Positions 1 through 64,000 of a stretch of DNA of 64,000 bases are shown piece after piece. The stretch comes from Bacillus sp. 7884-1. Its GTDB lineage: Bacteria > Bacillota > Bacilli > Bacillales > Cytobacillaceae. The stretch lies in the NCBI RefSeq assembly GCF_002272245.1, contig NZ_NPDD01000063.1, positions 1-64,000 of the forward strand. Reading direction: 5' to 3'. Within the stretch, counting starts at the first letter, position 1; every line of letters starts with the position of its first letter. The notes under the pieces were generated by a model. That model saw nothing but the letters and a program-made list of their open reading frames with translations, was not told where the DNA came from and did not search any database. Position numbers and translations under genes: made by a program.

Positions 1-43
1 GAAGCGCCTGGAGCACAAATCAACAGCCTAATTTAACACAGCC
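1..43 (-). repeat. Edge of a dispersed Bacillaceae-type repeat
   Basis: Read on the minus strand this begins GGCTGTGTTA, continues with CTGTTGATTTG and ends with GCTCCAGGCGCTTC at the window edge. The same blocks make up the perfect hairpin at 6391-6455, so both are members of one intergenic repeat family. From memory, a longer version of this repeat is abundant in Bacillaceae chromosomes. The copy is cut by the window start, so its full length is not visible. Confidence 0.6.
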
Positions 44-50
44 TTTTGGA

Positions 51-82
51 AAAATAAAAAACACAGGGCTGCCCGCCTGTGC
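51..82 (-). terminator. Rho-independent terminator (minus strand)
   Basis: On the minus strand a stem CACAGG/CCTGTG with a GC-rich loop is followed by TTTTTTATTTTT. It would end leftward transcripts coming from the VOC gene, behind the stronger hairpin at 218-249. Confidence 0.6.
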
Positions 83-217
83 TTACGTAAATGGAAAAGA
101 CAATACAAAAAATACCCGATAATGACTTATCTGGTTTTGTATGGACCCCTGCTTGAAAATACCTGAACTGTGTTAATGCAGGTATTATTCGTATTCATTA
201 TTATTTTTAAAGACAGC

Positions 218-249
218 AAAAAAGAGGGTAGACTCGCCCCCTCTTTTTT
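218..249. terminator. Bidirectional terminator
   Basis: AAAAAAGAGGG pairs with CCCTCTTTTTT around a short loop, giving a T-run on either strand. It most likely ends the VOC gene transcript (minus strand). Confidence 0.75.
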
Positions 250-470
250 ACCTACCGTAAAATAAAGGTTTCCTTAAAAATAAGGCAGACCAATCCCATT
301 TACTCCGCACGCACTGGCAGAGCTTGAACGTTATTTAGTTAACGGTTCAAAATTTGGAATCTTAATCTGCGATACTTCATGTGGAAAACCTCCATTTCTC
401 TATAACTACTTCAATCATAACAGCAAAGTTAATGGTAAACAATTACAATAATAACCTATAATACGACAAT

Positions 471-833
471 TTACCCCTTTAATAAAAACTCATTACCATC
501 TTCATCATTGAACTGCACAAAGGTACCCCATTGCATGGTGTTAGGCTCACCTTGGAAAGACACTCCATTTGCTTTCATTTTTTCATACGTTTCCATGACA
601 TTGTCACAAGCAAACACAATCGAAGCCATCCTGTTTTCATGTCCCTGCATCATTGATTTAGGATAAATGACGAGGTGCGTGCCTGCATTTTGTGGACCTA
701 CCTCCAGCCAGTGTGCATTGGGTCCCATAGGAAACTCTGCTTTTACTTCAAAACCCACCTTGTTTGTCCAAAAATCCTTTGCCTCTTGCTGATCCTCCAC
801 ATAAACTGCTACTGTTGCAATATTCGTAATCAT
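471..833 (-). CDS. VOC (glyoxalase/bleomycin resistance) family protein
   Basis: A 120-residue protein with the two beta-alpha-beta-beta-beta halves of a vicinal oxygen chelate domain: an N-terminal ATVAVYVEDQ strand, a middle AHWLEVG/LVIYP region and a C-terminal GTFVQFNDEDGNEF strand, the usual place of the last metal-ligand Glu. Members are metal-dependent lyases, dioxygenases or drug-binding proteins; the substrate cannot be told here. I chose the ATG at 833 rather than the longer frame to 854 because AGGGAGGT lies 7 bases upstream of it. Monocistronic, followed by terminators at 249 and 82. Three operator-like palindromes lie just upstream. Confidence 0.85.
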   Translation of the reverse strand: MITNIATVAVYVEDQQEAKDFWTNKVGFEVKAEFPMGPNAHWLEVGPQNAGTHLVIYPKSMMQGHENRMASIVFACDNVMETYEKMKANGVSFQGEPNTMQWGTFVQFNDEDGNEFLLKG

Positions 834-911
834 TCTTAAAACCTCCCTGAACATCTTTCAAATCCAATATTATCAATAAAACCGAGTAATACCAAGACTT
901 CCTAACCTTTT

Positions 912-993
912 AATCAAACGTTTGATTAGTTTAGCAGCCGATTCAATTAAACGTTTGATTAGTTTACCGTCCGATTTAATCAACCGTTTAATT
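912..993. promoter_or_regulatory. Three operator-like palindromes at 33-bp spacing
   Basis: AATCAAACGTTTGATT (912-927) is a perfect palindrome. AATTAAACGTTTGATT (945-960) and AATCAACCGTTTAATT (978-993) are near-copies. The start-to-start spacing is exactly 33 bp twice, about three helical turns, and the linkers are also similar, so this is a 33-bp tandem repeat built around a dyad. Such dyads are typical of TetR-family operators. They lie about 80 bp upstream of the VOC gene (minus strand) and downstream of tcyP. No TetR gene is in the window. Confidence 0.55.
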
Positions 994-1007
994 AGACTTT
1001 AACCTAT

Positions 1008-1040
1008 AAAAAAACTGGATAGTCATCATGACTATCCAGT
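1008..1040 (-). terminator. Terminator of tcyP
   Basis: A 12-bp perfect stem ACTGGATAGTCA/TGACTATCCAGT with a 3-base loop. On the minus strand it is followed by a run of seven T. It ends the tcyP transcript. Confidence 0.85.
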
Positions 1041-1050
1041 AAATCCTAAA

Positions 1051-1096
1051 GTGTCCATACCACACGGACAGTGTCCACGAGTGGTGCCTGTCACCC
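1051..1096 (+). repeat. GTGCCTGTCACC-type intergenic repeat, copy 1
   Basis: Contains GTGTCCAC followed by GGTGCCTGTCACC. It matches the family also found at 11471, 17501, 23796, 25392 and, as a core only, 32850. It sits between tcyP and its terminator. Confidence 0.8.
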
Positions 1097-1113
1097 ATAT
1101 TTATCACTATATT

Positions 1114-2496
1114 CTATGCTTCTACAATGTTTTGTTGTTGATATACTTCTTTATCAAATTCACCTGTTGCTTTGCTTGTTAGGACTCCGGATGTGATTGA
1201 TCCGCTTACGTTTAGCGCTGTACGTCCCATGTCAATTAGTGGTTCTACTGAGATTAGAAGACCCACAATCGCGATTGGAAGGTTCATAACAGATAGTACG
1301 ATTAGTGCTGCGAAGGTCGCACCACCACCAACACCTGCTACACCGAATGAGCTAATGGCAACTACAAGAATTAGTGAAATAATAAATCCTGGGCTAAGTG
1401 GGTCAATACCAGCTGCTGGTGCAACCATAACCGCTAGCATTGCTGGATAAACCCCAGCACATCCGTTTTGACCAATCGTTAATCCAAATGAACCTGCAAA
1501 GTTTGCAATCCCTTCAGAAACACCTAAGTCTTTTGTTTGCGTTTTAATCGTTAACGGCAGTGTTCCTGCACTTGAACGAGAAGTGAACGCAAATGTTAAA
1601 GTTGGTAAAGCCTTTTTCACAAAATTAACTGGGTTAATCTTTGCGATTGCTAATAACAATAAATGAACAATAAATACAAGAATAAGTGCTACATAAGAAG
1701 CTATAACAAACTTACCTAATTTTACAATAGCGTCATAGTTACTTGTTGCTGCAACCTTTGTAATGATTGCTAAAATGCCATATGGCGTTAAACGAAGGAT
1801 TAACGTAACAATTCTCATCGTTACTGAATAGAGAGAATCAATGATTTTCGCAAAAAGTTCAGCATGTTCTGGCTCTTTACGCTTTACTCCAAGGTAAGCA
1901 ATTCCGATAAAAGCTGCAAAGATAACAACTGCAATCGTTGAAGTTGCTCGAGCACCTGTTAAATCCGCAAACGGATTTGCTGGGAAAAACTCAAGGATTT
2001 GTTGAGGAATGGTCATTGCTTCAACTGTGACAACTCTTTCCTCTAATGCAGCATTTCGTGCAATTTCTGCTTCACCTTCAGTCAATTCGATACCATCAAG
2101 ACCAAACCCTAATGATGTTCCAATTCCAATTGCTGCAGATATAGCAGTTGTTCCAAGTAAAATTCCAATTACAAGGATACTGATCTTTCCGATATTCTTC
2201 GTTAATTTTAATTTTGTAAAAGCTCCTACGATTGAAATGAATACAAGCGGCATAACCACCATTTGTAGTAACTTAACATAACCGGATCCTACAATATTAA
2301 ACCACGCGATGGATTCCGTTGTAACCTCAGAGTCTATACCATAAATTAAATGAATAATAAAACCAAAGATAAGTCCTAAACCTAAACCTGTGAATACACG
2401 TTTTGAGAATGATACATGTTTCTTTGCCATTAGGCGCAAACCAACCATGAGTAAAAGCAATACTGCAACATTCACAATGATAAGAATTGCATTCAT
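1114..2496 (-). CDS. tcyP: L-cystine transporter TcyP (DAACS symporter)
   Basis: A 460-residue sodium/dicarboxylate-type symporter (DAACS family), the length of Bacillus TcyP. The N-terminus (MNAILIIVNVAVLL, then KKHVSFSKRVFTGLGLG) resembles that protein as I recall it. About eight membrane helices, a Ser-rich re-entrant loop TSRSSAGTLPLT and the second hairpin GVAGVGGGATFAA are visible. It would import cystine across the cytoplasmic membrane for sulfur supply. ATG is preceded by GGGGGA. A promoter with an inverted repeat upstream fits control by the cysteine regulator CymR, as known for B. subtilis tcyP. It stands alone and ends in its own terminator. Confidence 0.9.
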   Translation of the reverse strand: MNAILIIVNVAVLLLLMVGLRLMAKKHVSFSKRVFTGLGLGLIFGFIIHLIYGIDSEVTTESIAWFNIVGSGYVKLLQMVVMPLVFISIVGAFTKLKLTKNIGKISILVIGILLGTTAISAAIGIGTSLGFGLDGIELTEGEAEIARNAALEERVVTVEAMTIPQQILEFFPANPFADLTGARATSTIAVVIFAAFIGIAYLGVKRKEPEHAELFAKIIDSLYSVTMRIVTLILRLTPYGILAIITKVAATSNYDAIVKLGKFVIASYVALILVFIVHLLLLAIAKINPVNFVKKALPTLTFAFTSRSSAGTLPLTIKTQTKDLGVSEGIANFAGSFGLTIGQNGCAGVYPAMLAVMVAPAAGIDPLSPGFIISLILVVAISSFGVAGVGGGATFAALIVLSVMNLPIAIVGLLISVEPLIDMGRTALNVSGSITSGVLTSKATGEFDKEVYQQQNIVEA

Positions 2497-2553
2497 CTTA
2501 TTTCCCCCTTTTATTTATATGTATTTCTTTGTTGCGTTAATTAGTCTATGAAA

Positions 2554-2590
2554 ATATTAATACATATATTCCTATCAGTCAAGTAGGAAT
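2554..2590 (-). promoter_or_regulatory. tcyP promoter with CymR-like dyad
   Basis: On the minus strand TTGACT (-35, 2582-2577) and TAATAT (-10, 2559-2554) are 17 bases apart. The -35 is embedded in an inverted repeat ATTCCTA-N9-TAGGAAT (2568-2590). A repressor bound there would block RNA polymerase. CymR is the expected regulator from the B. subtilis orthologue; the assignment is inference. Confidence 0.6.
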
Positions 2591-2681
2591 AATATGTTTT
2601 TTTTATTCTAATAATTTGAATAAATTTTTCACTTTGATGAATACTACCTGCTAACAATAATAAACAGAAGGAGATATAAAT

Positions 2682-3536
2682 ATGGAGTTTAATTCCTACT
2701 GGTATCTCGGATTAGGTATCTTAAGTATTCTTCTGTTAATTTATGTGTATATAAAAACAAGAAGCTGCAGAAGTTTATTGCTTTTTGTCACCATAGTGGG
2801 TCTTGGATATCTTATAGAAGCAGCGATTTACAACTTTGGACAAAGTTATCAGTATTATCCTAAACTAATTAAGCACGATACTATTTACGATAGTAATATG
2901 GGGGCAATTGCCTCAAATGCCTTGGCATTACCTGTTGTCGCTACTTTTATTGCTACTCTGCGAAAAAATTGGATATGGATATTTTTTTTTATTAGCTTAT
3001 TTGCAGGGATTGAATGGACATTTCTGAAGCTACATATCTATTCCCATAATTGGTGGAAGATTGGTTTCACATCTTTTGGATTACTTGTCTACTTCCCATT
3101 AGCAAAAGTGTTCCATCAACTGTTATCGAATCCATTAAACGGGTTCCTGCATTCAATATTCCTGTTTTTAATTGTTAGTCCCTTCTCTGGTTCTCTGCAT
3201 ATTATGCCTATTATGTTTTTGTCAAATAGATATTATGAACTGTGTTGGTTTGACAATCTCTCCCAAGATACTACTGCCTTTAGTGCCCTCTTTTATATAT
3301 GCGCCAGTATTTTCTACGTATGGATTGCCAAACGTCATTGGAAGCTTAAATGGGTGAAATATGTTTTGACACCCCTTTTGATGTTTACGGTGAACATTCT
3401 CCTGCAAAAAGCAGGAATTCTCCACAGCCAGGTCTGGTGGGATCCATGGTATTATGTCATTTTGTCCGTTGTCATATTGAAACTAACCGTCTCTATTAGC
3501 AAACATCTTTCAATTGGTCCACCCAAAAATGCCTGA
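2682..3536 (+). CDS. Integral membrane protein of unknown function
   Basis: A 284-residue protein with about eight hydrophobic segments, beginning with YLGLGILSILLLIYVYIK and ending in VILKLTVSISKHL. It is rich in Trp and Tyr (for example HNWWKIG and QVWWDPWYYV), and I do not recognise the family. A good ribosome binding site (AAGGAGATATAAAT) precedes the ATG. It stands alone and converges with the histidine kinase gene; the two stop codons are only a few bases apart inside a hairpin. There is no signal peptide or catalytic motif to support a function. Confidence 0.75.
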   Translation: MEFNSYWYLGLGILSILLLIYVYIKTRSCRSLLLFVTIVGLGYLIEAAIYNFGQSYQYYPKLIKHDTIYDSNMGAIASNALALPVVATFIATLRKNWIWIFFFISLFAGIEWTFLKLHIYSHNWWKIGFTSFGLLVYFPLAKVFHQLLSNPLNGFLHSIFLFLIVSPFSGSLHIMPIMFLSNRYYELCWFDNLSQDTTAFSALFYICASIFYVWIAKRHWKLKWVKYVLTPLLMFTVNILLQKAGILHSQVWWDPWYYVILSVVILKLTVSISKHLSIGPPKNA

Positions 3537-3560
3537 CCCTAAATAAAAGGATCAGGCATT
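3528..3560 (-). terminator. Terminator overlapping convergent stop codons
   Basis: AATGCCTGA pairs with TCAGGCATT. On the minus strand the hairpin is followed by TTTTTGGG, so it mainly ends the two-component operon. It overlaps the stop codons of both flanking genes. Confidence 0.65.
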
Positions 3561-4960
3561 AAATGATTAATAGGGATTCGAATTGTAAATACAGTACCGT
3601 TTCCTACTTCACTTGAAATGTTAATGGTTCCTTTATGTGTTTCCACAATCCATTTTGCAATGGAAAGTCCTAACCCATGTCCTCCCATTTGTCGTGAACG
3701 CGATTTATCTACACGGTAGAAACGCTCAAAGATGTGAACCTGGTCCTCTTTTTTAATCCCTATCCCCGTATCTTTAACCTTCATACAAAGCTCATTACCT
3801 TCCCTTGTTAGTAAGAGCCATACCTCTCCATTACCTGGTGTGTATTTAATAGCGTTGTCTAACAGTATATATAGCAGTTGCGATAATCTCTGCGAATCTC
3901 CCGTTGCCATCAGTGAATCCGGAGCCTCTAAATGGAGCCTAATCTGCTTTGAATCTGCTAGTGGCTGGACAGATTCAATCGCTTTCTCAGCATGAGGAAG
4001 AAAGTCAAACGTCTCAGTTCTCCGTTCGATGATATTTGAATCTGAACGTGCTAGCGTTAACAAGTCACTTACCAAGCTTGTCATCCGTTTCACTTCCTGC
4101 CTCATATTGGACAACAGCTTACCAGCAAATTCTTCTTCCTTCGTATCAATTGTCATGTCTATTGCGTCTAATGAAGATAACAACACACTTAAGGGAGTTC
4201 GTAATTCATGCGATGCATCTGCCACAAACTCCCGCTGTCTAGTAAAAGCTCTGCTAATCGGAATCATTGCTTTTTTAGACATGGCTGCACTAATAAGTAA
4301 TGCCACACCTACAAACACAATTCCAATTACTAAAAGGATGATCAATAGCCAATGGAAAAGCTGATAGGCAAAGGAAATATCCTTACCAATAAACAATTTG
4401 CCGACAAAGCGGCCATTATCGTAAATCGACTCGCTGGCAATCATCAGGGTGATGTCTCTCTCGGGCCTGCGTTGAAAAAATTCGCCTGGTTTTCCTCTGC
4501 CTTTCTCGCTTCCTTCTAGATGAATTGTTTCCTTAAGAATGTCTCCATCGTCCAAAACCTTTCCATTCAAAATCCCTAATATAGCAGATCGGGTTCGCTG
4601 ATCTGCTTCGTTTCCCATTATCAATTCTCCATTTGAATTCACAACATAATAAAAAAGCTGGTTGGCTCCGGCAAACACTACCTCTTGATTTTGAATCCCG
4701 CGAAAATCACTTTTTTCATTTGTCGTTAAATAATCCTCTAAAAAACCCGCTTCCTGATTCACTAATGTTTCAAGTTCAGTCTCCTGATTCCTCAAAATAC
4801 TAAAATAAAGTACGGAATAAACAATCATAATAAAGATAATAAGAAATAAAATCAGCAGCCCACTATAGATACGGGTAAGCCTGCCTTGGGTACTTTTAAA
4901 GACATCCTTCTCACCAAAGTTTGTTAATGAGCGGAAGAATGAAAGCAGATTAGTTTTCAA
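3539..4960 (-). CDS. Sensor histidine kinase, two-component system
   Basis: A 473-residue membrane kinase: TM1 about 31-55, an extracytoplasmic sensor region of roughly 145 residues, TM2 about 203-226, then HisKA with FVADASHELRTPLSVL (phospho-acceptor His about 251) and an HATPase domain with N box (LLDNAIKYTP), G1 (DTGIGI), F box (FERFYRVD) and G2 (GGHGLGLSIAK). It would phosphorylate the response regulator encoded just upstream. The start is TTG, overlapping the regulator stop by 11 bases with AGGGGTAGG upstream, so translation is probably coupled. Domain order resembles envelope-stress kinases of Bacillaceae; the signal is unknown. The neighbouring M50B-like membrane protein may take part in sensing. 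Confidence 0.92.
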   Translation of the reverse strand: MKTNLLSFFRSLTNFGEKDVFKSTQGRLTRIYSGLLILFLIIFIMIVYSVLYFSILRNQETELETLVNQEAGFLEDYLTTNEKSDFRGIQNQEVVFAGANQLFYYVVNSNGELIMGNEADQRTRSAILGILNGKVLDDGDILKETIHLEGSEKGRGKPGEFFQRRPERDITLMIASESIYDNGRFVGKLFIGKDISFAYQLFHWLLIILLVIGIVFVGVALLISAAMSKKAMIPISRAFTRQREFVADASHELRTPLSVLLSSLDAIDMTIDTKEEEFAGKLLSNMRQEVKRMTSLVSDLLTLARSDSNIIERRTETFDFLPHAEKAIESVQPLADSKQIRLHLEAPDSLMATGDSQRLSQLLYILLDNAIKYTPGNGEVWLLLTREGNELCMKVKDTGIGIKKEDQVHIFERFYRVDKSRSRQMGGHGLGLSIAKWIVETHKGTINISSEVGNGTVFTIRIPINHLMPDPFI

Positions 4961-5621
4961 GCTTATAACCTACCCCTCTTACACTTTGAATCAACTCTTG
5001 TTTTCCTACTTTATCCAATTTTTTTCGGATAAGCTTAACGGTTGCATCAATCGTTTTAAGCGCAACGTCAGAATCCAACCCCCAAATTCGTTCAAGAATA
5101 ACTTCACGCGGGATGACTTGTCCTTTATTTTGGACCAATAAGTCTAATAGCTGGTACTCCCTAGGACTTAATTGAATTTCTTCAATCCCAAATCGGACAA
5201 AATGACCGTTTCGATTTAGAACTAGATCTTGTAACGTAATTTCCTCTTCTAAAATAGGGGCATAATTACGCCGTGAAAGAGCCCGTAAGCGTGCCTGCAA
5301 TTCTCCTATTTCAAAAGGCTTAACAAGATAATCATCCGCTCCGGAATCCAATCCCTCGATCCGGTCTTCCACTGTATCTTTTGCAGTCAACATCAGGATA
5401 GCACCTGAATATCCTTGTTTCCGTAATCGGCGGCAGACATCAACCCCATCACCGTTTGGCATCATCCAATCAAGGATTAATACATCATAGTGTGTATTGG
5501 AAGCGTAATAATAGGCATCTTCCCCTTCCATTACCCACTCTACCTTGTATCCAGTTTTCGTTAGCATATATACAATCAATTCACCTAGCTGTGAATCATC
5601 TTCTGCTAATAAGATCTTCAT
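4950..5621 (-). CDS. OmpR-family response regulator
   Basis: 223 residues. The receiver domain has the acidic pocket AEDD (residues 6-9), phospho-acceptor Asp51 in LILDWMMPNGDG, Thr79 and Lys101 (LVKPFE). The C-terminal winged helix (IQLSPREYQLLDLLVQ, then GLDSDVALKTIDATVKLIRKKL and VRGVGYKLE) identifies the OmpR/PhoB class. It would activate or repress genes once phosphorylated by the kinase encoded downstream. The ATG has AAAAGGAGA upstream. It follows the M50B-like gene by 20 bases, so the three genes form one operon. A direct repeat upstream of the pspA operon could be one of its targets (inference). Confidence 0.92.
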   Translation of the reverse strand: MKILLAEDDSQLGELIVYMLTKTGYKVEWVMEGEDAYYYASNTHYDVLILDWMMPNGDGVDVCRRLRKQGYSGAILMLTAKDTVEDRIEGLDSGADDYLVKPFEIGELQARLRALSRRNYAPILEEEITLQDLVLNRNGHFVRFGIEEIQLSPREYQLLDLLVQNKGQVIPREVILERIWGLDSDVALKTIDATVKLIRKKLDKVGKQELIQSVRGVGYKLEN

Positions 5622-5641
5622 GATTTAGAATCTCCTTTTAA

Positions 5642-6358
5642 TCAGGTGATAAACTTGTCCATTATCTGGATGATTTCTAACAACTCAAATCTTATCATAG
5701 CCACTTTAAAATTGAGAACTTCGTTGAAAATAAAATATGCTGCATAGAGCGACTGGCCAAGTAAGGCGATTCCACAAATAATAGCTGGTATCCTTGCAAT
5801 TTTTGCTAAAGCGCCCTGTTTTCCTTCAGTCCTAAAACTTTGTCTTATTACTTGGAAGGCATTTATAATGGCTTGAATGAGAATAAGTGAGGATAAAAAG
5901 ATACTTATATGCATAAAAGCTAATTCATTTCTGAAATACAGTGGTACAGCTAATAGCGCAACAAATGATAACGCCCACAAAATCCCAAAAAGGTTGCGAA
6001 TCCAAAGTAAAATAGAGATTACCATTAGAGCGATAAAGAAATAAAAAACGAAATGAAACTTATTCAATGACAGTAAATAAAATAACCCCATTGCTAGTAA
6101 TAATGTACCCGTATAGCCAATATAAACGATCATTACCTTCTGTATTTTCGAATTGACAATACTTGTTGTCTCGCCTGAGCCGTTTTTATATAATTTAATT
6201 TTATTAGATTTTCCTTCTTTCGTGGCAACCACTGCTAAAACATGAATAATCTTTTCTATTAGTGTATTACATAGGGAAAAATAAACTCTAAACATAGGAA
6301 GCCTGCTAATGGCCAGCGCTGCCGCCAAGTATAACAGTATGAGGCTGGTAGTACTCAC
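5642..6358 (-). CDS. M50B-like membrane protein without the HExxH zinc motif
   Basis: 238 residues with about five to six membrane segments. The pattern KIIHVLAVVATKEGKSNKIK, then a Gly-rich GSGETTS and a long hydrophobic IGYTGTLLLAMGLFYLL stretch, follows the layout of the M50B family, where HExxH is followed by a glycine-containing strand and the next helix. Here the motif reads HVLAV (about 39-43), so the catalytic Glu and second His are absent and proteolysis is not expected. GTG start with AAAGGAG. It leads an operon with a response regulator and kinase, which suggests a sensory or accessory role. The family assignment is from pattern only and could be wrong. Confidence 0.6.
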   Translation of the reverse strand: MSTTSLILLYLAAALAISRLPMFRVYFSLCNTLIEKIIHVLAVVATKEGKSNKIKLYKNGSGETTSIVNSKIQKVMIVYIGYTGTLLLAMGLFYLLSLNKFHFVFYFFIALMVISILLWIRNLFGILWALSFVALLAVPLYFRNELAFMHISIFLSSLILIQAIINAFQVIRQSFRTEGKQGALAKIARIPAIICGIALLGQSLYAAYFIFNEVLNFKVAMIRFELLEIIQIMDKFIT

Positions 6359-6390
6359 GTTGAATTCTCCTTTCCATTTTTATAAAGAAA

Positions 6391-6455
6391 GGCTGTGTTA
6401 GATTGGTCTGTTGATTTGCGCTCCAGGCAAATCAACAGACCAATCTAACACAGCC
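6391..6455. repeat. Perfect 28-bp inverted repeat (65-bp hairpin element)
   Basis: The left arm GGCTGTGTTAGATTGGTCTG... and its exact complement form a 28-bp perfect stem around the 9-base loop CGCTCCAGG. The arm and loop blocks recur at 1-43. It lies between the pspA terminator and the next gene, so it is intergenic and probably a compact derivative of a dispersed repeat. Transcribed, it would be a very stable RNA hairpin. Confidence 0.85.
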
Positions 6456-6460
6456 AAAGG

Positions 6461-6493
6461 AAAAAGAAGCACCAATCCTGCTAAGAGTGCTTC
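6461..6493 (-). terminator. Terminator of the pspA operon
   Basis: GAAGCAC pairs with GTGCTTC around a 14-base loop, followed on the minus strand by TTTTTCC. It separates the pspA operon from the M50B-like/two-component operon. Confidence 0.7.
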
Positions 6494-6509
6494 CTTCTTC
6501 CCGTCAGCC

Positions 6510-7184
6510 TTACAACGTCACTTTTTCTTGTTTTAGTTTTTCAAGTTCCTTTTCGAGTTCTTCTTCTCTTACATAGTTTTGGAAAACAGCATCATGCTGG
6601 GCTAAAGGGCTGGTGAACTGGCTGCCCGCTTGTACCTGAGCCTCCATCAACATAATACGCTCCTCTGCACGTGCAACTCCTCTTGCAATGTTATCCGTTT
6701 GAAAGGAAACAGTCGCTTTTTGAATTTGTTTAATCGACTGAGCCACATTTGCCCGGGAAGCTAATAAAATTTTCTTATGCTGTAATTCATTATAGGTTTC
6801 CTTCAACTGATTCAATTTTTCTACTAAGATTTGGGTCTGTTCTTTGATTGCCTCCAATTGCTGCTGATACAGGTTATACTGTTTTTCATGAAGCAGCTTT
6901 TCCTGAACCGCTAGCTTCGCAATTGTATCCTCTTCTTGTTCAATGGCTAGTTTCGCCTGGCGCGTTCTTTTTGCTATCAATTCTTCTGTTTCTAGCAGTA
7001 AAAGGGCTTGTTTTTTCTCCACAAGGTATTGTTGTGATAACGCTTTTTGACCCTTTAGAATTTCCTGTTCCAATTCTCGGGAATATTCATTCAACATTGC
7101 AATTGGATCTTCCATCCCATCTAATAATCCATTAATTTCAGCCTTCGTGATCGTTTTTACTCTTTTAAATATACCCATTTTCAT
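6510..7184 (-). CDS. PspA/IM30 family protein
   Basis: 224 residues, almost entirely alpha-helical coiled coil rich in Gln, Glu, Lys and Leu, beginning GIFKRVKTITKAEINGLLDGMEDPIAMLN. That start is the amphipathic first helix of PspA/IM30/LiaH proteins, which bind stressed membranes and form ESCRT-III-like rods. I place the start at the ATG at 7184, with AAAGGAG five bases upstream, rather than at the longer frame to 7217. The start overlaps the upstream stop by one base (TAATG), so it is translationally coupled to the small membrane protein. That partner may anchor it at the membrane as LiaI does for LiaH (inference). Confidence 0.88.
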   Translation of the reverse strand: MKMGIFKRVKTITKAEINGLLDGMEDPIAMLNEYSRELEQEILKGQKALSQQYLVEKKQALLLLETEELIAKRTRQAKLAIEQEEDTIAKLAVQEKLLHEKQYNLYQQQLEAIKEQTQILVEKLNQLKETYNELQHKKILLASRANVAQSIKQIQKATVSFQTDNIARGVARAEERIMLMEAQVQAGSQFTSPLAQHDAVFQNYVREEELEKELEKLKQEKVTL

Positions 7185-7591
7185 TATTCTCCTTTTTTGC
7201 TTATATTTTTTTCCCACTGGTCTAGCATGCTTGCATTTTGATTGACGATTGGAATATGTGAACCTGTAACAGGTGTTTCAATAAACTGTTGCATAGCTGA
7301 ATTTTTTGCTTTCCTTCTAACCCATCTCACGATTAGAACTACAATGGCTAGTCCAATAATCAGAAATAATAAGAGTCCAAGCCATGAAAATTCTCCGCCG
7401 TGATGAGGGCCATTCATAAACTGGTGGGGTCCCCTTCCGCCATGGTGCCCCCGGCCTTCACGTCGAAACCCATTTTGGAACACAACATTGGTTTGATTTC
7501 CTCCTAAGAAATGCAGAAAGAAATTAATTACAACCAGTGCTGACGTAATCATCACACCCCAGAAAATGGCTAGTTTAACTCTAGTATTCAT
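7184..7591 (-). CDS. Small membrane protein with Gly/His-rich loop, PspA partner
   Basis: 135 residues. TM1 is about 6-29, followed by an extracytoplasmic loop packed with Gly, His and Arg (REGRGHHGGRGPHQF and GPHHGGEF), TM2 about 69-88, then a cytoplasmic tail RWVRRKAKNSAMQQF. The arrangement of a two-helix membrane protein coupled to a PspA homologue recalls LiaI/LiaH or PspA-PspB/C pairs. The His-rich loop could bind metal ions or anionic polymers; that is inference. ATG has AAAGGAGG upstream. It is the first gene of a two-gene operon whose promoter region carries a direct repeat at 7642-7659. Confidence 0.75.
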   Translation of the reverse strand: MNTRVKLAIFWGVMITSALVVINFFLHFLGGNQTNVVFQNGFRREGRGHHGGRGPHQFMNGPHHGGEFSWLGLLLFLIIGLAIVVLIVRWVRRKAKNSAMQQFIETPVTGSHIPIVNQNASMLDQWEKNISKKGE

Positions 7592-7641
7592 CGCTATTTT
7601 TCCTCCTTTCGTTCTTGATAGTTTGAAGTTTATATGACAAT

Positions 7642-7659
7642 GGTGAAAACTTGGTGAAA
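7642..7659 (-). promoter_or_regulatory. 11-bp direct repeat upstream of the pspA operon
   Basis: GGTGAAA occurs at 7642-7648 and 7653-7659 (TTTCACC twice on the minus strand), exactly 11 bp apart, about 50 bp upstream of the first gene. One-turn direct repeats are the usual binding form of OmpR-family regulators, so the nearby response regulator is a candidate. No matching -35/-10 is certain. Confidence 0.35.
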
Positions 7660-7791
7660 GGTGGACAGTTAATATAAATTTTTAAAAAGAATTTGTACTT
7701 CTCTTAAAAGAAAAAGTAGCTATTCTAATCTATTAACAATTAGATTATGATAGTGTTTGAGAATTAATTTAAATGATTGAGAGGCCAGCTT

Positions 7792-8985
7792 ATGTGGAAA
7801 AACAGAAATGTATGGATTATTTTGGCAGGGGAATTTATCGCTGGTCTTGGCTTATGGCTTGGGATTATTGGAAATTTAGAATTCATGCAGGAAAAGATAC
7901 CTTCTGATTTCTTAAAATCACTTCTTATGGCTACTGGGCTGGTAGCAGGTATTGTCGTTGGCCCTTATGCGGGCAAAATTACAGACCAAAAAAGTAAAAG
8001 AACAGTCATGCTATGGTCGGGGTTATTGCGTACGATCAGTGTCGTCTTCATGCTAATTGCGATAGCTACAGGATCTGTTTGGTGGATGCTTGTATTTTTT
8101 GTTTCGATTCAGATTTCTGCTGCCTTCTATTTTCCAGCACTGCAAGCAGCGATTCCTCTTATTGTTAAAGATAAGGATTTACTCCAGCTTAATGGAGTTC
8201 ATATGAATGTATCCACCCTTTCACGGATCATCGGTACGGCCGTTGCTGGGATTCTCTTGGTACTCCTTCCCTTATCCATGCTCTATATCGGTTCATTAGT
8301 TGCCTACCTAGGATTACTTATCCTAACTTGGTTCTTAAACTTTGAGGAAAATAATATTTCTCCAGCAAAGAAGAATACCAATGGAAAATCGAGTTTTAAA
8401 GATGTATTACCTGTGATAAAGGGTCTTCCGGTTGTCTTCATGACCCTATTGATGACACTGGTTCCACTTTTGTTTCTAGGCGGATTCAACCTTTTGGTGA
8501 TTAACATCAGTGAACTTCAGGATAGTTCCGCTATCAAAGGCTGGATTTATGCAGCTGAAGGCGTTTCCTTTATGATTGGTGCGTTCTTCATTAAAAAAAT
8601 AAGTGACAAACTATCTTCTTACACCATTTTATTTAGCAGCTCGATCCTCGTCGGTCTGTCTCAGCTTCTGCTTTATTTTGCGGATGTTACCGTTGTAACA
8701 ATAGCAGCATTTCTGGTTTTTGGTTTTTCTGTTGGCTGCTTCTATCCAACAGCATCTACTATATTTCAAACAAAAGTACCGAAGGATTTCCATGGAAGGT
8801 TTTTCTCGTTCCGTAATATGCTTGACCGGATTGGCTTCCAAATCGTGCTGCTTTTAACTGGATTCTTTCTGGATTTCATCGGACTACAGTTAATGTGCGT
8901 CCTTTATGGTGGACTAACCATTCTTATCACTATCATCTTCTATATAAAAAACAATCAACTTCGTACGGTACAACAGGAGAATTAA
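7792..8985 (+). CDS. MFS transporter, probable efflux
   Basis: A 397-residue major facilitator with 12 hydrophobic segments. Visible landmarks are the N-terminal NVWIILAGEFIAGLG helix and the loop 2-3 signature area GPYAGKITDQKSKRTVM (Gly, Asp, Lys/Arg pattern), with a central cytoplasmic loop around residue 190. Single-gene MFS proteins like this in Bacillaceae export drugs, but the substrate cannot be read from sequence. I chose ATG 7792 over TTG 7777 because GAGAGG sits seven bases upstream. Followed by its own terminator. The gene is divergent from the pspA operon. Confidence 0.85.
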   Translation: MWKNRNVWIILAGEFIAGLGLWLGIIGNLEFMQEKIPSDFLKSLLMATGLVAGIVVGPYAGKITDQKSKRTVMLWSGLLRTISVVFMLIAIATGSVWWMLVFFVSIQISAAFYFPALQAAIPLIVKDKDLLQLNGVHMNVSTLSRIIGTAVAGILLVLLPLSMLYIGSLVAYLGLLILTWFLNFEENNISPAKKNTNGKSSFKDVLPVIKGLPVVFMTLLMTLVPLLFLGGFNLLVINISELQDSSAIKGWIYAAEGVSFMIGAFFIKKISDKLSSYTILFSSSILVGLSQLLLYFADVTVVTIAAFLVFGFSVGCFYPTASTIFQTKVPKDFHGRFFSFRNMLDRIGFQIVLLLTGFFLDFIGLQLMCVLYGGLTILITIIFYIKNNQLRTVQQEN

Positions 8986-8991
8986 TGATGA

Positions 8992-9019
8992 AGGCACCAT
9001 CCATTTGGATGATGCCTTT
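8992..9019 (+). terminator. Terminator of the MFS gene
   Basis: GGCACCATCC pairs with GGATGATGCC (one mismatch) around ATTT, followed by TTTTGTTATTTTTT on the plus strand. Confidence 0.75.
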
Positions 9020-9021
9020 TG

Positions 9022-10020
9022 TTATTTTTTTATATTAGCTTTTCGAAAGCCTTGGTATACATCAACTACAGCAAATAATAGGAATGAAAATATCGCTCCC
9101 CAGGAAAACCAGTTATCAAAATCACCAGTGAGACTAAATAGATCAGTCATATAGGTAACAAATGCTGGATTAAATAATTGATTGTTGCTAATGATGACGA
9201 TAAATACAAGCGAGGAGACACCATGCATAACCGTATTGAGCACTGCAATTTTTCTAGTCCATTGACCCGTTGTCAATTTATACAAGTCTAAGGCAATCTC
9301 CAGCCCAACAACAACCACCACCAATGGCCAGTAGGACAACAGAACCTCTTGATTGAAGGTTGGCGTTACAAATTCGAGACCATTACTTCCTTTTTCATAG
9401 ACTCCTAGAAGACTAGCTGCATTGAAATAGACACTTGCCCAGATTGCTGTCCAAAGCAATCCAAGAAACACTTCCACCTTTGATATAGCTTTTTCCTTTG
9501 GAATATAAGGAATATTATTTAAGTCATCAGGCGTCCACTCTTTAAAACATGCTGTTAATGGCGTCTGACTATTCTTATGGTCTGTTCGTTCAATAATCGC
9601 AAACACCACCGTTAACCAGAAAAACACTTGAATACCGGTGCTCACTATTCCCCAAATTCCTAAACCTATTACGTCTAATAGTACATTTAAAACTGCTTCC
9701 TCCCCAGAATAGGAAATAATCGTATTGGCTATCAATGAAATCAGGGAAATTACTGCAGCAATGGGGAGAATTATTTTTAGCAGATTGATATAGACATCAA
9801 AGTAGCGCGGACCTATTAAATGCATGGGACGATCTAGGTATCCGCTCGCCAGGATTGCCGGATTCCCCATTTTTTCAAGGACCGGCTTAACATCATCCTC
9901 AGTGTAATCATCCGGAAGCATATCCTCAATTGTTGAACGAAGCTCGAGTGCAATATCCTCTCGACTTTTCTCTGGGAGCCTGCGAGTAACCTCTTGAATA
10001 TAAAGGTCGATCATTCTCAT
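9022..10020 (-). CDS. HAAS-domain membrane protein (PadR partner)
   Basis: 332 residues. The first 70 form a soluble helical domain (IDLYIQEVTRRLPEKSREDI, then LRSTIEDML, VKPVLEKMGNPAILASGYLD) of the HAAS/DUF1700 type. About six membrane segments follow. Such proteins are almost always encoded with a PadR regulator, and that holds here: the start codon overlaps the padR stop (TGATG). AAGGAGAGG supports the ATG. Role unknown; the HAAS domain is thought to mediate signalling or protein contact, and the pair probably responds to membrane stress or a hydrophobic compound (inference). Confidence 0.8.
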   Translation of the reverse strand: MRMIDLYIQEVTRRLPEKSREDIALELRSTIEDMLPDDYTEDDVKPVLEKMGNPAILASGYLDRPMHLIGPRYFDVYINLLKIILPIAAVISLISLIANTIISYSGEEAVLNVLLDVIGLGIWGIVSTGIQVFFWLTVVFAIIERTDHKNSQTPLTACFKEWTPDDLNNIPYIPKEKAISKVEVFLGLLWTAIWASVYFNAASLLGVYEKGSNGLEFVTPTFNQEVLLSYWPLVVVVVGLEIALDLYKLTTGQWTRKIAVLNTVMHGVSSLVFIVIISNNQLFNPAFVTYMTDLFSLTGDFDNWFSWGAIFSFLLFAVVDVYQGFRKANIKK

Positions 10021-10355
10021 CAGTTATCCTCTCCTTTTAATAATAGGGAAAGCTCTTGCGAAGTCTTTTCCCATTCTTCCTTTAATTGCTGAAAGATATC
10101 GATACCATATGGTGTTAACACATAATACCTGCGTGGTCTGCTTTCAGTTGTATCCCAGCTGCTTGTGACTAACTCTTGTTTTTCCAGGCGGCGAAGCAAC
10201 GGATATAGTGTACTCTGTTCAATCGAAATCCCACATTGTTCTAATAATTGGACAAGGGAATATCCATATTGTGGTGTACGCAGCTGACTTAACACCGCCA
10301 ATGTTAATGTCCCTCTCCTTAGCTCAGTAGTTAGTGAATTTAATAAGGTACTCAT
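10020..10355 (-). CDS. PadR family transcriptional regulator
   Basis: 111 residues. A winged helix (RGTLTLAVLSQLRTPQYGYSL, helix 3 around IEQSTLYPLLRRLEKQ, wing SRPRRYYVLTPYG) is typical of the PadR-s1 class, with a short C-terminal dimerisation helix. It probably represses its own operon with the HAAS membrane protein. The ATG has GGAGGTGG upstream. The promoter region just upstream carries a repeated TCATACACTA, a plausible operator. Confidence 0.92.
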   Translation of the reverse strand: MSTLLNSLTTELRRGTLTLAVLSQLRTPQYGYSLVQLLEQCGISIEQSTLYPLLRRLEKQELVTSSWDTTESRPRRYYVLTPYGIDIFQQLKEEWEKTSQELSLLLKGEDN

Positions 10356-10390
10356 TCATCCATCCACCTCCTTTGCTTTTATGCTGTACG

Positions 10391-10426
10391 TCATACACTA
10401 TACTTTATACTATGTATCATACACTA
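10391..10426 (-). promoter_or_regulatory. Repeat in the padR promoter region
   Basis: TCATACACTA is present at 10391-10400 and again at 10417-10426, 26 bp apart, with TATACTTTATACTATG between them, including -10-like TATAAA/TATACT on the minus strand. It is a likely autoregulatory site of the PadR protein. Confidence 0.45.
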
Positions 10427-10543
10427 TTGTTGTTCACATAACAATTAAAAATCAGTAATATTTTTCCATTTTGATTAGAAGGAATATTTTTTATAAAGGT
10501 GAATATAAACAATATTGAATGTCTATTTGAGGGGTGATATGCC

Positions 10544-11044
10544 ATGAGTATCGATGTAGTGGAGGAACTAATTGCAACAAGGAATAGGTTGTTAAAAGAA
10601 ATTTCTGGTTTAAGCTATGAAAGGCTGAATAAGAAACCTGATGAGGTTACATGGAGTGTTGCCCAGGTATGCCATCATTTGTACTTAACAGAAAGTGCCT
10701 TTACACAAGCAATCATTTATGGACTTAATAAAGTCAATGGAAAAAAGGCGGAGCCGAAGCCTGTTCAGCTGGCAGTTGACCGCACCCAGAAGGCAAAAGC
10801 ACCCGATATAGTGGCGCCTGGCGACGAGCCGTTGGATTCCCAACAGATTAAAGAACTCTTAAATAATTCAAGAAACCTATTTTTGGAGTTTTATAATCAA
10901 CTAGAAGACAAGTCTATTTTAGCCGAAAAATCAACCAAGCACCCACTCTTTGGTTACACGCCGCTAGATCAATGGGTGGAATTGATCTATCTTCACGAAG
11001 AACGGCATATCGAGCAAATCAAAGAAATTAAATCTCAGTTATAA
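10544..11044 (+). CDS. DinB family protein
   Basis: 166 residues with a four-helix DinB/YfiT-like bundle. The metal-binding His pattern is present: His near residue 44 in WSVAQVCHHLYLTESAF, and the pair in IYLHEERHIEQIKE at the C-terminus. These proteins bind a divalent metal; some are thiol-dependent transferases (bacillithiol or mycothiol S-transferases), but this one is not assignable. GAGGGGTGATATGCC precedes the ATG. Monocistronic. Confidence 0.85.
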   Translation: MSIDVVEELIATRNRLLKEISGLSYERLNKKPDEVTWSVAQVCHHLYLTESAFTQAIIYGLNKVNGKKAEPKPVQLAVDRTQKAKAPDIVAPGDEPLDSQQIKELLNNSRNLFLEFYNQLEDKSILAEKSTKHPLFGYTPLDQWVELIYLHEERHIEQIKEIKSQL

Positions 11045-11190
11045 AACTAAACTGTTTTAGCATTGATTGTTGTTTTCAAACAGATTTAATTCTAGGATTT
11101 TAAAAAGGCAGCTGATTAGGTCTCGATTGCCTTCGAATTTACCAAACCAGCCTGAATGCGGCAAGGAAGATTCACCTTAATCGATGGGAT

Positions 11191-11398
11191 TGAGGACAAT
11201 TCTCATGAACCGCCATAAGGATTCGTCCTTAATCCAGGGTCTTGAGGACAAATCTCATGAGTCGCCATAAGGATTCGTCCTTAATCCAGGGTCTTGAGGA
11301 CAAATCTTACGTTCCTCCATAAGGATTCGTCCTTAATCCAGGGTCTTGAGGACAAATCTCATGAGCAGCTATAAGGATTAGTCCTTATTCCAGGGTCT
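11191..11398. repeat. Four 52-bp tandem repeats
   Basis: Units begin at 11191, 11243, 11295 and 11347, each starting TGAGGACAA and containing the small hairpin AAGGATTCGTCCTT and then AATCCAGGGTCT. A degenerate half unit precedes them (from about 11164). The spacing is exactly 52 bp. Differences cluster in the middle (CATGAACCGCC, CATGAGTCGCC, TACGTTCCTCC, CATGAGCAGCT). It could be a structured RNA, a protein-binding array or a satellite; nothing adjacent explains it. Confidence 0.9.
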
Positions 11399-11440
11399 GG
11401 CACAAAAAACAACAATATTTACGAAAAGAGCCTAAAACGA

Positions 11441-11466
11441 AAAGAGCTGACCATTGTCAGCTCTTT
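11441..11466. terminator. Terminator-like hairpin
   Basis: AAAGAGCTGAC pairs with GTCAGCTCTTT around a 4-base loop. It lies downstream of the GNAT gene (minus strand) and is followed by TTTTCG on that strand. Confidence 0.6.
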
Positions 11467-11470
11467 CATA

Positions 11471-11516
11471 CTGTCCACCCCAGACGTACAAATGTACATT
11501 AGTGGTGCCTGTCACC
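11471..11516 (+). repeat. GTGCCTGTCACC-type intergenic repeat, copy 2
   Basis: CTGTCCACCCCAG, a variant middle with ACGTACAAATGTACATT (itself a dyad), then GGTGCCTGTCACC. Directly downstream of the GNAT gene stop, between stop and terminator. Confidence 0.8.
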
Positions 11517-11524
11517 GTACATTG

Positions 11525-12244
11525 TCACCGTACATAAACCAACCAATGTTCGCCTTCTTCTTCCTCCATCCTTACACCGCGCCAGCCTTGGGGGATTAAC
11601 CTTTTTTGACCTTCTGTATCCCCCATCTTTATTCGGGTGCTTTCCTGGATTAAAGTTGCTTTCTTTCTGTTTTCTTCTAGGTCTTTTACAAAAATATAGC
11701 GTAAGCTGCCGCCGTACTTTTCTTTGAGGGCTGCGATTCGCATCCCTTGAGAAAACTTATCCTTTAAACTTGGAATATTGAATGGTGCAACTGTACAGCA
11801 AATGTAGCGGTAACAGTAATTCTCCTTACTTAGCTCTTCCATAATTACACCGGCCAGTATTTTTTGCAATTGATTTCCACGGAATGCAGGAAGTACATTC
11901 GAAATCTCCTGATAGAGAACCTTTGGCAGTTCATTTTCTTCCAAACCAATATCCCGTCCTAAGTGTTCTTCATCGATTGGCGGAATGAGCAGTGCTCGAA
12001 AGGCAATCATTTCATTCCCTGTAAATGCACCAATCATCAAGCCCTTACCCTCTAGAATATACTGATATTCATCCTCCGACAGAGGCTGAAGTACTCTTGG
12101 GCTTTCCATTGCTTGTACAACTAGCTTCTGCACCTCTAAAATCTCTTCCAAGTCTTCAACACCCAATTTTCGGACCTTATAGGGTACATTCCCATTTCTA
12201 AGTATTCCTTCATATATCCACCTCAAGAACAGTCCCTCCTTCAT
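11525..12244 (-). CDS. GNAT-like acyltransferase encoded with the epimerase
   Basis: 239 residues. The central part resembles a GNAT fold: beta strand GLMIGAFTGNEMIAFRAL, the pre-pyrophosphate region VLPAFRGNQLQKILAGVIM where R/QxxGxG/A would bind acyl-CoA, then a later strand YCYRYICCTVAPFNIPSL. The acceptor is unknown. It starts four bases inside the epimerase gene (ATGA overlap), so the two are translationally coupled and probably work on the same metabolite, for example an N-acylated amino acid or dipeptide (inference). Confidence 0.65.
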   Translation of the reverse strand: MKEGLFLRWIYEGILRNGNVPYKVRKLGVEDLEEILEVQKLVVQAMESPRVLQPLSEDEYQYILEGKGLMIGAFTGNEMIAFRALLIPPIDEEHLGRDIGLEENELPKVLYQEISNVLPAFRGNQLQKILAGVIMEELSKENYCYRYICCTVAPFNIPSLKDKFSQGMRIAALKEKYGGSLRYIFVKDLEENRKKATLIQESTRIKMGDTEGQKRLIPQGWRGVRMEEEEGEHWLVYVR

Positions 12245-13350
12245 TGAACAAAACCTTGAAAAACGGTTAGCTCTTTCAGCGTTTCCTCGTTAACTTCTAC
12301 CCCTAACCCAGGCTTCTCCGTTAACCGGATAAATGGTACATCATATACCAAATTGCCAACATCTCTAGAAAATTTCAATGGCCCTGTCAGCTCGACGCTT
12401 GTAATGATTTTCTTTGAAAAAGCAACATGGAACCCTGCCGCCGAACCAACTGAGGATTCGACCATTGAACCGATCTGACATTCCATTCCCGCTAACTCCG
12501 CCTGGTGTGCAAGCTTTACAGCCGGATAAATACCCCCGCATTTCATTAGTTTTATGTTCACTTTATCCGCGGCACGCTTTTGTATAATCTCCCGCATATC
12601 CCGTGTTCCCTTTAAACCCTCGTCAATCATCAGCGGAATCATCGTTTTCGACTTTACTTCGACCATTCCATCGATGTCATCGGCAGCAACCGGCTGTTCC
12701 AGCCAATCAAGCCCAAGGCTCTTTAACTGCTCCACTGCAGTAATGGTGGTGGCGCTATTTACCCATCCTTGATTCACATCAACACGGATGGCAATGTCTT
12801 CCCCTACTTGCGAACGAACCGCTTTAATTCGTTCAACATCTTTGCTAACTTTTGTTCCAACCTTCATTTTAAAAGATTGATAGCCTTTATCCATCATTAA
12901 AGCAGCTTCAGCAACCATTTCTTCAGGTTCGGCAATACTAAGCACGTGGGTAATCGGAAATTCTTCGTGATAACGCCCGCCAATAAGCTGATAAACTGGC
13001 TGTTGCAACTTTTTCCCCATTATATCAAAACAAGCAATATCAATAGCTGCCTTCGCCGTTGGTGCTCCATAAATTGCCTTGTTCATCACTTCGTGAATTC
13101 GCTCAATCTCCATCGGGTTTTGACCTATCAGGACTGGGCCTAAGGTATTTTTAATCATTTCAAAAGTGCTTTCCCAAGTCTCGCCTGTCACATGTTCATC
13201 CGGTACTCCCTCACCATACCCAACAATTCCTTCATCCGTTGTGACCTTTACAATGATGGACGGCATATGATTATAGGTGTGGTAGCTAACGATAAATGGT
13301 TCTTTTAGAGGTAAGTGGATGGCAAAAAGTTGAATTGACGTAATTTTCAT
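12241..13350 (-). CDS. Dipeptide epimerase-like enolase-superfamily enzyme
   Basis: 369 residues of the muconate lactonizing enzyme subgroup. The acid/base lysine pair is in SFKMKVG (Lys161, Lys163), metal ligands are Asp191 (RVDVNQGW), Glu218 (WLEQPV) and Asp243 (MIDEG), and the opposite Lys267 is in VNIKLMKCGG. This set matches L-Ala-D/L-Glu epimerases such as B. subtilis YkfB, though related N-acylamino acid racemases share it. I start at the second ATG (13350): GGAGAGG is ten bases away, while the first ATG abuts it. The gene is divergent from its likely regulator, next to an amidohydrolase and antiporter, pointing to peptide or acyl-amino acid use. Confidence 0.82.
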   Translation of the reverse strand: MKITSIQLFAIHLPLKEPFIVSYHTYNHMPSIIVKVTTDEGIVGYGEGVPDEHVTGETWESTFEMIKNTLGPVLIGQNPMEIERIHEVMNKAIYGAPTAKAAIDIACFDIMGKKLQQPVYQLIGGRYHEEFPITHVLSIAEPEEMVAEAALMMDKGYQSFKMKVGTKVSKDVERIKAVRSQVGEDIAIRVDVNQGWVNSATTITAVEQLKSLGLDWLEQPVAADDIDGMVEVKSKTMIPLMIDEGLKGTRDMREIIQKRAADKVNIKLMKCGGIYPAVKLAHQAELAGMECQIGSMVESSVGSAAGFHVAFSKKIITSVELTGPLKFSRDVGNLVYDVPFIRLTEKPGLGVEVNEETLKELTVFQGFVQ

Positions 13351-13386
13351 AATAGTCATTCCTCTCCAAACAATAATATGATATAG

Positions 13387-13410
13387 TTGTCGTTATACAG
13401 ACGTTAATTA
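13387..13410 (+). promoter_or_regulatory. Operator-like box 1 of the epimerase/NhaC cluster
   Basis: A 24-base block beginning TTGTCGTTATACAG and ending ACGTTAATTA lies between the divergent epimerase and regulator genes. It matches the block at 16202-16225 upstream of nhaC in 20 of 24 positions. Within it CGTTA is repeated 11 bp apart, a one-turn direct repeat. The regulator encoded at 13424 is the obvious candidate to bind. Confidence 0.6.
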
Positions 13411-13423
13411 GGATGTGTTAAAC

Positions 13424-14671
13424 ATGGCTACGAAAATTGCTGTCTTCGGCTCGAGTGAATTTTTGCAAAAAATTGTAAGCGCCTCCAGTCAAATGACTGA
13501 TATTACAATTGATCCCTATATATATCAACATCCACAGGAAGCTGCCGAGCTTACTAGAAAATTAAAGCCTTGTGATGTTGTTTTTTTCTCAGGGGCTCTT
13601 CCTTACTATTTTTCAAAAAAGCACTTCGACAACCTGCCATATCCAACCCTTATTCTAACTCAGGATGAAATAACAATTGCTGCTTCTTTATTAGCTATTA
13701 CACAAAATAGGAATGTACCACTTGAGAGAATATCTATTGATTTGTATGATGCTTCTATCATTCGTAATGTTCTTTCTGAAAGTGAAATTAGGATTGAATC
13801 GCTGCAGATTATGGATTTTAAACAACAATTGCTTGAAGACTGTTTCAATTTAGATAGTATTGTACAATTTCACTACAATCTTTGGGAGCAAGGCATAACG
13901 AAAATTGCATTAACAAGTGTACATGCGGTTTATGATCGACTCCACTCTCTTGGTGTTCCTGCCATTCGAATGGCTGATCCGCAGGTTTCCTTGATTCGCG
14001 GTTTGCAATCAGCAAAAGCTCAAGGGGAGCTTATTAAGAGTAAAGCTGCTCAAGTCGCTGTTGGTTACCTTTCACTCCAAAACCATCAGCAGGACCAAAT
14101 TAATACCCTTGCTCACCTGCTTAACGCATATGTTCAACCATTAAACGGAACCCTATTTGCCCTATATAGTACTCGGGGGGAAATAGATAGAAATCGCGTC
14201 ATCGATTTTTTAGAAAAATGGAAAGGTCCTCTTCTAGTCGGTTTTGGTTACGGATTAACGTTGAAAGAAGCAGATCAACATGCTAAAATTGCCCTGCGTT
14301 TTGCAGAAAAAGAATTGTCCTCAAAATGTGGTTATATTCTAACCGAAGACAAGGAATTAGTTGGACCCTTCCCATATGAGCATAAACAACATAGTTTAAA
14401 AAATGACCATCCCGAGCTTTTAAACATTGCAAAGGAAACAAAGCTAAGTCCTGGCAATCTTTCTAAAATTATTGAGTTCAGTAAATCAAGGCAGTCCTTA
14501 CAATTTACAACTGCTGACCTGGCCGACTATCTTCAGGTGACCCGCCGTTCCACCGAAAGAATTGTAAAAAAGCTCGCTGATAACGGTTATGTAAAGGTTG
14601 TCGGCGAAGAAATGGTGTACCACCAAGGCCGTCCAAGAGCAATTTATGAACTTAACATGCCAGCATATTAA
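13424..14671 (+). CDS. Regulator with degenerate GGDEF-like middle and C-terminal HTH
   Basis: 415 residues. The N-terminal part (KIAVFGSSEFLQKIVSAS, CDVVFFSGALPYYF) looks like a receiver or PrpR-type ligand fold. The middle (TLFALYSTRGEIDRN, then LLVGFGYGLTLKEADQHAKI) resembles the degenerate GGDEF-like region of CdaR/PucR regulators. The C-terminus is a winged helix (FTTADLADYLQVTRRSTERI, NGYVKVVGEE). I do not recognise a named family. The ATG at 13424 is preferred over GTG 13415. Divergent from the epimerase gene, it probably senses a small molecule and controls the epimerase and nhaC promoters through their shared box. Confidence 0.65.
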   Translation: MATKIAVFGSSEFLQKIVSASSQMTDITIDPYIYQHPQEAAELTRKLKPCDVVFFSGALPYYFSKKHFDNLPYPTLILTQDEITIAASLLAITQNRNVPLERISIDLYDASIIRNVLSESEIRIESLQIMDFKQQLLEDCFNLDSIVQFHYNLWEQGITKIALTSVHAVYDRLHSLGVPAIRMADPQVSLIRGLQSAKAQGELIKSKAAQVAVGYLSLQNHQQDQINTLAHLLNAYVQPLNGTLFALYSTRGEIDRNRVIDFLEKWKGPLLVGFGYGLTLKEADQHAKIALRFAEKELSSKCGYILTEDKELVGPFPYEHKQHSLKNDHPELLNIAKETKLSPGNLSKIIEFSKSRQSLQFTTADLADYLQVTRRSTERIVKKLADNGYVKVVGEEMVYHQGRPRAIYELNMPAY

Positions 14672-14675
14672 TAAA

Positions 14676-14716
14676 AAATAAGGAAAGTTCCCTTTAAGGT
14701 GAACTTTCCTTATTTT
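14676..14716. terminator. Bidirectional terminator between regulator and nhaC
   Basis: AAATAAGGAAAGTTC pairs with GAACTTTCCTTATTT, with T-rich tails on both strands. It serves the convergent regulator and nhaC genes. Confidence 0.85.
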
Positions 14717-14717
14717 A

Positions 14718-16136
14718 TTAAGCGGAGACGGTTTCGTCTTCTTTTTTAACCTGAAGCATTTCTTCATCAGTCAATTTTGTAATCGTTATTCCAGTCAGTG
14801 CATAAATCACAGAAATAATTGGTACGATCAAGTTAAAAATTGCATATGGACCATAATCTAACGCATGAACACCCAAGGTACCAAAGATAAATACGCCGCA
14901 TGTATTCCAAGGGATAAACACGGAGGTAAGTGTACCGCCATCTTCAAGTGCCCGCGATAGATTTTTTGAATGAAGACCCTTATCACGATAGGCCTTTGCA
15001 TACATCCGTGATGGAATAACAATCGAAATATATTGTTCAGAACATGTTGCATTTGTTGCGAAACAGGAAACGACAGTTGAAGCAACAACACCTCTAGCTG
15101 ACTTCGCTAATTTTAGAATCTGATTAACAATAGCCTGTAACATTCCAGAGTTCTCTAGAATTCCACCAAAGGTCATTGCTACGATTGTCATTGAGACCGT
15201 ATACATCATCGAATCAAGACCACCGCGGTTAAACAGGTTGTCCACCATTTCATTACCTGTATCAATGACAAACCCGCTCTGCAGAGCTGCGACTGCAGAT
15301 GAAACGTCTCCGCCCTGAATAACTACCTGCGAGAGAAATCCAAGTGTAATACCAATAATCAATGCCGGAATAGCCGGTACCTTCTTTGCGACCAAAATAA
15401 TAACTAATAATGGAACTAGTAATAAAAATGGTGAAATGACAAAGCTTTCTTGGAGAACTCCTAACGTTTTATCAATACTAGCAGAATCCATTCCTTCATT
15501 ACCAAACTTCCTGCCCATAAATCCATATATCACCAAAGTGATTACGATACCAGGAATGGTAGTATAAAGCATATGACGTATATGCACAAATAAATCTGTT
15601 CCAGTTAAACCGGATGCAAGATTAGTAGTATCAGATAACGGGGACATTTTATCGCCAAAATAAGAACCAGAAATAATAGCACCCGCAATCATTGGTGCTG
15701 GAATTCCCATACTTAAGCCAATTCCCATACCCGCTACACCGATTGTTCCCATTGTTGACCAAGAGCTTCCAATTGCCAATGATACAATCATACAGATTAC
15801 TGTAATTGAAACAAGAAATAGTGAAGGGGTAATGATCTTTAATCCATAATAAATCATGGTTGCTACAATTCCGCCGCCAATCCAGGCACCAATTGTTAAG
15901 CCAACGAGAATGATGATAACGATTGCAGGCAGAGCCAAGCGAATCCCCTTATACATCATTTCCTCAATTTCTGACCATTTATAACCGCAGCGCCAAGCAA
16001 CGATGGCCGCAATTGATGTTCCGATTATTAATGGAATATGCGGTCCTTGTTCAAGGACGATGATCGTAATCCCCATTACCACAATCATGACTAAAAGTGG
16101 TAACATAGCCATTTTAAAACTCATCTCTTTTTTCAT
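14718..16136 (-). CDS. nhaC: NhaC-type Na+/H+ antiporter
   Basis: 472 residues with about 12 membrane helices. Family landmarks include IAAIVAWRCGYKWSEIEEMM, the loop SGSYFGDKMSPLSDTTNLAS and the region VVSCFATNATCSEQYISIVI. NhaC proteins exchange sodium for protons; relatives act as malate/lactate or amino-acid-linked antiporters. The ATG at 16136 is used because GGGGGA lies six bases upstream; longer in-frame starts exist. The operator-like box at 16202-16225 links it to the epimerase cluster. In that setting it may import or export the substrate rather than serve salt homeostasis (inference). Confidence 0.85.
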   Translation of the reverse strand: MKKEMSFKMAMLPLLVMIVVMGITIIVLEQGPHIPLIIGTSIAAIVAWRCGYKWSEIEEMMYKGIRLALPAIVIIILVGLTIGAWIGGGIVATMIYYGLKIITPSLFLVSITVICMIVSLAIGSSWSTMGTIGVAGMGIGLSMGIPAPMIAGAIISGSYFGDKMSPLSDTTNLASGLTGTDLFVHIRHMLYTTIPGIVITLVIYGFMGRKFGNEGMDSASIDKTLGVLQESFVISPFLLLVPLLVIILVAKKVPAIPALIIGITLGFLSQVVIQGGDVSSAVAALQSGFVIDTGNEMVDNLFNRGGLDSMMYTVSMTIVAMTFGGILENSGMLQAIVNQILKLAKSARGVVASTVVSCFATNATCSEQYISIVIPSRMYAKAYRDKGLHSKNLSRALEDGGTLTSVFIPWNTCGVFIFGTLGVHALDYGPYAIFNLIVPIISVIYALTGITITKLTDEEMLQVKKEDETVSA

Positions 16137-16201
16137 ACACATTCCCCCGCCCAAATTAGATAGTAAATATTGTTAGCGCTTACTTGTTAGAAAATTAGTA
16201 A

Positions 16202-16225
16202 TTGTCGTTAAATAGTCGGTAATTA
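16202..16225 (+). promoter_or_regulatory. Operator-like box 2, upstream of nhaC
   Basis: A 24-base block beginning TTGTCGTTAAATAG and ending TCGGTAATTA, 20/24 identical to the block at 13387-13410. It lies 66 bp upstream of the nhaC start. Conservation between two intergenic regions 2.8 kb apart supports a shared regulator. Confidence 0.6.
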
Positions 16226-16278
16226 CATTTTATACATAGGTTAATTTTACGTCAATCAAAATTATTCATAATTTAGAC

Positions 16279-16311
16279 AAAAAAATTGCGATGCATGATA
16301 TGCATCGCAAT
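16279..16311 (-). terminator. Terminator of the amidohydrolase gene
   Basis: A 12-bp perfect stem ATTGCGATGCAT/ATGCATCGCAAT with a 3-base loop, followed on the minus strand by TTTTTTTG. Confidence 0.85.
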
Positions 16312-16318
16312 CCTATTT

Positions 16319-17416
16319 TTATGCCCTGAGCAGTGTTTCAGCAAGTATCCGTGCCCCAAGGTCAAGGGCAGATGGGTTAAAGGTCATTTTTGGATGATGT
16401 AATCCTGGTTGTAGGTCAGCGCCCACACCAATCATCGTTGCTTTCAATTTTGGATTCTTTATAGTATAAAAATGAAAATCATCACTTCCGGAAGTGATTA
16501 CTGGCGGTGAAAGCGCCTCATGGCCCGCAACACTCAGAATAGCTTCTTCGGCGATCGCTGCGGCTTCAGCAGAAACCTCAGCACCAGGAGTAAAATCGCT
16601 CCATTTCCATTCGATATCCACCCCATAAAGGTCTTTTAAGCTGTTCATTCCATGGTCTATTTGATCCTTCAGTTTTTCTAAAACTTCATTTTTCTGCGCC
16701 CGGACATCAATTGCAAATTCCGCAGAACCTGGGATAATGTTTAAGCTCTCTCCGCCAGCGATAACTTTTGTAAGTTTTGCAGAATAGGCTTCAAACGGTG
16801 ATAGATAAATTGATTTGACGAACTGATGCAGTCCAACAATCACGTCAAGAGCGTTTTTACCTTGGTGAGGCCTGGCACCATGTGCATCTTCACCGAGGAC
16901 TTTACCTTCTAGAAAGATTGCCGCTCCGTGATGAATCGAGGCAGAAACTCGTCCCATAGGAAGCTCTTCTATTGGTCGAAGGTGGATACCGAATAAGTGG
17001 CTGACGTTATCGATAGCCCCCCTTTCAATCATCGCAATTGAACCATTTCCTTTTTCCTCAGCCGGTTGAAAAATAAAACGCAGCCTTTTAGTGAGACGCT
17101 GATCCTTCAAATAAAGAAGAGCTCCAAGCACCATTGAAATAATAGCGTCGTGACCACAGGAGTGATTCCCCTGCCAAACTCCGTCCACCTCCTGCCATAA
17201 AGCATCTATTTCCGCCCGGACTGCTATCACTTCTTCTCCCTCGCCGAATTCCGCTATAAGCCCGGTTACATCAGAAAAACGAGTGTATTCTATGCCAAGA
17301 TTATCTAAAATATCTGCAATTGCTTGGGATGTTTTAACCTCTTTCCAACTAACCTCGGGATGAGCATGGAAATGATCAAACCAGGTCAAAATCTGTCTTT
17401 CAAAATTTTCTGCCAA
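16319..17416 (-). CDS. amhX: M20 family amidohydrolase, AmhX-like
   Basis: 365 residues. The N-terminal HAHPEVSWKEVKTS motif, the metal-site block IAVRAEIDALWQEVDG, CGHDAIISMVLGA, the general-base pair PAEEKGNG, GIHLRP, HGARPHQGKNA and the C-terminal TSGSDDFHFY and LHHPKM are all present, so both metal ions should be bound. It hydrolyses N-acyl amino acids or small amides in the cytoplasm. Close similarity to Bacillus AmhX is a recollection. TTG start with ATAGGAG nine bases upstream. It has its own terminator and lies next to nhaC and the epimerase, likely in one catabolic route. Confidence 0.85.
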   Translation of the reverse strand: MAENFERQILTWFDHFHAHPEVSWKEVKTSQAIADILDNLGIEYTRFSDVTGLIAEFGEGEEVIAVRAEIDALWQEVDGVWQGNHSCGHDAIISMVLGALLYLKDQRLTKRLRFIFQPAEEKGNGSIAMIERGAIDNVSHLFGIHLRPIEELPMGRVSASIHHGAAIFLEGKVLGEDAHGARPHQGKNALDVIVGLHQFVKSIYLSPFEAYSAKLTKVIAGGESLNIIPGSAEFAIDVRAQKNEVLEKLKDQIDHGMNSLKDLYGVDIEWKWSDFTPGAEVSAEAAAIAEEAILSVAGHEALSPPVITSGSDDFHFYTIKNPKLKATMIGVGADLQPGLHHPKMTFNPSALDLGARILAETLLRA

Positions 17417-17775
17417 CTTTACGCACTCCTATCCACAAAAAAAAAACTAATAAAGTCATATTACATCAAAAGAACTTGTTCCTACAATGTTTTTTAAAAA
17501 GGTGACAGGCACCACAGAAAGACACTTTCCACCCCAGGTGGACAGTCTTATTGTTTTTTTGATTACTCAAAGCAAATCTCACACAATATTTACGAAAAGT
17601 TAACCTTCTTTCATGTATAATCCTCTAAACCTTTTAGTTATTGTGTACATCACAAGGGACAACTTTGTATGCTGCATGTCCAATTCCTGTTGCACAAGAA
17701 TAATTTTTATTCCATAAAATAATATTAAGAAAGTAAGAGTCATTACTTCTAGAAAGGAAAGATGTGGTGTTCTAA
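17417..17775. other. Gene-free stretch between divergent genes
   Basis: Upstream of both amhX (minus) and ykuK (plus). It holds a GTGCCTGTCACC repeat copy (17501-17548) and AT-rich sequence with several TATAAT-like words (for example GTATAAT at 17620-17626). No gene seen. Confidence 0.5.
17501..17548 (-). repeat. GTGCCTGTCACC-type intergenic repeat, copy 3
   Basis: GGTGACAGGCACC followed by a variant middle and CCCCAGGTGGACAGT. It is in the opposite orientation to copies 1 and 2. Confidence 0.8.
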
Positions 17776-18312
17776 ATGAAAAATTATCAGGTTTTTGATT
17801 ATTCGTTTCAGAATCTTCGTGAGAAAAGCATGTCATTTGAAGAGGTATTCGAAAACATTGTAAAGTTCATGAACATAGCGCCAAGCGGGAATTATCGGTT
17901 GATGGTCGGGACGGATTCACAGGTTCATAAAAGGCATACCATTTTTATTACGGGTATTGTCATTCAAAATGCGGGTAAAGGGGCTTGGGCTTGCATAAGG
18001 AAGATTGTAATCCCAAGAAAAATGACTCATCTGCATGAGAGAATTTCCTTTGAACTTTCATTAACGGAGGACATCGTTGCATTATTTACTGAGGAAAGAA
18101 AGGATCGGTTAATCAATATCGTCCTTCCCTTTGTCTATCAGGGGGCAACTTTCACGATGGAGGGCCATATTGATATTGGTTCTGGAAAACGCAACAAAAC
18201 CAGTGAGTTTGTTAAAGAAATGGTGGCCCGCATGGAGTCGATGGGTGTGGAACCAAAGATTAAACCTAATGCCTTCGTTGCCTCCAGCTATGCAAATCGG
18301 TACACAAAATAG
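17776..18312 (+). CDS. ykuK: YkuK family RNase H-like protein
   Basis: 178 residues. The central NYRLMVGTDSQVHKRHTIFI strand with Asp and the later GHIDIGSGKRNKTSEFVKEM give the RNase H-like fold of the YkuK family (DUF458). A nuclease role is not established. The C-terminus KIKPNAFVASSYANRYTK is typical of the family. The ribosome binding site is weak (GTGGTG) and an upstream GGAAAG is too far. Single gene followed by a strong hairpin. Confidence 0.82.
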   Translation: MKNYQVFDYSFQNLREKSMSFEEVFENIVKFMNIAPSGNYRLMVGTDSQVHKRHTIFITGIVIQNAGKGAWACIRKIVIPRKMTHLHERISFELSLTEDIVALFTEERKDRLINIVLPFVYQGATFTMEGHIDIGSGKRNKTSEFVKEMVARMESMGVEPKIKPNAFVASSYANRYTK

Positions 18313-18313
18313 G

Positions 18314-18361
18314 GACCTGAGCCATGTTGCGTTCACCAAAAAACGCACCAGGGCTCAGGTC
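18314..18361 (+). terminator. Terminator of ykuK
   Basis: GACCTGAGCC pairs with GGGCTCAGGTC and an inner TGCGTT/AACGCA stem stacks on it; TCTTTACTTTATT follows. Confidence 0.75.
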
Positions 18362-18498
18362 TTTACTTTATTAATGCGAACAAGTGCTGGGTCCCTTCAA
18401 ACTATACAAAGTCTTTACACTCTCTTAACACTAGGTTAAGAAAAAATTCAAATTACTCAGATAGAATATAACAAACCACTATTATTTGGAGGGATATG

Positions 18499-19827
18499 AT
18501 GAAGATTACAGTTGCAGGAGCAGGAAATGTTGGGGTAGTTACAGCAGTTTGTTTTGCTGAAGCTGGGCATCAAGTAACCTGTATAGACACTCAAAAAGAG
18601 AAAATAGAAATGCTCGAAAAAGGACACATCCCATTCTTTGAGCCTGGACTGGAACCTTTATTAGATAAGAACCTCTCGAACGGTCAACTTTTCTTTACTA
18701 CAAACCCGAACCAAGCATACTCAGAGGCCGATATCATTTTTATTGCAGTTGGAACTCCTGAAAAAAGAGATGGGGCAGTTGATTTATCTTATATTTATGC
18801 GGCTGTTTATACCATTGCTAACACAATACAGAAAGACGTAATTGTCTGTACAAAAAGCACCGTTCCCGTTGGAACAAATGATATGATCAAGCAAATTTTC
18901 CAACAGCGAAAGCCTCGTCACCTCAAGGTTGATGTAGTATCCAATCCTGAATTTCTTCGCGAAGGTTCAGCAGTAATGGATTTCTTTTTAGGGGATCGAA
19001 TCGTAATTGGCGCAGATAACCCTGAAGCAGCATCAATCATGGAACAGCTCTACCTTCCATCAAAGATCCCGATACTCTTCACAGATATTCGGAGTGCAGA
19101 AATGATTAAATATGCTTCCAATGCCTTTCTTGCAACGAAGATAAGCTTTATCAATGAAATTGCCAATCTCTGCGAAAAAGTGGGGGCAAATATTGAGGAA
19201 GTCTCTTATGGGATGGGATTGGATAAACGGATTGGGACTTCTTATCTTCAGTCCGGAATTGGCTATGGAGGTTCATGTTTTCCAAAGGACACACAAGCAC
19301 TCGTTCAGCTGGCAGGTAATGTCCATCATCCCTTCGAATTGCTTGAGTCCGTCATTAAGGTAAATCAGTATCAGCACTCCCTTCTAGTGATGAAGGCAAA
19401 AGAAAGAGTCGGTTCACTTAAAGGAAAAAAAGCAGCCTTGCTTGGTCTTGCTTTTAAACCAGAAACAGACGATATCCGTGAAGCTGTTTCTTTAACAATT
19501 ATTAAAGAATTACTCGAAGAAGGCACAGTGATTACTGCCTATGACCCGATGGCAATTCCCAAAGCACATAAGCTTATAGGAAATTCAATTGAGTATACAA
19601 CCAATATTCGTCAAGCACTTAAAGAGGCCGATTTTGCTGTCATTGCAACAGAATGGGATCAAATAAAGCACCTTCCCTTGGATGTGTACGCGGCCTATAT
19701 GAAGGAACCAATAGTTTTCGATGGCCGAAATTGCTATTCCCTTAAAGATATGGAGAAGTACCCGATTACCTACGTATCGATTGGCAGACCAACTATTGAA
19801 AGTGAAAAGCGTGCCCCACAACATTAA
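18499..19827 (+). CDS. UDP-glucose 6-dehydrogenase
   Basis: 442 residues. The NAD-binding motif GAGNVGVVTA is at residues 7-16. The catalytic block GSCFPKDTQAL carries the active-site Cys and Lys, and SNPEFLREGSAV is the conserved substrate segment. It oxidises UDP-glucose to UDP-glucuronate in two steps. GGAGGG favours the second ATG (18499). It is the first gene of a four-gene set (ugd, PAP2, GT4, YfhP-like) with 18 to 35-base gaps, suggesting that glucuronate is destined for a lipid-linked envelope glycan or glycolipid. Confidence 0.93.
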   Translation: MKITVAGAGNVGVVTAVCFAEAGHQVTCIDTQKEKIEMLEKGHIPFFEPGLEPLLDKNLSNGQLFFTTNPNQAYSEADIIFIAVGTPEKRDGAVDLSYIYAAVYTIANTIQKDVIVCTKSTVPVGTNDMIKQIFQQRKPRHLKVDVVSNPEFLREGSAVMDFFLGDRIVIGADNPEAASIMEQLYLPSKIPILFTDIRSAEMIKYASNAFLATKISFINEIANLCEKVGANIEEVSYGMGLDKRIGTSYLQSGIGYGGSCFPKDTQALVQLAGNVHHPFELLESVIKVNQYQHSLLVMKAKERVGSLKGKKAALLGLAFKPETDDIREAVSLTIIKELLEEGTVITAYDPMAIPKAHKLIGNSIEYTTNIRQALKEADFAVIATEWDQIKHLPLDVYAAYMKEPIVFDGRNCYSLKDMEKYPITYVSIGRPTIESEKRAPQH

Positions 19828-19845
19828 ATTAAGGGAGACACTGTC

Positions 19846-20373
19846 ATGATGAGAAAAATCCAAACCTTATATCAATTGGAATGCAAAGTCTTTCAACAGA
19901 TTAATAGCCATTTTGATAAAAGGATTATGAATCTCCTTTTCCGTACGATTACTCAAATTGGCGGTGCTCTCTTTATCAGTGTAACCACATTATTACTCAT
20001 TATCTTTACATCGAATCAAACTAGACTTACAGCGATTTCAAGTGCTGCCGCCTTAGCTCTAAGTCATATACCTGTTCAACTGGTTAAAAAGCTTTTCCCG
20101 CGAAAAAGGCCCTATCTACAAATTGAAACAACAAAAATCTTACCTAATCCTTTGAAAGATCATTCTTTTCCATCTGGTCATACAACAGCTGTTTTCTCAG
20201 TTATTGCTCCATTTTTAATCCATATACCTTTATTAGCTATTGTTCTTCTTCCTATAGGGCTTGGTGTAGGATTATCGAGAATCTATTTAGGGCTTCATTA
20301 TCCTTCGGACGTTATTGCAGGGGGGATTCTAGGAGCGAGCTTCGGAAGTCTCTGTTTTTATTTAGTATCCTAG
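19846..20373 (+). CDS. PAP2 family membrane phosphatase
   Basis: 175 residues, five to six membrane segments. The three acid-phosphatase motifs are intact: KKLFPRKRPY (KxxxxxxRP), FPSGHTTAV (PSGH) and SRIYLGLHYPSDV (SRxxxxxHxxxD). It would dephosphorylate a membrane lipid such as undecaprenyl diphosphate or phosphatidate at the outer membrane face. GGGAG lies eight bases before the ATG. It sits between ugd and a glycosyltransferase, so a role in recycling the lipid carrier or making the lipid acceptor is plausible. Confidence 0.9.
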   Translation: MMRKIQTLYQLECKVFQQINSHFDKRIMNLLFRTITQIGGALFISVTTLLLIIFTSNQTRLTAISSAAALALSHIPVQLVKKLFPRKRPYLQIETTKILPNPLKDHSFPSGHTTAVFSVIAPFLIHIPLLAIVLLPIGLGVGLSRIYLGLHYPSDVIAGGILGASFGSLCFYLVS

Positions 20374-20408
20374 AAATGATTCGGATTTTCACAACAGGAG
20401 GGGCTAAG

Positions 20409-21551
20409 ATGAAAATTGCTATTTTCACAGATACCTTTTATCCGGAAGTAAACGGGGTTGCAAATACACTCAAAAAATTTACTGACTATCTTGAATCTCA
20501 ACATATTTCCTATAAGGTTTTTGCACCTATTTCCGTTTCAAATGAATATATTTCAGATCATATTCACCGATTAAAAAGTCTATCCTTTTTCCTTTATCCT
20601 GAATGTAGATTGGCATTTCCTAACATCATGCAGCTTAAGGCGGAACTAGAGCAATTTTCTCCAGATTTGATTCATGTTGCCACTCCTTTCACTGTTGGTC
20701 TTTCCGGTGTTTATTTTGCAAAGAAACTAAATATTCCCCTTGTCGGCTCCTATCACACCGATTTCAATGACTATTTACATTTTTATGACCTTCAATTCTT
20801 AGCAAAACCACTTTGGAAATATATGAAATGGTTTCATGGTTCTTTTAAAAAACTCTTTGTACCTTCAATGGATACGCTTGAAAAATTAAATAACCGTGGT
20901 TTCAGGAACCTAGAAATCTGGCCAAGAGGTGTAGATTGCCAAGGCTACCATCCTTATTACAAAAAAGAAATTACCCGCAAACGATTCTCCATTTCTGAGA
21001 AATATATTCTTACTTATGTTGGCAGACTGGCCCCAGAAAAGGATTTAAAAACGCTCATGAAAGTCGCTGGCTCTTTACCTCCTGAAATAAATGACCAAGT
21101 ACATTGGCTCATTGCGGGCGATGGACCGCTACTTGACGAGCTCAAAATGACTGAAGTTCCAAATATGACCTTTACTGGCTATTTGAAAGGTGTTGAATTA
21201 GCCGAGGCCTATTCAGCAACAGACCTATTTGTTTTTCCCTCACCCACTGAAACCTTTGGAAATGTTGTTCTGGAAGCTCTTGCAAGTGGGACACCTGTGA
21301 TTGGGGCGAACGCGGGCGGAGTGAAAAATATTATTTCGACGGGCGTTACCGGATATTTGTGTGAACCGGGGAATGCAGAGGATTTTATCAAAAATATTCT
21401 TCACTTGTTAGACAATGAACCTTTACGAGTTCAAATGGCGAGAAACGCTAGAAAGTATGCACTTACACAAAAATGGGATCAGATTTTTGAAGACGTTATT
21501 AACCAATATTCTAATGTTATCAATGAACCCGCCAAAAAAATATATGCTTGA
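20409..21551 (+). CDS. GT4 family glycosyltransferase
   Basis: 380 residues with a GT-B fold. The N-terminal block MKIAIFTDTFYPEVNGVA, the middle LVGSYHTDFNDY, the nucleotide-sugar motif YVGRLAPEKDL and the EX7E motif within PTETFGNVVLEALASG define family GT4. Relatives are GDP-mannose- or UDP-sugar-dependent alpha-glycosyltransferases acting on diacylglycerol or PI-like acceptors. AGGAGGGG eight bases upstream decides the ATG at 20409 over the longer frame. With ugd next door, UDP-glucuronate is a candidate donor (inference). Confidence 0.88.
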   Translation: MKIAIFTDTFYPEVNGVANTLKKFTDYLESQHISYKVFAPISVSNEYISDHIHRLKSLSFFLYPECRLAFPNIMQLKAELEQFSPDLIHVATPFTVGLSGVYFAKKLNIPLVGSYHTDFNDYLHFYDLQFLAKPLWKYMKWFHGSFKKLFVPSMDTLEKLNNRGFRNLEIWPRGVDCQGYHPYYKKEITRKRFSISEKYILTYVGRLAPEKDLKTLMKVAGSLPPEINDQVHWLIAGDGPLLDELKMTEVPNMTFTGYLKGVELAEAYSATDLFVFPSPTETFGNVVLEALASGTPVIGANAGGVKNIISTGVTGYLCEPGNAEDFIKNILHLLDNEPLRVQMARNARKYALTQKWDQIFEDVINQYSNVINEPAKKIYA

Positions 21552-21569
21552 AGCTAAGGGGGAAAAGTA

Positions 21570-22553
21570 ATGGATACATTTTCTCACATTATCATTGGCT
21601 TCGGCCTTGGTGCTCTTGCTCAAATTGATCCTGTGGTTACAAACAATAGTGCCTTATCGGCAGCCGTCCTAATCGGAACAGTAGTGGGATCTAACGCACC
21701 TGATTTTGACTTTATGTATCGTTTGAAGGGAAAAGGCAGTTATTATCGAAATCACCGGGGGTGGTCACACTCATTGCCGGCAATCCCTATATGGAGCATA
21801 CTTACTACCTCAGCTATTTTGCCATTCTTCCAAGTCAACTCTATCTCCCACTTATTCTTATGGATTTTGCTTGCCGTTACATTACATGTTCTTTTAGATT
21901 TGTTTAATGTAAATGGTACACAGGCATTACGCCCGTTTTCTAAAAAATGGCTGTCCTTAGATTTCCTTCCTTTAGTTGATCCATATATCATTATGCTCCA
22001 TGTCCTCGGATTTAGTTTGCTTCCTTTTTTTGATACAGGGAGAGTCTTTTCTTTCGTTTATTTAGGAATTGTCTTTTACCTTTTCATTCGGTTTCTATCT
22101 ACTCAATATACGAAATGGAAGCTTAGCCAGCATTTCCAAAATGCGTTGCAGATAAAAATGATTCCTAAAACAGCAGCTTTCCACTGGAATATTATGATTG
22201 AAACAACTCAGGATTTTTTATTTGGGTCTTATTCGCAAGGAGAATTATGGATAGAGCATACTTTTTCAAAGAAAATAGACTATCCAGGATTGGTTTTAAA
22301 CAGCAGTATGGATCATCAGGTGGATAACTTCCTTAAAAGCACCCATTTTGCCTACCCCTTTGTTCAAAAAAGAAAAAACGGCTATTTTATATACTGGAAA
22401 GACCTTCGTTTTCGGTCCAAGAAATTTTTTCCGAAGCTCGCAATCATGTTCATATCTCTAGATAATCAGAACCAAGTTTCCTATACTGGCAAACTAACCT
22501 CTATTAAACAATACAAAAAGGTCATTAAAATGTTGGAAACATCCATAAAATAA
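21570..22553 (+). CDS. YfhP-like membrane-bound metal-dependent hydrolase
   Basis: 327 residues. The N-terminal MDTFSHIIIGFGLGAL, GSNAPDFDFMYRL and the motif NHRGWSHSLPAI belong to the DUF457/YfhP family, with Asp and His residues that probably bind metal. Four hydrophobic segments follow, then a C-terminal soluble domain of about 130 residues. The activity is not established; some relatives are annotated as hydrolases or are LexA-regulated. AAGGGGG precedes the ATG. Last gene of the ugd cluster, closed by a strong terminator. Confidence 0.82.
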   Translation: MDTFSHIIIGFGLGALAQIDPVVTNNSALSAAVLIGTVVGSNAPDFDFMYRLKGKGSYYRNHRGWSHSLPAIPIWSILTTSAILPFFQVNSISHLFLWILLAVTLHVLLDLFNVNGTQALRPFSKKWLSLDFLPLVDPYIIMLHVLGFSLLPFFDTGRVFSFVYLGIVFYLFIRFLSTQYTKWKLSQHFQNALQIKMIPKTAAFHWNIMIETTQDFLFGSYSQGELWIEHTFSKKIDYPGLVLNSSMDHQVDNFLKSTHFAYPFVQKRKNGYFIYWKDLRFRSKKFFPKLAIMFISLDNQNQVSYTGKLTSIKQYKKVIKMLETSIK

Positions 22554-22594
22554 ATGCCTGAGCCCCTGATTATTGGGGCTCAGGCATTTATTTT
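22552..22594. terminator. Bidirectional terminator
   Basis: A 15-bp perfect stem AAATGCCTGAGCCCC/GGGGCTCAGGCATTT with an 8-base loop and T-rich ends. Shared by the ugd cluster and the convergent peroxidase gene. Confidence 0.9.
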
Positions 22595-22595
22595 A

Positions 22596-23690
22596 TTATG
22601 GAAGTTCTGGTTTGTTAAAAATCGGCGGCTCTCCACCCAGGGTTTTTATAAAGGCCAATAAATCTGCTTTTTCTTGGTTTGTTAAGCCAATAGGACTCAT
22701 GAATTTTTGGATAAAAAAGCTCTTATTGGGGTGGTCATCGCCGCCGCGTTCATAGTAATCAATTACTTCTTCAAGTGTAGCAAGACTGCCATCCCTCATA
22801 TATGGTGCAGTATGCGTAATTCCATATAATCCAGGCGTGCGAATTCGGCCTAAATCCTCTTCTTGCTTTGTAACCGCTTTTCGGCCTTCGTCTTCAGTAT
22901 TGAGACCAATATTGTAAAAATTGTTATCAGAAAGGTTTGGTCCATTGTGACAGGTCACACAAAGGGCTTTTCCTGTGAACAATCGGAGACCGCTGACCTC
23001 TTGTTTCGTTAATGCCTCTGTGTCCCCTTCCAGAAACCTGTCGTAAGGAGTATCCTTTACAACAATTTGCCTTTGGAAAGCAGCTAGAGCTTTTGCAATA
23101 TTTTGTTCTGTTATTCCGTCGTTAAAAGCCGCTTGAAAACGTTCTTGGTACCCTTTGATGGCTGATAACTCTTTAATAAGTTCATCCAGCGGCTGGTTCA
23201 TCTCATTGGGATTTTGAATGGGACCCAATGCCTGCTCCTCTAGAGATGCCGCTCGCCCATCCCAAAAGTTGGACGTGTAATAACCGGAGTTAATTACAGT
23301 TGGGCTGTTCCTTGCTCCATTACCGCCTGTATATTTATCAAAGGTCGGTTTTGCATCGCCATACCCCAAATTCGGGTCATGACAAGTTGCGCAGCTAACT
23401 TGATTATTCCCTGAAAGTCTCGGATCAAAAAATAACGCTTGTCCAAGTTCAAGCACTTCGGGCTTCATCGGGTTATCCTCTGGAATCGGTATACCTCCTA
23501 TAGGTATAAGCGTCGTATGATTTCGAAGGCTGTCTAGAAGCTCTTCAGGAGTAATCTCACTGTTCTGCACTGCCTCCTGCTTCTCTGATGGAAGATTAGT
23601 CGGAGCCTTTACCTTCTCCTTCTCCCCACATGCCGACAATCCAATACATATTAATAAAGTAATAACTGCGCCTTTCACGATTCTCTTCAT
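22596..23690 (-). CDS. Di-haem cytochrome c peroxidase, lipoprotein
   Basis: 364 residues. A lipoprotein signal ends at LSACG (Cys21). Two haem-c sites follow: CATCH (100-104) and CVTCH near residue 242, plus the peroxidase-family blocks LFFDPRLSGN, ARNSPTVIN, FWDGRA and TAPYMRDGSLATLEEV. This is the MauG/CcpA peroxidase superfamily, reducing hydrogen peroxide with electrons from a cytochrome or modifying a protein. Lipid anchoring places it outside the membrane, usual for Gram-positive c-type cytochromes. Monocistronic, converging with the ugd cluster. Confidence 0.92.
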   Translation of the reverse strand: MKRIVKGAVITLLICIGLSACGEKEKVKAPTNLPSEKQEAVQNSEITPEELLDSLRNHTTLIPIGGIPIPEDNPMKPEVLELGQALFFDPRLSGNNQVSCATCHDPNLGYGDAKPTFDKYTGGNGARNSPTVINSGYYTSNFWDGRAASLEEQALGPIQNPNEMNQPLDELIKELSAIKGYQERFQAAFNDGITEQNIAKALAAFQRQIVVKDTPYDRFLEGDTEALTKQEVSGLRLFTGKALCVTCHNGPNLSDNNFYNIGLNTEDEGRKAVTKQEEDLGRIRTPGLYGITHTAPYMRDGSLATLEEVIDYYERGGDDHPNKSFFIQKFMSPIGLTNQEKADLLAFIKTLGGEPPIFNKPELP

Positions 23691-23795
23691 ATTTAGAGTG
23701 CTCCTCTGGTTTTAATATCTTATCACCATTATAAAATTGGTTTTATTAAAAAATAGCACCCGAATGTGAAGAAATTAGCAAACAATTACAGAAAG

Positions 23796-23870
23796 GACTG
23801 TCCGCCTGAGGTGGAAAGTGTCCACGGGCGGTGCCTGTCACCGAGTAAAATCGCTCGGTGACAGGCACCA
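23796..23870 (+). repeat. GTGCCTGTCACC-type repeat, copy 4, with inverted second core
   Basis: GTCCGCCTGAGGTGG, AGTGTCCACGGGC and GGTGCCTGTCACCGAG, then after 8 bases the exact complement CTCGGTGACAGGCACC. The copy carries one and a half elements head to head and forms a 16-bp stem. It lies downstream of phoA (minus) and upstream of the peroxidase. Confidence 0.85.
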
Positions 23871-23886
23871 ACCTCAGGAACCAGCC

Positions 23887-25227
23887 TCACTTCAGAATGT
23901 CAAAGATGATTTTGGCGTGGTCGGTGTTGTCGATTTGCCCTTTGAAGCGTTCACTTCCTGGTCCGAAGGCATAAACGTTTACATCTTCACCTGTGTGTCC
24001 TTTTGTTGTCCAGCCTGTGAAGGAACGAATGTTAATGATTTCTTCAATGACATTGTCGATGTTTTTTGCTTTTTGTGTTCGTGCTGCACTTTCGACTAAT
24101 TTTATTTCGTTACTTGTTAATGGAAAGTCGATATATTTCGTTAACGTATCTTTCACATTTGCTCCCTTAGCTATTTTCATAGCGATATAATCCGGTGTCC
24201 GCTTCACTGCTTTTACCACAGAACTAAACCAATTATATTGCCCATGTGACCCTATCGTGTATCCCCCTGTTGAATGGTCAGCTGTTGCGATCACTAATGT
24301 ACGTCCGTCCTTTTTTGCAAAGTCGATAGCGACTTTAAATGCTTTTTCGAAGTCTTCCACTTCACTCATAGCACCTACAATATCATTGTCATGTCCTGCC
24401 CAGTCAATTTGACTTCCTTCAATCATTAGAAAAAATCCATTATCATTCTTACTGAGTCTCTCTATCGCTGAACCTGCCATATTCGCTAGGGAAGGAACGC
24501 TCTTTGGTCGATCAATCATTTTCGGGAGGCCGCCATTTGCAAATAACCCTAACACCTGGGGATTATGGTCGTTCTTCATCTCCTCGAGGTTTGTTACATA
24601 GCTGTAGCCATCTTTAGCAAACTCCTCTACTAAGTTCCTATCTTTCCTGATTAACCAGCCTGATCCACCGCCAAGTAATACATCTATCTTATGATTACCA
24701 TTTACTAAATCATCATAATAATCATCCGCAATCGCGCTCATATTTTTCCTTTGGGCAACATGCGCACCAAAGGCTGCAGGGGTACCATGGGTAATTGGCG
24801 CAGTGGCAACGAGCCCTGTTCCTTTCCCTTTTTCCTTTGCAGCTTCAAGGACTGATTTTAATTTTGAGTGATCATTTCCTATTCCAATTGCTCCATTATG
24901 GGTCTTTACACCGGTCGCCATCGCCGTTGCCGAAGCAGCAGAATCAGTCACATTATACCTGGGATCATTTGGAAAGGTCGTCTGTTGGCCAACAAGATAC
25001 GGGCCAAATTCTGTTGATTCTAGTTCTATGGTGGCCGGGTTATCCTTTAAGTAACGATATCCTGATGTGAAGGAAACCCCCATCCCATCACCAATAAGAA
25101 ATATAATATTTTTAATTTCCCCATTTCCTTCATTCACAGTGGCGGCTCTGCTGGTACTAAAAGAGGACGTCAAAATAAGGGATAAGCTGATAACCATCAT
25201 AAATATCCACTTTACCAAAAGTTCCAT
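23887..25227 (-). CDS. Alkaline phosphatase, secreted
   Basis: 446 residues, signal peptide about 1-28 (ending TSRA). IFLIGDGMG holds a metal-ligand Asp, TDSAASATAMATG the nucleophile Ser96, EGSQIDWAGHDND and ATADHSTGG further zinc ligands, and WTTKGHTGEDV the last His. It releases phosphate from monoesters outside the cell, usually under phosphate starvation. The sequence follows the Bacillus PhoA/PhoB type. GGAGG is ten bases before the ATG. I could not find convincing tandem TTAACA-type Pho boxes upstream. Confidence 0.93.
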   Translation of the reverse strand: MELLVKWIFMMVISLSLILTSSFSTSRAATVNEGNGEIKNIIFLIGDGMGVSFTSGYRYLKDNPATIELESTEFGPYLVGQQTTFPNDPRYNVTDSAASATAMATGVKTHNGAIGIGNDHSKLKSVLEAAKEKGKGTGLVATAPITHGTPAAFGAHVAQRKNMSAIADDYYDDLVNGNHKIDVLLGGGSGWLIRKDRNLVEEFAKDGYSYVTNLEEMKNDHNPQVLGLFANGGLPKMIDRPKSVPSLANMAGSAIERLSKNDNGFFLMIEGSQIDWAGHDNDIVGAMSEVEDFEKAFKVAIDFAKKDGRTLVIATADHSTGGYTIGSHGQYNWFSSVVKAVKRTPDYIAMKIAKGANVKDTLTKYIDFPLTSNEIKLVESAARTQKAKNIDNVIEEIINIRSFTGWTTKGHTGEDVNVYAFGPGSERFKGQIDNTDHAKIIFDILK

Positions 25228-25341
25228 ATTCCATTTTCCTCCAGATGTAGTAAATGCTATTTATTATGGTTAGATGATTAAAAAATTATCCATTTGAATA
25301 CTTTCCTATCAAAAATATCATCCAAAAACTCTCTATAAATC

Positions 25342-25382
25342 AAAAAAGGATTGGGACCAAATCTGGTGCCAATCCCTTTTTT
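25342..25382. terminator. Terminator-like hairpin between divergent genes
   Basis: AAAAAAGGATTGG pairs with CCAATCCCTTTTTT; T-runs on both sides. No gene ends here, so it may be a relic of a lost gene or an attenuator. Confidence 0.6.
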
Positions 25383-25391
25383 GTTTGAAGC

Positions 25392-25435
25392 GTCCGCCTG
25401 AGGTGGACACTGTCCACGGGCGGTGCCTGTCACCA
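25392..25435 (+). repeat. GTGCCTGTCACC-type repeat, copy 5 (most complete)
   Basis: GTCCGCCTGAGGTGGACAC, TGTCCACGGGC, GGTGCCTGTCACC. The first half is a palindrome GTGGACA-C-TGTCCAC and the second GGTG-CCTGT-CACC, so the element is two small hairpins in tandem. Confidence 0.85.
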
Positions 25436-25533
25436 TCATTGCCACCATCGCAAATCTATCGAAATATCAAAATAAAACATCTATTAACTAGGAAAAAATT
25501 AATATATGATTAATTTTTATAAGGAGGGTTTTT

Positions 25534-26310
25534 ATGGACAGAGACACAATTTTAAATCTCTATAATCAACACTTACGGATTGAATTGATTGAGCCAGATT
25601 CTCTAATGGAACGGACCGATTCTGTTATTAGGAAGGTTTCGTTAACGACTGAACCAGGGTTTATCTCTTATTCGAAAATGGATGAAACGAATGCCGACCG
25701 TGTCATAGAGGAGCAAATTGCTTATTATAAAAACTTAAAGCAACAATTCGAGTGGAAGGTTTTTGATTACGATCAACCTTTAGATTTAATAGAGAGACTG
25801 CGAAAAAAGGGCTTTACACTAGAAGAATCCGAGGCACTCATGATTTCTGACTTAACTGAAACAAATCAGCTGCTTCCTATTCCGATTCTTCCGGAAGTAA
25901 GAAAAATTATGACGGAACAGGAAATCTGGGAAATTATCAAACTAGAGGATGAAGTTTGGAACCACAATCACCAGGATTTAGGTGAGCGTCTTATTCGGGA
26001 TTTTAATGACAGTTCTGCTAACCTTTCCCTCTATGGGGCCTTTGTTGATGGAAAATTAGTTAGTGCAGCTTGGATGTATCATCATGAAGGCACACCATTT
26101 TCAAGTCTTTGGGGAGGTTCAACCTTAGCTGATTACCGCAAGAAAGGCTTTTACAGTTCGCTCCTAGCGATCCGTGCACGTGAAGCTGTTGAGTGCGGTT
26201 ATCCGTTACTTACGGTCGATGCCAGTTCTATGAGCAAACCCATTCTTGAAAAGCATGGTTTCCGCTGTTATGGTTATTCAACACCATGCATGTCACCAAA
26301 ATTTGAATAA
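25534..26310 (+). CDS. GNAT family N-acetyltransferase
   Basis: 258 residues. The N-terminal half is a degenerate GNAT-like region; the C-terminal half is a canonical one: LYGAFVDGKLVSAAWMY, the SLWGGSTLADYRKKGFYSSL motif A that binds acetyl-CoA pyrophosphate, and the strand LLTVDASSMSKPILEKHGF. The acceptor substrate is unknown. AAGGAGG precedes the ATG by seven bases. Single gene, terminated by a hairpin shared with the convergent thioesterase gene. Confidence 0.88.
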   Translation: MDRDTILNLYNQHLRIELIEPDSLMERTDSVIRKVSLTTEPGFISYSKMDETNADRVIEEQIAYYKNLKQQFEWKVFDYDQPLDLIERLRKKGFTLEESEALMISDLTETNQLLPIPILPEVRKIMTEQEIWEIIKLEDEVWNHNHQDLGERLIRDFNDSSANLSLYGAFVDGKLVSAAWMYHHEGTPFSSLWGGSTLADYRKKGFYSSLLAIRAREAVECGYPLLTVDASSMSKPILEKHGFRCYGYSTPCMSPKFE

Positions 26311-26316
26311 GTATTT

Positions 26317-26350
26317 AAAAATCCCTAGGAATCGAATCCTAAGGATTTTT
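26317..26350. terminator. Bidirectional terminator
   Basis: AAAAATCCCTAGGA pairs with TCCTAAGGATTTTT. It overlaps the thioesterase stop codon. Confidence 0.75.
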
Positions 26351-26743
26351 GTTTAATAAATGGAGTTTTAAATCTAAAGGCTCTTCCATAAGCTTGCGAA
26401 TTTCATTTGGAACGGTAACTTTCGTCCTTTTTTCGCGGTCAATTGTCGCTAGAACAACCTCAGCAGTAACGACCTGTTCATCACGCTGATTCATCACTGT
26501 CTGCTTGAGTGTCAAGCTAGTATTCCCCACCCGTTCAAGCGCTGTTAAAATCCGGAGCCGGTCTCGGTCGAAGATTTCTTTCTTAAAATCAGCACTAATA
26601 TGTACTAAAACTGATTCTACACCAATAAATACACTATATTTATACCATTCAGAACGCGCGTCATCCAGATATTCATATAGTTTTACATTACTAACATGAT
26701 AAAAATCCGACTGAGCTATAATTTCCCTTTCTGTATAAGCCAT
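26339..26743 (-). CDS. Hotdog-fold acyl-CoA thioesterase
   Basis: 134 residues, a single hotdog domain of the 4-hydroxybenzoyl-CoA thioesterase/YbgC-like type: an N-terminal FYHVSNVKLYEYLDDARSEW segment corresponding to the active-site helix region, then VHISADFKKEIFDRD and EQVVTAEVVLATID strands. The usual catalytic Asp near D(x)GHV is replaced here by SDFYHVSN, so activity is likely but not certain. GGGGATGG precedes the ATG. Confidence 0.8.
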   Translation of the reverse strand: MAYTEREIIAQSDFYHVSNVKLYEYLDDARSEWYKYSVFIGVESVLVHISADFKKEIFDRDRLRILTALERVGNTSLTLKQTVMNQRDEQVVTAEVVLATIDREKRTKVTVPNEIRKLMEEPLDLKLHLLNKNP

Positions 26744-26816
26744 CCAACCATCCCCTCATAACTTGATATGATATATGTATTTCGCTTTGTATAGTTGGAA
26801 ACCCTGCATAAATGAT

Positions 26817-26844
26817 AAAAGCCTGACTCATTATTGAATCAGGC
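26817..26844 (-). terminator. Terminator of the zinc-ribbon gene
   Basis: GCCTGACTCA pairs with TGAATCAGGC (one mismatch), followed on the minus strand by TTTTATC. Confidence 0.6.
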
Positions 26845-26854
26845 AACCTCTATG

Positions 26855-27130
26855 TTATTTAATCCGGCAGTTTTTGCATACCTTAATGGTTTGGTTTGTT
26901 TCTGTTTTATACGGATATAACAGCTTAATTCTTGTCCTCCCACACAAAGGACATGTCCCTCGGCCTCTAGATGGCAGGTAGTTTATTGTCTTTCCTCTGT
27001 TTCTCTTTGCCATTTTCAATCCATCCTTATCCATAATTATTCTTGTCTCTTTATCAAATGTTGGACTTGCATAAAGATTGTTAGGCATACAATTGTTTTT
27101 TACAAAATCATTCCGATTTTGTTCATACAT
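26855..27130 (-). CDS. Small zinc-ribbon protein, unknown function
   Basis: About 91 residues. Basic and hydrophilic, with a C-terminal zinc ribbon: CPLCGRTRIKLL, then 15 residues later VCKNC (two CxxC knuckles). No enzyme motif. I prefer the ATG at 27130, which has GGAAG six bases upstream, over the ATG at 27151, which has no Shine-Dalgarno sequence. It may bind nucleic acid or protein. Divergent from the lipoprotein gene. Confidence 0.6.
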   Translation of the reverse strand: MYEQNRNDFVKNNCMPNNLYASPTFDKETRIIMDKDGLKMAKRNRGKTINYLPSRGRGTCPLCGRTRIKLLYPYKTETNQTIKVCKNCRIK

Positions 27131-27176
27131 AGTGGACTTCCATTCGCTCATATAATGGTCGGGTGGAGGTGGAGTT

Positions 27177-27662
27177 ATGGTTAAGCGCGTGTTGGCTCTG
27201 GTGGTTTTTGGTTGTTTACTTGTTTTGGCTGGATGCGGGGGGCCGGTTCAGGACGACATTTTGAATTATATAAATAAGGAATTGAAGACTGCACAGGAAC
27301 TGGAGGATAAGGCTGTTTCGGCATATGAGGGTGTTGCAGGGGCGAATTATAAGGATGACCCAACCATGCATGATGCCCTGGTTAACGAGGTAATTCCGAA
27401 CTACACTGAATTAATTAATGAATTAGAGAGCGCAAATATTGAAAGTGATGAATTGAAAGAAATCCATGAGATATACCTTTCTGGAGCAAATCTTCAGCTA
27501 AGTGCCTTTGAAAAAATTAAAGAAGCTATAGAGAAACAAGATTCAAATATGATTGAAGAAGCCAACCAATTATTAGAAGAAGGTCGTCTGCAAATTGAAG
27601 ACTATAATAAAAAGTTAGATGAATTGGCACAAGAAAATAACGTGGAGATTGAAAAGAAATAA
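27177..27662 (+). CDS. Helical lipoprotein of unknown function
   Basis: 161 residues. The signal peptide VLALVVFGCLLVLAGCG has a clear lipobox (LAGC, Cys20). The mature part is acidic and almost entirely helical (ELKTAQELEDKAVSAYEG; KIKEAIEKQDSNMIEEANQL), likely a coiled-coil bundle on the outer membrane face. I do not recognise the family by name. GGTGGAGGTGGAG supports the ATG. Followed by a strong terminator shared with the monooxygenase gene. Confidence 0.8.
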   Translation: MVKRVLALVVFGCLLVLAGCGGPVQDDILNYINKELKTAQELEDKAVSAYEGVAGANYKDDPTMHDALVNEVIPNYTELINELESANIESDELKEIHEIYLSGANLQLSAFEKIKEAIEKQDSNMIEEANQLLEEGRLQIEDYNKKLDELAQENNVEIEKK

Positions 27663-27663
27663 A

Positions 27664-27721
27664 ACAAAAGAGGCTGACAGAATGCGATCACAGCATGTGA
27701 CCATTCATGTCAGCCTCTTTT
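27664..27721. terminator. Bidirectional terminator
   Basis: AAAAGAGGCTGACA pairs with TGTCAGCCTCTTTT around a 27-base loop containing a smaller CACAGCATGTG dyad. Confidence 0.8.
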
Positions 27722-27736
27722 GACGTCATTCATAAT

Positions 27737-28042
27737 TTATCCTTTTACATAATAAAGATCGTGACTGGATTCAACAACATACTCAGGCTTCTCTGCCTTG
27801 GGCTTCGCCTTATGACCGGCGATATGCTCTGGACTCTTCTCCCAATTTTTCCAATCCTCTTCAGATTCCCATTGAATCATAACCATTACTTCCTCTTCAC
27901 CGCGACGAACCTTTTTCACCAAAATCTGTTTTCCAATGTATCCAGGCCGCTGAGCCATCAAGCCGCCACGATTTGAAAAGTTCTCGACTACCTGCTCACT
28001 AAATCCCTCTTTCACTACAATTCTTCTAATTTGATAAAACAT
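27737..28042 (-). CDS. Haem-degrading monooxygenase-like (IsdG/ABM family)
   Basis: 101 residues, one antibiotic-biosynthesis-monooxygenase (ferredoxin-like) domain: IRRIVVKEGFSEQVVENFS, PGYIGKQILVKKVRRGEEEV, MIQWESEEDWKNWEKS and HIAGHK. The conserved Asn, Trp and His of IsdG-type haem oxygenases are in the expected places. It would open haem to release iron in the cytoplasm. The position directly after the siderophore-transport operon supports an iron role. GGGAGGG precedes the ATG. A non-haem ABM monooxygenase is the alternative. Confidence 0.75.
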   Translation of the reverse strand: MFYQIRRIVVKEGFSEQVVENFSNRGGLMAQRPGYIGKQILVKKVRRGEEEVMVMIQWESEEDWKNWEKSPEHIAGHKAKPKAEKPEYVVESSHDLYYVKG

Positions 28043-28059
28043 AAAAACCCTCCCTAAAA

Positions 28060-28085
28060 GTAAAGCCAGGTAGGATACCTGGCTC
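28060..28085 (-). terminator. Terminator after yclQ
   Basis: AGCCAGGTA pairs with TACCTGGCT around GGA; on the minus strand TTTACTTTT follows. It separates the yclNOPQ-like operon from the monooxygenase gene. Confidence 0.7.
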
Positions 28086-28091
28086 GTAATT

Positions 28092-29039
28092 TTATAATGC
28101 AGCTTCGATTTCTTCAGCCATAAGTTTTACAGATTGTAGTCCGCCTCCGCTTAGGTACCAAGCATCTGGATCTAAGTAGATGATTTTATTTTCTTTGAAG
28201 GCAGTTGTCTTTTTGACAAGTTCATTTTCAATTACTTTTTCAGCACCGGCTTCGCCGCCTACTGCTGTGTTACGGTCAATGACAAACAATACGTCTGGAT
28301 TTGTCTCCATAATGTATTCCATGGTAATGCTTTGACCATGCGTTGATACTTCAATTTTCTCATCTGCTGCTCCGAAACCAAATACATCATGAATGACGCC
28401 AAAACGTGAGCTTGGTCCATAGGCACTTACTTTTCCTTCATTTGCTAAGACGATTAACCCTTTTTTATCAAGTGCAGAAGCTTTTTTATTTAACTCATCA
28501 ACACTTGCTTTAATCTCTTCTATTCTGCTAGCCACTTCATCCTTCTTGTCAAAAATTTCACCAACAAGGTTCATGTTTTTCTCAAATGACTCCATGTATT
28601 TTGTATAATCTAATTCCACATAAACAGTTGGAGCAATTTCTGCAAACTGTTCGTATAATTCAGCTTGGCGCGTAGTGATGAAAATAACATCCGGCTGCAT
28701 CGCATGAATCGCTTCAAAATCAGGCTCTTTTAAGCTTCCAACGTTCGTATATCCTTCACCAGCGTATTTTTCTAAGTAGGCAGGGACTGCTGTCTGTGGA
28801 ACTCCAATTACTTCCACACCAAGTTCATCTAGTGTATCTAAAATTCCAAAGTCAAAAACAACTATTTTCTCTGGATTTTTGTCAATTTCCACCTTGCCAT
28901 ACTTATGTTCAATCGTCATTTTTTCAGCCGCTGCAGGTTTTGCATCGGTTGTTTCTGTTTTGCTTTCTTCCTTTGACCCACAAGCTGCTAATAATAAAAT
29001 CATTGATGCCATTAAAACTAAAAAACTCCACTTTTTCAT
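28092..29039 (-). CDS. yclQ: Siderophore-binding lipoprotein, YclQ-like
   Basis: 315 residues. The lipobox LLAACG gives a lipid-anchored solute receptor of the FepB/FhuD class. Blocks such as VVFDFGILDTLDELG, VGSLKEPDFEAI, FGVIHDVFGFG, STHGQSI and DAWYLSGGGLQSV match B. subtilis YclQ, the petrobactin receptor, as I remember it. It captures the ferric siderophore and delivers it to YclN/YclO. The ATG at 29039 is chosen because AAAAGGAGAG is upstream and the signal peptide begins MKKW. Fourth gene of the operon. Confidence 0.9.
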   Translation of the reverse strand: MKKWSFLVLMASMILLLAACGSKEESKTETTDAKPAAAEKMTIEHKYGKVEIDKNPEKIVVFDFGILDTLDELGVEVIGVPQTAVPAYLEKYAGEGYTNVGSLKEPDFEAIHAMQPDVIFITTRQAELYEQFAEIAPTVYVELDYTKYMESFEKNMNLVGEIFDKKDEVASRIEEIKASVDELNKKASALDKKGLIVLANEGKVSAYGPSSRFGVIHDVFGFGAADEKIEVSTHGQSITMEYIMETNPDVLFVIDRNTAVGGEAGAEKVIENELVKKTTAFKENKIIYLDPDAWYLSGGGLQSVKLMAEEIEAAL

Positions 29040-29058
29040 CCCTAAATCTCTCCTTTTT

Positions 29059-29820
29059 TCATGAGCTAAAATAAACACAAATTCTGCAGCCATCCATTTT
29101 CTGAATGGGAATATCCATATCGTAAATCTCTTTTAATGCGGCTGATTCAATAATTTCTTCTGTAGGTCCATCTTTCACAACCTTACCATCCTTCATCGCT
29201 ACAATACGATCGGAGTAAACAGACGCAAAGTTGATATCATGAAGCACGATGACAACAGTTTTACCAAGCTCATCAACCAGACGGCGCAGTATTTTCATAA
29301 TTTGAACGGAATGCTTCATATCTAAATTGTTTAAGGGTTCATCAAGCAAAATGTACTCTGTATCCTGAGCGATAACCATCGCGATAAATGCGCGCTGCCT
29401 TTGACCACCTGATAACTCATCTAAAAAGTTATCCTGCATATCGGTTAGGTGCATATATTCAAGCGATTGCTCAACCATCCGTTCGTCTTCTTCTGTTAAT
29501 CGTCCCTTAGAATAAGGAAAACGTCCGAAGGATACTAGTTCACGAATCGTCAAACGAACATTCATGTAATTGGACTGTTTTAAAATCGAAACCTTCTTGG
29601 CAAAATCATTAGACTTCATCTTTTTCACATCAAATTTGTCAATCAGCACTTCACCAGTATCTGAATCAAGAAGACGGCTTACCATTGATAGTAAAGTCGA
29701 TTTGCCTGCTCCATTTGGACCAATAAAGCTCGTGATTTTCCGCGGCTGAATATCAACGGTTACATCCTCAACGACCGACTTTTTACCATATAACTTTGAC
29801 AAAGCTCGGACCTGTATCAT
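29059..29820 (-). CDS. yclP: Siderophore ABC transporter ATPase, YclP-like
   Basis: 253 residues. Walker A GPNGAGKST, Q loop, signature LSGGQRQRA, Walker B YILLDEPLNNLD and the switch His in VLHDINFA are intact. It powers import of the ferric siderophore through the YclN/YclO pore. The start overlaps the permease gene by four bases (ATGA), so it is translationally coupled. Confidence 0.93.
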   Translation of the reverse strand: MIQVRALSKLYGKKSVVEDVTVDIQPRKITSFIGPNGAGKSTLLSMVSRLLDSDTGEVLIDKFDVKKMKSNDFAKKVSILKQSNYMNVRLTIRELVSFGRFPYSKGRLTEEDERMVEQSLEYMHLTDMQDNFLDELSGGQRQRAFIAMVIAQDTEYILLDEPLNNLDMKHSVQIMKILRRLVDELGKTVVIVLHDINFASVYSDRIVAMKDGKVVKDGPTEEIIESAALKEIYDMDIPIQKMDGCRICVYFSS

Positions 29821-30767
29821 GCAGCTTTCCTCTCCTTTAGAAGTAAATAGATGAAGTACACTCCACCAATAAAGTTAATAATGACACTTAGCGTTGTTGA
29901 AAAAGTAAAGACTCTTTCAACCACCCATTGTCCGCCAACCAGGGCGATGATACTCATAAGAATCGAGCCCGTTATCAGGGTGGTATGTTTGTATGTTTTG
30001 AAAAATTGATAAGATAGATTGGCTACAATTAATCCGAAAAAGGTAATCGGTCCTACCAATGCAGTTGAAATTGAAATGAAAACTGCAACAATTACAAGCA
30101 TTTTCTTGACAATCGAATCATACGGAACCCCTAAATTAATCGCTGTATCCCTGCCTAAAGACAAGACGTCTAAATACCTTAAAAAACGCCATGCATATAT
30201 CATCACAAGGGTAACGATGATAATAGCCAGCCAGACTAAGTCTGAATTAATATTATTAAAACTCGCAAACATGCGGTCTTGAACAATCTGAAATTCATTT
30301 GGATCAATCAACACTTGGAAAAAAGTAGAGATACTAGAGAAAAACGTTCCTACAATGATTCCCACAAGTAATAAAAAGTAGATTGGCTGACTGCCCTTTT
30401 TAAATAGAAACTTATATAAAAAGAGTGCAAATACGATCATTACGACAACAGAGAGTAAAAAATTCACCTGTTTATTGACGATAAACATATGACCGGAGCC
30501 CAAAAAGAAAATAATTAATGTTTGTAAGAGCATGTATAGGGAATCCAATCCCATGATGCTCGGTGTTAAGATTTTATTATGGGTAATCGTCTGAAACACA
30601 ACCGTTGCATAAGCGATTGTTACACCTGTTAAAACCATTGCCAGCACTTTTATCGTTCGTTTTGGCAGGGCGTATCCAAAGCTGCCGTTTAAATCATGAA
30701 ATAAATAGATGGCACAAGCTCCCGCAGCGATCAGTGCGAGTATGACCAATTTTAATGAGTTACGCAT
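29817..30767 (-). CDS. yclO: Siderophore ABC permease, YclO-like
   Basis: 316 residues, about eight to nine membrane helices of the FecCD family. The coupling-helix region is near GRDTAINLGVPYDSI, followed by GPITFFGLIVANLSYQFF. It pairs with YclN as the heterodimeric channel. It overlaps the yclN-like gene by eight bases and yclP by four. Confidence 0.92.
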   Translation of the reverse strand: MRNSLKLVILALIAAGACAIYLFHDLNGSFGYALPKRTIKVLAMVLTGVTIAYATVVFQTITHNKILTPSIMGLDSLYMLLQTLIIFFLGSGHMFIVNKQVNFLLSVVVMIVFALFLYKFLFKKGSQPIYFLLLVGIIVGTFFSSISTFFQVLIDPNEFQIVQDRMFASFNNINSDLVWLAIIIVTLVMIYAWRFLRYLDVLSLGRDTAINLGVPYDSIVKKMLVIVAVFISISTALVGPITFFGLIVANLSYQFFKTYKHTTLITGSILMSIIALVGGQWVVERVFTFSTTLSVIINFIGGVYFIYLLLKERKAA

Positions 30768-31713
30768 ATGCCTTCCTCCGGAACAGTAAGAATAAGAAAA
30801 TTCCGCTTCCGATTACACCAACCATGAGACTGATCGAAATCTCATATGGATAAATGAGCACCCGGCCCAATATATCGCAAATCAGAAGGAATATAGCTCC
30901 TAGGAGTGCGGTATGCGGCAATGTTTTTTGTAAATGATCGCCTTTGAAAATGGATATGATATTCGGAATAATCAAGCCTAAAAACGGAATGATTCCCACT
31001 GTCAAAACAACCGTCGTGGTCACCAGTGCAACCAATATCAGACCAATATTTACAATCCGGCGATAAGCAAGCCCAAGATTTTTTGAAAAGTCCTCACCCA
31101 TACCAGCCACAGTGAAACGGTTAGCATAGAAATAAGCAATGATTAATATCGGTAGACTTATGTAAAGGAGTTCATATCTTCCCTTCATAATCATTGAAAA
31201 ATCACCCTGAAGCCAAGCAGACATATTTTGAATGACGTCAGCACGATACGCGAAAAAAGTCGTTACAGAGGACAAAATATTCCCAAACATCAACCCAACA
31301 AGCGGGATGAAAATAGCATCTTTAAACTTGATTCGATCAAGAATTTGCATAAACAAAAATGTACCTGCAAGTGCAAAAGCAAAGGCTACTGCCATTTTTT
31401 CAAGCATGGTTGCATTTGCAAACAACAGCATAGAAACAAGGATACCAAGCCTTGTTGCGTCAAGAGTTCCTGCCGTCGTCGGTGAAACAAATTTGTTTCG
31501 GCTGAGCTGTTGCATAATCAAACCTGCAATACTCATCCCAGCTCCTGCAAGCAGGATTGCTATTAGCCTTGGCAGTCGGCTGATAAGGAAAATCTGGGTC
31601 TCCTCAGATTGGAAATCTAACAAGTCCAATGGTGATATACTGCTGACCCCAACAAACAAGGAAACAGCAGATAAGAGTATTAATCCTAGTAGTAAATATC
31701 TTTTCTTCATCAT
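30760..31713 (-). CDS. yclN: Siderophore ABC permease, YclN-like
   Basis: 317 residues, FecCD family, about nine helices. Visible features are RLPRLIAILLAGAGMSIAGL near the N-terminus and GEDFSKNLGLAYRRI before the GIIPFLGLIIPNI segment. It is the first gene of the operon. The ATG at 31713 is used (GGGGA upstream; a second ATG follows at once). A good Fur box lies about 80 bp upstream. Confidence 0.92.
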   Translation of the reverse strand: MMKKRYLLLGLILLSAVSLFVGVSSISPLDLLDFQSEETQIFLISRLPRLIAILLAGAGMSIAGLIMQQLSRNKFVSPTTAGTLDATRLGILVSMLLFANATMLEKMAVAFAFALAGTFLFMQILDRIKFKDAIFIPLVGLMFGNILSSVTTFFAYRADVIQNMSAWLQGDFSMIMKGRYELLYISLPILIIAYFYANRFTVAGMGEDFSKNLGLAYRRIVNIGLILVALVTTTVVLTVGIIPFLGLIIPNIISIFKGDHLQKTLPHTALLGAIFLLICDILGRVLIYPYEISISLMVGVIGSGIFLFLLFRRKAYA

Positions 31714-32097
31714 CGCAGTCCCCAACATTTCTATTATTCTCTCATTCTCATTCTAATCGAGAATTCTTATCACTTAGAAACAAAAATAAATGACATTGAA
31801 AATCATTATCAACGTCCTATACATTTGATTATAAACAGTGTAATTTGTATAGTCAATAAACAATCAAGAACTATTTTCACTGATTTCTGAATAATTTGTG
31901 ACATAAATATGGTTTTAACCTCGTAAATCTTCAATAGAGTGCTTTACCTTAAGGATTAAAATACTATTTGGAGGAGAAATCCCTTTCAATGGGGAATTAG
32001 TAATAATTAGGTAAAAAGTAATAGCTTAGCCTCAGCGGTCACTGCATTAATTTCTAGAATCTTAGATAGTTAGAGATATAGAAAAGGAGCTCCTTAC
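31714..32097. other. Intergenic region between yclN and the C39 peptidase gene
   Basis: It contains the Fur box at 31792-31810 and, from about 31900, a possible structured leader of the C39 gene: GAAATCCCTTTCAATGGGGAATTAG with a CCC/GGGG hairpin, preceded by TTGGAGGAG, then AGCCTCAGCGGTCACTGC. I cannot assign it to a known riboswitch class. Confidence 0.45.
31792..31810 (-). promoter_or_regulatory. Fur box upstream of the yclNOPQ-like operon
   Basis: GACATTGAAAATCATTATC matches the 19-bp Fur consensus GATAATGATAATCATTATC at 16 of 19 positions. Binding by Fe-Fur would repress the operon when iron is plentiful. Confidence 0.75.
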
Positions 32098-32841
32098 ATG
32101 AAAAATCATCAACCCCCAAAAATAGCATTGGTAAGCCTCCTTTTAATCTTTCCCATCTACTATGCTTCTATCTCTCCGATAAAAACGAGCGCAGAATATA
32201 AATCGGATGTTCACGTGGATCGGACAGTAGTTGTATATCAAAAGGGGACCCTTATGAAAGAAAGCATATTATTATCCGTTCCAGCATTAATGCAATTTCC
32301 TGAACTTCCACGTGGCTGTGAAGTGACCAGCCTGGCAATGTTATTAAATTTTGCAGGAGTTCCAGTTGACAAGCTCACTCTTGCAGATGAAATACCCAAG
32401 GTACCCTATCTAAGTGATGGCATTTATGGAAATCCCCATCAAGGATTTGTCGGCAATATGTACACCTATAATGAACCTGGATTAGGTGTTTATCATGAGG
32501 TCATCGAGGACCTTGCAAATCAATACCTCCCGAACCAAATTGATAATATAACCGGAGATCCTTTTTCTTCTGTGCAAAAAAAGCTTAACGATGGTAAACC
32601 CGTTTGGGTGATAGTCGGCAGCACATATACCTATTTACCGGAGAAACACTGGGTAACTTGGACTACAAATGAGGGTGAAATCAAAATCACGCGAAAAGTC
32701 CATTCGGTCCTTGTAACGGGGTATGATGAAAACCATGTGTATTTTAATGATCCCTTTTTTCCCGACCAAAATAGATCTGCAGATTTTCAAAACTTTGTAA
32801 CAAGCTGGGCCCAATTCGGAAGCCAGGCTATAACGTATTGA
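32098..32841 (+). CDS. Secreted C39-like cysteine peptidase
   Basis: 247 residues. A hydrophobic N-terminal segment (IALVSLLLIFPIYYASIS) serves as signal or anchor. The Peptidase_C39_2 domain has the catalytic Cys in LPRGCEVTSLAMLL, His in KVHSVLVTGYD and Asp in VYFNDPFF. It resembles B. subtilis YvpB, of unknown substrate, acting outside the cell. AAAAGGAG precedes the ATG. It ends in a terminator made from the GTGCCTGTCACC core. Confidence 0.85.
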   Translation: MKNHQPPKIALVSLLLIFPIYYASISPIKTSAEYKSDVHVDRTVVVYQKGTLMKESILLSVPALMQFPELPRGCEVTSLAMLLNFAGVPVDKLTLADEIPKVPYLSDGIYGNPHQGFVGNMYTYNEPGLGVYHEVIEDLANQYLPNQIDNITGDPFSSVQKKLNDGKPVWVIVGSTYTYLPEKHWVTWTTNEGEIKITRKVHSVLVTGYDENHVYFNDPFFPDQNRSADFQNFVTSWAQFGSQAITY

Positions 32842-32874
32842 AAAAAAGATGGTGCCTGTCACCATCTTTTTTTT
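32842..32874 (+). terminator. Terminator built on the GTGCCTGTCACC core
   Basis: AAAAAAAGATGGTG-CCTGT-CACCATCTTTTTTTT. The repeat-family core GGTGCCTGTCACC is the top of the stem and loop; a T-run follows. Confidence 0.85.
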
Positions 32875-32940
32875 GTCTATTTTTTCTTGATAATGGAAAA
32901 CCTAGCAATGGATATAATTTTTAGAAAGGAGTGATTTTTC

Positions 32941-33414
32941 TTGGAAGCAAACTTGAAAGTTGGGGACATGGCCCCTGAATTTTCATTACCCGCAACCACA
33001 AAGGACCCCCTATCTCTTTCAGAGTATCGAGGAAAGATGAATCTGGTGGTTGCTTTTTATGGAATGGATTTTACTCCAGGCTGAATTAAAGAAATCGCCT
33101 CTTGGAAAGAGGACTACAAAAGATTTGAACAGTTAGGTGCAGAGGTGATTGGAATCAGTGCCGACCATATTCACTCGCACCGAGTTTTTGCTGCCAGTAT
33201 GGGGACATTGCCCTATCCTCTAGCTTCCGATTGGAAGAGGCAGACAATCAAAGATTACAAGGTGTTTAACGAAAAAGGTGAAGTCGCCATCCGCTCCGTC
33301 TTTGTTATCAATAGAGATGGAATGATCACCTATATCAACACTTCCTTTAAAGCAGATAAAAAAGAGGATTACGAAGCTGTATTTTCAGAGCTTGAAAAGT
33401 TAACTACGCATTAA
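32941..33414 (+). CDS. Peroxiredoxin with in-frame TGA at the peroxidatic Cys (candidate selenoprotein)
   Basis: Read through one TGA at codon 48 (33082-33084), the frame encodes 157 residues of an AhpC/TSA-Bcp-type peroxiredoxin: VGDMAPEFSLPATT, VVAFYGMDFTPG, then TGA, then IKEIASWKEDYKRFEQLGAE, GISADHIHSHRVFA and the catalytic-Arg region IRSVFVINRDG. TGA stands exactly where the family has its peroxidatic Cys (TPGC), giving TxxU; no other Cys is present. A SECIS-like hairpin begins 13 bases after the TGA. TTG start with AAAGGAG nine bases upstream. Nothing else is broken. If Sec is inserted it is a 1-Sec peroxide reductase; otherwise a pseudogene with one nonsense mutation. I favour the selenoprotein. 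Automatic callers see only a fragment from about 33145. Confidence 0.72.
33098..33112 (+). promoter_or_regulatory. SECIS-like hairpin downstream of the TGA
   Basis: CCTCTT-GGA-AAGAGG: a 6-bp stem with a 3-base loop whose first two bases are G. The apical loop starts 20 bases after the TGA. Published models of bacterial SECIS ask for a small apical loop with G in the first two positions at about 16-37 bases from UGA, so this fits. It lies inside the coding sequence, as expected for bacteria. Confidence 0.6.
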
Positions 33415-33416
33415 AC

Positions 33417-33450
33417 GAAAACATCTCCCGATTATTCGAGAGATGTTTTA
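33417..33450. terminator. Bidirectional terminator
   Basis: AAAACATCTCCCGA pairs with TTCGAGAGATGTTTT. Shared by the peroxiredoxin gene and the convergent SMR pair. Confidence 0.8.
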
Positions 33451-33765
33451 TTAATGAACGAGCTTTAAACCCACGACTGAGAAAATAATTCCTAGAATAC
33501 ACGCTGTTCGAAGCCAGCTTTTTGATTCCTTAAAGAATACCATTCCAACAACTGCTGCCCCAACCGTTCCAATCCCTGTCCATACGGCATAGGCCGTTGA
33601 TAGCGGTATCGTTTCCATTGCTTGAACGAGCAGCTGGAAACTCATAATAAATCCTCCAATTAGTATGAGATAATTCACAATGTTACCTTTATCGGCCGTT
33701 CTTTTCAAACCGATAACCCCAACAACTTCAAAACATCCTCCTAAAATAAGCATCAGCCAATCCAT
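33451..33765 (-). CDS. SMR family efflux protein, YkkD-like subunit
   Basis: 104 residues, four membrane helices. The essential Glu is in FEVVGVIGLK (about residue 13) and the signature STAYAVWTGIGTVGAAVVGM is intact. It overlaps the next SMR gene by one base (TAATG), so the two probably form a heterodimeric small multidrug or guanidinium-type exporter, as YkkCD and EbrAB do. Confidence 0.88.
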   Translation of the reverse strand: MDWLMLILGGCFEVVGVIGLKRTADKGNIVNYLILIGGFIMSFQLLVQAMETIPLSTAYAVWTGIGTVGAAVVGMVFFKESKSWLRTACILGIIFSVVGLKLVH

Positions 33766-34127
33766 TAAATCTCACCTTCCTTATTTGTTAATTTCAAGCC
33801 AATAATACAAGCCAACAGTAATAAAATAAGGAGTATTCTTAATGGACTGACAGAGCCATTTTCAAAGATAACCTCGACAATGACAGTTCCTATAGTACCA
33901 ATCCCGGCAAAAACAGCGTATACCGTCCCAACCGGAATAACTCTTGTAGCTCTAATAATTAAATCAAAACTTAATAAAATGGCTATAAGAACAACAAGGG
34001 AAGGAACTTCATCATATTTAAACCCGCTTGCCCAGACCACCTCAAGAAATCCTGCAATTATAACGTACAACCATGCTTTGGATTCACTCGCTGTATTTGA
34101 ATTTGTTATTGTTTTTGATTCATTCAT
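33765..34127 (-). CDS. SMR family efflux protein, YkkC-like subunit
   Basis: 120 residues, four helices after a polar N-terminal extension of about 17 residues rich in Ser, Thr and Asn. The key Glu is in LEVVWASGFK; the loop PVGTVYAVFAGIGTIGTV is the family signature. No guanidine riboswitch is visible in the roughly 90 bases between it and the divergent ABC gene, so control is unclear. The ribosome binding site is weak (AGAGGAAAT). Confidence 0.85.
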   Translation of the reverse strand: MNESKTITNSNTASESKAWLYVIIAGFLEVVWASGFKYDEVPSLVVLIAILLSFDLIIRATRVIPVGTVYAVFAGIGTIGTVIVEVIFENGSVSPLRILLILLLLACIIGLKLTNKEGEI

Positions 34128-34248
34128 CGTATCTATATTTCCTCTCTTTCTTTACCTTGCTCCATCTTATCAAAATATCATTTGCATATCACTTCATATG
34201 TAAGTATCATGCTAATTGAAGTCATTTTTTGGAATGGAGTCATACATA

Positions 34249-36009
34249 ATGAACCCTAAACAAGATGGTTTAAAGCCATTTATTTCGCTTATTTTATCCG
34301 CCAAAATCCCCAAGCTTGCATTAGGTATCGGATTGACTGCAAGCCTAATTACCACACTTGCGGGCCTTCTTGTTCCTGTACTAACCAAAAACTTAGTAGA
34401 TGGCTTCTCGGTATCCTCCTTAAGTGTTCCGCTTATGATTGGAATTGGAGCAGCTTTTATTTTCCAAGCGGTCATAAACGGGGTATCGATTTACCTTTTA
34501 AGCTTTGTTGGTCAAAAAATTGTCGCCCGGCTCCGTGAACGGATGTGGGTCAAATTAATCCGTTTACCCGTAAGCTATTTTGATAAACAATCCAGTGGTG
34601 AAACCGTCAGCCGTGTTATCAACGATACGAGTATTGTCCGTGATTTAATTTCAAATCACTTCCCACAATTCATTACAGGTATTATTTCGATTATCGGCGC
34701 CATTACAATTCTCCTGATTATGGATTGGAAAATGACATTATTAATGTTAATATCTGTTCCTCTTACCTTTATTATTATGATGCCGCTTGGCAGGAAGATG
34801 GCGAAGATTTCTCGTGGTTTACAGGATGAAACGGCCACCTTTACCGGTAATATTCAACAAACGTTGAGCGAAATCCGATTAATGAAGGCTTCAACAGCAG
34901 AAAAGCATGAAGAGACAAAAGGATTATCAGGAATCGAAAAATTACTAGGGTTTGGTTTAAAAGAAGCACGGATTACGGCTTTAATCGCTCCCACCATGTA
35001 CCTTGTTGTCATGATTGTAATCGTGATGATTATTGGATACGGAGGCATGCGAGTGGCAAATGGAACGATGTCCACCGGGTCACTTGTTGCATTCTTACTT
35101 TATCTTTTTCAAATTATTTTTCCAATTACAAGCTTCGCTATGTTCTTTACACAATTACAAAAAGCAAAAGGAGCCACCGAACGGATTATTGATATTTTAA
35201 ACCTTCCTCTTGAAGAAGGACAAAAAGGAATGGAATTAGACATCGGTAATAAACCTATTCTAGTTAGGAATGTTTCTTTTTCCTATAGTGAAGATGAACC
35301 TGTTCTTGAAGATGTGTCATTTGAAGCCCAGCCTGGGGAAATGATTGCATTTGCAGGACCAAGCGGCGGCGGGAAAACTACCATGTTCGGCTTACTTGAA
35401 CGCTTCTACGAACCGACCTCAGGCAAAATAATAGTTGGCGATATCCCAATCACTGATTTATCAGCTGAAACCTGGCGCAGTCAAATTGGTTATGTTTCAC
35501 AGGAAAGTGCGATGATGGCAGGAACCATCCGCGAAAATTTATGTTACGGGCTGACGAGTGATGAATCTATTTCTGATGAACGGCTTTGGGAAGTTTGTGA
35601 GATGGCGTATGCAAGTGAATTTATTAAATCCTTTTTGGATGGATTAGACACAGAGGTTGGTGAACGCGGGGTAAAACTTTCTGGCGGGCAAAGACAGCGC
35701 ATTGCCATCGCACGAGCCTTTTTACGTGACCCTAAGATTTTAATGATGGACGAAGCAACGGCAAGCTTAGACAGCCAATCAGAAGGAATTGTGCAGCAGG
35801 CTTTATCCCGATTAATGGAAGGCCGTACTACCTTTGTCATTGCTCACCGCCTATCAACCATAGTGGATGCGGATAAGATCATTTTTATCGAAAAAGGGCG
35901 AGTAACTGGAATTGGCACCCATCACGAATTAACACAATTCCATGATTTATACCGTGAATTTGCAGAACAACAACTAACAAGTCAAGAAAATACAAAAAAG
36001 GTGCATTAA
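34249..36009 (+). CDS. BmrA-like ABC multidrug exporter (half transporter)
   Basis: 586 residues. Six membrane helices (1-310) are followed by a nucleotide-binding domain with Walker A GPSGGGKTT, Q loop YVSQES, signature LSGGQRQRIA, Walker B ILMMDEATASLD and switch His IAHRLST. Length and order match BmrA/LmrA-type homodimers. I use the ATG at 34249, with GGAG nine bases upstream, not the TTG at 34216. It is divergent from the SMR pair, forming an efflux island with the MFS gene next to it. Confidence 0.9.
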   Translation: MNPKQDGLKPFISLILSAKIPKLALGIGLTASLITTLAGLLVPVLTKNLVDGFSVSSLSVPLMIGIGAAFIFQAVINGVSIYLLSFVGQKIVARLRERMWVKLIRLPVSYFDKQSSGETVSRVINDTSIVRDLISNHFPQFITGIISIIGAITILLIMDWKMTLLMLISVPLTFIIMMPLGRKMAKISRGLQDETATFTGNIQQTLSEIRLMKASTAEKHEETKGLSGIEKLLGFGLKEARITALIAPTMYLVVMIVIVMIIGYGGMRVANGTMSTGSLVAFLLYLFQIIFPITSFAMFFTQLQKAKGATERIIDILNLPLEEGQKGMELDIGNKPILVRNVSFSYSEDEPVLEDVSFEAQPGEMIAFAGPSGGGKTTMFGLLERFYEPTSGKIIVGDIPITDLSAETWRSQIGYVSQESAMMAGTIRENLCYGLTSDESISDERLWEVCEMAYASEFIKSFLDGLDTEVGERGVKLSGGQRQRIAIARAFLRDPKILMMDEATASLDSQSEGIVQQALSRLMEGRTTFVIAHRLSTIVDADKIIFIEKGRVTGIGTHHELTQFHDLYREFAEQQLTSQENTKKVH

Positions 36010-36033
36010 GCTAAGCTTAACGCACCTTTTTCA
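35996..36033. terminator. Bidirectional terminator
   Basis: AAAAAGGTGCATTAAGC pairs with GCTTAACGCACCTTTTT. It overlaps the ABC transporter stop codon and serves the convergent MFS gene. Confidence 0.85.
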
Positions 36034-36035
36034 TC

Positions 36036-37319
36036 CTAGACCTGAGGCTGCTTCTCTGTCATTGACAGATTTGCCCCCTCCTCTTTTATTTTAAAAAGAG
36101 GAACGATTAGTAAAGCACCAAGCAAAAATAATATACCTGAAAGGGTGTAGACCCCAGATAACGTCATGGGAACTTTTATTACTCCTGCCACTGACATTCC
36201 AATTACCATCGTTCCCATAAACAATGGATTAAGTACACCATTTACCCTCCCTATGAACGCTTCTTCTGTATACTTAAGAATAATCGTGTTAATTCCAATA
36301 TGAATACATGGGAAGAACATGCCGTTTAATACTTGTAAAACAAGCGTCAATACAACACTGGTAGACCAGCCTACCCCAATCGTAAAAAACATACTTGCAA
36401 AGATTCCAAGTGCCAAGAGCTTTTGCGGAGAAATTTTCTTGGAAAAAGCCATAACAATTCCGCCGCCAAGTAACATACCAGCACCATTTGCCATTAATAA
36501 CCACTGTAGAAACTCTTTTGGCATTTGCAATTTCTCCATTGTTACAAATATCGCAAGGGGTGAAATCAGTCCCACCGCTAAACCACAAACTGTAAAAACG
36601 CTGCCCATTGATTTTAATATCTTTTTGGATAGGACATAGCGGAAACCATCAGCGAGCTCTTTCTTAAAATTATTCTCAGCATTCGATTTTTCCTTCTCTA
36701 AATCACGGGGAAGGAACATTAATACAAGCCCGGAAAGTAAAAACATCGCTCCCATAACGCCGATTGATACGTAGATTCCAAACCTTTGATAGACGAGTGT
36801 TCCTATAACAGGACCAATTACCATAAAAATTGCCATCAACGATTGGAACATGGCCATAACAGATTGTAATTGCTCACCAGGAACATGCTGCTTTAATAGC
36901 TTCATTGCCGAAGGCATGGAAAACTGTGATAGAATGGCTGAAACGAGTGTTGCTAAGAATATTGCCTGCCAAGACCCATATAGAAGTGCTAACAACACTA
37001 ACCCAATGGAGACAGCAGATAACATATCACACCAAACCATTGTTAGTTTAGGCTTCCAACGGTCTGCAAATGTTCCGCCAATAAAAGAAAAGATAAAGAT
37101 CGGTGCAAATTCAACTACAGAAATTAATGAAACATATACCGGATTATTATTAGTAATATCGGTAACATAAAGTAAAATGGCAAAGTTTCTTATCCAAATT
37201 CCTAACTGCAGTAAAAAGTTTGAAGACATAATAGCTAAAACAATTCTATTGCTAAAAATACTTCCTGCAGGCTTTCCTGTTGGAAGCGTCACTGACCCCT
37301 CTTGATTATTAACCTCCAT
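36036..37319 (-). CDS. MFS transporter, macrolide-efflux type
   Basis: 427 residues, 12 helices. The N-terminal NRIVLAIMSSNFLLQLGIWI and motif A region FIGGTFADRWKPKLTMV resemble MefA-like MFS exporters. ATG at 37319 is chosen because GGGAGG lies six bases upstream; the longer frame has no ribosome binding site. The substrate is unknown. It lies upstream of the insertion sequence and is transcribed away from it. Confidence 0.82.
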   Translation of the reverse strand: MEVNNQEGSVTLPTGKPAGSIFSNRIVLAIMSSNFLLQLGIWIRNFAILLYVTDITNNNPVYVSLISVVEFAPIFIFSFIGGTFADRWKPKLTMVWCDMLSAVSIGLVLLALLYGSWQAIFLATLVSAILSQFSMPSAMKLLKQHVPGEQLQSVMAMFQSLMAIFMVIGPVIGTLVYQRFGIYVSIGVMGAMFLLSGLVLMFLPRDLEKEKSNAENNFKKELADGFRYVLSKKILKSMGSVFTVCGLAVGLISPLAIFVTMEKLQMPKEFLQWLLMANGAGMLLGGGIVMAFSKKISPQKLLALGIFASMFFTIGVGWSTSVVLTLVLQVLNGMFFPCIHIGINTIILKYTEEAFIGRVNGVLNPLFMGTMVIGMSVAGVIKVPMTLSGVYTLSGILFLLGALLIVPLFKIKEEGANLSMTEKQPQV

Positions 37320-37611
37320 CTTATTCCTCCCTAAGAACGTTATAAAGTTATTTTTGCCAAAATTCTGCATAATCATATCATATTGGAAAATTTATTTCAG
37401 CGGAATACCAAGGTTTCAGAAAATTAATATTTATTTCTCTACTATTAGTTGATAGAATTGTAGAGTTTTGATAAGTTTAACGAATTTCCGAAAGAATTCC
37501 CCTTCCTCAAGCTCAAGGATAGGGAGGGGATGAATTTCGGTTAGCGTATGCCGAAGGCTTTGCTTTGTGTTCTTCACTGCTCAGTCGTATAATAAAATAG
37601 GGGTTAAAACA

Positions 37612-38010
37612 GTGAAATTAGACACAAATAATCATTCAGTATTCAAGTTAAATTATCACCTTATCATGGTTGTGAAGTATCGAAGAAGTGTAATTGATGA
37701 TACTATTTCAACAAGATTAAAAACCATATTTGAAAATATTGGGGAAAAGTATCATATTACTATTAAAGAATGGAATCACGATATTGACCACGTTCATGTT
37801 CTTATTACAGCTAAGCCTAATACAGAGCTTTCAAAATTCATTAATGCTTATAAAAGTGCCAGTTCAAGAAAGATTAAAAATGAATTTCCTAAAATCAGAC
37901 AGAAATTATGGAAAGAATACTTTTGGTCTCAAAGCTATTGCCTGCTAACTGTAGGTGGAGCACCGTTAGGAATTCTAAAACAATATATTGAAACGCAAGG
38001 ACAAAAATAA
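37612..38010 (+). CDS. tnpA: IS200/IS605 transposase TnpA (Y1 HUH)
   Basis: 132 residues. The HUH motif is HVH (His60-His62) and the catalytic tyrosine is probably Tyr125 in LKQYIETQ. SQSYCLLTVGG and WNHDIDHVHVLI are family hallmarks. It cuts and joins single-stranded DNA at the element ends. The GTG at 37612 is chosen (AGGGG upstream); it begins MKLDTNNHSVF, the usual start of these proteins. No disruption, so it may be active. Confidence 0.93.
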   Translation: MKLDTNNHSVFKLNYHLIMVVKYRRSVIDDTISTRLKTIFENIGEKYHITIKEWNHDIDHVHVLITAKPNTELSKFINAYKSASSRKIKNEFPKIRQKLWKEYFWSQSYCLLTVGGAPLGILKQYIETQGQK

Positions 38011-38025
38011 CTGGAGGTGATGACA

Positions 38026-39141
38026 GTGTTGTTGAATCAAAAACACGAGATTTTTCCAACAGAAAAACAAAGAGAAATGTTAGACCGTTGGCTACAATTC
38101 TGTCGTCAAACCTACAATTCTGCACTTCTAGACAAAGAACGCAAATATAAAAAAGCCAAAGAAAAATACAATCGATACGACATGCAAAGACAACAAACTT
38201 CTGATAAGAAGAAATATCCGTTTCTAAAAGAAGTACCTTCTCAACTTATACAGGAAGTTTTTGTACGGTTAAAAAAGGCGTTTGATAATTTCTTTCGTAA
38301 AGATGCAAAATATCCCAAACAAAAAAAGTATAAAGATTATACGAGTATGACGTTTCCTCAATTTGGATCCAATAATAAGGGCAAAAGGATGGCCATGTCT
38401 TTTTCTGATAATAGCAAGCTATACAATACAAAACTAGGCAAAATAGATATTCTGTTTCATAGACCCATAGAAGGAACAATCAAACAACTTATCCTCAAAC
38501 GTCAAGGTAAAAGATGGTACGCTATTTTCTGTGTCGAAAGACTAGCGATATCACCTATTATTGATACGAGTAACTCAATAGGAATTGACGTTGGACTAAA
38601 TAAGTATGCCGTTCTTTCTAACGGCTTAGAGTACGAGAATCCTAGGTTTCTTCGCAAGAAAGAAAAAAAACTAAAGAAAGCACAACGCACCCTTTCTAAA
38701 AAGAAAAAAGGTTCTGCCAACTACATCAAACAGGTACAACGAATTCGACAATTACATGAGAAAGTAGCAAACCAACGCAAAGATTTTCTTCATAAACTAA
38801 GCTACAACCTATCGAAAGACTATTCAGTTATTTCTGTAGAAAATCTAAATATCCGAAATATGGTTAGAAACAGAAAATTGTCAAAGTCTATTTCTGACTC
38901 CGGATGGGGTATGTTCCGTAATATGTTGGCATATAAATGCGAAAAGCATGGCGGTGTACTTATAAAAATAGAACCAAATTTCACTTCACAAGATTGTTCT
39001 TGTTGTGGCAATCGAGTAAAGAAATCCCTCTCCATTCGTACTCATGTCTGTACGAAATGCGGAACGGTATTAGATAGGGATTATAACGCAAGTCTGAACA
39101 TCTTACAGAGAGGTTTAGATGAATTGCTAGTGACAAACTAA
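38026..39141 (+). CDS. tnpB: TnpB, RNA-guided nuclease of IS605
   Basis: 371 residues. Split RuvC-like nuclease with Asp188 (GIDVGLNKYAV), Glu272 (ISVENLNI) and Asp352 (LDRDYNASLNIL), and a zinc ribbon with Cys324/Cys327 and Cys342/Cys345. All three acidic residues are present, so it should be active. TnpB proteins cut double-stranded DNA guided by an omega RNA from the element right end, next to a TAM such as TTGAT. The GTG at 38026 is preferred (GGAGG eight bases upstream). It follows tnpA by 15 bases. Confidence 0.92.
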   Translation: MLLNQKHEIFPTEKQREMLDRWLQFCRQTYNSALLDKERKYKKAKEKYNRYDMQRQQTSDKKKYPFLKEVPSQLIQEVFVRLKKAFDNFFRKDAKYPKQKKYKDYTSMTFPQFGSNNKGKRMAMSFSDNSKLYNTKLGKIDILFHRPIEGTIKQLILKRQGKRWYAIFCVERLAISPIIDTSNSIGIDVGLNKYAVLSNGLEYENPRFLRKKEKKLKKAQRTLSKKKKGSANYIKQVQRIRQLHEKVANQRKDFLHKLSYNLSKDYSVISVENLNIRNMVRNRKLSKSISDSGWGMFRNMLAYKCEKHGGVLIKIEPNFTSQDCSCCGNRVKKSLSIRTHVCTKCGTVLDRDYNASLNILQRGLDELLVTN

Positions 39142-39321
39142 ATATCACAAACTGTAGGGCAAGGTTATGTCCAATCAGTATAATCTACGCCTATGGAGAC
39201 TGTGTAAGACATATTGGGAAATTCCCACTATGCTACGGTCGATGAAACAGGAAGCCTCTTCTTCAATCTGACCAGAAGGTCGATAAGGAAGGGTTATTCA
39301 CGAGAGAAGAGTATCTTATAG
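39142..39321 (+). ncRNA. Probable omega RNA of TnpB with guide from ltaS leader
   Basis: The region between the tnpB stop and the right end is non-coding and highly structured (AAATTCCCAC, GGTCGATGAAACAGGAAGCC, GACCAGAAGGTCGATAAGG). It fits the scaffold part of an omega RNA, which normally overlaps the 3' end of tnpB. The element appears to end at 39301 (TTCAC), so the next 16-20 bases, GAGAGAAGAGTATCTTATAG (39302-39321), would be the guide. Boundaries are inferred. Confidence 0.6.
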
Positions 39322-39332
39322 AGGTGTTTTTT

Positions 39333-41168
39333 ATGAATAAGATTTCAGTTTCCGATTTTCTTCATCCAATTGTATTACTATTGGTTGTTTTGTTTATAAA
39401 AATTTATGCATTTCAGGTTGTAGTTTTTGAAAACACATCATTTTTTCATGTCATCCTTGTTGAGTTTCCGATGTGGGCCCTTGCTTTATCAGCCCTTATG
39501 ATCTTTTTTAAAAAACGGACCTGGTTAGCTATTTGGCTTTATAACCTATTCTTATCGGTTCTGTTTATCGTCGTCGTTTATTATACTCGCTATTTCTCAA
39601 CCGTTCCATCCTATTACGACGTCAAACAAATCTATCAATCAAACTCCGTTGGCGGAACCGTTGCCCTCCTCGGAAGTCCATATGACTTTTTATTTTTCTT
39701 AGATGTTGTCTTGGTCCTTCCACTTATTTGGTACTTCAAGAAAAACGCAGCATCCTTTGTTTCGGCAAAAAGATTTGCCATTGGCTTTGGCTGTATTGGA
39801 CTCATTATGACGATTATCGCTTTTCGCTATCCATTGATTGATGTTTCTTATTTTGCAAAAAAGCATGGCTATATCCAATCACAATTCGTTCAGGCCTATG
39901 AAAACAGCCTTGGAACAGCTTTTGCCAGTCAAGAGCACCTGTCAGAAAAGGAGCTTGAAAAGCTAAAAGGCAATACCTTTGTTCCTGCTGATAAACACGA
40001 CACCTTTGGGCTTGCAAAAAACCGTCATGTTTTTATTATCCAAGTGGAGTCCTTGCAGGAATTCACCATCAATCAAAGAATTAATGGACAGGAAATCACG
40101 CCGTATTTAAATGCTCTTATAAAAGAAAGTGCTTATTTCGATAACGTGTATCAACAAATTGGAGCTGGTAATACATCAGACGCAGAATGGCTCATGCATA
40201 CTTCCTTGTATCCGGAAGGCATGGATCCCACAGTAAATACCTTGGAGGGTACGGAAATTCCAGCACTTGCTTGGACGCTGAAGAAGAACGGCTACGGTGC
40301 TGCAACCTACCATGCTGATGATATTACTTATTGGAATCGCGATAAATTATATCCAGCACTGGGATTTGATTATATCTATACAAGCAGCGAGATTCCTGAC
40401 GAAAAGGAAATTGGCTTCGGTCCTGCAGATGAAGTGCTGTTTAGCTTTGTTGGGGAACAGCTGCCAAAACAGCTGAAGACACACGACAAGATGTATTCCA
40501 ACATCATCACACTCACAAGTCATACACCATTTGAAATGCCAGAGGAATATGAGTTTCTAGACTTGCCGGAAAACTATAAGGATACCTACGTCGGCAACTA
40601 CTTCCAATCTGTTCGTTATACGGATGAACAAATTGGGTTATTCATTAATCAGTTAAAGAAGCTTGGTATTTACGATGAGTCGGTGATTCTGATTTATGGT
40701 GATCACTCTGGCCTGCACGGTGCACCCGTTACCGATAACGATAAAATTCTTTTAAAAGAAGTCCTAGGACATGAATACAATATGCAGGACCGCTTTGTTG
40801 TACCGGTTTTATTTACGGTACCTGGTCTCTTTAAGGGTGAAACCTATTCCCATCTTGGAGGTCAAATTGACCTGATGCCGACTCTATTAAACTTGCTAGG
40901 CATAGAACATGATTCACAAATGATCGGGCACAATCTTTTTCACTATAAAAAGAATCTGTTAGGAATGCGTTATTACCTGCCTGGGGGTTCGTTTATCAGC
41001 GATAAAACCTTTTACACAGCACCAAGTGCAAAGCTTCCTGCGTCGATCTACGACCGAAAAACAATGAAGAAAACAAAGAATACCAATCGACTTCAAGAAA
41101 GAATGGATAACACCTTATCCATCATGCAGTACTCGGATTATATCCGTAAAGAACAAACAGATGAATGA
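39333..41168 (+). CDS. ltaS: Lipoteichoic acid synthase-type sulfatase-fold enzyme
   Basis: 611 residues. Five N-terminal helices, then an extracellular alkaline-phosphatase/sulfatase domain with metal ligand Glu239 (QVESLQEF), nucleophile Thr281 in GAGNTSDAEW, and later YGDHSGLHG (Asp/His ligands). It polymerises glycerol phosphate from phosphatidylglycerol, or primes such chains, outside the membrane. Which paralogue (LtaS, YfnI, YqgS, YvgJ) cannot be told. The ATG at 39333 is used: AGAGGTG is six bases upstream. The IS605 element lies immediately upstream and may have separated it from its promoter. Confidence 0.88.
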   Translation: MNKISVSDFLHPIVLLLVVLFIKIYAFQVVVFENTSFFHVILVEFPMWALALSALMIFFKKRTWLAIWLYNLFLSVLFIVVVYYTRYFSTVPSYYDVKQIYQSNSVGGTVALLGSPYDFLFFLDVVLVLPLIWYFKKNAASFVSAKRFAIGFGCIGLIMTIIAFRYPLIDVSYFAKKHGYIQSQFVQAYENSLGTAFASQEHLSEKELEKLKGNTFVPADKHDTFGLAKNRHVFIIQVESLQEFTINQRINGQEITPYLNALIKESAYFDNVYQQIGAGNTSDAEWLMHTSLYPEGMDPTVNTLEGTEIPALAWTLKKNGYGAATYHADDITYWNRDKLYPALGFDYIYTSSEIPDEKEIGFGPADEVLFSFVGEQLPKQLKTHDKMYSNIITLTSHTPFEMPEEYEFLDLPENYKDTYVGNYFQSVRYTDEQIGLFINQLKKLGIYDESVILIYGDHSGLHGAPVTDNDKILLKEVLGHEYNMQDRFVVPVLFTVPGLFKGETYSHLGGQIDLMPTLLNLLGIEHDSQMIGHNLFHYKKNLLGMRYYLPGGSFISDKTFYTAPSAKLPASIYDRKTMKKTKNTNRLQERMDNTLSIMQYSDYIRKEQTDE

Positions 41169-41171
41169 GTA

Positions 41172-41205
41172 AAGGACCTGCATGCTAGGATGCAGGTCCT
41201 TCTTT
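41172..41205. terminator. Bidirectional terminator
   Basis: AAGGACCTGCAT pairs with ATGCAGGTCCTT; TCTTTTA follows. It covers the end of the DUF418 gene. Confidence 0.85.
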
Positions 41206-42216
41206 TACTCGTTTTCTCATTGATGGAACCTCTAAATAAGTGACGATACGCCAAATCCATTCCAAAGGACCATATTGGAAATATCGAAGCCAGATGACAC
41301 TAAAGATAAGCTGGATAACATAAATCGTTAGACAAAGAATCAGAGATTGGAGATAGGTTAATGACTCAAACAAGTTGAATAGATAAGCAGCTAAGTAGAT
41401 AAAGACAGTTTGAAATATATAATTTGTCAACGCCATCCGCCCATAGCTTTTCAAAGGGGATAACAGCTTTTGAACAAACGGTAATTGCAACAGCAAAATC
41501 AGGACCCCAACATATAAAGCTGAGACAAGTGGCCCAATCATGATTCCTATACTTAAAAATTGGTAAGTTGCTTCATCCACTCCTGAATAAAAACCAAATG
41601 GATAAGCCGGAACATGTTGAAATTGATAAATAAGCCCCGCAATACTTACGATTAGCAAAAGAGCTGTAAAGATTGACACCTTTTTTAACTTTTCTGCCAA
41701 ATCTTCAAATAGTCGATATTGACCTGCAGTAATCCCAAGAAGCATTAACGGTACCACCATAAATAGTTTAAATGCCATGAAACTCAAGGCAATCAGGAAT
41801 ATTAGAGCAATACCAAGGTTAATTTCTTTTTTCACTTTATAAAATGGGAGTAAAAGGAGCCCAGTAACCGCATAAACTGTTAACGCTTCTCCAGGATGAA
41901 ATTTCACATGGAACCAGCCTAAGATAAATAGAGCTGCGATTCTTCTTAAAAACAAAACATAGCCATTTTTCCCCTTCGAGTTCGCTCTTGAAATAAATAG
42001 ATAAAAGCCAACACCGAACAAAAACGAGAAAAGTGTATAAAATCTGCCCTCAACAAATAAAAAGAGAAATCGTTGATAAATTGCATCCGCTGATCCCGGT
42101 TCAGGCATTTTAACTGCCAAGAGCGGCAGGATATTCACAAGAATGATACCTAGTAATGCAAAGCCCCGTAAATAATCGAGTATATCTATTCGTTTATTAC
42201 CCTCAGTCGGCTTCAT
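41185..42216 (-). CDS. DUF418 family membrane protein
   Basis: 343 residues, about eight to nine helices. The N-terminal RIDILDYLRGFALLGIILVN, the EGRFYTLFSFLFGVGFYL block and the C-terminal GRMALTNYIFQT and FQYGPLEWIWR segments define the YeiB/DUF418 family, related to acyltransferase-3 proteins. Function unknown, possibly acyl transfer to a surface molecule. GGAGGTAGG precedes the ATG. The haem-b-like membrane gene is just upstream (18-base gap), so the two share an operon. Confidence 0.88.
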   Translation of the reverse strand: MKPTEGNKRIDILDYLRGFALLGIILVNILPLLAVKMPEPGSADAIYQRFLFLFVEGRFYTLFSFLFGVGFYLFISRANSKGKNGYVLFLRRIAALFILGWFHVKFHPGEALTVYAVTGLLLLPFYKVKKEINLGIALIFLIALSFMAFKLFMVVPLMLLGITAGQYRLFEDLAEKLKKVSIFTALLLIVSIAGLIYQFQHVPAYPFGFYSGVDEATYQFLSIGIMIGPLVSALYVGVLILLLQLPFVQKLLSPLKSYGRMALTNYIFQTVFIYLAAYLFNLFESLTYLQSLILCLTIYVIQLIFSVIWLRYFQYGPLEWIWRIVTYLEVPSMRKRVKEGPAS

Positions 42217-42234
42217 TGCAAGTTCCTACCTCCA

Positions 42235-42735
42235 TTATATTGGAATAAACATATGTATAAGGAAAACTAGAAAAAACACCATCGCAGTCGTCAGATGGAA
42301 CTTTCGTCTAAATCCAGATGACTTTTTATGGCGCAAATAACCTGCAGATAATGTAAAAAGCAGGATGGATATGGCTAGATAGCCACTGACTAGTTTTGGG
42401 TCGCCAAACCCGATAACTGGTGCAATTTCATATAAATTGATTGCCGCATGACTAATAATAATCGTTGTAGCGGTGATTGCTATCTTAATATGCCATTTCA
42501 TCATGGCTCTTGAGAATCTGGCAAGACGTATCTTTATCTGTCTAACGGAAGATTTGCGTATCACTAAAAAGATGAAATACATATTGATATTAACTAAAAA
42601 CAGAATCATTGCCATTTGTGCGAGAAACTGAGCGATTATTACCAAATTGCTGTCATGCGGACGGAAAAACCAAATATAAATAAACGAAAACACAATTAAA
42701 ATACTATTTACTGCTATCCATAGCTTATGAGGCAA
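42235..42735 (-). CDS. Four-to-five-helix membrane protein with haem-b-like His pairs
   Basis: 166 residues with five hydrophobic segments. Two helices each carry a His pair 14 residues apart: His82 and His96 (KWHIKIAITATTIIISH), His147 and His161 (FHLTTAMVFFLVFLIH). This geometry is that of bis-His haem b ligands in b-type cytochromes and ferric reductases, so it may bind one or two haems. I do not recognise a named family. TTG start with GGGAGG seven bases upstream. First gene of a two-gene operon with the DUF418 gene. Confidence 0.6.
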   Translation of the reverse strand: MPHKLWIAVNSILIVFSFIYIWFFRPHDSNLVIIAQFLAQMAMILFLVNINMYFIFLVIRKSSVRQIKIRLARFSRAMMKWHIKIAITATTIIISHAAINLYEIAPVIGFGDPKLVSGYLAISILLFTLSAGYLRHKKSSGFRRKFHLTTAMVFFLVFLIHMFIPI

Positions 42736-42780
42736 GCTTTTTCCTCCCTTTTTTGGAGTGGTTGGTGCTCTTAATTAGAT

Positions 42781-42840
42781 ATATCCGCGATAAATGAATT
42801 ATATCAGCGTTAGGTTGATTATATCCGCTATGAGCAAATT
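42781..42840. repeat. Three 20-bp tandem repeats (ATATCCGC units)
   Basis: ATATCCGC (42781), ATATCAGC (42801) and ATATCCGC (42821), each followed by a variable stretch ending GAATT, GATT or AAATT. The period is exactly 20 bp, two helical turns. They lie about 45 bp upstream of the haem-b-like gene. Confidence 0.75.
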
Positions 42841-42933
42841 TCCACATTACAATTCCCCTTAACAACATTTTTATCTTAAATCCTGAACAAAGTGAATGAT
42901 CAAATCATATTTTATTACTACCATAAGTATAAC

Positions 42934-42966
42934 AAAAAAAACCGCGGTCCCCCTTATACCACGGTT
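42934..42966 (-). terminator. Terminator of the DUF2642 gene
   Basis: On the minus strand AACCGTGGT pairs with ACCGCGGTT (one mismatch), followed by TTTTTTTG. A further hairpin AGTAATCCA/TGGATTACT at 42992-43030 precedes it. Confidence 0.75.
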
Positions 42967-43071
42967 CAATATTCTCGCGCTTGAGCGAAAGAGTAATCCA
43001 TCCTTGTCAGCCATACAAGCTTGGATTACTTTTTGTTTTCTTTCTAATAATCGACTTAATTCCCATAGTAT

Positions 43072-43749
43072 TCATGCGAAATGTATCGTTTTGACATGCT
43101 CTAAGTTTCGATAAACGATATCCCTTTCTGCCGTAATGAGTGTTAATTGGTTATTCGAGACCTTTTGAAGTAAACCTATTTTTTCACTGCTGTCACCACC
43201 ATCAATAACAACAAGCTGATTTTCTAATTTTTTGCACTGATCTTCAAAACTTCTCGCTAATGGAATGGAGGCAGGAGCTGCTGGAAGGGTCTGATTGTTG
43301 ATGGAATAGGGTGAACTATGATCTGGATAGGGAATGAGCCATTTAACATGATCCATCGAAATAAACACGGTTTTGAATACAGGTGAGTAAAAGACAAAAT
43401 GATTGTTCATGATACTCGTCAAATAGCCGTGTATGGATTTATTACCGGTTACATATACCTCTACAAACCTTCCCCTGGCATTCGTCAATATTCCACGAAA
43501 TGAAATAGAAAGGGAATCAGGTTCAATCGGTTTTTCTGAAGGCGGTTCATACACAATTGAATTTTGGTCTTGTTCTGCTTCTTTCACCCGTTGAATATGA
43601 ACGACTGGAATGTAATGGAACCTTTGACTTCTACCCACATATAAAACAAGAATATCCAATCCTGAATCAACCAAAGTCCCCGTATGAAAATTCCCCCCGG
43701 AAATCTCTATTTCAATATTTTTCCCCATTAATTCGTTATACGCATTCAT
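43072..43749 (-). CDS. DUF2642-like protein with three Sm-like repeats
   Basis: 225 residues made of three similar beta-barrel-like units: IEISGGNFHTGTLVDSGLDI, VEVYVTGNKSIHGYLTSIMN and LVVIDGGDSSEKIGLLQKVS, each followed by a hydrophobic strand (LVLYVG, FVFYSP, LTLITA) and an I/V-x-H/K block. This is the pattern of DUF2642 spore-coat-associated proteins in Bacillaceae. Function unknown; a coat or spore-surface role is inference. AAAAGGAG precedes the ATG. It is 30 bases downstream of the ArsB/NhaD gene and may share its transcript. Confidence 0.75.
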   Translation of the reverse strand: MNAYNELMGKNIEIEISGGNFHTGTLVDSGLDILVLYVGRSQRFHYIPVVHIQRVKEAEQDQNSIVYEPPSEKPIEPDSLSISFRGILTNARGRFVEVYVTGNKSIHGYLTSIMNNHFVFYSPVFKTVFISMDHVKWLIPYPDHSSPYSINNQTLPAAPASIPLARSFEDQCKKLENQLVVIDGGDSSEKIGLLQKVSNNQLTLITAERDIVYRNLEHVKTIHFA

Positions 43750-43779
43750 TTATATTCTCCTTTTATTCGTATCTTCTCT

Positions 43780-45138
43780 TTACTGAAGGGCTCCTCCAAA
43801 TAACCATGAAACCCAATAATATAAAACAACTAAAGTAAACAACGTCGCTGGTGGAATGACAACAAAGGTGATTTTTACGTATTCCCACCATGTAATAATG
43901 ACTTTTCCTTTTCTAACAATGTGCATCCACATTAGCGTTGCGAGCGTCCCCATTGGCAGTAATAATGACCCCATATCACTTCCAATCACATTTGCTAAAT
44001 AGGAGACTTTTAAGGCTAGCGGGCTAAGGTCCATATTCATTAACGTAAGCGTTCCGACCATGAGTGCCGGGTGATTATTAAAGATGTTAGACAGAACCGT
44101 TAATAGTACCCCCATCATGACACTCGCATGGAGCAGACTTCCCGATACCATTGGACGCATATAATCAATAAGCAAATCTGTCAAACCGATATTATGCAGA
44201 CCGTAAATAATGACATACATGCTAAAGGCGAATACGAGAATATACCATGGGGTTTTTTTCAGCATATCGACCGGTGATATTTTTAAATATGCCCATCTCC
44301 ATCCTAAAAGGATAAGGGACCCAATGACTGCCATTACCGAAACAGGAATGGCAAAGTATGATGCGGCAAAAAGACTGAGACGTACGGCAAATACGAAGAG
44401 CAGAACATTTCGCATAAACCGAGTTCTTTCCTTTTCAGAGGAATAAGTTGGTCCAGGTTTAAGTGGATGATAGGTTGCTTTAGTCAAGCCGGTTACTTTA
44501 ACAGGAACCGTTTTTGGTATCACTTTTTTAAAGCGAAGAAACAGAAGTCCTACAAGTAACAAAAGACCGAGCGTTGCTGGTACAAACATCATCGCGGTAT
44601 GCAGCCACAAGTCCATTTCTACTATTTTCAAAGCAATGAGGTTGACGATATTGCTGACACCAATGGGAGCACTTGAGGCAGTTGCAATTAAACCACCTGA
44701 TAATAAATAAGGTATCTTCTGATGATTTTTCAACCCCATATTGTTCAATAACATGACAAGTATCGGAGTCGTGATTAAAATACTTCCATCATTATTGAAG
44801 AAAAGTGTCATGAGAAAGCATAAAAGGTTAACATACCAGAATAAGCGGATACCAGACCCCTTCGCTTTTGCAGCGAGCTTCTCTGCCACCCAATTGAAAA
44901 ATCCAAAACTTTCTAAAACAATTGCCATAACGATGGTTGCCATAATGGTAATGGCTGCACCCGAGATGGTTTCGGTAATAACTCCAAGGTCTGTAAGCGA
45001 AACACTTCCACTGATTAAAACAAATATCGCACCTATTGTGGCAGGAATGGCTTCGTTAATTCCTCTAGGTCTCCACAGAATAAAGATGAGTGTAGCCACA
45101 AAAGCTAAAATGGTCATCCAAACCATAGGTTGAATCAT
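43780..45138 (-). CDS. ArsB/NhaD-family ion transporter
   Basis: 452 residues, about 11-12 helices of the ion transporter superfamily. The block FNNDGSILITTPI is the family signature (FNNDATALALTP in ArsB), repeated later as SNIFNNHPALMVGTL in the second half. B. subtilis has a similar arsenical-pump-type protein (YdfA). It could export arsenite or exchange anions or Na+/H+; no arsR or arsC is nearby, so arsenic is not proven. GGAAGG is eight bases upstream of the ATG. The leader contains a small upstream ORF. Confidence 0.8.
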   Translation of the reverse strand: MIQPMVWMTILAFVATLIFILWRPRGINEAIPATIGAIFVLISGSVSLTDLGVITETISGAAITIMATIVMAIVLESFGFFNWVAEKLAAKAKGSGIRLFWYVNLLCFLMTLFFNNDGSILITTPILVMLLNNMGLKNHQKIPYLLSGGLIATASSAPIGVSNIVNLIALKIVEMDLWLHTAMMFVPATLGLLLLVGLLFLRFKKVIPKTVPVKVTGLTKATYHPLKPGPTYSSEKERTRFMRNVLLFVFAVRLSLFAASYFAIPVSVMAVIGSLILLGWRWAYLKISPVDMLKKTPWYILVFAFSMYVIIYGLHNIGLTDLLIDYMRPMVSGSLLHASVMMGVLLTVLSNIFNNHPALMVGTLTLMNMDLSPLALKVSYLANVIGSDMGSLLLPMGTLATLMWMHIVRKGKVIITWWEYVKITFVVIPPATLFTLVVLYYWVSWLFGGALQ

Positions 45139-45487
45139 TTTTTTCGCCTTCCAATCTAGTTAGTTCTTCATGATGTCCCATGAGATGACTCTACCTCCTC
45201 AAGGTCCAAGTCCGCTCATGTCCCCCCCTTCCATCTATCCCTGTTGTCAGAGTGTACTTTATTTATATGTATCATGACGTGCACAGGCATTGGGTTTGTA
45301 CCCCTTTCTTCAATAAATCCACTAGAATCTATGGACAACTGTCTTTAATGAACCAACCCAAACCTAGGAAATTTACTAATTTATGCAAAAAAATAGACAG
45401 TCATGAGGATCTCTCATGTTCTGTCTTAAATTACAGGGCTACTGCCTAAGTGAACTAGATATTTATCCCTTTGGTGAAAGGAAACAA
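45139..45487. other. Leader of the ArsB/NhaD gene and aroD terminator
   Basis: On the minus strand a possible upstream ORF of six residues (MSGLGP, 45219-45199) has AAGGGGGGG before it and lies within a CATGAG/CTCATG hairpin (45179-45220), followed by a second GGAGG. The aroD terminator is at 45386-45426. No larger gene. Confidence 0.45.
45386..45426 (-). terminator. Terminator of the aroK-aroD operon
   Basis: AGACAG/CTGTCT and CATGAG/CTCATG form one interrupted stem; on the minus strand ATTTTTTT follows. Confidence 0.85.
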
Positions 45488-46252
45488 TTATAAACTTCTA
45501 TTAATGAGTGATAAAATGTTCCGTAATTCGGTGACAGGCACCTGCCCAGGGGCAGACGCTTTCTTAGCCGCGCCAAATGTCAAGGCGGATCCAAATATCT
45601 CACCTGCCAAGCGGCTGATAACTCCTTTTCCTGCCATCGACATCGTAATAATCGGTCTGTCCGCGTATTGCTCATTCATAGTATTGGTAGCATCTAAAAG
45701 GGTCAAAACATCAGCTGCGCTTTTTGGCATGACGGCAATTTTCGGAAGGTCACCGCCTAAGTTTTGTGCTTTGCGTAACCGACTAATGATTTCTTCCTTA
45801 TCCGGTGTTTTATCAAAATCATGATTTGAAATAATGACATACACCTTGTTGTCATGTGCTGCGGATATAACCGACTTTATCTCTTCACCATCATTGGATA
45901 GTTCAATATCAACGATGTCAATTTGGCCGCTGGCTGCCATCGCCTTATTTAAGTCAAAGTAGTATTCCGTGCTAACTTCCTTTTCTCCGCCTTCTTTTGC
46001 ACTGCGGAAAGTGAAAACAAGCGGTATATCATGCAGGATAGAACGAATTTCATTCAATGCAACTTTAACCTTCTCCAAATCCTCCACATCATCAAAAAAG
46101 TCAACACGCCATTCTACTACATCTAGATCTGTTGTTTTTAGGAACTCTGCTTCCTCTATTAATTCTGGTATCGTTTTACCTACCATAGGAACGCATATTT
46201 TCGGAGCTCCTTCTCCAATCGTTATCCCCTTAACGGTAACACTTCTTTTCAT
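45488..46252 (-). CDS. aroD: Type I 3-dehydroquinate dehydratase
   Basis: 254 residues. Catalytic His in VIISNHDF and the Schiff-base Lys in LPKIAVMPKSAADV, plus WRVDFF and MSMAGKGVISRLAGEIFGS, define class I AroD. It dehydrates 3-dehydroquinate to 3-dehydroshikimate in aromatic amino-acid synthesis. ATG at 46252 with GGAGGAG. It follows aroK by 26 bases. Near the C-terminus GQVPVTEL is encoded by a sequence that happens to contain GGTGCCTGTCACC; this is conserved coding sequence, not a repeat copy. Confidence 0.95.
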   Translation of the reverse strand: MKRSVTVKGITIGEGAPKICVPMVGKTIPELIEEAEFLKTTDLDVVEWRVDFFDDVEDLEKVKVALNEIRSILHDIPLVFTFRSAKEGGEKEVSTEYYFDLNKAMAASGQIDIVDIELSNDGEEIKSVISAAHDNKVYVIISNHDFDKTPDKEEIISRLRKAQNLGGDLPKIAVMPKSAADVLTLLDATNTMNEQYADRPIITMSMAGKGVISRLAGEIFGSALTFGAAKKASAPGQVPVTELRNILSLINRSL

Positions 46253-46278
46253 CTTCTCCTCCACTCCACTCGAACCTT

Positions 46279-46830
46279 TTACTTGGTCTCATGCAATTCC
46301 CAAGATAATTTCAGGGTTTTTACAATGCTATCAGCTAATTCATCCATATTTTGATTGCTTATTTCAATTGTTGAGTGATAGTTATTTTTATAAATTTCTT
46401 TTCTTTTATAAAATAACTCTTCTATTTCATCCATTGACTTACCTTGCAGAACCGGACGGCTGTCAATAATCGAATTTAATCGATTCTTCCAAGCATCCCA
46501 GGTAATATCTAAATAAAATACGATACTAGAATTGAGGCATACCTTTCGGATTTCTTCCTGAAGAAATGCTCCGCCCCCCACTGAGATAATTTTCAGTTTA
46601 TAGTGACATAGATTCTGGATTAATTCTTTTTCCTTTTCTCTAAAGGCTTTCTCACCAATTTCAGCAAATATTCTTGGAATTGGCATGTTATACTCTTTTT
46701 CAATTTCTTCATCAATATCAATAAAATCTCGATAAAGTTTTTTAGCAACCAGTTTCCCAATCGTCGTTTTTCCAGCACCCATAAAACCAATAAAGACAAT
46801 ATTGTTTTCTCTTAATGAATGGTTTGGCAA
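46279..46830 (-). CDS. aroK: Shikimate kinase
   Basis: 183 residues. Walker A GFMGAGKTT, the shikimate-binding DIDEEIEKEYNM and FREKEKELI, GGGAF and the lid-region DSRPVLQGK. It phosphorylates shikimate. The start appears to be TTG at 46830, with GGGAGAT ten bases upstream and no later suitable start. Coupled in an operon with aroD, an uncommon neighbour in B. subtilis but logical in the pathway. Confidence 0.93.
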   Translation of the reverse strand: MPNHSLRENNIVFIGFMGAGKTTIGKLVAKKLYRDFIDIDEEIEKEYNMPIPRIFAEIGEKAFREKEKELIQNLCHYKLKIISVGGGAFLQEEIRKVCLNSSIVFYLDITWDAWKNRLNSIIDSRPVLQGKSMDEIEELFYKRKEIYKNNYHSTIEISNQNMDELADSIVKTLKLSWELHETK

Positions 46831-46962
46831 CAGATTTCATCTCCCACGGGCAAATAATATTGATACCATTATAAGCTTTCTAATCCATAAAACCAATCAT
46901 GGTTATTTTCTAGCTTTTTTTGGGAATATAAGTTTATCCGAAGAAATATAGGTTGGGGTGAT

Positions 46963-48027
46963 TTGCAGGGGATGCATTTTAAAAGAATAATTTATTACTT
47001 AATCAAATTAAGAGACAGGATTTTCTTTCCTATAGCTATTTTATATATCTTATTTGCTGCCTACATCGCTTTGTATTTAGAACCACAAACTTTTAAAACC
47101 TATCTTACTGCGATTTACTGGGTCCTGACAACACTTGCAACCGTTGGCTTTGGAGACTTCGCGCCAGTCACACAGGCAGGACAAGCCTTTACAATTGTTC
47201 TATATATCACTGGAATCGGACTCGTTAGTGTTTTTATTGGAAAGGTCATAAAATCGGTCTATCTGCTCGATAAACTTAAAGTTGGTGGAAAAATGAAATA
47301 TACTGGGAAAAACCATATTATACTTATTGGTTGGAGTGATAAATCCAAGCTCGCCATTCAAGAAATTTTAAAATCGGATAAATCAGTTGATATCGTGATT
47401 ATTGATGATTTAGAAAAGGCACCAATGGTGGAGAAACAGTTGTATTATGTCCGCGGCGATGCAACCGATGAGGAAACACTCTTCCAAGCAAATTTACCAG
47501 AAGCAAAGGGTGTTATTATCTTTGCTGATCAGATCACACAGGACAATTTTGCTACCAAAGATACGCTGCTTGTCGATGGGAAGACTTTACTGATTGCCAC
47601 AGCCATTACATCGATTGAAAAAAAGCTTAAATCGAATATCCATGTCACAGCTGAAGTCATTTATCAAAAACATATCCATTTATTCAAGAGAGTAAAGGTG
47701 GATGAATTTATTCCAACTCAGGAAATGATTTCGCATGCAGCCGTTCGTTCACTGTTTTCTCATGGAGTCACAAATATGTATTCGGAGCTAATGAGCAGTC
47801 AGTATGAAGAATCCATGTATGAAATATCGAAACAAGCCGAATGGAAAACGTACCGGGATGCCTTTAAGGATTTGCTCGATAAAGGAGCAACACTCGTAGC
47901 CGACCGAGGGAACCTTCATATCAATCAAAAACTCGACGAACCTATTCCGGACGATGCTCAGCTTTTTGTTATTTGCGATAAAGAGACATTAACGAAGATA
48001 AATCCAAAATCCAAACCCGCTAAATAA
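46963..48027 (+). CDS. Potassium channel protein with TrkA-N (RCK) domain
   Basis: 354 residues. Two helices flank a pore loop with the selectivity filter TVGFGD. An RCK domain follows (IILIGWSDKSKLAIQEIL, a Rossmann start lacking the usual third Gly; then DATDEETLFQANLPEAKGVI), and a C-terminal TrkA-C-like portion. It resembles B. subtilis YugO, the channel used in biofilm electrical signalling. The TTG at 46963 (GGGGTG close upstream) or the ATG at 46972 may be the start; neither is decisive. Confidence 0.88.
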   Translation: MQGMHFKRIIYYLIKLRDRIFFPIAILYILFAAYIALYLEPQTFKTYLTAIYWVLTTLATVGFGDFAPVTQAGQAFTIVLYITGIGLVSVFIGKVIKSVYLLDKLKVGGKMKYTGKNHIILIGWSDKSKLAIQEILKSDKSVDIVIIDDLEKAPMVEKQLYYVRGDATDEETLFQANLPEAKGVIIFADQITQDNFATKDTLLVDGKTLLIATAITSIEKKLKSNIHVTAEVIYQKHIHLFKRVKVDEFIPTQEMISHAAVRSLFSHGVTNMYSELMSSQYEESMYEISKQAEWKTYRDAFKDLLDKGATLVADRGNLHINQKLDEPIPDDAQLFVICDKETLTKINPKSKPAK

Positions 48028-48063
48028 AGAATAGGTCCTATCTATTAGATAGAACCTATTTTT
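48028..48063. terminator. Bidirectional terminator
   Basis: AATAGGTCCTATCTA pairs with TAGATAGAACCTATT, followed by TTTATTGG. Confidence 0.8.
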
Positions 48064-48070
48064 ATTGGAT

Positions 48071-48295
48071 TTAACCTAATTTAATATTATCTTTAGGCTC
48101 TTCTAGCTTCATATGCTCAAGTTCGAGTCTCATTCTTTCTGTTTCAATTAAATAATTCTGATGTTTTAGTTTTTCTAGTTCAAGTTCCCCTTGAATCATT
48201 TTATATTTTATTTTATTCTGCTTCTGAAAATGGGCCGTCAAAATAGCAATGATTGGAATCGAGAATACCATAATAACTGCAATCGTCCCCGTCAT
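48071..48295 (-). CDS. Small membrane protein with coiled-coil tail
   Basis: 74 residues: one membrane helix (about 4-21, IAVIMVFSIPIIAILTAH), then a charged helical tail ELELEKLKHQNYLIETERMR of coiled-coil character. GGAGGG precedes the ATG. Family not recognised by name, but such short proteins are common in Bacillaceae. Confidence 0.7.
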   Translation of the reverse strand: MTGTIAVIMVFSIPIIAILTAHFQKQNKIKYKMIQGELELEKLKHQNYLIETERMRLELEHMKLEEPKDNIKLG

Positions 48296-48404
48296 ACTAC
48301 TCCCTCCTCTTCTGGTACAAAATATTCTTGCCTTCTAGATAAATAATACCAAATTCTAGAAATAGTTTGTACAGAATTATCAAAAAATAAAAGCATAGAA
48401 AATG

Positions 48405-48749
48405 CTATTCCACACTTTTTAATTGTTTATTGGGTTTATTGAGCAAATGCTTTACGGAATAGACCGGATGGTACAACAGCATCCATGGTCCTGAATAACG
48501 CATGACCGATTTCATTTTTAGCCGGTAGTTTGGTTTATAACAGTGTACAGAACAATTAGAGCAGGCACTTTTTTCTTCTCCAAATCTACATAGTGAAAGC
48601 CTCATATGCGCATAGGTTTTTAAATTCTGACATTCTTTACATAAATCATCCCGATGTTGATGCTTTCTACGACAATATAACTCAATCATCTTTGTAACCA
48701 TTTCTTTTTCCTTTAGTATGTTTGGACCTGTATTTAATTGCCTATTCAT
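48405..48749 (-). CDS. Nitrous oxide-stimulated promoter family protein
   Basis: 114 residues. Cysteine-rich and conserved: ELYCRRKHQHRDDLCKECQN, then SLCRFGEEKSACSNCSVHCY and MRYSGPWMLLYHP. This matches Pfam PF11756 as I recall it; the many Cys suggest zinc or iron-sulfur binding. Function unknown. The ATG at 48749 (AAGGGGGG upstream) is used rather than 48791. Confidence 0.8.
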   Translation of the reverse strand: MNRQLNTGPNILKEKEMVTKMIELYCRRKHQHRDDLCKECQNLKTYAHMRLSLCRFGEEKSACSNCSVHCYKPNYRLKMKSVMRYSGPWMLLYHPVYSVKHLLNKPNKQLKSVE

Positions 48750-48899
48750 TGAACGTAACCCCCCTTTAACAAGGGTAGATCTACTACCCAACTGTGTTCT
48801 TAGTTAGAACATATCACAGAATCTAATCATAAAATCACTAATCTTTTAACAATTTCCTAACAAGTCACTACCCTAATCTTTTCTAAATAAACTTTCTCT

Positions 48900-48929
48900 T
48901 TGACAAAGGCCTGTATACCTATATATGAT
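48900..48929 (+). promoter_or_regulatory. Promoter of the NorA/Blt-like MFS gene
   Basis: TTGACA (48900-48905) and TATGAT (48924-48929) with an 18-base spacer that contains CCTGTATACCT. The spacer dyad could host a regulator, but this is weak. Confidence 0.55.
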
Positions 48930-48995
48930 AGTAAGCAGTGTAAAAGGTTAACACTATAATCAAGTGTGTTATCTTTATGAGAAAGGTGGCTTTAT

Positions 48996-50186
48996 ATGAC
49001 AGGAGATCAACGAAAAAAAATCACCATGTTGATGATCAACATGTTTATAGCAATAGGGAGTTTTGGTATCATCATTCCCATTTTACCAGCCTATTTGGAG
49101 TCCATTAATCAAGGCGGCACTGCCGCAGGACTGTTCATTGCTATCTTTGCTGGAGCTCAGTTTATCTTTTCTCCAATTGCAGGTAAATGGACAGATCAAT
49201 ATGGACGCCGAAAGATGATTATTTATGGACTAGCAGGTCTTACTCTTTCGATGTTCATTTTTTACTTCTCTAATTCAATCTGGGTACTTTACGCCTCTCG
49301 TGCGGTTGGGGGAATTGGCTGCGCTATGCTTGTACCAGCAATTTTCGCTTATATCGCAGACATTACGACGATGGATCAACGCGCGAAAGGGAATAGCTTA
49401 GTATCAGCAGCGATGTCTCTTGGGATTGTTGTGGGTCCTGGAATTGGCGGTTTCTTTGCAGGCTTCGGATTGAAATTTCCTATCCTAGTATCCGCACTTG
49501 TCTCTCTTGTTTCCGTTTTATTTTCTATTCTCCTTTTAAAGGAGAGCAAACCAGCTTCATCTGGAGAAACTTCAGCAATTCTAACGGATGAGTCAATGAC
49601 TCGCAAAATTGCCCGCTCAGTAAAAATGCCATATTTTATCCCGCTAATAATTACTTTAGTGATGAGTTTCGGATTAATTGCCTACGAATCGGTTATAGGG
49701 TTATACCTTGATAATCAATTTCAATCATCCGCGAAGGATATTGCGATAATGGTTACAGCAACAGGAGTTGTCAGTGTTATCGTTCAGCTCTTTGTTGTTG
49801 ATAGAATTGTGAATCGATACGGTGAACGATCTGTGTTGAATGTATTTATCGCTGTTGCCGCAGCTGGATTTCTATTTTCGCTGTTCGCATCCAGCTACAC
49901 TTTATTCTTTGTCATTTCACTATTTATTTTCCTATCCACCTCAATTCTCCGTCCGGTGTTGAATACATTGATTTCTAAGCTTGCGGGGAACGAACAGGGT
50001 TTTGCAATGGGTATGAATAATGCGTATATGAGTATCGGTAACGTACTTGGACCGACATTAGCTGGATTGCTTTATGATGTCAAAATTACCTATCCATTTA
50101 TCTTAGGATTTGTTTTATTAATCGTTACCTTATTCATTACCTTTACTTGGCAAAAACGTTCACTCAAAACAAAAGCAGTTGTATAA
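48996..50186 (+). CDS. MFS multidrug efflux protein, NorA/Bmr/Blt type
   Basis: 396 residues, 12 helices. Motif A GKWTDQYGRRKMII, motif C LGIVVGPGIGGFFAGFG and the early FIAIGSFGIIIPILPAYL are the DHA1 antiporter signature, so it probably exports drugs or hydrophobic cations in exchange for protons. GAAAGGTGG precedes the ATG. It is preceded by a recognisable sigma-A promoter and ends in a strong terminator. Confidence 0.9.
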   Translation: MTGDQRKKITMLMINMFIAIGSFGIIIPILPAYLESINQGGTAAGLFIAIFAGAQFIFSPIAGKWTDQYGRRKMIIYGLAGLTLSMFIFYFSNSIWVLYASRAVGGIGCAMLVPAIFAYIADITTMDQRAKGNSLVSAAMSLGIVVGPGIGGFFAGFGLKFPILVSALVSLVSVLFSILLLKESKPASSGETSAILTDESMTRKIARSVKMPYFIPLIITLVMSFGLIAYESVIGLYLDNQFQSSAKDIAIMVTATGVVSVIVQLFVVDRIVNRYGERSVLNVFIAVAAAGFLFSLFASSYTLFFVISLFIFLSTSILRPVLNTLISKLAGNEQGFAMGMNNAYMSIGNVLGPTLAGLLYDVKITYPFILGFVLLIVTLFITFTWQKRSLKTKAVV

Positions 50187-50189
50187 TAA

Positions 50190-50227
50190 AGAAAAGACTG
50201 ATGCGGCATGATCGCATCAGTCTTTTT
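50190..50227. terminator. Bidirectional terminator
   Basis: AAAAGACTGATGCG pairs with CGCATCAGTCTTTT, loop GCATGAT, T-run follows. Confidence 0.85.
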
Positions 50228-50648
50228 AATTTGCTCTTTTATATTGATACATTTTCCACTGATAATGAATAAAACAGCCAATACAAAATCCGAGGATAGC
50301 TACAAATGCCGCGGTCGCAACCATAATTGTGAACACATACCCCACTGTATTCCAGCCAATCAGGAAACCTATGAACCCAGCTGCCAAACAAAATACAGCG
50401 ATTTTTTGATTAAATTGCTGCTGCTCCCAGTCCTCCTGGATATACTCTTCTGGTTTTTTCTTTAGAAAAAGCTTTGCAATATTCATTATCGGATTATATT
50501 TAAAAACAATTCCTGATATTCCTGCAAGTAATGGGACGATTAAAAACCAACCCTCACCGAAAACTAGCGTTAAAACGGCACTAATAACAATGACCCATTG
50601 GTTTGTTTTCACAAGTGGCCTTGGTATAGAACGTACTTTATCGGACAA
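50226..50648 (-). CDS. DUF4395 membrane protein
   Basis: 140 residues, four hydrophobic segments. The start SIPRPLVKTNQWVIVISA and the C-terminal LGFCIGCFIHYQWK are hallmarks of DUF4395, where FCxGC could be a redox or metal pair in the membrane. Function unknown. AAAGGTGGG precedes the ATG. Confidence 0.82.
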   Translation of the reverse strand: MSDKVRSIPRPLVKTNQWVIVISAVLTLVFGEGWFLIVPLLAGISGIVFKYNPIMNIAKLFLKKKPEEYIQEDWEQQQFNQKIAVFCLAAGFIGFLIGWNTVGYVFTIMVATAAFVAILGFCIGCFIHYQWKMYQYKRAN

Positions 50649-50802
50649 ACAAAACCCACCTTTCTTATTGGGATTATTGGTTATTATCTTTTAGTTTACC
50701 TGCTTTATGCAGTTTTGTATAGCTTTGTTTTTTAAAAGGTAGACCCATTTTGTTTTAAAATGTAAGATGGAAGTAAGGGCTTTTACAAGGAGTTGGCGTT
50801 TT

Positions 50803-51621
50803 GTGAAAATCAAAAAAATCCTCAATAATAATGCGGTTGTGGTTTCAGACAATAATGAAGAAAAAATAGCAATTGGCGCTGGCATTGCCTTTCAAAAGCG
50901 GAAAAATGACGTCATAAATCCAGGTAAAATAGAAAAGCTATTTGTTATGAAGGAAAATGAAAAGTTCCAACAGCTTTTGCAGCAAATACCCGAAGAACAC
51001 TTCTCTATCTCGGAAGAAATCATCTCTTATGCAGAAGAATGTCTGGGTTTAAAATTAAATGAGCATATCCATATTGGTCTTACCGACCACTTGTCTTTTG
51101 CCATCGAAAGAGCTACACAAGGAATTCATCTTAAAAATAAGCTGTTTGATGAAATAAAGATTCTTTACAAAAAAGAGTTTGATATCGGTATGTGGGCAAT
51201 CAGACATATTGAAAAAAAGACACAGGTTAAAATGCCTGTAGATGAAGCTGCTTATATTGCCTTGCATATACATACTTCAAAGCCCCAGAGCGGCGATATG
51301 AAACAAACGTTAAGGCAGACCGCTATCATAGGTGAAATGATTCAAACCATTAAAGATTCACTTCATATATCTATAGAGGAAGATGATCTTTCCTACCAGC
51401 GGTTAATGACCCATCTTAGATATACTCTATCTCGGCTCCATGATGAATCACAGCCAATTATGGATGATGAAATGCTGGCCATGCTTAAGAAAAAATTCGC
51501 AAATTCCTACAAAATTTCACAGAAGGTTGCTAAGCTTCTCGCGAAAAACCATAGTATCAAACTTCCTGAACAAGAACTCGGTTACATAACCATCCATATA
51601 GAAAGAATTAGAAATCGATAA
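50803..51621 (+). CDS. BglG/LicT-family transcription antiterminator
   Basis: 272 residues. The N-terminal RNA-binding domain (MKIKKILNNNAVVV, IAIGAGIAFQKRKND) is followed by two PTS regulation domains with conserved His: PRD1 in GLTDHLSFAI and ALHIHTS, PRD2 in MTHLRYTLSRL and ITIHIERI. It binds a RAT RNA hairpin and prevents a terminator when the cognate sugar is available. The RAT-like leader upstream of the adjacent IIA gene is the likely target. GTG at 50803 is used (AAGGAG upstream). GlcT, LicT or a GlcNAc-specific relative cannot be distinguished. Confidence 0.9.
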   Translation: MKIKKILNNNAVVVSDNNEEKIAIGAGIAFQKRKNDVINPGKIEKLFVMKENEKFQQLLQQIPEEHFSISEEIISYAEECLGLKLNEHIHIGLTDHLSFAIERATQGIHLKNKLFDEIKILYKKEFDIGMWAIRHIEKKTQVKMPVDEAAYIALHIHTSKPQSGDMKQTLRQTAIIGEMIQTIKDSLHISIEEDDLSYQRLMTHLRYTLSRLHDESQPIMDDEMLAMLKKKFANSYKISQKVAKLLAKNHSIKLPEQELGYITIHIERIRNR

Positions 51622-51624
51622 ACG

Positions 51625-51660
51625 TAAAAAACCGCTTGGACCATTAGTCCAGGCGGTTTT
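51625..51660. terminator. Bidirectional terminator
   Basis: AAAACCGCTTGGAC pairs with GTCCAGGCGGTTTT; it lies between the antiterminator and the IICB gene. Confidence 0.85.
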
Positions 51661-51663
51661 CCA

Positions 51664-53112
51664 TTATTTTTCCTTACGAATTTTCATAATTTCATCTGCT
51701 ACGAATTGGACATTGGTACCAACAATGACTTGTATGCTGTTTTTACCGACAACATTTATTCCCGGTACGCCAGTAGATTTAATTTTCTTCTGATCTACAG
51801 CACTCATATCTTTCACTTCTAAGCGTAAGCGTGTTACACAATTGTCCACAGATGTTACATTTGCGTCTCCGCCTAAACCTTCATAAATTTTAGCAGCCAT
51901 TACAGCAAATTTATTACCTGCTTCCTGACCTTCTGATGACTCTTCATCAACTTCTTCTTCTTCCCGACCAGGTGTGTTTAAGTTGAATTTTGTAATGATG
52001 AAGCGGAATAGGACATAGTAGATGACCGCAAAAACTAGACCTTGTACAAGTAACATATATGGCTGATTTGCAATTGGAATTTTTAAGCTTAACACAAAGT
52101 CAACCAATCCTGCACTAAAGCCAAATCCTGCAGTCCATTGGAACGCAGCTGCAACAGCTAATGAAATACCTGTTAATACAGCATGTGTTACATAAAGTGC
52201 AGGAGCAGCGAACATAAACGCAAATTCAAGGGGTTCTGTAACCCCAGTAAAGAATGAAGCTACACCTGCAGCCAGCATTAAGGCAGCCACTGTTTTTTTC
52301 TTTGAAGATTTAGCAGTATGGTACATGGCTAATGCAGCTGCTGGTAAACCAAACATCATAACTGGGAAGAAACCAGCCTGATACCTACCGGTAATACCTT
52401 GCTCACCCTTACTAGCCCAGAAATTACCAATATCATTAATTCCTGCCACATCAAACCAGAATACGGAATTTAAGGCATGGTGTAGACCGATTGGAATTAA
52501 TAAACGGTTGAAGAAACCATATATACCTGCACCGATTGCACCTAGATCACTAATCCCTTTACCAAAAGAAACGAGTCCAGAGAAAACCACTGGCCAAACA
52601 AAGAACATGACTAATGACACTGCTAACATCGCTACCGATGTCATAATCGGAACAAGTCGTTTACCACTAAAGAACGATAACGCATCTGGTAGCTTCACAT
52701 GACTGAAACGATTATACATAATGGCAGCGATAATACCAGATAGAATCCCTGTAAATTGAGTACCGATTTTTCCAAAGGCTGCATTCACATCTTCAGGTGC
52801 AACACCTTGAAGCAAAGCTACTGAGTTTGTTGATAATACAGTGGTAATAACGAGATAAGCAACTAAACCACTTAGTGCTGCCGAGCCATCCTTATCTTTT
52901 GACATTCCTAGTGCTACACCAACAGCAAAGAGGATTGCCATATTATCAATAATCGAACCGCCTGCTTTTATTAAGAAAGCCGCAACTGGATTGCCAGCAC
53001 CCCAGCCTGTAGGGTCAATCCAGTACCCGATTCCCATCAAGATCGCTGCTGCAGGTAAAACAGCTACTGGCAGCATTAAGGAACGACCTAGTCTTTGAAG
53101 ATATTTCATCAT
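51664..53112 (-). CDS. PTS IICB, N-acetylglucosamine/glucose family
   Basis: 482 residues. An EIIC domain of about 380 residues (LQRLGRSLMLPVAVLPAAAI start, PIGLHHALNSVFWF, ITEPLEFAF-like TEPLEFAFMFAAP) is followed by a linker rich in Glu (GREEEEVDEESSE) and a IIB domain with the phospho-Cys in DNCVTRLRL. The IIA domain is separate, encoded upstream. It resembles the GlcNAc-type NagE/NagP proteins of Bacillus more than PtsG, from memory. It transports and phosphorylates an amino sugar or glucose. GGGGGA precedes the first of two ATGs. Confidence 0.88.
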   Translation of the reverse strand: MMKYLQRLGRSLMLPVAVLPAAAILMGIGYWIDPTGWGAGNPVAAFLIKAGGSIIDNMAILFAVGVALGMSKDKDGSAALSGLVAYLVITTVLSTNSVALLQGVAPEDVNAAFGKIGTQFTGILSGIIAAIMYNRFSHVKLPDALSFFSGKRLVPIMTSVAMLAVSLVMFFVWPVVFSGLVSFGKGISDLGAIGAGIYGFFNRLLIPIGLHHALNSVFWFDVAGINDIGNFWASKGEQGITGRYQAGFFPVMMFGLPAAALAMYHTAKSSKKKTVAALMLAAGVASFFTGVTEPLEFAFMFAAPALYVTHAVLTGISLAVAAAFQWTAGFGFSAGLVDFVLSLKIPIANQPYMLLVQGLVFAVIYYVLFRFIITKFNLNTPGREEEEVDEESSEGQEAGNKFAVMAAKIYEGLGGDANVTSVDNCVTRLRLEVKDMSAVDQKKIKSTGVPGINVVGKNSIQVIVGTNVQFVADEIMKIRKEK

Positions 53113-53357
53113 TATTTATTCCCCCTATCTTTTTATTAACTATTACAAGATTTGAATCAATTCACTATAACCAGGATTCAATAACTTCATTTCCAGCCTA
53201 AAACAGCTGCAAAATATATATATAAGGGCTTTGTAACTTGAAATTACTAATTATCTATCCTTTTAGCAAATTGAGTTCCCATGGCCGGCCAACACAACAA
53301 CACGATTACATTCTAGATATCTGAAGTCTATCACCTCCTTTACTTATAGGATATCCC

Positions 53358-53840
53358 TCAGGGGCTTGAGATTATTACAGTTTTTCCTAGAATTGCATTG
53401 ACTTCCTTTGTTAAAGTAAACTGCCTACCTTTTTCCTGACTATTTGTAATCACGATTGGTGTTACCGTACTTTTCACATGTTTTTGGATATAGTCCCAAT
53501 CAACCTCGATGAGCAGCTGGCCAACTGAAATCCTATCACCCTCATTGACGGCTACCACAAAACCCTTTCCATTTAAAGCAACCGTTTCTAATCCTGCATG
53601 TATAAGGATTTCTGTCCCATCGTCCGCTCGAATACCAATAGCATGTTTTGTTGCAGCAATGAGTATGACCGTTCCATTGACAGGCGCATGAATATTACCA
53701 GAGGTTGGAATCACAGCTATCCCTTCCCCCATCATCTTCTGGCTGAATACAGGATCTGGTACCTCCTCTAATGGAATAATGGCTCCATTAACAGGCGCAA
53801 TAATTTGCAACTTTGATTTTTTTAAAAAACTAAATACCAT
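53358..53840 (-). CDS. PTS IIA, glucose (Crr) type
   Basis: 160 residues, one glucose-family IIA domain: LQIIAPVNGAIIPLEEVPDP, IAVIPTSGNIHAPVNG, HAIGIRADDGTEILIHAGLE with active-site His81 and supporting His66. It carries phosphate from HPr to the IIB domain. The gene precedes the IICB gene by 245 bases on the same strand. The leader has a RAT-like site and a long terminator, so it is probably under antitermination control, and two cre sites lie upstream. Confidence 0.92.
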   Translation of the reverse strand: MVFSFLKKSKLQIIAPVNGAIIPLEEVPDPVFSQKMMGEGIAVIPTSGNIHAPVNGTVILIAATKHAIGIRADDGTEILIHAGLETVALNGKGFVVAVNEGDRISVGQLLIEVDWDYIQKHVKSTVTPIVITNSQEKGRQFTLTKEVNAILGKTVIISSP

Positions 53841-53863
53841 ACTAATTTCTCCTTTATTTTAAA

Positions 53864-53927
53864 AATAAAAAAAGGCATGGGGGTACAATAAAAGGGCAGA
53901 AGCGCCTTTTTATTTACCACCATGCCT
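53864..53927 (-). terminator. Leader terminator of the PTS IIA gene
   Basis: On the minus strand AGGCATGG pairs with CCATGCCT; within it GGTAAATAAAAAGG pairs with CCCTTTTATTGTACC around CGCTTCTG. TTTTTTTATTTTT follows. It lies between the promoter and the gene, so it acts as an attenuator, not a 3' end. Confidence 0.75.
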
Positions 53928-53946
53928 GAAAATTATCAGTAACATG
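53922..53946 (-). promoter_or_regulatory. RAT-like antiterminator hairpin
   Basis: On the minus strand TGTTACTGATAATTTTCAGG(CA) resembles the ribonucleic antiterminator consensus (TGTTACTG...CAGGCAAAACC). It overlaps the 5' arm of the leader terminator, so forming it would prevent termination. The BglG/LicT-family protein encoded at 50803 is the expected binder. Confidence 0.65.
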
Positions 53947-53970
53947 TGATCACTATTCATTATTAATACA

Positions 53971-53998
53971 ATCATACCATTTAAACAAGAAAACACAA
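53971..53998 (-). promoter_or_regulatory. Promoter of the PTS IIA operon
   Basis: Minus-strand TTGTGT (53998-53993) and TATGAT (53976-53971), 16 bases apart. Transcription would begin near 53965, about 20 bases before the RAT site. Confidence 0.5.
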
Positions 53999-53999
53999 G

Positions 54000-54013
54000 T
54001 GAAAGCGATAACA
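54000..54013. promoter_or_regulatory. cre site 1 (CcpA)
   Basis: TGAAAGCGATAACA fits the cre consensus TGWAANCGNTNWCA at all specified positions. It abuts the -35 of the IIA promoter and is 39 bp from a second perfect match. Confidence 0.65.
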
Positions 54014-54038
54014 TTTTATATCACATTTAAAAATATCT

Positions 54039-54052
54039 TGTAATCGTTTTCA
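54039..54052. promoter_or_regulatory. cre site 2 (CcpA)
   Basis: TGTAATCGTTTTCA also fits TGWAANCGNTNWCA at every position. It is upstream of both the IIA promoter and dtpT, so catabolite control of either or both is possible. Confidence 0.6.
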
Positions 54053-54233
54053 TAATAGTCTATTTCATCAAAATAGAATTACTATTTTGAAAAAACTTTC
54101 TTTTCTCTTAGACACTACTAAGATTCCCGTTGCAACAATATAAATAACCATAATAATCATATTTACAAAAAAATAGTTTTTGACAATTGAAAACAATCGA
54201 AAGTATTATAATATAATAAAGGGAGGTAGAATT

Positions 54234-55724
54234 ATGTCGAATTATAATAGGCAGAAAATTGTGGATAGTGTCCCTCAGAAAGGTTTCTTTGGACATCCAA
54301 AAGGATTATTCACTCTGTTCTTCACAGAATTCTGGGAGCGTTTTTCTTACTACGGAATGAGAGCCATCCTAGTCTACTATATGTACTACGAGGTCTCAAA
54401 AGGCGGATTAGGGCTCGATGAAAACTTAGCTCTTTCCATTATGTCTATTTACGGATCACTCGTTTATATGTCCGGTATCATTGGCGGCTGGTTAGCTGAC
54501 CGGATCTTTGGTACATCTAAAGCAGTATTCTACGGTGGAGTACTGATTATGTTTGGTCATATTGTCCTTGCAATACCTGGAAGCGTAGCAATGTTCTTTG
54601 TATCCATGGTATTGATTGTTCTTGGTACAGGTATGTTAAAACCGAATGTTTCTACCGTAGTTGGTGAAATGTACAGCGAAACAGACGATCGTCGTGACGC
54701 AGGTTTTACAATCTTCTATATGGGAATTAACGCTGGGGCATTCTTAGCACCACTAATTGTCGGAAGTGTTATGGATTATAACTTCCACTTAGGCTTTGGT
54801 ATTGCTGCCGTTGGTATGTTCCTTGGACTAGTAATGTTTGTACTAACAAAAAAGAAAAATCTTGGTCTTGCAGGTACAACTGTTCCAAACCCGCTTTCAA
54901 AAACGGAAAAGAAAAAGACTTTTACTATCATCGGATTAGGTGTAGTGGTTCTAGCTGTTTTATGTGCTGTTTTAATTCCAATGGGAGTATTAACGTTCTC
55001 AAGCTTTATTAATATCGTTACATTCCTAGGTATCTTAATTCCTACTATTTACTTTATCGTTATGTACCGCAGCCCTAAAACTACAACTGTAGAACGTTCA
55101 CGTATTATTGCTTATATTCCATTATTTATTGCCGCTGTTATGTTCTGGTCGATTCAAGAACAAGGCTCAACAATCCTTGCAAGTTATGCAGACAAACGTA
55201 CTCAATTAGATTGGATGGGAATCGACATTTCTCCAGCATGGTTCCAATCTTTAAACCCATTATTTATTATCATTTTTGCGCCAATCTTCGCTGGGTTATG
55301 GGTTAAACTAGGAAAACGTCAGCCAACAATACCACAAAAGTTCTCATTATCCTTATTATTTGCTGGTTTGTCATTCCTTGTCATTCTTATTCCGGCATAC
55401 CTTGGAGGTACGGATTCCTTAGTTAGCCCAATGTGGCTTGTTCTTAGTTATTTAATTGTTGTATTTGGCGAATTGTGTATGTCACCTGTAGGTTTATCCG
55501 CAACGACAAAATTAGCTCCTGCAGCATTCTCAGCACAAACCATGAGTTTATGGTTCTTAGCAAGCGCTGCGGCTCAAGCCCTTAATGCACAAGTCGTTAA
55601 ATTCTACTCACCTGAGAATGAAATGGCGTACTTTGGCGTTATCGGCGGGGCAGCTATCGTACTAAGTATTATTCTATTTGCATTAGCTCCGAAAATTCAG
55701 GGCCTAATGAAAGGTATTCGCTAA
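54234..55724 (+). CDS. dtpT: POT-family di/tripeptide transporter
   Basis: 496 residues, 12-14 helices. Family motifs ExxERFxYY (EFWERFSYYGMRAILVYYM) and the second, FTIFYMGINAGAFLAPLIVG, are intact. It imports di- and tripeptides with protons. The ATG at 54234 with GGGAGG is chosen over 54180. A strong terminator follows. Its promoter is near the twin cre sites of the divergent PTS genes. Confidence 0.93.
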   Translation: MSNYNRQKIVDSVPQKGFFGHPKGLFTLFFTEFWERFSYYGMRAILVYYMYYEVSKGGLGLDENLALSIMSIYGSLVYMSGIIGGWLADRIFGTSKAVFYGGVLIMFGHIVLAIPGSVAMFFVSMVLIVLGTGMLKPNVSTVVGEMYSETDDRRDAGFTIFYMGINAGAFLAPLIVGSVMDYNFHLGFGIAAVGMFLGLVMFVLTKKKNLGLAGTTVPNPLSKTEKKKTFTIIGLGVVVLAVLCAVLIPMGVLTFSSFINIVTFLGILIPTIYFIVMYRSPKTTTVERSRIIAYIPLFIAAVMFWSIQEQGSTILASYADKRTQLDWMGIDISPAWFQSLNPLFIIIFAPIFAGLWVKLGKRQPTIPQKFSLSLLFAGLSFLVILIPAYLGGTDSLVSPMWLVLSYLIVVFGELCMSPVGLSATTKLAPAAFSAQTMSLWFLASAAAQALNAQVVKFYSPENEMAYFGVIGGAAIVLSIILFALAPKIQGLMKGIR

Positions 55725-55734
55725 ATTTTATTAA

Positions 55735-55772
55735 AGCAGTATCCCAGCATAAATGGGATACTGCTTTTTTTG
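55735..55772 (+). terminator. Terminator of dtpT
   Basis: AAGCAGTATCCCA pairs with TGGGATACTGCTT, followed by TTTTTT. Confidence 0.9.
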
Positions 55773-55870
55773 ATCTATTGCCAAATTTAATTAAGTCGTG
55801 TAAGATTGAATCGTATGCGATTAATATAAATATAATTACTTCTACCATCCAATATTAGGAGGAAATTACA

Positions 55871-56350
55871 ATGACAACGGTATATGACTTTACTGTAAAA
55901 ATGACGAATGGTCAGGAAAAATCACTTAAGGAATACGTAGGTAAACCCTTACTAATTGTTAATACTGCCAGCAAATGTGGATTGACTCCCCAGTTTAAAG
56001 GCCTTCAAGAATTATATGAAAAATACAAGGGCCAAGGTTTAGAGATTTTAGGATTCCCATGTGATCAATTCAATAATCAAGAATTTGATAATATTGATGA
56101 AACCACTCAGTTTTGCCAATTAAATTACGGTGTTACCTTTCCAATTTTCGCAAAAATTGATGTAAATGGTGAAAACACGGACCCTTTATTCTCTTTCTTA
56201 AAAGAACAGAAAAAAGGAATTCTTTCCAAAAACATCAAATGGAACTTCACTAAATTTCTTGTCGACCAGAACGGACAGGTTTTAGAACGCTATGCACCAA
56301 CAACTGAACCATTAAAAATGGAAAGCGATTTAGAAAAGTTACTTTCTTAG
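55871..56350 (+). CDS. Glutathione peroxidase-like thiol peroxidase
   Basis: 159 residues. The catalytic Cys36 is in NTASKCGLTPQF, with Gln/Trp/Asn partners in FPCDQFNNQE and IKWNFTKFLV. The Cys codon is TGT, so this is not a selenoprotein. Bacterial Cys-Gpx proteins (BsaA/GpxA) reduce peroxides with thioredoxin. AGGAGGAAATTACA precedes the ATG. It is followed at 13 bases by a MarR/OhrR-like regulator, suggesting peroxide-responsive control. Confidence 0.93.
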   Translation: MTTVYDFTVKMTNGQEKSLKEYVGKPLLIVNTASKCGLTPQFKGLQELYEKYKGQGLEILGFPCDQFNNQEFDNIDETTQFCQLNYGVTFPIFAKIDVNGENTDPLFSFLKEQKKGILSKNIKWNFTKFLVDQNGQVLERYAPTTEPLKMESDLEKLLS

Positions 56351-56363
56351 TTAGGCGGCCTGT

Positions 56364-56801
56364 ATGGAAGACTTTATGACATTAAAAAAACAACTATGCT
56401 TTGCGGTCTATGAAACGGCAGGAGAATTTAATAAGTTATATTCTAGTGTTCTTCAGCCTTTCGGTTTAACTTATCCTCAATATTTAGTCTTATTGGCTTT
56501 ATGGGAAAAGGACGGAGTGACGGTAAAGGAACTAGGAGAGAAATTGAATTTAGGCACCGGCACATTAACTCCCATGGTTTCACGAATGGAAGCAAATAAC
56601 TGGCTTAGGAAAGAACGGTCTAAAGCAGATGAAAGGAAAGTATTTATCTATTTAGAAGAGAAAGCTCGAGCAGAAAAGTTAACCATTACCAATAAGGTTG
56701 CTGAAGTTATTCAATCCTGTCAGATAGAGCTTGAGGAATATGAGCAGTTAATGAAGCAGTTGAATAATTTAAAGAATAAAATCAAAGAACGAAGATCCTA
56801 A
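56364..56801 (+). CDS. MarR-family regulator, OhrR-like
   Basis: 145 residues. Winged-helix core LTYPQYLVLLALWEKDGVTV and LNLGTGTLTPMVSRMEANNW with wing SKADERKVFIYL. The sensing Cys12 in KKQLCFAVYET is where OhrR senses organic peroxides. It is co-transcribed with the peroxidase gene, so it is probably its repressor. AGGCGG lies five bases before the ATG. Confidence 0.88.
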   Translation: MEDFMTLKKQLCFAVYETAGEFNKLYSSVLQPFGLTYPQYLVLLALWEKDGVTVKELGEKLNLGTGTLTPMVSRMEANNWLRKERSKADERKVFIYLEEKARAEKLTITNKVAEVIQSCQIELEEYEQLMKQLNNLKNKIKERRS

Positions 56802-56814
56802 TTAATTTTTCCAT

Positions 56815-56850
56815 CAAAAAAGCTGTCCATTAAACTTGGACAGCTTTTAT
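56815..56850 (+). terminator. Terminator of the gpx-ohrR operon
   Basis: AAAAAAGCTGTCCA pairs with TGGACAGCTTTT, loop TTAAACT, T-rich tail. Confidence 0.85.
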
Positions 56851-56930
56851 TTATTCAGAAGAACAGAAATACTCATACACATCCCGTTATAAGGAAATAG
56901 TAACTATATTATGCAGAAGGAGGTTCTCAG

Positions 56931-57224
56931 ATGATTGATAGTAATGGTAATAATATGTTACCGTTAATTAATGTAGATATTGATTCAAACAGTGATGTGA
57001 AATTAAATGAAGATCAATACGAAGTTTATGTGAATGGGGTTTTTGTTGGGCATAAAACACTTAAAACCCAAGGTGAGGATCTATCCGATATTGACGACTT
57101 TTTGCGAAATCAAGGATTCAGTGACTTTATCACTTCCGTTGATGGTGATCATTATACGATTCACGTCAATCGCGAAGACGATGACATTTCAAATGCCTTG
57201 TCTGTCTACTTTAATAATCGGTAA
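56931..57224 (+). CDS. Small acidic protein of unknown function
   Basis: 97 residues, very acidic (many Asp/Glu/Asn), with a likely two-beta-strand/helix layout: QYEVYVNGVFVGHKTL, then DLSDIDDFLRNQGFSDFI and GDHYTIHVN. No signal peptide, no known motif, family not recognised. GAAGGAGG precedes the ATG with good spacing, so translation is likely. Followed by its own hairpin. Confidence 0.75.
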   Translation: MIDSNGNNMLPLINVDIDSNSDVKLNEDQYEVYVNGVFVGHKTLKTQGEDLSDIDDFLRNQGFSDFITSVDGDHYTIHVNREDDDISNALSVYFNNR

Positions 57225-57243
57225 CCATACCATTCTAAATCTA

Positions 57244-57276
57244 AGGGAGTCTTTCTTAATGAAAGACTCTCTTTCC
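57244..57276. terminator. Terminator hairpin
   Basis: GGAGTCTTTC pairs with GAAAGACTCTC around TTAAT. Serves the acidic-protein gene and the convergent DUF2294 gene. Confidence 0.7.
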
Positions 57277-57956
57277 TAGGAATTTAAGATAAAAGCCATT
57301 AACGATTTATCTTCCTTAAAGTTCCAGTCTATAAAAATGTCCCTGACAGATTTATGAAAAATGTCTTCAAACCCGCCATATCGGTGAAAGTAACTTTTCT
57401 CCAATTCATCTTTAGTGAATCTAAGTTCGTTTTCAAATCCTTTATCAATTAATGCTTTTTCTATTTGAATAAGAATACCTCTTCTTTCAATAAGGAAGAT
57501 GGATGGTGATATCGGGCAGGTAATAATTTTATCAGGTACCTTTTCTACCAATAAGCTGATTCTGCCTACTTCCAATTCTAATCTTTGGGTATCAATATCG
57601 GGTTTGATTCTCTGACCTGCTTCCGTATCTAAAACAAAAATAAGAATGCCAGAGTTATTTGGAAAATTCCAATCATGGTAGTATTCTTCCACTTCAACAT
57701 CAAAAGTAATTTGTATTACTCCTTTTATTTCATCCAGCAGGTGGGTAATAATCACGTTTCTTGCATGATCGACGTACTTGCTCTGTCCATGCTGTAACAG
57801 AATATCCTCCATCGGTGATAAAAATCCACCTATATAAGTGACAAGGTAATTTTGGGATATTGTAGTTTGACAGCTGCGAGGGCCCCTGCCGAATTTTTTT
57901 CTTAACAACTTGCTTATGTAACTGCTAATATATTCTTCCTTTTTTGTGTCAGTCAT
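57276..57956 (-). CDS. DUF2294 family protein, two-domain (copy 1)
   Basis: 226 residues. The N-terminal half has the DUF2294 signature SKLLRKKFGRGPRSCQTTI, FLSPMEDILLQHGQS and YYHDWNFPNNSG; the C-terminal half repeats the layout weakly (LIQIEKALIDKGF, FIDWNFKEDKSLMAFIL). Function unknown. The ATG at 57956 is chosen because AAGGAG is ten bases upstream; the TTG at 58007 has none. It is 143 bases downstream of a paralogue on the same strand. Confidence 0.82.
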   Translation of the reverse strand: MTDTKKEEYISSYISKLLRKKFGRGPRSCQTTISQNYLVTYIGGFLSPMEDILLQHGQSKYVDHARNVIITHLLDEIKGVIQITFDVEVEEYYHDWNFPNNSGILIFVLDTEAGQRIKPDIDTQRLELEVGRISLLVEKVPDKIITCPISPSIFLIERRGILIQIEKALIDKGFENELRFTKDELEKSYFHRYGGFEDIFHKSVRDIFIDWNFKEDKSLMAFILNS

Positions 57957-58099
57957 AAAGCTTAACTCCTTCGTTTCCTTAATCGGAAGGTTGCCGTTTA
58001 TATCCAATTAGTATGTACGAAAGTATGCTTTGTTAATATAAAGATATAAAAAACCACATTGTATTTTAGGAAGTCCTTCATTACAACATGTTTTTTTAA

Positions 58100-58798
58100 T
58101 TATTTCATTGTATATAATTTATTAAAGATAAAAACAAGATAATTTCTATTATTTTTATAGTCCCACATGATAAACATATCCTCAATTAAACGATTAAAGA
58201 GACCTTCAAATTGTCCTTTGTTCCTCCAATAGCCTTTCTTGATTTCATAAGCCTGATGGAGCAATAATTCCACATTCCCTTTTTCATAAACTAATCTCTC
58301 TAGTGGCAACAATACTTCTTTAGATTCAACTGCACAAATATTTTGTGTGAACTTTACAATTTTTAAGCTTTCAGGTTTTTTATAGTAACTTGACCCAACA
58401 TTTTCTATTAAGGCAAAAAGATTACTTTCAAAACTGTAATCAATATTCTCCTTATGGTCCGATTGAGAATTATCTAACAGAAAAATTCCTGTGTTTTTAT
58501 CATAATTCCAGTCATGAAAGAAGTAATCAAAAGAAATCCCCAAAACCTTTGATACTTCCGGTAAATATTCCTCCGTTACTGCATTGATTATGGAAGAACG
58601 AAAGTGTATCGCCAATTCTAACTTTTCCTGTTTAATTAATACTTCCTCAGCCGGGGTAATAAAATTTCGCATATACACGTAATATCTATCACCTTTAAAG
58701 ATGACAGTACAGGTTTCTGGACCTTTTCCGAACCTGCGTTTGAGCAATTTACTAAATGTACTGCTAAGATAGACCAAATTTTCTTGATTAGATTTAAT
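58100..58798 (-). CDS. DUF2294 family protein, two-domain (copy 2), ATT start
   Basis: 232 residues, same two-unit layout as its neighbour: SKLLKRRFGKGPETCTVIF, FITPAEEVLIKQ and FFHDWNYDKNTG, then a second unit ending MWDYKNNRNYLVFIF. The best ribosome binding site (AAGGAGGAGG) is seven bases upstream of an in-frame ATT at 58798-58796, and starting there makes the N-terminus line up with the paralogue (KSNQENLVYLSS vs TDTKKEEYISSY). The next start-like codon, TTG at 58777, has no ribosome binding site. ATT starts are rare and often autoregulated, as in infC. Confidence 0.78.
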   Translation of the reverse strand: MKSNQENLVYLSSTFSKLLKRRFGKGPETCTVIFKGDRYYVYMRNFITPAEEVLIKQEKLELAIHFRSSIINAVTEEYLPEVSKVLGISFDYFFHDWNYDKNTGIFLLDNSQSDHKENIDYSFESNLFALIENVGSSYYKKPESLKIVKFTQNICAVESKEVLLPLERLVYEKGNVELLLHQAYEIKKGYWRNKGQFEGLFNRLIEDMFIMWDYKNNRNYLVFIFNKLYTMK

Positions 58799-58823
58799 AT
58801 GTATTCCTCCTCCTTATAAAATT

Positions 58824-58858
58824 AAAAATGGCCTAACTTCAAAAAGAAGTTAGGCCAC
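58824..58858 (-). terminator. Terminator of the PAS kinase gene
   Basis: TGGCCTAACTTC pairs with GAAGTTAGGCCA around a 5-base loop. On the minus strand TTTTTAATTTT follows. It lies upstream of the DUF2294 copy 2 gene. Confidence 0.8.
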
Positions 58859-59006
58859 GGTTCAGACGACTATATGAATAGTTTCTTCCATTTACCACAC
58901 AGTTTGCGAGTATTATTTTTATGTAAAATATAAAGAATATAAAACTAATGACTGCAAGACATTAGACTATCTTATATTACCATTGTTTTTACTATACTGC
59001 AATTGT

Positions 59007-60080
59007 TTAGATTGCAGTCGGTAATATCACTTCTATACATGTCCCTTCCGTATTACTGATTACATTAATTTTCCCACGATGCTCCTCAATGATTTCATTG
59101 CTCACCTGCATCCCAAGCCCCATGCCATGTTCCTTCGTTGTAAAAAATGGTTCGTTTATACGTTTTAATATCTCTGGCGGAATCCCACTGCCATGGTCAA
59201 TAATTCGAATATGAACGCTTTCATTTAAATGAATCCCTTCAACGATCAGCTTTCCTCCATCCTTCATTGCTTCAATTGCATTTTTAATATAGTTAATAAA
59301 CACTTGTTTCATTTGATTCTCGTCCCCTACTATCGTTACCTCTAAAGCATGGAAATTTTTTATCACTTCAATATTTTTTAACAGCGTTTGAGACTCCATC
59401 AACGTTAAGACTTTGTCTAATAGGGAACGTATATCCAATTTTTTATAATCTATTTTTGTTGGCCTTGCAAGAACCATTAGTTCTTTTAGAATCATTTCCA
59501 CTCGGTTGATCTCTGATTCCACAATTCTAAAGTACGTCTTTTCTCCTTTATGCTCACCCATTATTAACTGCAGAAAGCCCTTTATCGCGGTAATGGGATT
59601 ACGAATTTCATGTGCAATCCCAGCAGCTAATTGACCTGCGGCTGCTCGTTTTTCCGACAGTAATTGTCTTTCCCTCTTAATCAATGTTATATCTTTCAAC
59701 ACTACATAACTCCCTACCACTTCATTATTAAAAAGGACGGGAAAAGTAGTTACATTAACATCAATCGGATTTCCAGATCTAAAATTAATTTTAGAATCGA
59801 AATTCACAAGTTGTTCCCGTTGTTTTTCAATAAAAAAGGTTTGAGTTTCACTTAAAGCAGAAGAAATGAAGATATCACTCAGTTTCATTTTCTTTAGTTC
59901 GTTTCTAGAGCATTGCAAAAGCTCTTCGCAGACTTCATTGACATAAATTAATTGCCCAGACATGTTTAATATAAAGAATGAATCGGTGTCTTTTGATAGT
60001 ACTGAGAAATCTTTATCTACATTCACATCGACATATATTTCAAGTAAGAAGTTTAATCGTTTCAGTTCATCCTTATCCAT
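59007..60080 (-). CDS. PAS-domain sensor histidine kinase, sporulation-kinase type
   Basis: 357 residues, no membrane helix. A PAS domain occupies about 25-130 (SFFILNMSGQLIYVNEVCEE). HisKA carries the acceptor His in AAGIAHEIRNPITAIKGFL; the ATPase part has N box INYIKNAIEAMKDG, G1 DHGSGIPP and G2 GMGLGMQVSNEI. Cytoplasmic PAS kinases of this layout (KinA-KinE) feed the sporulation phosphorelay by phosphorylating Spo0F. No response regulator is adjacent, as expected for such orphan kinases. GGGAGG precedes the ATG. A terminator lies beyond the gene; a stable hairpin sits in its leader. Confidence 0.88.
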   Translation of the reverse strand: MDKDELKRLNFLLEIYVDVNVDKDFSVLSKDTDSFFILNMSGQLIYVNEVCEELLQCSRNELKKMKLSDIFISSALSETQTFFIEKQREQLVNFDSKINFRSGNPIDVNVTTFPVLFNNEVVGSYVVLKDITLIKRERQLLSEKRAAAGQLAAGIAHEIRNPITAIKGFLQLIMGEHKGEKTYFRIVESEINRVEMILKELMVLARPTKIDYKKLDIRSLLDKVLTLMESQTLLKNIEVIKNFHALEVTIVGDENQMKQVFINYIKNAIEAMKDGGKLIVEGIHLNESVHIRIIDHGSGIPPEILKRINEPFFTTKEHGMGLGMQVSNEIIEEHRGKINVISNTEGTCIEVILPTAI

Positions 60081-60110
60081 TTTAATACCTTCCCTCCCAT
60101 TTTTGGATAA

Positions 60111-60159
60111 ATAAAAAAAGCCAAAATAAGCGTAGTGTCCCTACGTCTTATTTTGGCTT
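60111..60159 (-). terminator. Terminator-like hairpin in the kinase leader
   Basis: AAGCCAAAATAAG/CTTATTTTGGCTT with an upper CGTAG/CTACG stem. On the minus strand it is followed by TTTTTTTATTTATCC. It lies upstream of the kinase start and opposite the gerA promoter region, so it is either an attenuator or blocks antisense readthrough. Confidence 0.6.
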
Positions 60160-60398
60160 AAATTCTAGCATCTACATATCTAGAAAATCATTACCCAGTA
60201 ATAGTAAATGAATCTTAATGTTAAAAAATGGTAGATTAGAGCATATATCCCTATATCCACTTTTATAATATACTATTTTTACCAAATTTTCAAACAATAT
60301 AGATTTTTTATCTATTACAGCAAAATTCCTTCTGAAACATAAACTTTCCAATATTGGAAACACTACTTTTAGTCTCTTCCAAAAAAGGAGAAAAAAGT

Positions 60399-61880
60399 AT
60401 GTTTAATCTTTTTAGGAACAAAAATAATGATAAGGAAAGTTTAGATAAAATTTTAGCCAAATCCGCTGATTATAAATGCATTGAGTATTTTAACCAAAAA
60501 TCAAAGGTCTCTTTTACTCTAAAGTTTTTAGCCACATTAATTGACGAAAAAACCGTTCAAGAAAGTATTCTCCCTTATTTATTAGAAGAGAATTTTAAGC
60601 AAATAGAAGACGCAAAAGAAATTATTCCACTAGCCGACATTCATATGTCGGAGGACATCTCACAAATTGAAGAAAAGCTCTTTACCGGATCTGTTCTATT
60701 AACTGTAAATGGTAAAGAAAACAGGTTTTGTTTTTTAGGGGCCAAGAAAGAAATCGGGCGAAATGTGAGTCTGCCTGAAGTTGAATTCAGTGTAATTGGT
60801 CCTAAGGAGTCCTTTGTAGAATCACTTGATCAGAATCTAAATCTTATTAGAAAAAGAATACCTGTTAAAGAATTAATCATGGAAAAGTTAACGGTCGGAA
60901 CACTTTCCAAGGCAAAAGTAGCTATCCTTTACATAGATGGTATTGTAAATCCTGAGAATGTAAATACAGTCCGACAGCGAATTAAAGACATTGAATTCGA
61001 CGAGATAACAGATAGCTCCTATATCGTTCAAATAATTTCAGATAATCAAAATTCACCATTTCCACAGCTCCTTGATACGGAAAGACCAGACCGAATTTCT
61101 GCCATTCTTGCTGAAGGCAAAGTAGCCATTTTTGTTGATGGTTCACCCCATGCATTAATAGGACCCACAACACTGGTTGAGTTTTTTAGCTCCTTTGAGG
61201 ATTATTATTTAAATTGGATTTTATCTTCCTTTTTTCGTTTAATTCGATTGTTTGCGGTTGTGTTTTCAATTTTGGTTACACCTGTATATGTAGCAACACT
61301 TAGTTATCATTACGAATTAATACCGCAAGATTTACTTGGTACATTAGTAGCTTCTCGAAGAGCGATACCCTTCCCACCTATTTTGGAAGCCATTTTTCTT
61401 GAAGTAACGATTGAACTGCTAAGAGAAGCTGGGGCTAGACTCCCGACAAAGGTTGGTCAAACGATTGGTATCGTAGGCGGGATTGTCATTGGAACTGCTA
61501 GTGTGGAGGCTGGTCTTACGAGTAACATCCTGCTTATTTTCATTGCATTAGCAGCCCTCGCTTCGTTTACAACACCTGTCTACAGAATAGGCAACACGAT
61601 TCGCTTACTACGTTTTCCTTTTTTACTTTTTGCTGAGTTGTGGGGACTACTAGGAATTGTCATATGCTTTTGTTTTTTAATAACCCATCTTATTCGTCTC
61701 ACCTCGCTGGGAAGGCCTTATTTAGAACCCATATACCCTCCTAGATGGACAGACTTAAAAGATGCTTTTATACGATTATCTTTTGATAAACTAAGAAAAC
61801 GGCCATTCTTAGTAAATACAAAGCAGTCTGCTCGTTTTCCTAGGAAGTCTGCTAAGGAAAAGAAAGATATAGAAGAATAG
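60399..61880 (+). CDS. GerA-type spore germination protein (A subunit)
   Basis: 493 residues. A soluble N-terminal domain of about 250 residues (KCIEYFNQKSKVSF, KLTVGTLSKAKVAILYIDGI, DSSYIVQIISDN, PFPQLLDTERPDRI, FVDGSPHALIGPTT) and five C-terminal helices (SFFRLIRLFAVVFSILVTPV onwards, PFPPILEAIFLEVTIELLREAG) are diagnostic of the GerAA/GerKA family. It forms part of the inner-membrane germinant receptor of spores. The ATG at 60399 is chosen for AAAAAAGGAG. First gene of a tricistronic germinant receptor operon. Confidence 0.95.
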   Translation: MFNLFRNKNNDKESLDKILAKSADYKCIEYFNQKSKVSFTLKFLATLIDEKTVQESILPYLLEENFKQIEDAKEIIPLADIHMSEDISQIEEKLFTGSVLLTVNGKENRFCFLGAKKEIGRNVSLPEVEFSVIGPKESFVESLDQNLNLIRKRIPVKELIMEKLTVGTLSKAKVAILYIDGIVNPENVNTVRQRIKDIEFDEITDSSYIVQIISDNQNSPFPQLLDTERPDRISAILAEGKVAIFVDGSPHALIGPTTLVEFFSSFEDYYLNWILSSFFRLIRLFAVVFSILVTPVYVATLSYHYELIPQDLLGTLVASRRAIPFPPILEAIFLEVTIELLREAGARLPTKVGQTIGIVGGIVIGTASVEAGLTSNILLIFIALAALASFTTPVYRIGNTIRLLRFPFLLFAELWGLLGIVICFCFLITHLIRLTSLGRPYLEPIYPPRWTDLKDAFIRLSFDKLRKRPFLVNTKQSARFPRKSAKEKKDIEE

Positions 61881-61890
61881 AGGTACCCTA

Positions 61891-62994
61891 ATGAAATCAA
61901 TTGTTCCAGAAAGTAAAAAGATATCTCCATTTCTCGTGTTTTTTCTTATTGTTTCCATGCAGATTGGTGTAGGTATCCTTGGGTTTCAACGATTTATTGC
62001 CAAAACTGCAGGCTATGATGCCTGGATATCCATTATCATAACTGGATTAGCGATCCATATTATTATGTGGATGATACTAAAAATGCTAAGCATAACAAAT
62101 GGTGACTTCATTACCATTCATACGTTTGTGCTTGGAAACAAACTAGGTAAAATGGTTAGTTCAATTTTTATACTTTATCTAAGTTTGTTCGCGGTTACAG
62201 TCCTGAGAAGCTATATTGAGATTGTCCAAGTTTGGATGTTTCCAGACCTAGAAACGTTTTGGTTTGCGCTCGTATTTTTTTTACTGGTAATTTATATTGT
62301 GAATGGTGGTTTTAAAACCATAGCAGGGATTGCATTTTTTTCAATCGTATTACCATTCTATATTGCCGTAATGTTTGTCGTCACGATTCCATATTCTGAC
62401 TTTACCAACCTGCTTCCCATTTTTGATCATTCTGTCAAGGAGTTATTGCTTGCAAGTCGTGATATGTCTTTTACGGTATTAGGATTTGAAACTATATTGT
62501 TTTATTATCCGTTTATACAAGAACAAGAAAAGTCTAAGAAATGGGTTCATCTTGGTCTTTTATTTACGACGGTGGTCTGCCTATATTTAGCAGTCTTAAC
62601 TTTTGCCTATTTTTCGGAGGCCCAATTACAAAAAAATGTATGGCCGACTCTAACCATGTGGAAAATCATTAAGCTTCCCTTCGTTGAACGCTTTGAATAC
62701 ATTGGAATCGCAAACTGGTTTTTAATTATTTTACCGAATGTTTGTATCTGCCTATGGTGTGCAAGTCGATTAGCGAAGCAGCTTTTCTCTATTCGCCAAA
62801 AGGCAACGATTCCTACTATCTCTATTCTTTGTTTTATCGCTACCTGTTTCATGACTACAAGAGAACAAATCAATATGGTGACTGATATAACAGCAAAGGT
62901 AGGTTTTTATTTCAATATGATTTACATTCCGATATTATTTGCAGGCACCTTAATAGCAAAGAAGGTGAGAAATCGTGAAAAAAACACTACTTAA
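61891..62994 (+). CDS. GerB-type spore germination permease (B subunit)
   Basis: 367 residues, ten membrane helices of the APC-like GerAB/endospore germination permease family (PFLVFFLIVSMQIGVGILGF start; GDFITIHTFVLGNKLGK; DMSFTVLGFETILFYYPFI). The B subunit binds the germinant nutrient. AGAGG precedes the ATG; 10 bases after the A gene. Confidence 0.94.
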   Translation: MKSIVPESKKISPFLVFFLIVSMQIGVGILGFQRFIAKTAGYDAWISIIITGLAIHIIMWMILKMLSITNGDFITIHTFVLGNKLGKMVSSIFILYLSLFAVTVLRSYIEIVQVWMFPDLETFWFALVFFLLVIYIVNGGFKTIAGIAFFSIVLPFYIAVMFVVTIPYSDFTNLLPIFDHSVKELLLASRDMSFTVLGFETILFYYPFIQEQEKSKKWVHLGLLFTTVVCLYLAVLTFAYFSEAQLQKNVWPTLTMWKIIKLPFVERFEYIGIANWFLIILPNVCICLWCASRLAKQLFSIRQKATIPTISILCFIATCFMTTREQINMVTDITAKVGFYFNMIYIPILFAGTLIAKKVRNREKNTT

Positions 62995-64000
62995 ATCTAT
63001 AGGATACATTTGTCTTTCTCTCTGCCTAAGTGGATGTGTTGAAAAAGAAGTACTCGATGACATTAGCTTAATAGAAGGTATAGGCTTTGACTATATTGAT
63101 CAAAAAAACATTCTCGGGACAGTCCTTATCCCCGTCTACCTGCGCGACCAGGCACCTAAAAACAACACCTTCTCGGCTAAAGCCGAGTTACAAAAGTCAA
63201 TCCTCCAGGATATTCAACGGCAGGCGGCTGACCCGATTGTAACCGGAAGTCTTGAGGTTGTGTTATTTAGTAAGGAATTAGCAAATAAAGTAGGAATACT
63301 CCCATTGGTTGATGCTTTCCAAAGGGATCCTGGAGTGGGATCTGGCCTCTATTTAGCTGTGGTAGATGGAGAAGTAAAGGAATTGGTTAAAGGACAATAC
63401 GGGATAAGGGGTACTTCAACCTATATTTCTAATTTAATAGAGCATAACAGTAAAAATGAAGATCTGCCGAAAACAAATTTACAACGATTCCTTTCAGATT
63501 TTTATCAAGAGGGACAAACTCCCTACATCCCTCAATTAAAGCATCTATCTAATAAAAAAATGATAATTAACGGCATTTCTCTCTTTGCACACGGAAAAAC
63601 GGTCGATTTTATTACACCGAAGGAAATGTTCTTTTTTAAGCTTCTTGTAGACAAATACAGCGAAGGTATGCGCCGAGTCAAAATAGACAGTGGCGAAGCC
63701 GCCATAAGGAGCATTCGTTCCTCTCATAATTTCGAACTGACAAAAAGAGAGCCGTATGAGGTTACTATTCATATTAAAGTTAATGGAAACATCAATGAAT
63801 TTACTGGTCAGGACCTAACACCCAAAACGATGGGAAAATTACAAGTACAGTTTGAAAAGGAAATTGAAAAGGAATGTCTTAAGTTAATACAACGATTTCA
63901 AGAGAAAAAAATAGACCCAGTAGGAATCGGACATTTTGTAAAGACGCAGACCAGAAATTTTGATTTTAATAATTGGAGAGAAAAACAATATAAAGACCTT
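62975..64000 (+). CDS. GerC-type spore germination lipoprotein (C subunit), runs off the window
   Basis: At least 342 codons, open to the last base. The GTG at 62975 (AAGGTGAG upstream) overlaps the B gene by 20 bases. The signal peptide ends at a lipobox SLCLSGC, so it is anchored on the outside. The body (DDISLIEGIGFDYI, FSKELANKVG, FFFKLLVDKYSEGM, VTIHIKVNGNINEF) matches the GerAC family. The C-terminus lies beyond the window. It completes the A-B-C receptor. Confidence 0.92.
   Translation, partial: MKKTLLKSIGYICLSLCLSGCVEKEVLDDISLIEGIGFDYIDQKNILGTVLIPVYLRDQAPKNNTFSAKAELQKSILQDIQRQAADPIVTGSLEVVLFSKELANKVGILPLVDAFQRDPGVGSGLYLAVVDGEVKELVKGQYGIRGTSTYISNLIEHNSKNEDLPKTNLQRFLSDFYQEGQTPYIPQLKHLSNKKMIINGISLFAHGKTVDFITPKEMFFFKLLVDKYSEGMRRVKIDSGEAAIRSIRSSHNFELTKREPYEVTIHIKVNGNINEFTGQDLTPKTMGKLQVQFEKEIEKECLKLIQRFQEKKIDPVGIGHFVKTQTRNFDFNNWREKQYKDL

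Follow-up and report, generated by a model that had tools for sequence, protein, structure and literature searches.

An in-frame TGA codon at the position where peroxiredoxins carry their catalytic cysteine leads to the question whether the gene around it encodes a selenoprotein or has been broken by a nonsense mutation. Such a frame lies in the window, that is, the whole stretch of 64,000 nucleotides of the soil bacillus Bacillus sp. 7884-1 that was analysed here; the host assembly comprises 6.0 Mb in 395 contigs. Four features describe the gene and its reading frame.

32925..32931, plus strand: ribosome-binding site AAAGGAG, read from the sequence
32941..33414, plus strand: Sec-containing peroxiredoxin gene with TTG start and TAA stop, 157 residues with the TGA read as Sec
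33082..33084, plus strand: UGA as codon 48, encoding selenocysteine as the peroxidatic residue (FTPGU), from reading and homologue alignment
33145..33414, plus strand: truncated open reading frame with GTG start, from the ORF list, not a gene of its own

The earlier note on this DNA had described a clean frame from the TTG with its AAAGGAG to a TAA at 33414, broken only at codon 48. Direct reading confirmed this description, with the stop codon at 33412-33414 and the single in-frame TGA at 33082-33084. Its further statements, that the TGA occupies the place of the peroxidatic cysteine, that the protein has no other cysteine and that ordinary gene calling would give a truncated frame near 33145, held as well: codon 48 aligns with the catalytic cysteine of Cys-type AhpC/TSA relatives, the 157-residue translation contains no cysteine residue, and the plain ORF list has the GTG frame 33145-33414. 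The product matches the Pfam family AhpC-TSA with 116.8 bits (cut-off 26). A sequencing error at codon 48 was considered and ruled out, because the TGA recurs in G134, a one-contig genome of the same species, and in the other homologues. A genome of the same genus (G119, L014) shares its protein with Neobacillus niacini MER TA 87 (L042), and the host is therefore probably a Neobacillus. Together with the results described below, the gene very probably encodes a peroxiredoxin with selenocysteine as the peroxidatic residue, its UGA being recoded via a hairpin and its reduction predicted to be external.

Close relatives were aligned at this codon, as the earlier note had proposed, and were found to carry TGA, neither TGC nor TGT. 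All 112 matches of at least 43% identity that cover the codon have the TGA (82 distinct genes, 12 Bacillales families in the order survey), and therefore no Cys orthologue was found in the clade among the matches at this level, the search patterns being without the Sec site. The best match covering the codon without TGA is 38.2% identical. In the family survey the gene was present in 50 of 193 genomes at E 1e-30 or better; TGA was seen in 51 of 51 places, three of which hold TAA besides, and it stands at the catalytic codon in each of the 31 places that were read. The order survey gave matches at 1e-22 in 55 of 397 genomes, with 60 places and 54 of them with TGA. Among these, the places of at least 43% identity were all read (32/32, 12 family labels) and all have TGA at the codon, four of the 22 other TGA places (36-41%) were read with the same outcome in 4/4, and the six places without TGA show 38-42% identity over shorter stretches.

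On GTDB r220 contigs, 49 of 75 loci give a match of at least 54% identity that spans the codon, and TGA stands there in every one of these. A profile search at phylum level yielded a match in 15 of 398 genomes, with 270 bits for the window itself and 129 bits for the next. Four of the 14 non-window genomes had a TGA and ten had none; among the eleven that were read, the codon was TGA in four and Cys in seven. An in-frame UGA thus stands where homologues carry cysteine, with TGT or TGC at the codon in distant paralogues as against TGA within the clade. In a tree of 44 sampled members the clade formed one group without a Cys member (support 100/99). A tree with the deeper Bacillota relative L192, a long-branched Sec sequence, did not separate a position inside the clade from one beside it. 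The gene is broken into two pieces in different frames in Neobacillus sp. SuZ13 (L089:5001-5467), and in Bacillus sp. AFS073361 it is down to a 34-codon end piece (L104:5001-5102). These copies suggest loss by decay rather than a swap to cysteine.

A candidate for a bSECIS element, the bacterial SECIS stem-loop, follows the TGA.

33098..33112, plus strand: bSECIS stem-loop CCTCTTGGAAAGAGG of six pairs, at +17 to +31 counted from the T of the TGA, from comparison
33104..33106, plus strand: apical loop GGA of the SECIS element, invariant in 83 of 83 sequences

In 77 of the 83 sequences this interval (+17 to +31) reads CCTCTTGGAAAGAGG, and the hairpin was also picked up as an inverted repeat by the repeat scan. 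The published bSECIS model has a stem of 4-16 pairs, a loop of 3-9 bases with a G in the first two, a distance of 16-37 nt from UGA to loop and an energy of -7.5 kcal/mol or less (PMC13188914, section 5). With six pairs and the GGA loop 19 nt from the UGA, the hairpin agrees with this model in spacing, stem, loop and G. Its energy of -6.4 kcal/mol misses the limit of -7.5, which counts against it; some relatives' hairpins reach this limit and others miss it, and a subset of bSECIS elements is stated in the same review to fail the model (PMC13188914). It also counts against the element that shuffled versions of the window's 60 bases starting at the TGA mostly fold just as well (z +0.64; 144 of 200). 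As the folding energy of the single sequence is not unusual, the SECIS claim rests on comparison.

The six pairs are kept in 81 of 82 genes, compared with 7.2% of draws in which synonymous codons were redrawn. Of the 498 pair cells of the 83 sequences, 496 hold standard pairs; with the partner shifted by 1-4 bases the number drops to 174-336. Codons 53-57 over the hairpin lose their synonymous freedom (Ser54 TCT in 79/81, Lys56 AAA in 80/82, Glu57 GAG in 79/81) and most other codons vary, but Glu51 outside the hairpin is nearly fixed too (GAA in 81/82), so the stem is not the sole region with constrained codons, a point against the element. Two-sided compensatory changes were found on four pairs, L192 included: L140 and L143 change at pairs 18-30 (C-G to U-A) and 21-27 (U-A to C-G), and the deeper relative L192 changes at 19-29, 20-28 and 21-27, with the outermost pair lost and the U-GGA-A apex kept. 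L148 and L169 have changes to wobble pairs, and L035 has lost only the outermost pair. Judged by this sequence comparison, the hairpin at 33098-33112 is a bacterial SECIS element.

A search for selA, selB, selC and selD, which the earlier note had named as a check with their absence speaking against a selenoprotein, found all four in the host genome: SelA with 562 bits (cut-off 268), SelB with 343 bits (cut-off 242), SelD with 402 bits (cut-off 125) and tRNA-Sec with 63 bits (cut-off 47) and the anticodon tca. The tRNA-Sec lies elsewhere in the genome; ARAGORN reported no tRNA in the window and Rfam gave no match at gathering scores in the 64 kb. At least three further host genes have UGA at Sec sites, namely SelD (AGUGCKIG) and two formate dehydrogenase-like genes with UGA before His, one over and one below the model cut-off. 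The hairpin loop starts at +21 in SelD, +22 in both formate dehydrogenase genes and +23 in the peroxiredoxin gene, and one SelB could serve all of these hairpins. The earlier remark that Bacillaceae rarely use selenocysteine proved wrong for the surveyed family, in which tRNA-Sec was found in 172 of 193 genomes and SelB over its cut-off in 170 of 193; in the 'relatives' set of 40 genomes, the window's own included, 34 have SelA. The gene is present in 49 of 172 genomes with tRNA-Sec and in 1 of 21 without (Fisher p 0.012, or 0.0019 without G079, shared ancestry being ignored in both). The exception, the sole one of 50 gene-bearing family genomes without tRNA-Sec, counts against the selenoprotein reading and is G079, which is 66% complete. 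In the host genome the tRNA-Sec gene has a phage-type integrase gene (PF00589) some 120 bases away (L007:188-1378 and 1497-1593; G000:C254), so that tRNA-Sec looks like an integration site, and two or three tRNA-Sec matches were seen in several relatives.

An AlphaFold model of the protein, with residue 48 modelled as Cys, has a mean pLDDT of 95.5 and a peroxiredoxin fold, in which this residue sits close to the beginning of helix 46-57. The protein is accordingly predicted from the model to have the fold of a BCP/AhpE-type peroxiredoxin with Sec48 near the helix N-terminus. The best PDB match is Bcp4 of Sulfolobus (3hjp; TM 0.89, 30% identity), followed by the 1-Cys peroxiredoxin AhpE of Mycobacterium tuberculosis (1xxu, 4x0x), which is similar in fold (TM 0.87-0.89 by query length) and in length and has 28-29% identity to the window protein; both are Cys and not Sec enzymes, AhpE also by its name. 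A threonine and an arginine have active-site roles in peroxiredoxins. Arg118 is invariant and Thr45 nearly invariant in an alignment of 50 rows, and both are invariant in 30 rows. The protein thus has the marks of the family in its AhpC-TSA/Redoxin domain over the cut-off, its fold and its active-site Thr and Arg. The peroxiredoxin motif is given with a proline, PxxxTxxU, in PMC13188914; the window protein has Gly41 instead, which counts against membership.

Among the 82 distinct genes, which include the partial ones L083 and L089, this motif position is Gly in 52 and Pro in 30. The Gly-type genes lack cysteine in 48 of 52 cases, and the other four have it at scattered places. Among the Pro-type genes, 25 of 30 have cysteine, 22 of these at +72 and/or +103 from Sec, and five have none. 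The tree places its 16 Gly-type genes in one group (support 98/91), and the resolving cysteine appears to have been lost together with the proline change on one branch. For the Gly branch without cysteine, the sequences imply an enzyme with one selenium that would be reduced from outside.

The surroundings of the gene were also inspected. Just 3' of the stop codon lies a possible terminator.

33418..33449, strand not assigned: inverted repeat, perhaps a terminator used by both the gene and the convergent SMR genes, from folding

The inverted-repeat scan did not call this repeat, and the sigma-70 promoter scan gave no match. The convergent genes encode two small multidrug resistance-family proteins (PF00893; window 33451-34127, minus strand). 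An ABC uptake system with a PF01497 binding protein, by eye probably for ferric siderophores, lies at window 28092-31728; its ORF groups occur in 12 to 16 of 49 loci without a constant place. An IS200/IS605-type pair of a Y1 transposase and TnpB (PF01797, PF01385, PF07282) occupies window 37567-39141. Neighbouring ORF groups, the gene itself aside, each occur in at most 16 of the 49 loci, so that none of them stood out as an operon partner.

Further Sec peroxiredoxins were seen in the course of the surveys. A second, divergent TGA peroxiredoxin (FTFVU-PTE) lies downstream of the first in three loci (L070:6884-7444, L075:5643-6203 and L078:5647-6207), with the TGA at the catalytic codon and its own stem-loop after it; the copy in L078 scores 166.7 bits to PrxU, under the cut-off of 270. 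Loci L163-L166 from other Bacillales families hold another group (TPVU-GAQMPSYE), which has 22 TGA places in 397 genomes and is 36-41% identical to the window protein. In L094-L097 and L099, from Acidobacteria MAGs, a Sec peroxiredoxin (TGGU) has a Cys peroxiredoxin beside it on the other strand.

An ordinary Cys peroxiredoxin gene hit by a random nonsense mutation would also have a stop codon inside the frame and leave the plain ORF list with a truncated part only, and the losses in L089 and L104 show that relatives do lose the gene. Yet the same TGA is present in 82 of 82 distinct genes of at least 43% identity, protein and synonymous positions are constrained 3' of it, and the genome has the Sec machinery, which makes a pseudogene extremely improbable. 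For a single codon the sequence alone would equally be compatible with readthrough of the UGA by another tRNA, one for Trp or a near-cognate, without selenocysteine. Against this, codon 48 is the catalytic cysteine position of the Cys-type relatives, the hairpin shows compensatory changes at bSECIS spacing, and the presence of the gene follows tRNA-Sec. Moreover, the upstream gene, of a C39-like peptidase family, terminates in TGA at 32839-32841, so TGA also serves as a stop here. Readthrough of this kind can hardly be the explanation.

The protein might, on the other hand, be a selenoprotein whose main function is not peroxide scavenging, e.g. a sensor or a thiol-disulfide enzyme. The missing motif proline and cysteine in the window's branch would suit such a function, as would the result that no conserved partner gene was found among the loci, but Thr45, residue 48, Arg118 and the whole fold are kept and the best fold matches are peroxiredoxins, so that it appears unlikely. 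The earlier proposal of a selenoprotein is therefore supported by the machinery, by the TGA in relatives and by the compensatory changes in the hairpin 3' of it.

For the Sec peroxiredoxin, the anatomy and the comparison suggest that SelB with Sec-tRNA(Sec) would bind the hairpin at 33098-33112 and recode the UGA at 33082. From knowledge of the family, the selenolate of Sec48 is predicted to attack H2O2 or an organic hydroperoxide, giving a selenenic acid. Because the protein has no cysteine, an external reductant would have to act on this selenenic acid, most likely a low-molecular-weight thiol (bacillithiol, then bacilliredoxin) or thioredoxin. Bacillithiol occurs in bacilli, and mycothiol is named in a PDB title among the structural matches; by analogy with AhpE and mycothiol, bacillithiol as the reductant is a guess. 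A tentative and rather doubtful extension is that bacilli hold an obligate-Sec lineage, whose ancestor resolved the Sec with its own cysteine (+72, +103) and whose Neobacillus/Mesobacillus branch lost cysteine and motif proline to become a Cys-free selenoperoxidase that needs an outside thiol, e.g. bacillithiol, a step that would be closed to a Cys enzyme.

Sec-containing peroxiredoxins are known in other bacteria, as the earlier note had stated. Tables in PMC9312934 and PMC13188914 have those with TxxU as an established selenoprotein family, and Table 3 of PMC5029168 counts 91 proteins in 78 organisms. For Bacillales, Table 2 of PMC1794560 counts three selenoproteins, and a Sec-containing PrxU is named for Sulfobacillus in a passage of PMC7409299. 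The window's clade shares with the TxxU family the AhpC-TSA domain, Sec at the peroxidatic position and the stem-loop after the UGA. It differs in belonging to Bacillales, in the replacement of the motif Pro by Gly on the branch of the window protein, in the absence of cysteine from the window protein and in having no Cys orthologue found in the clade. PrxU (NF040737) is likewise a peroxiredoxin model and the best NCBIfam match, but the window protein reaches 73.6 bits against a cut-off of 270 and has 157 residues against 233 model positions. Thiol peroxidase BCP (NF006960) gives 67.2 bits, below its cut-off of 140, and the window protein stays under the cut-off of every NCBIfam model. Among the matches listed in the literature on Bacillales selenoproteins, no title or abstract concerned this gene, and Bacillales members of the known family may already stand in supplements. 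The Bacillales clade and its Gly-for-Pro branch with cysteine nearly always absent look new; the gene itself is a well-supported member of the known Sec peroxiredoxin family with a variant active site and not a new kind of protein.

The finding adds a predicted antioxidant selenoprotein, missed by plain ORF calling, to many spore-formers, which are mostly aerobic or facultative. The constant UGGAA apex and the compensatory stem of the SECIS element provide a clear signature by which further genes of this type can be found. According to a 2026 review (PMC13188914, section 10), selenoproteins are rarely kept by aerobic bacteria, whereas in an earlier survey the users of Sec were divided between aerobes and anaerobes (PMC5029168). 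The surveyed family, for its part, has nearly universal Sec machinery. With no Cys form found, and with cysteine and motif proline apparently lost along one branch, the clade allows the question why selenocysteine is kept to be asked directly.
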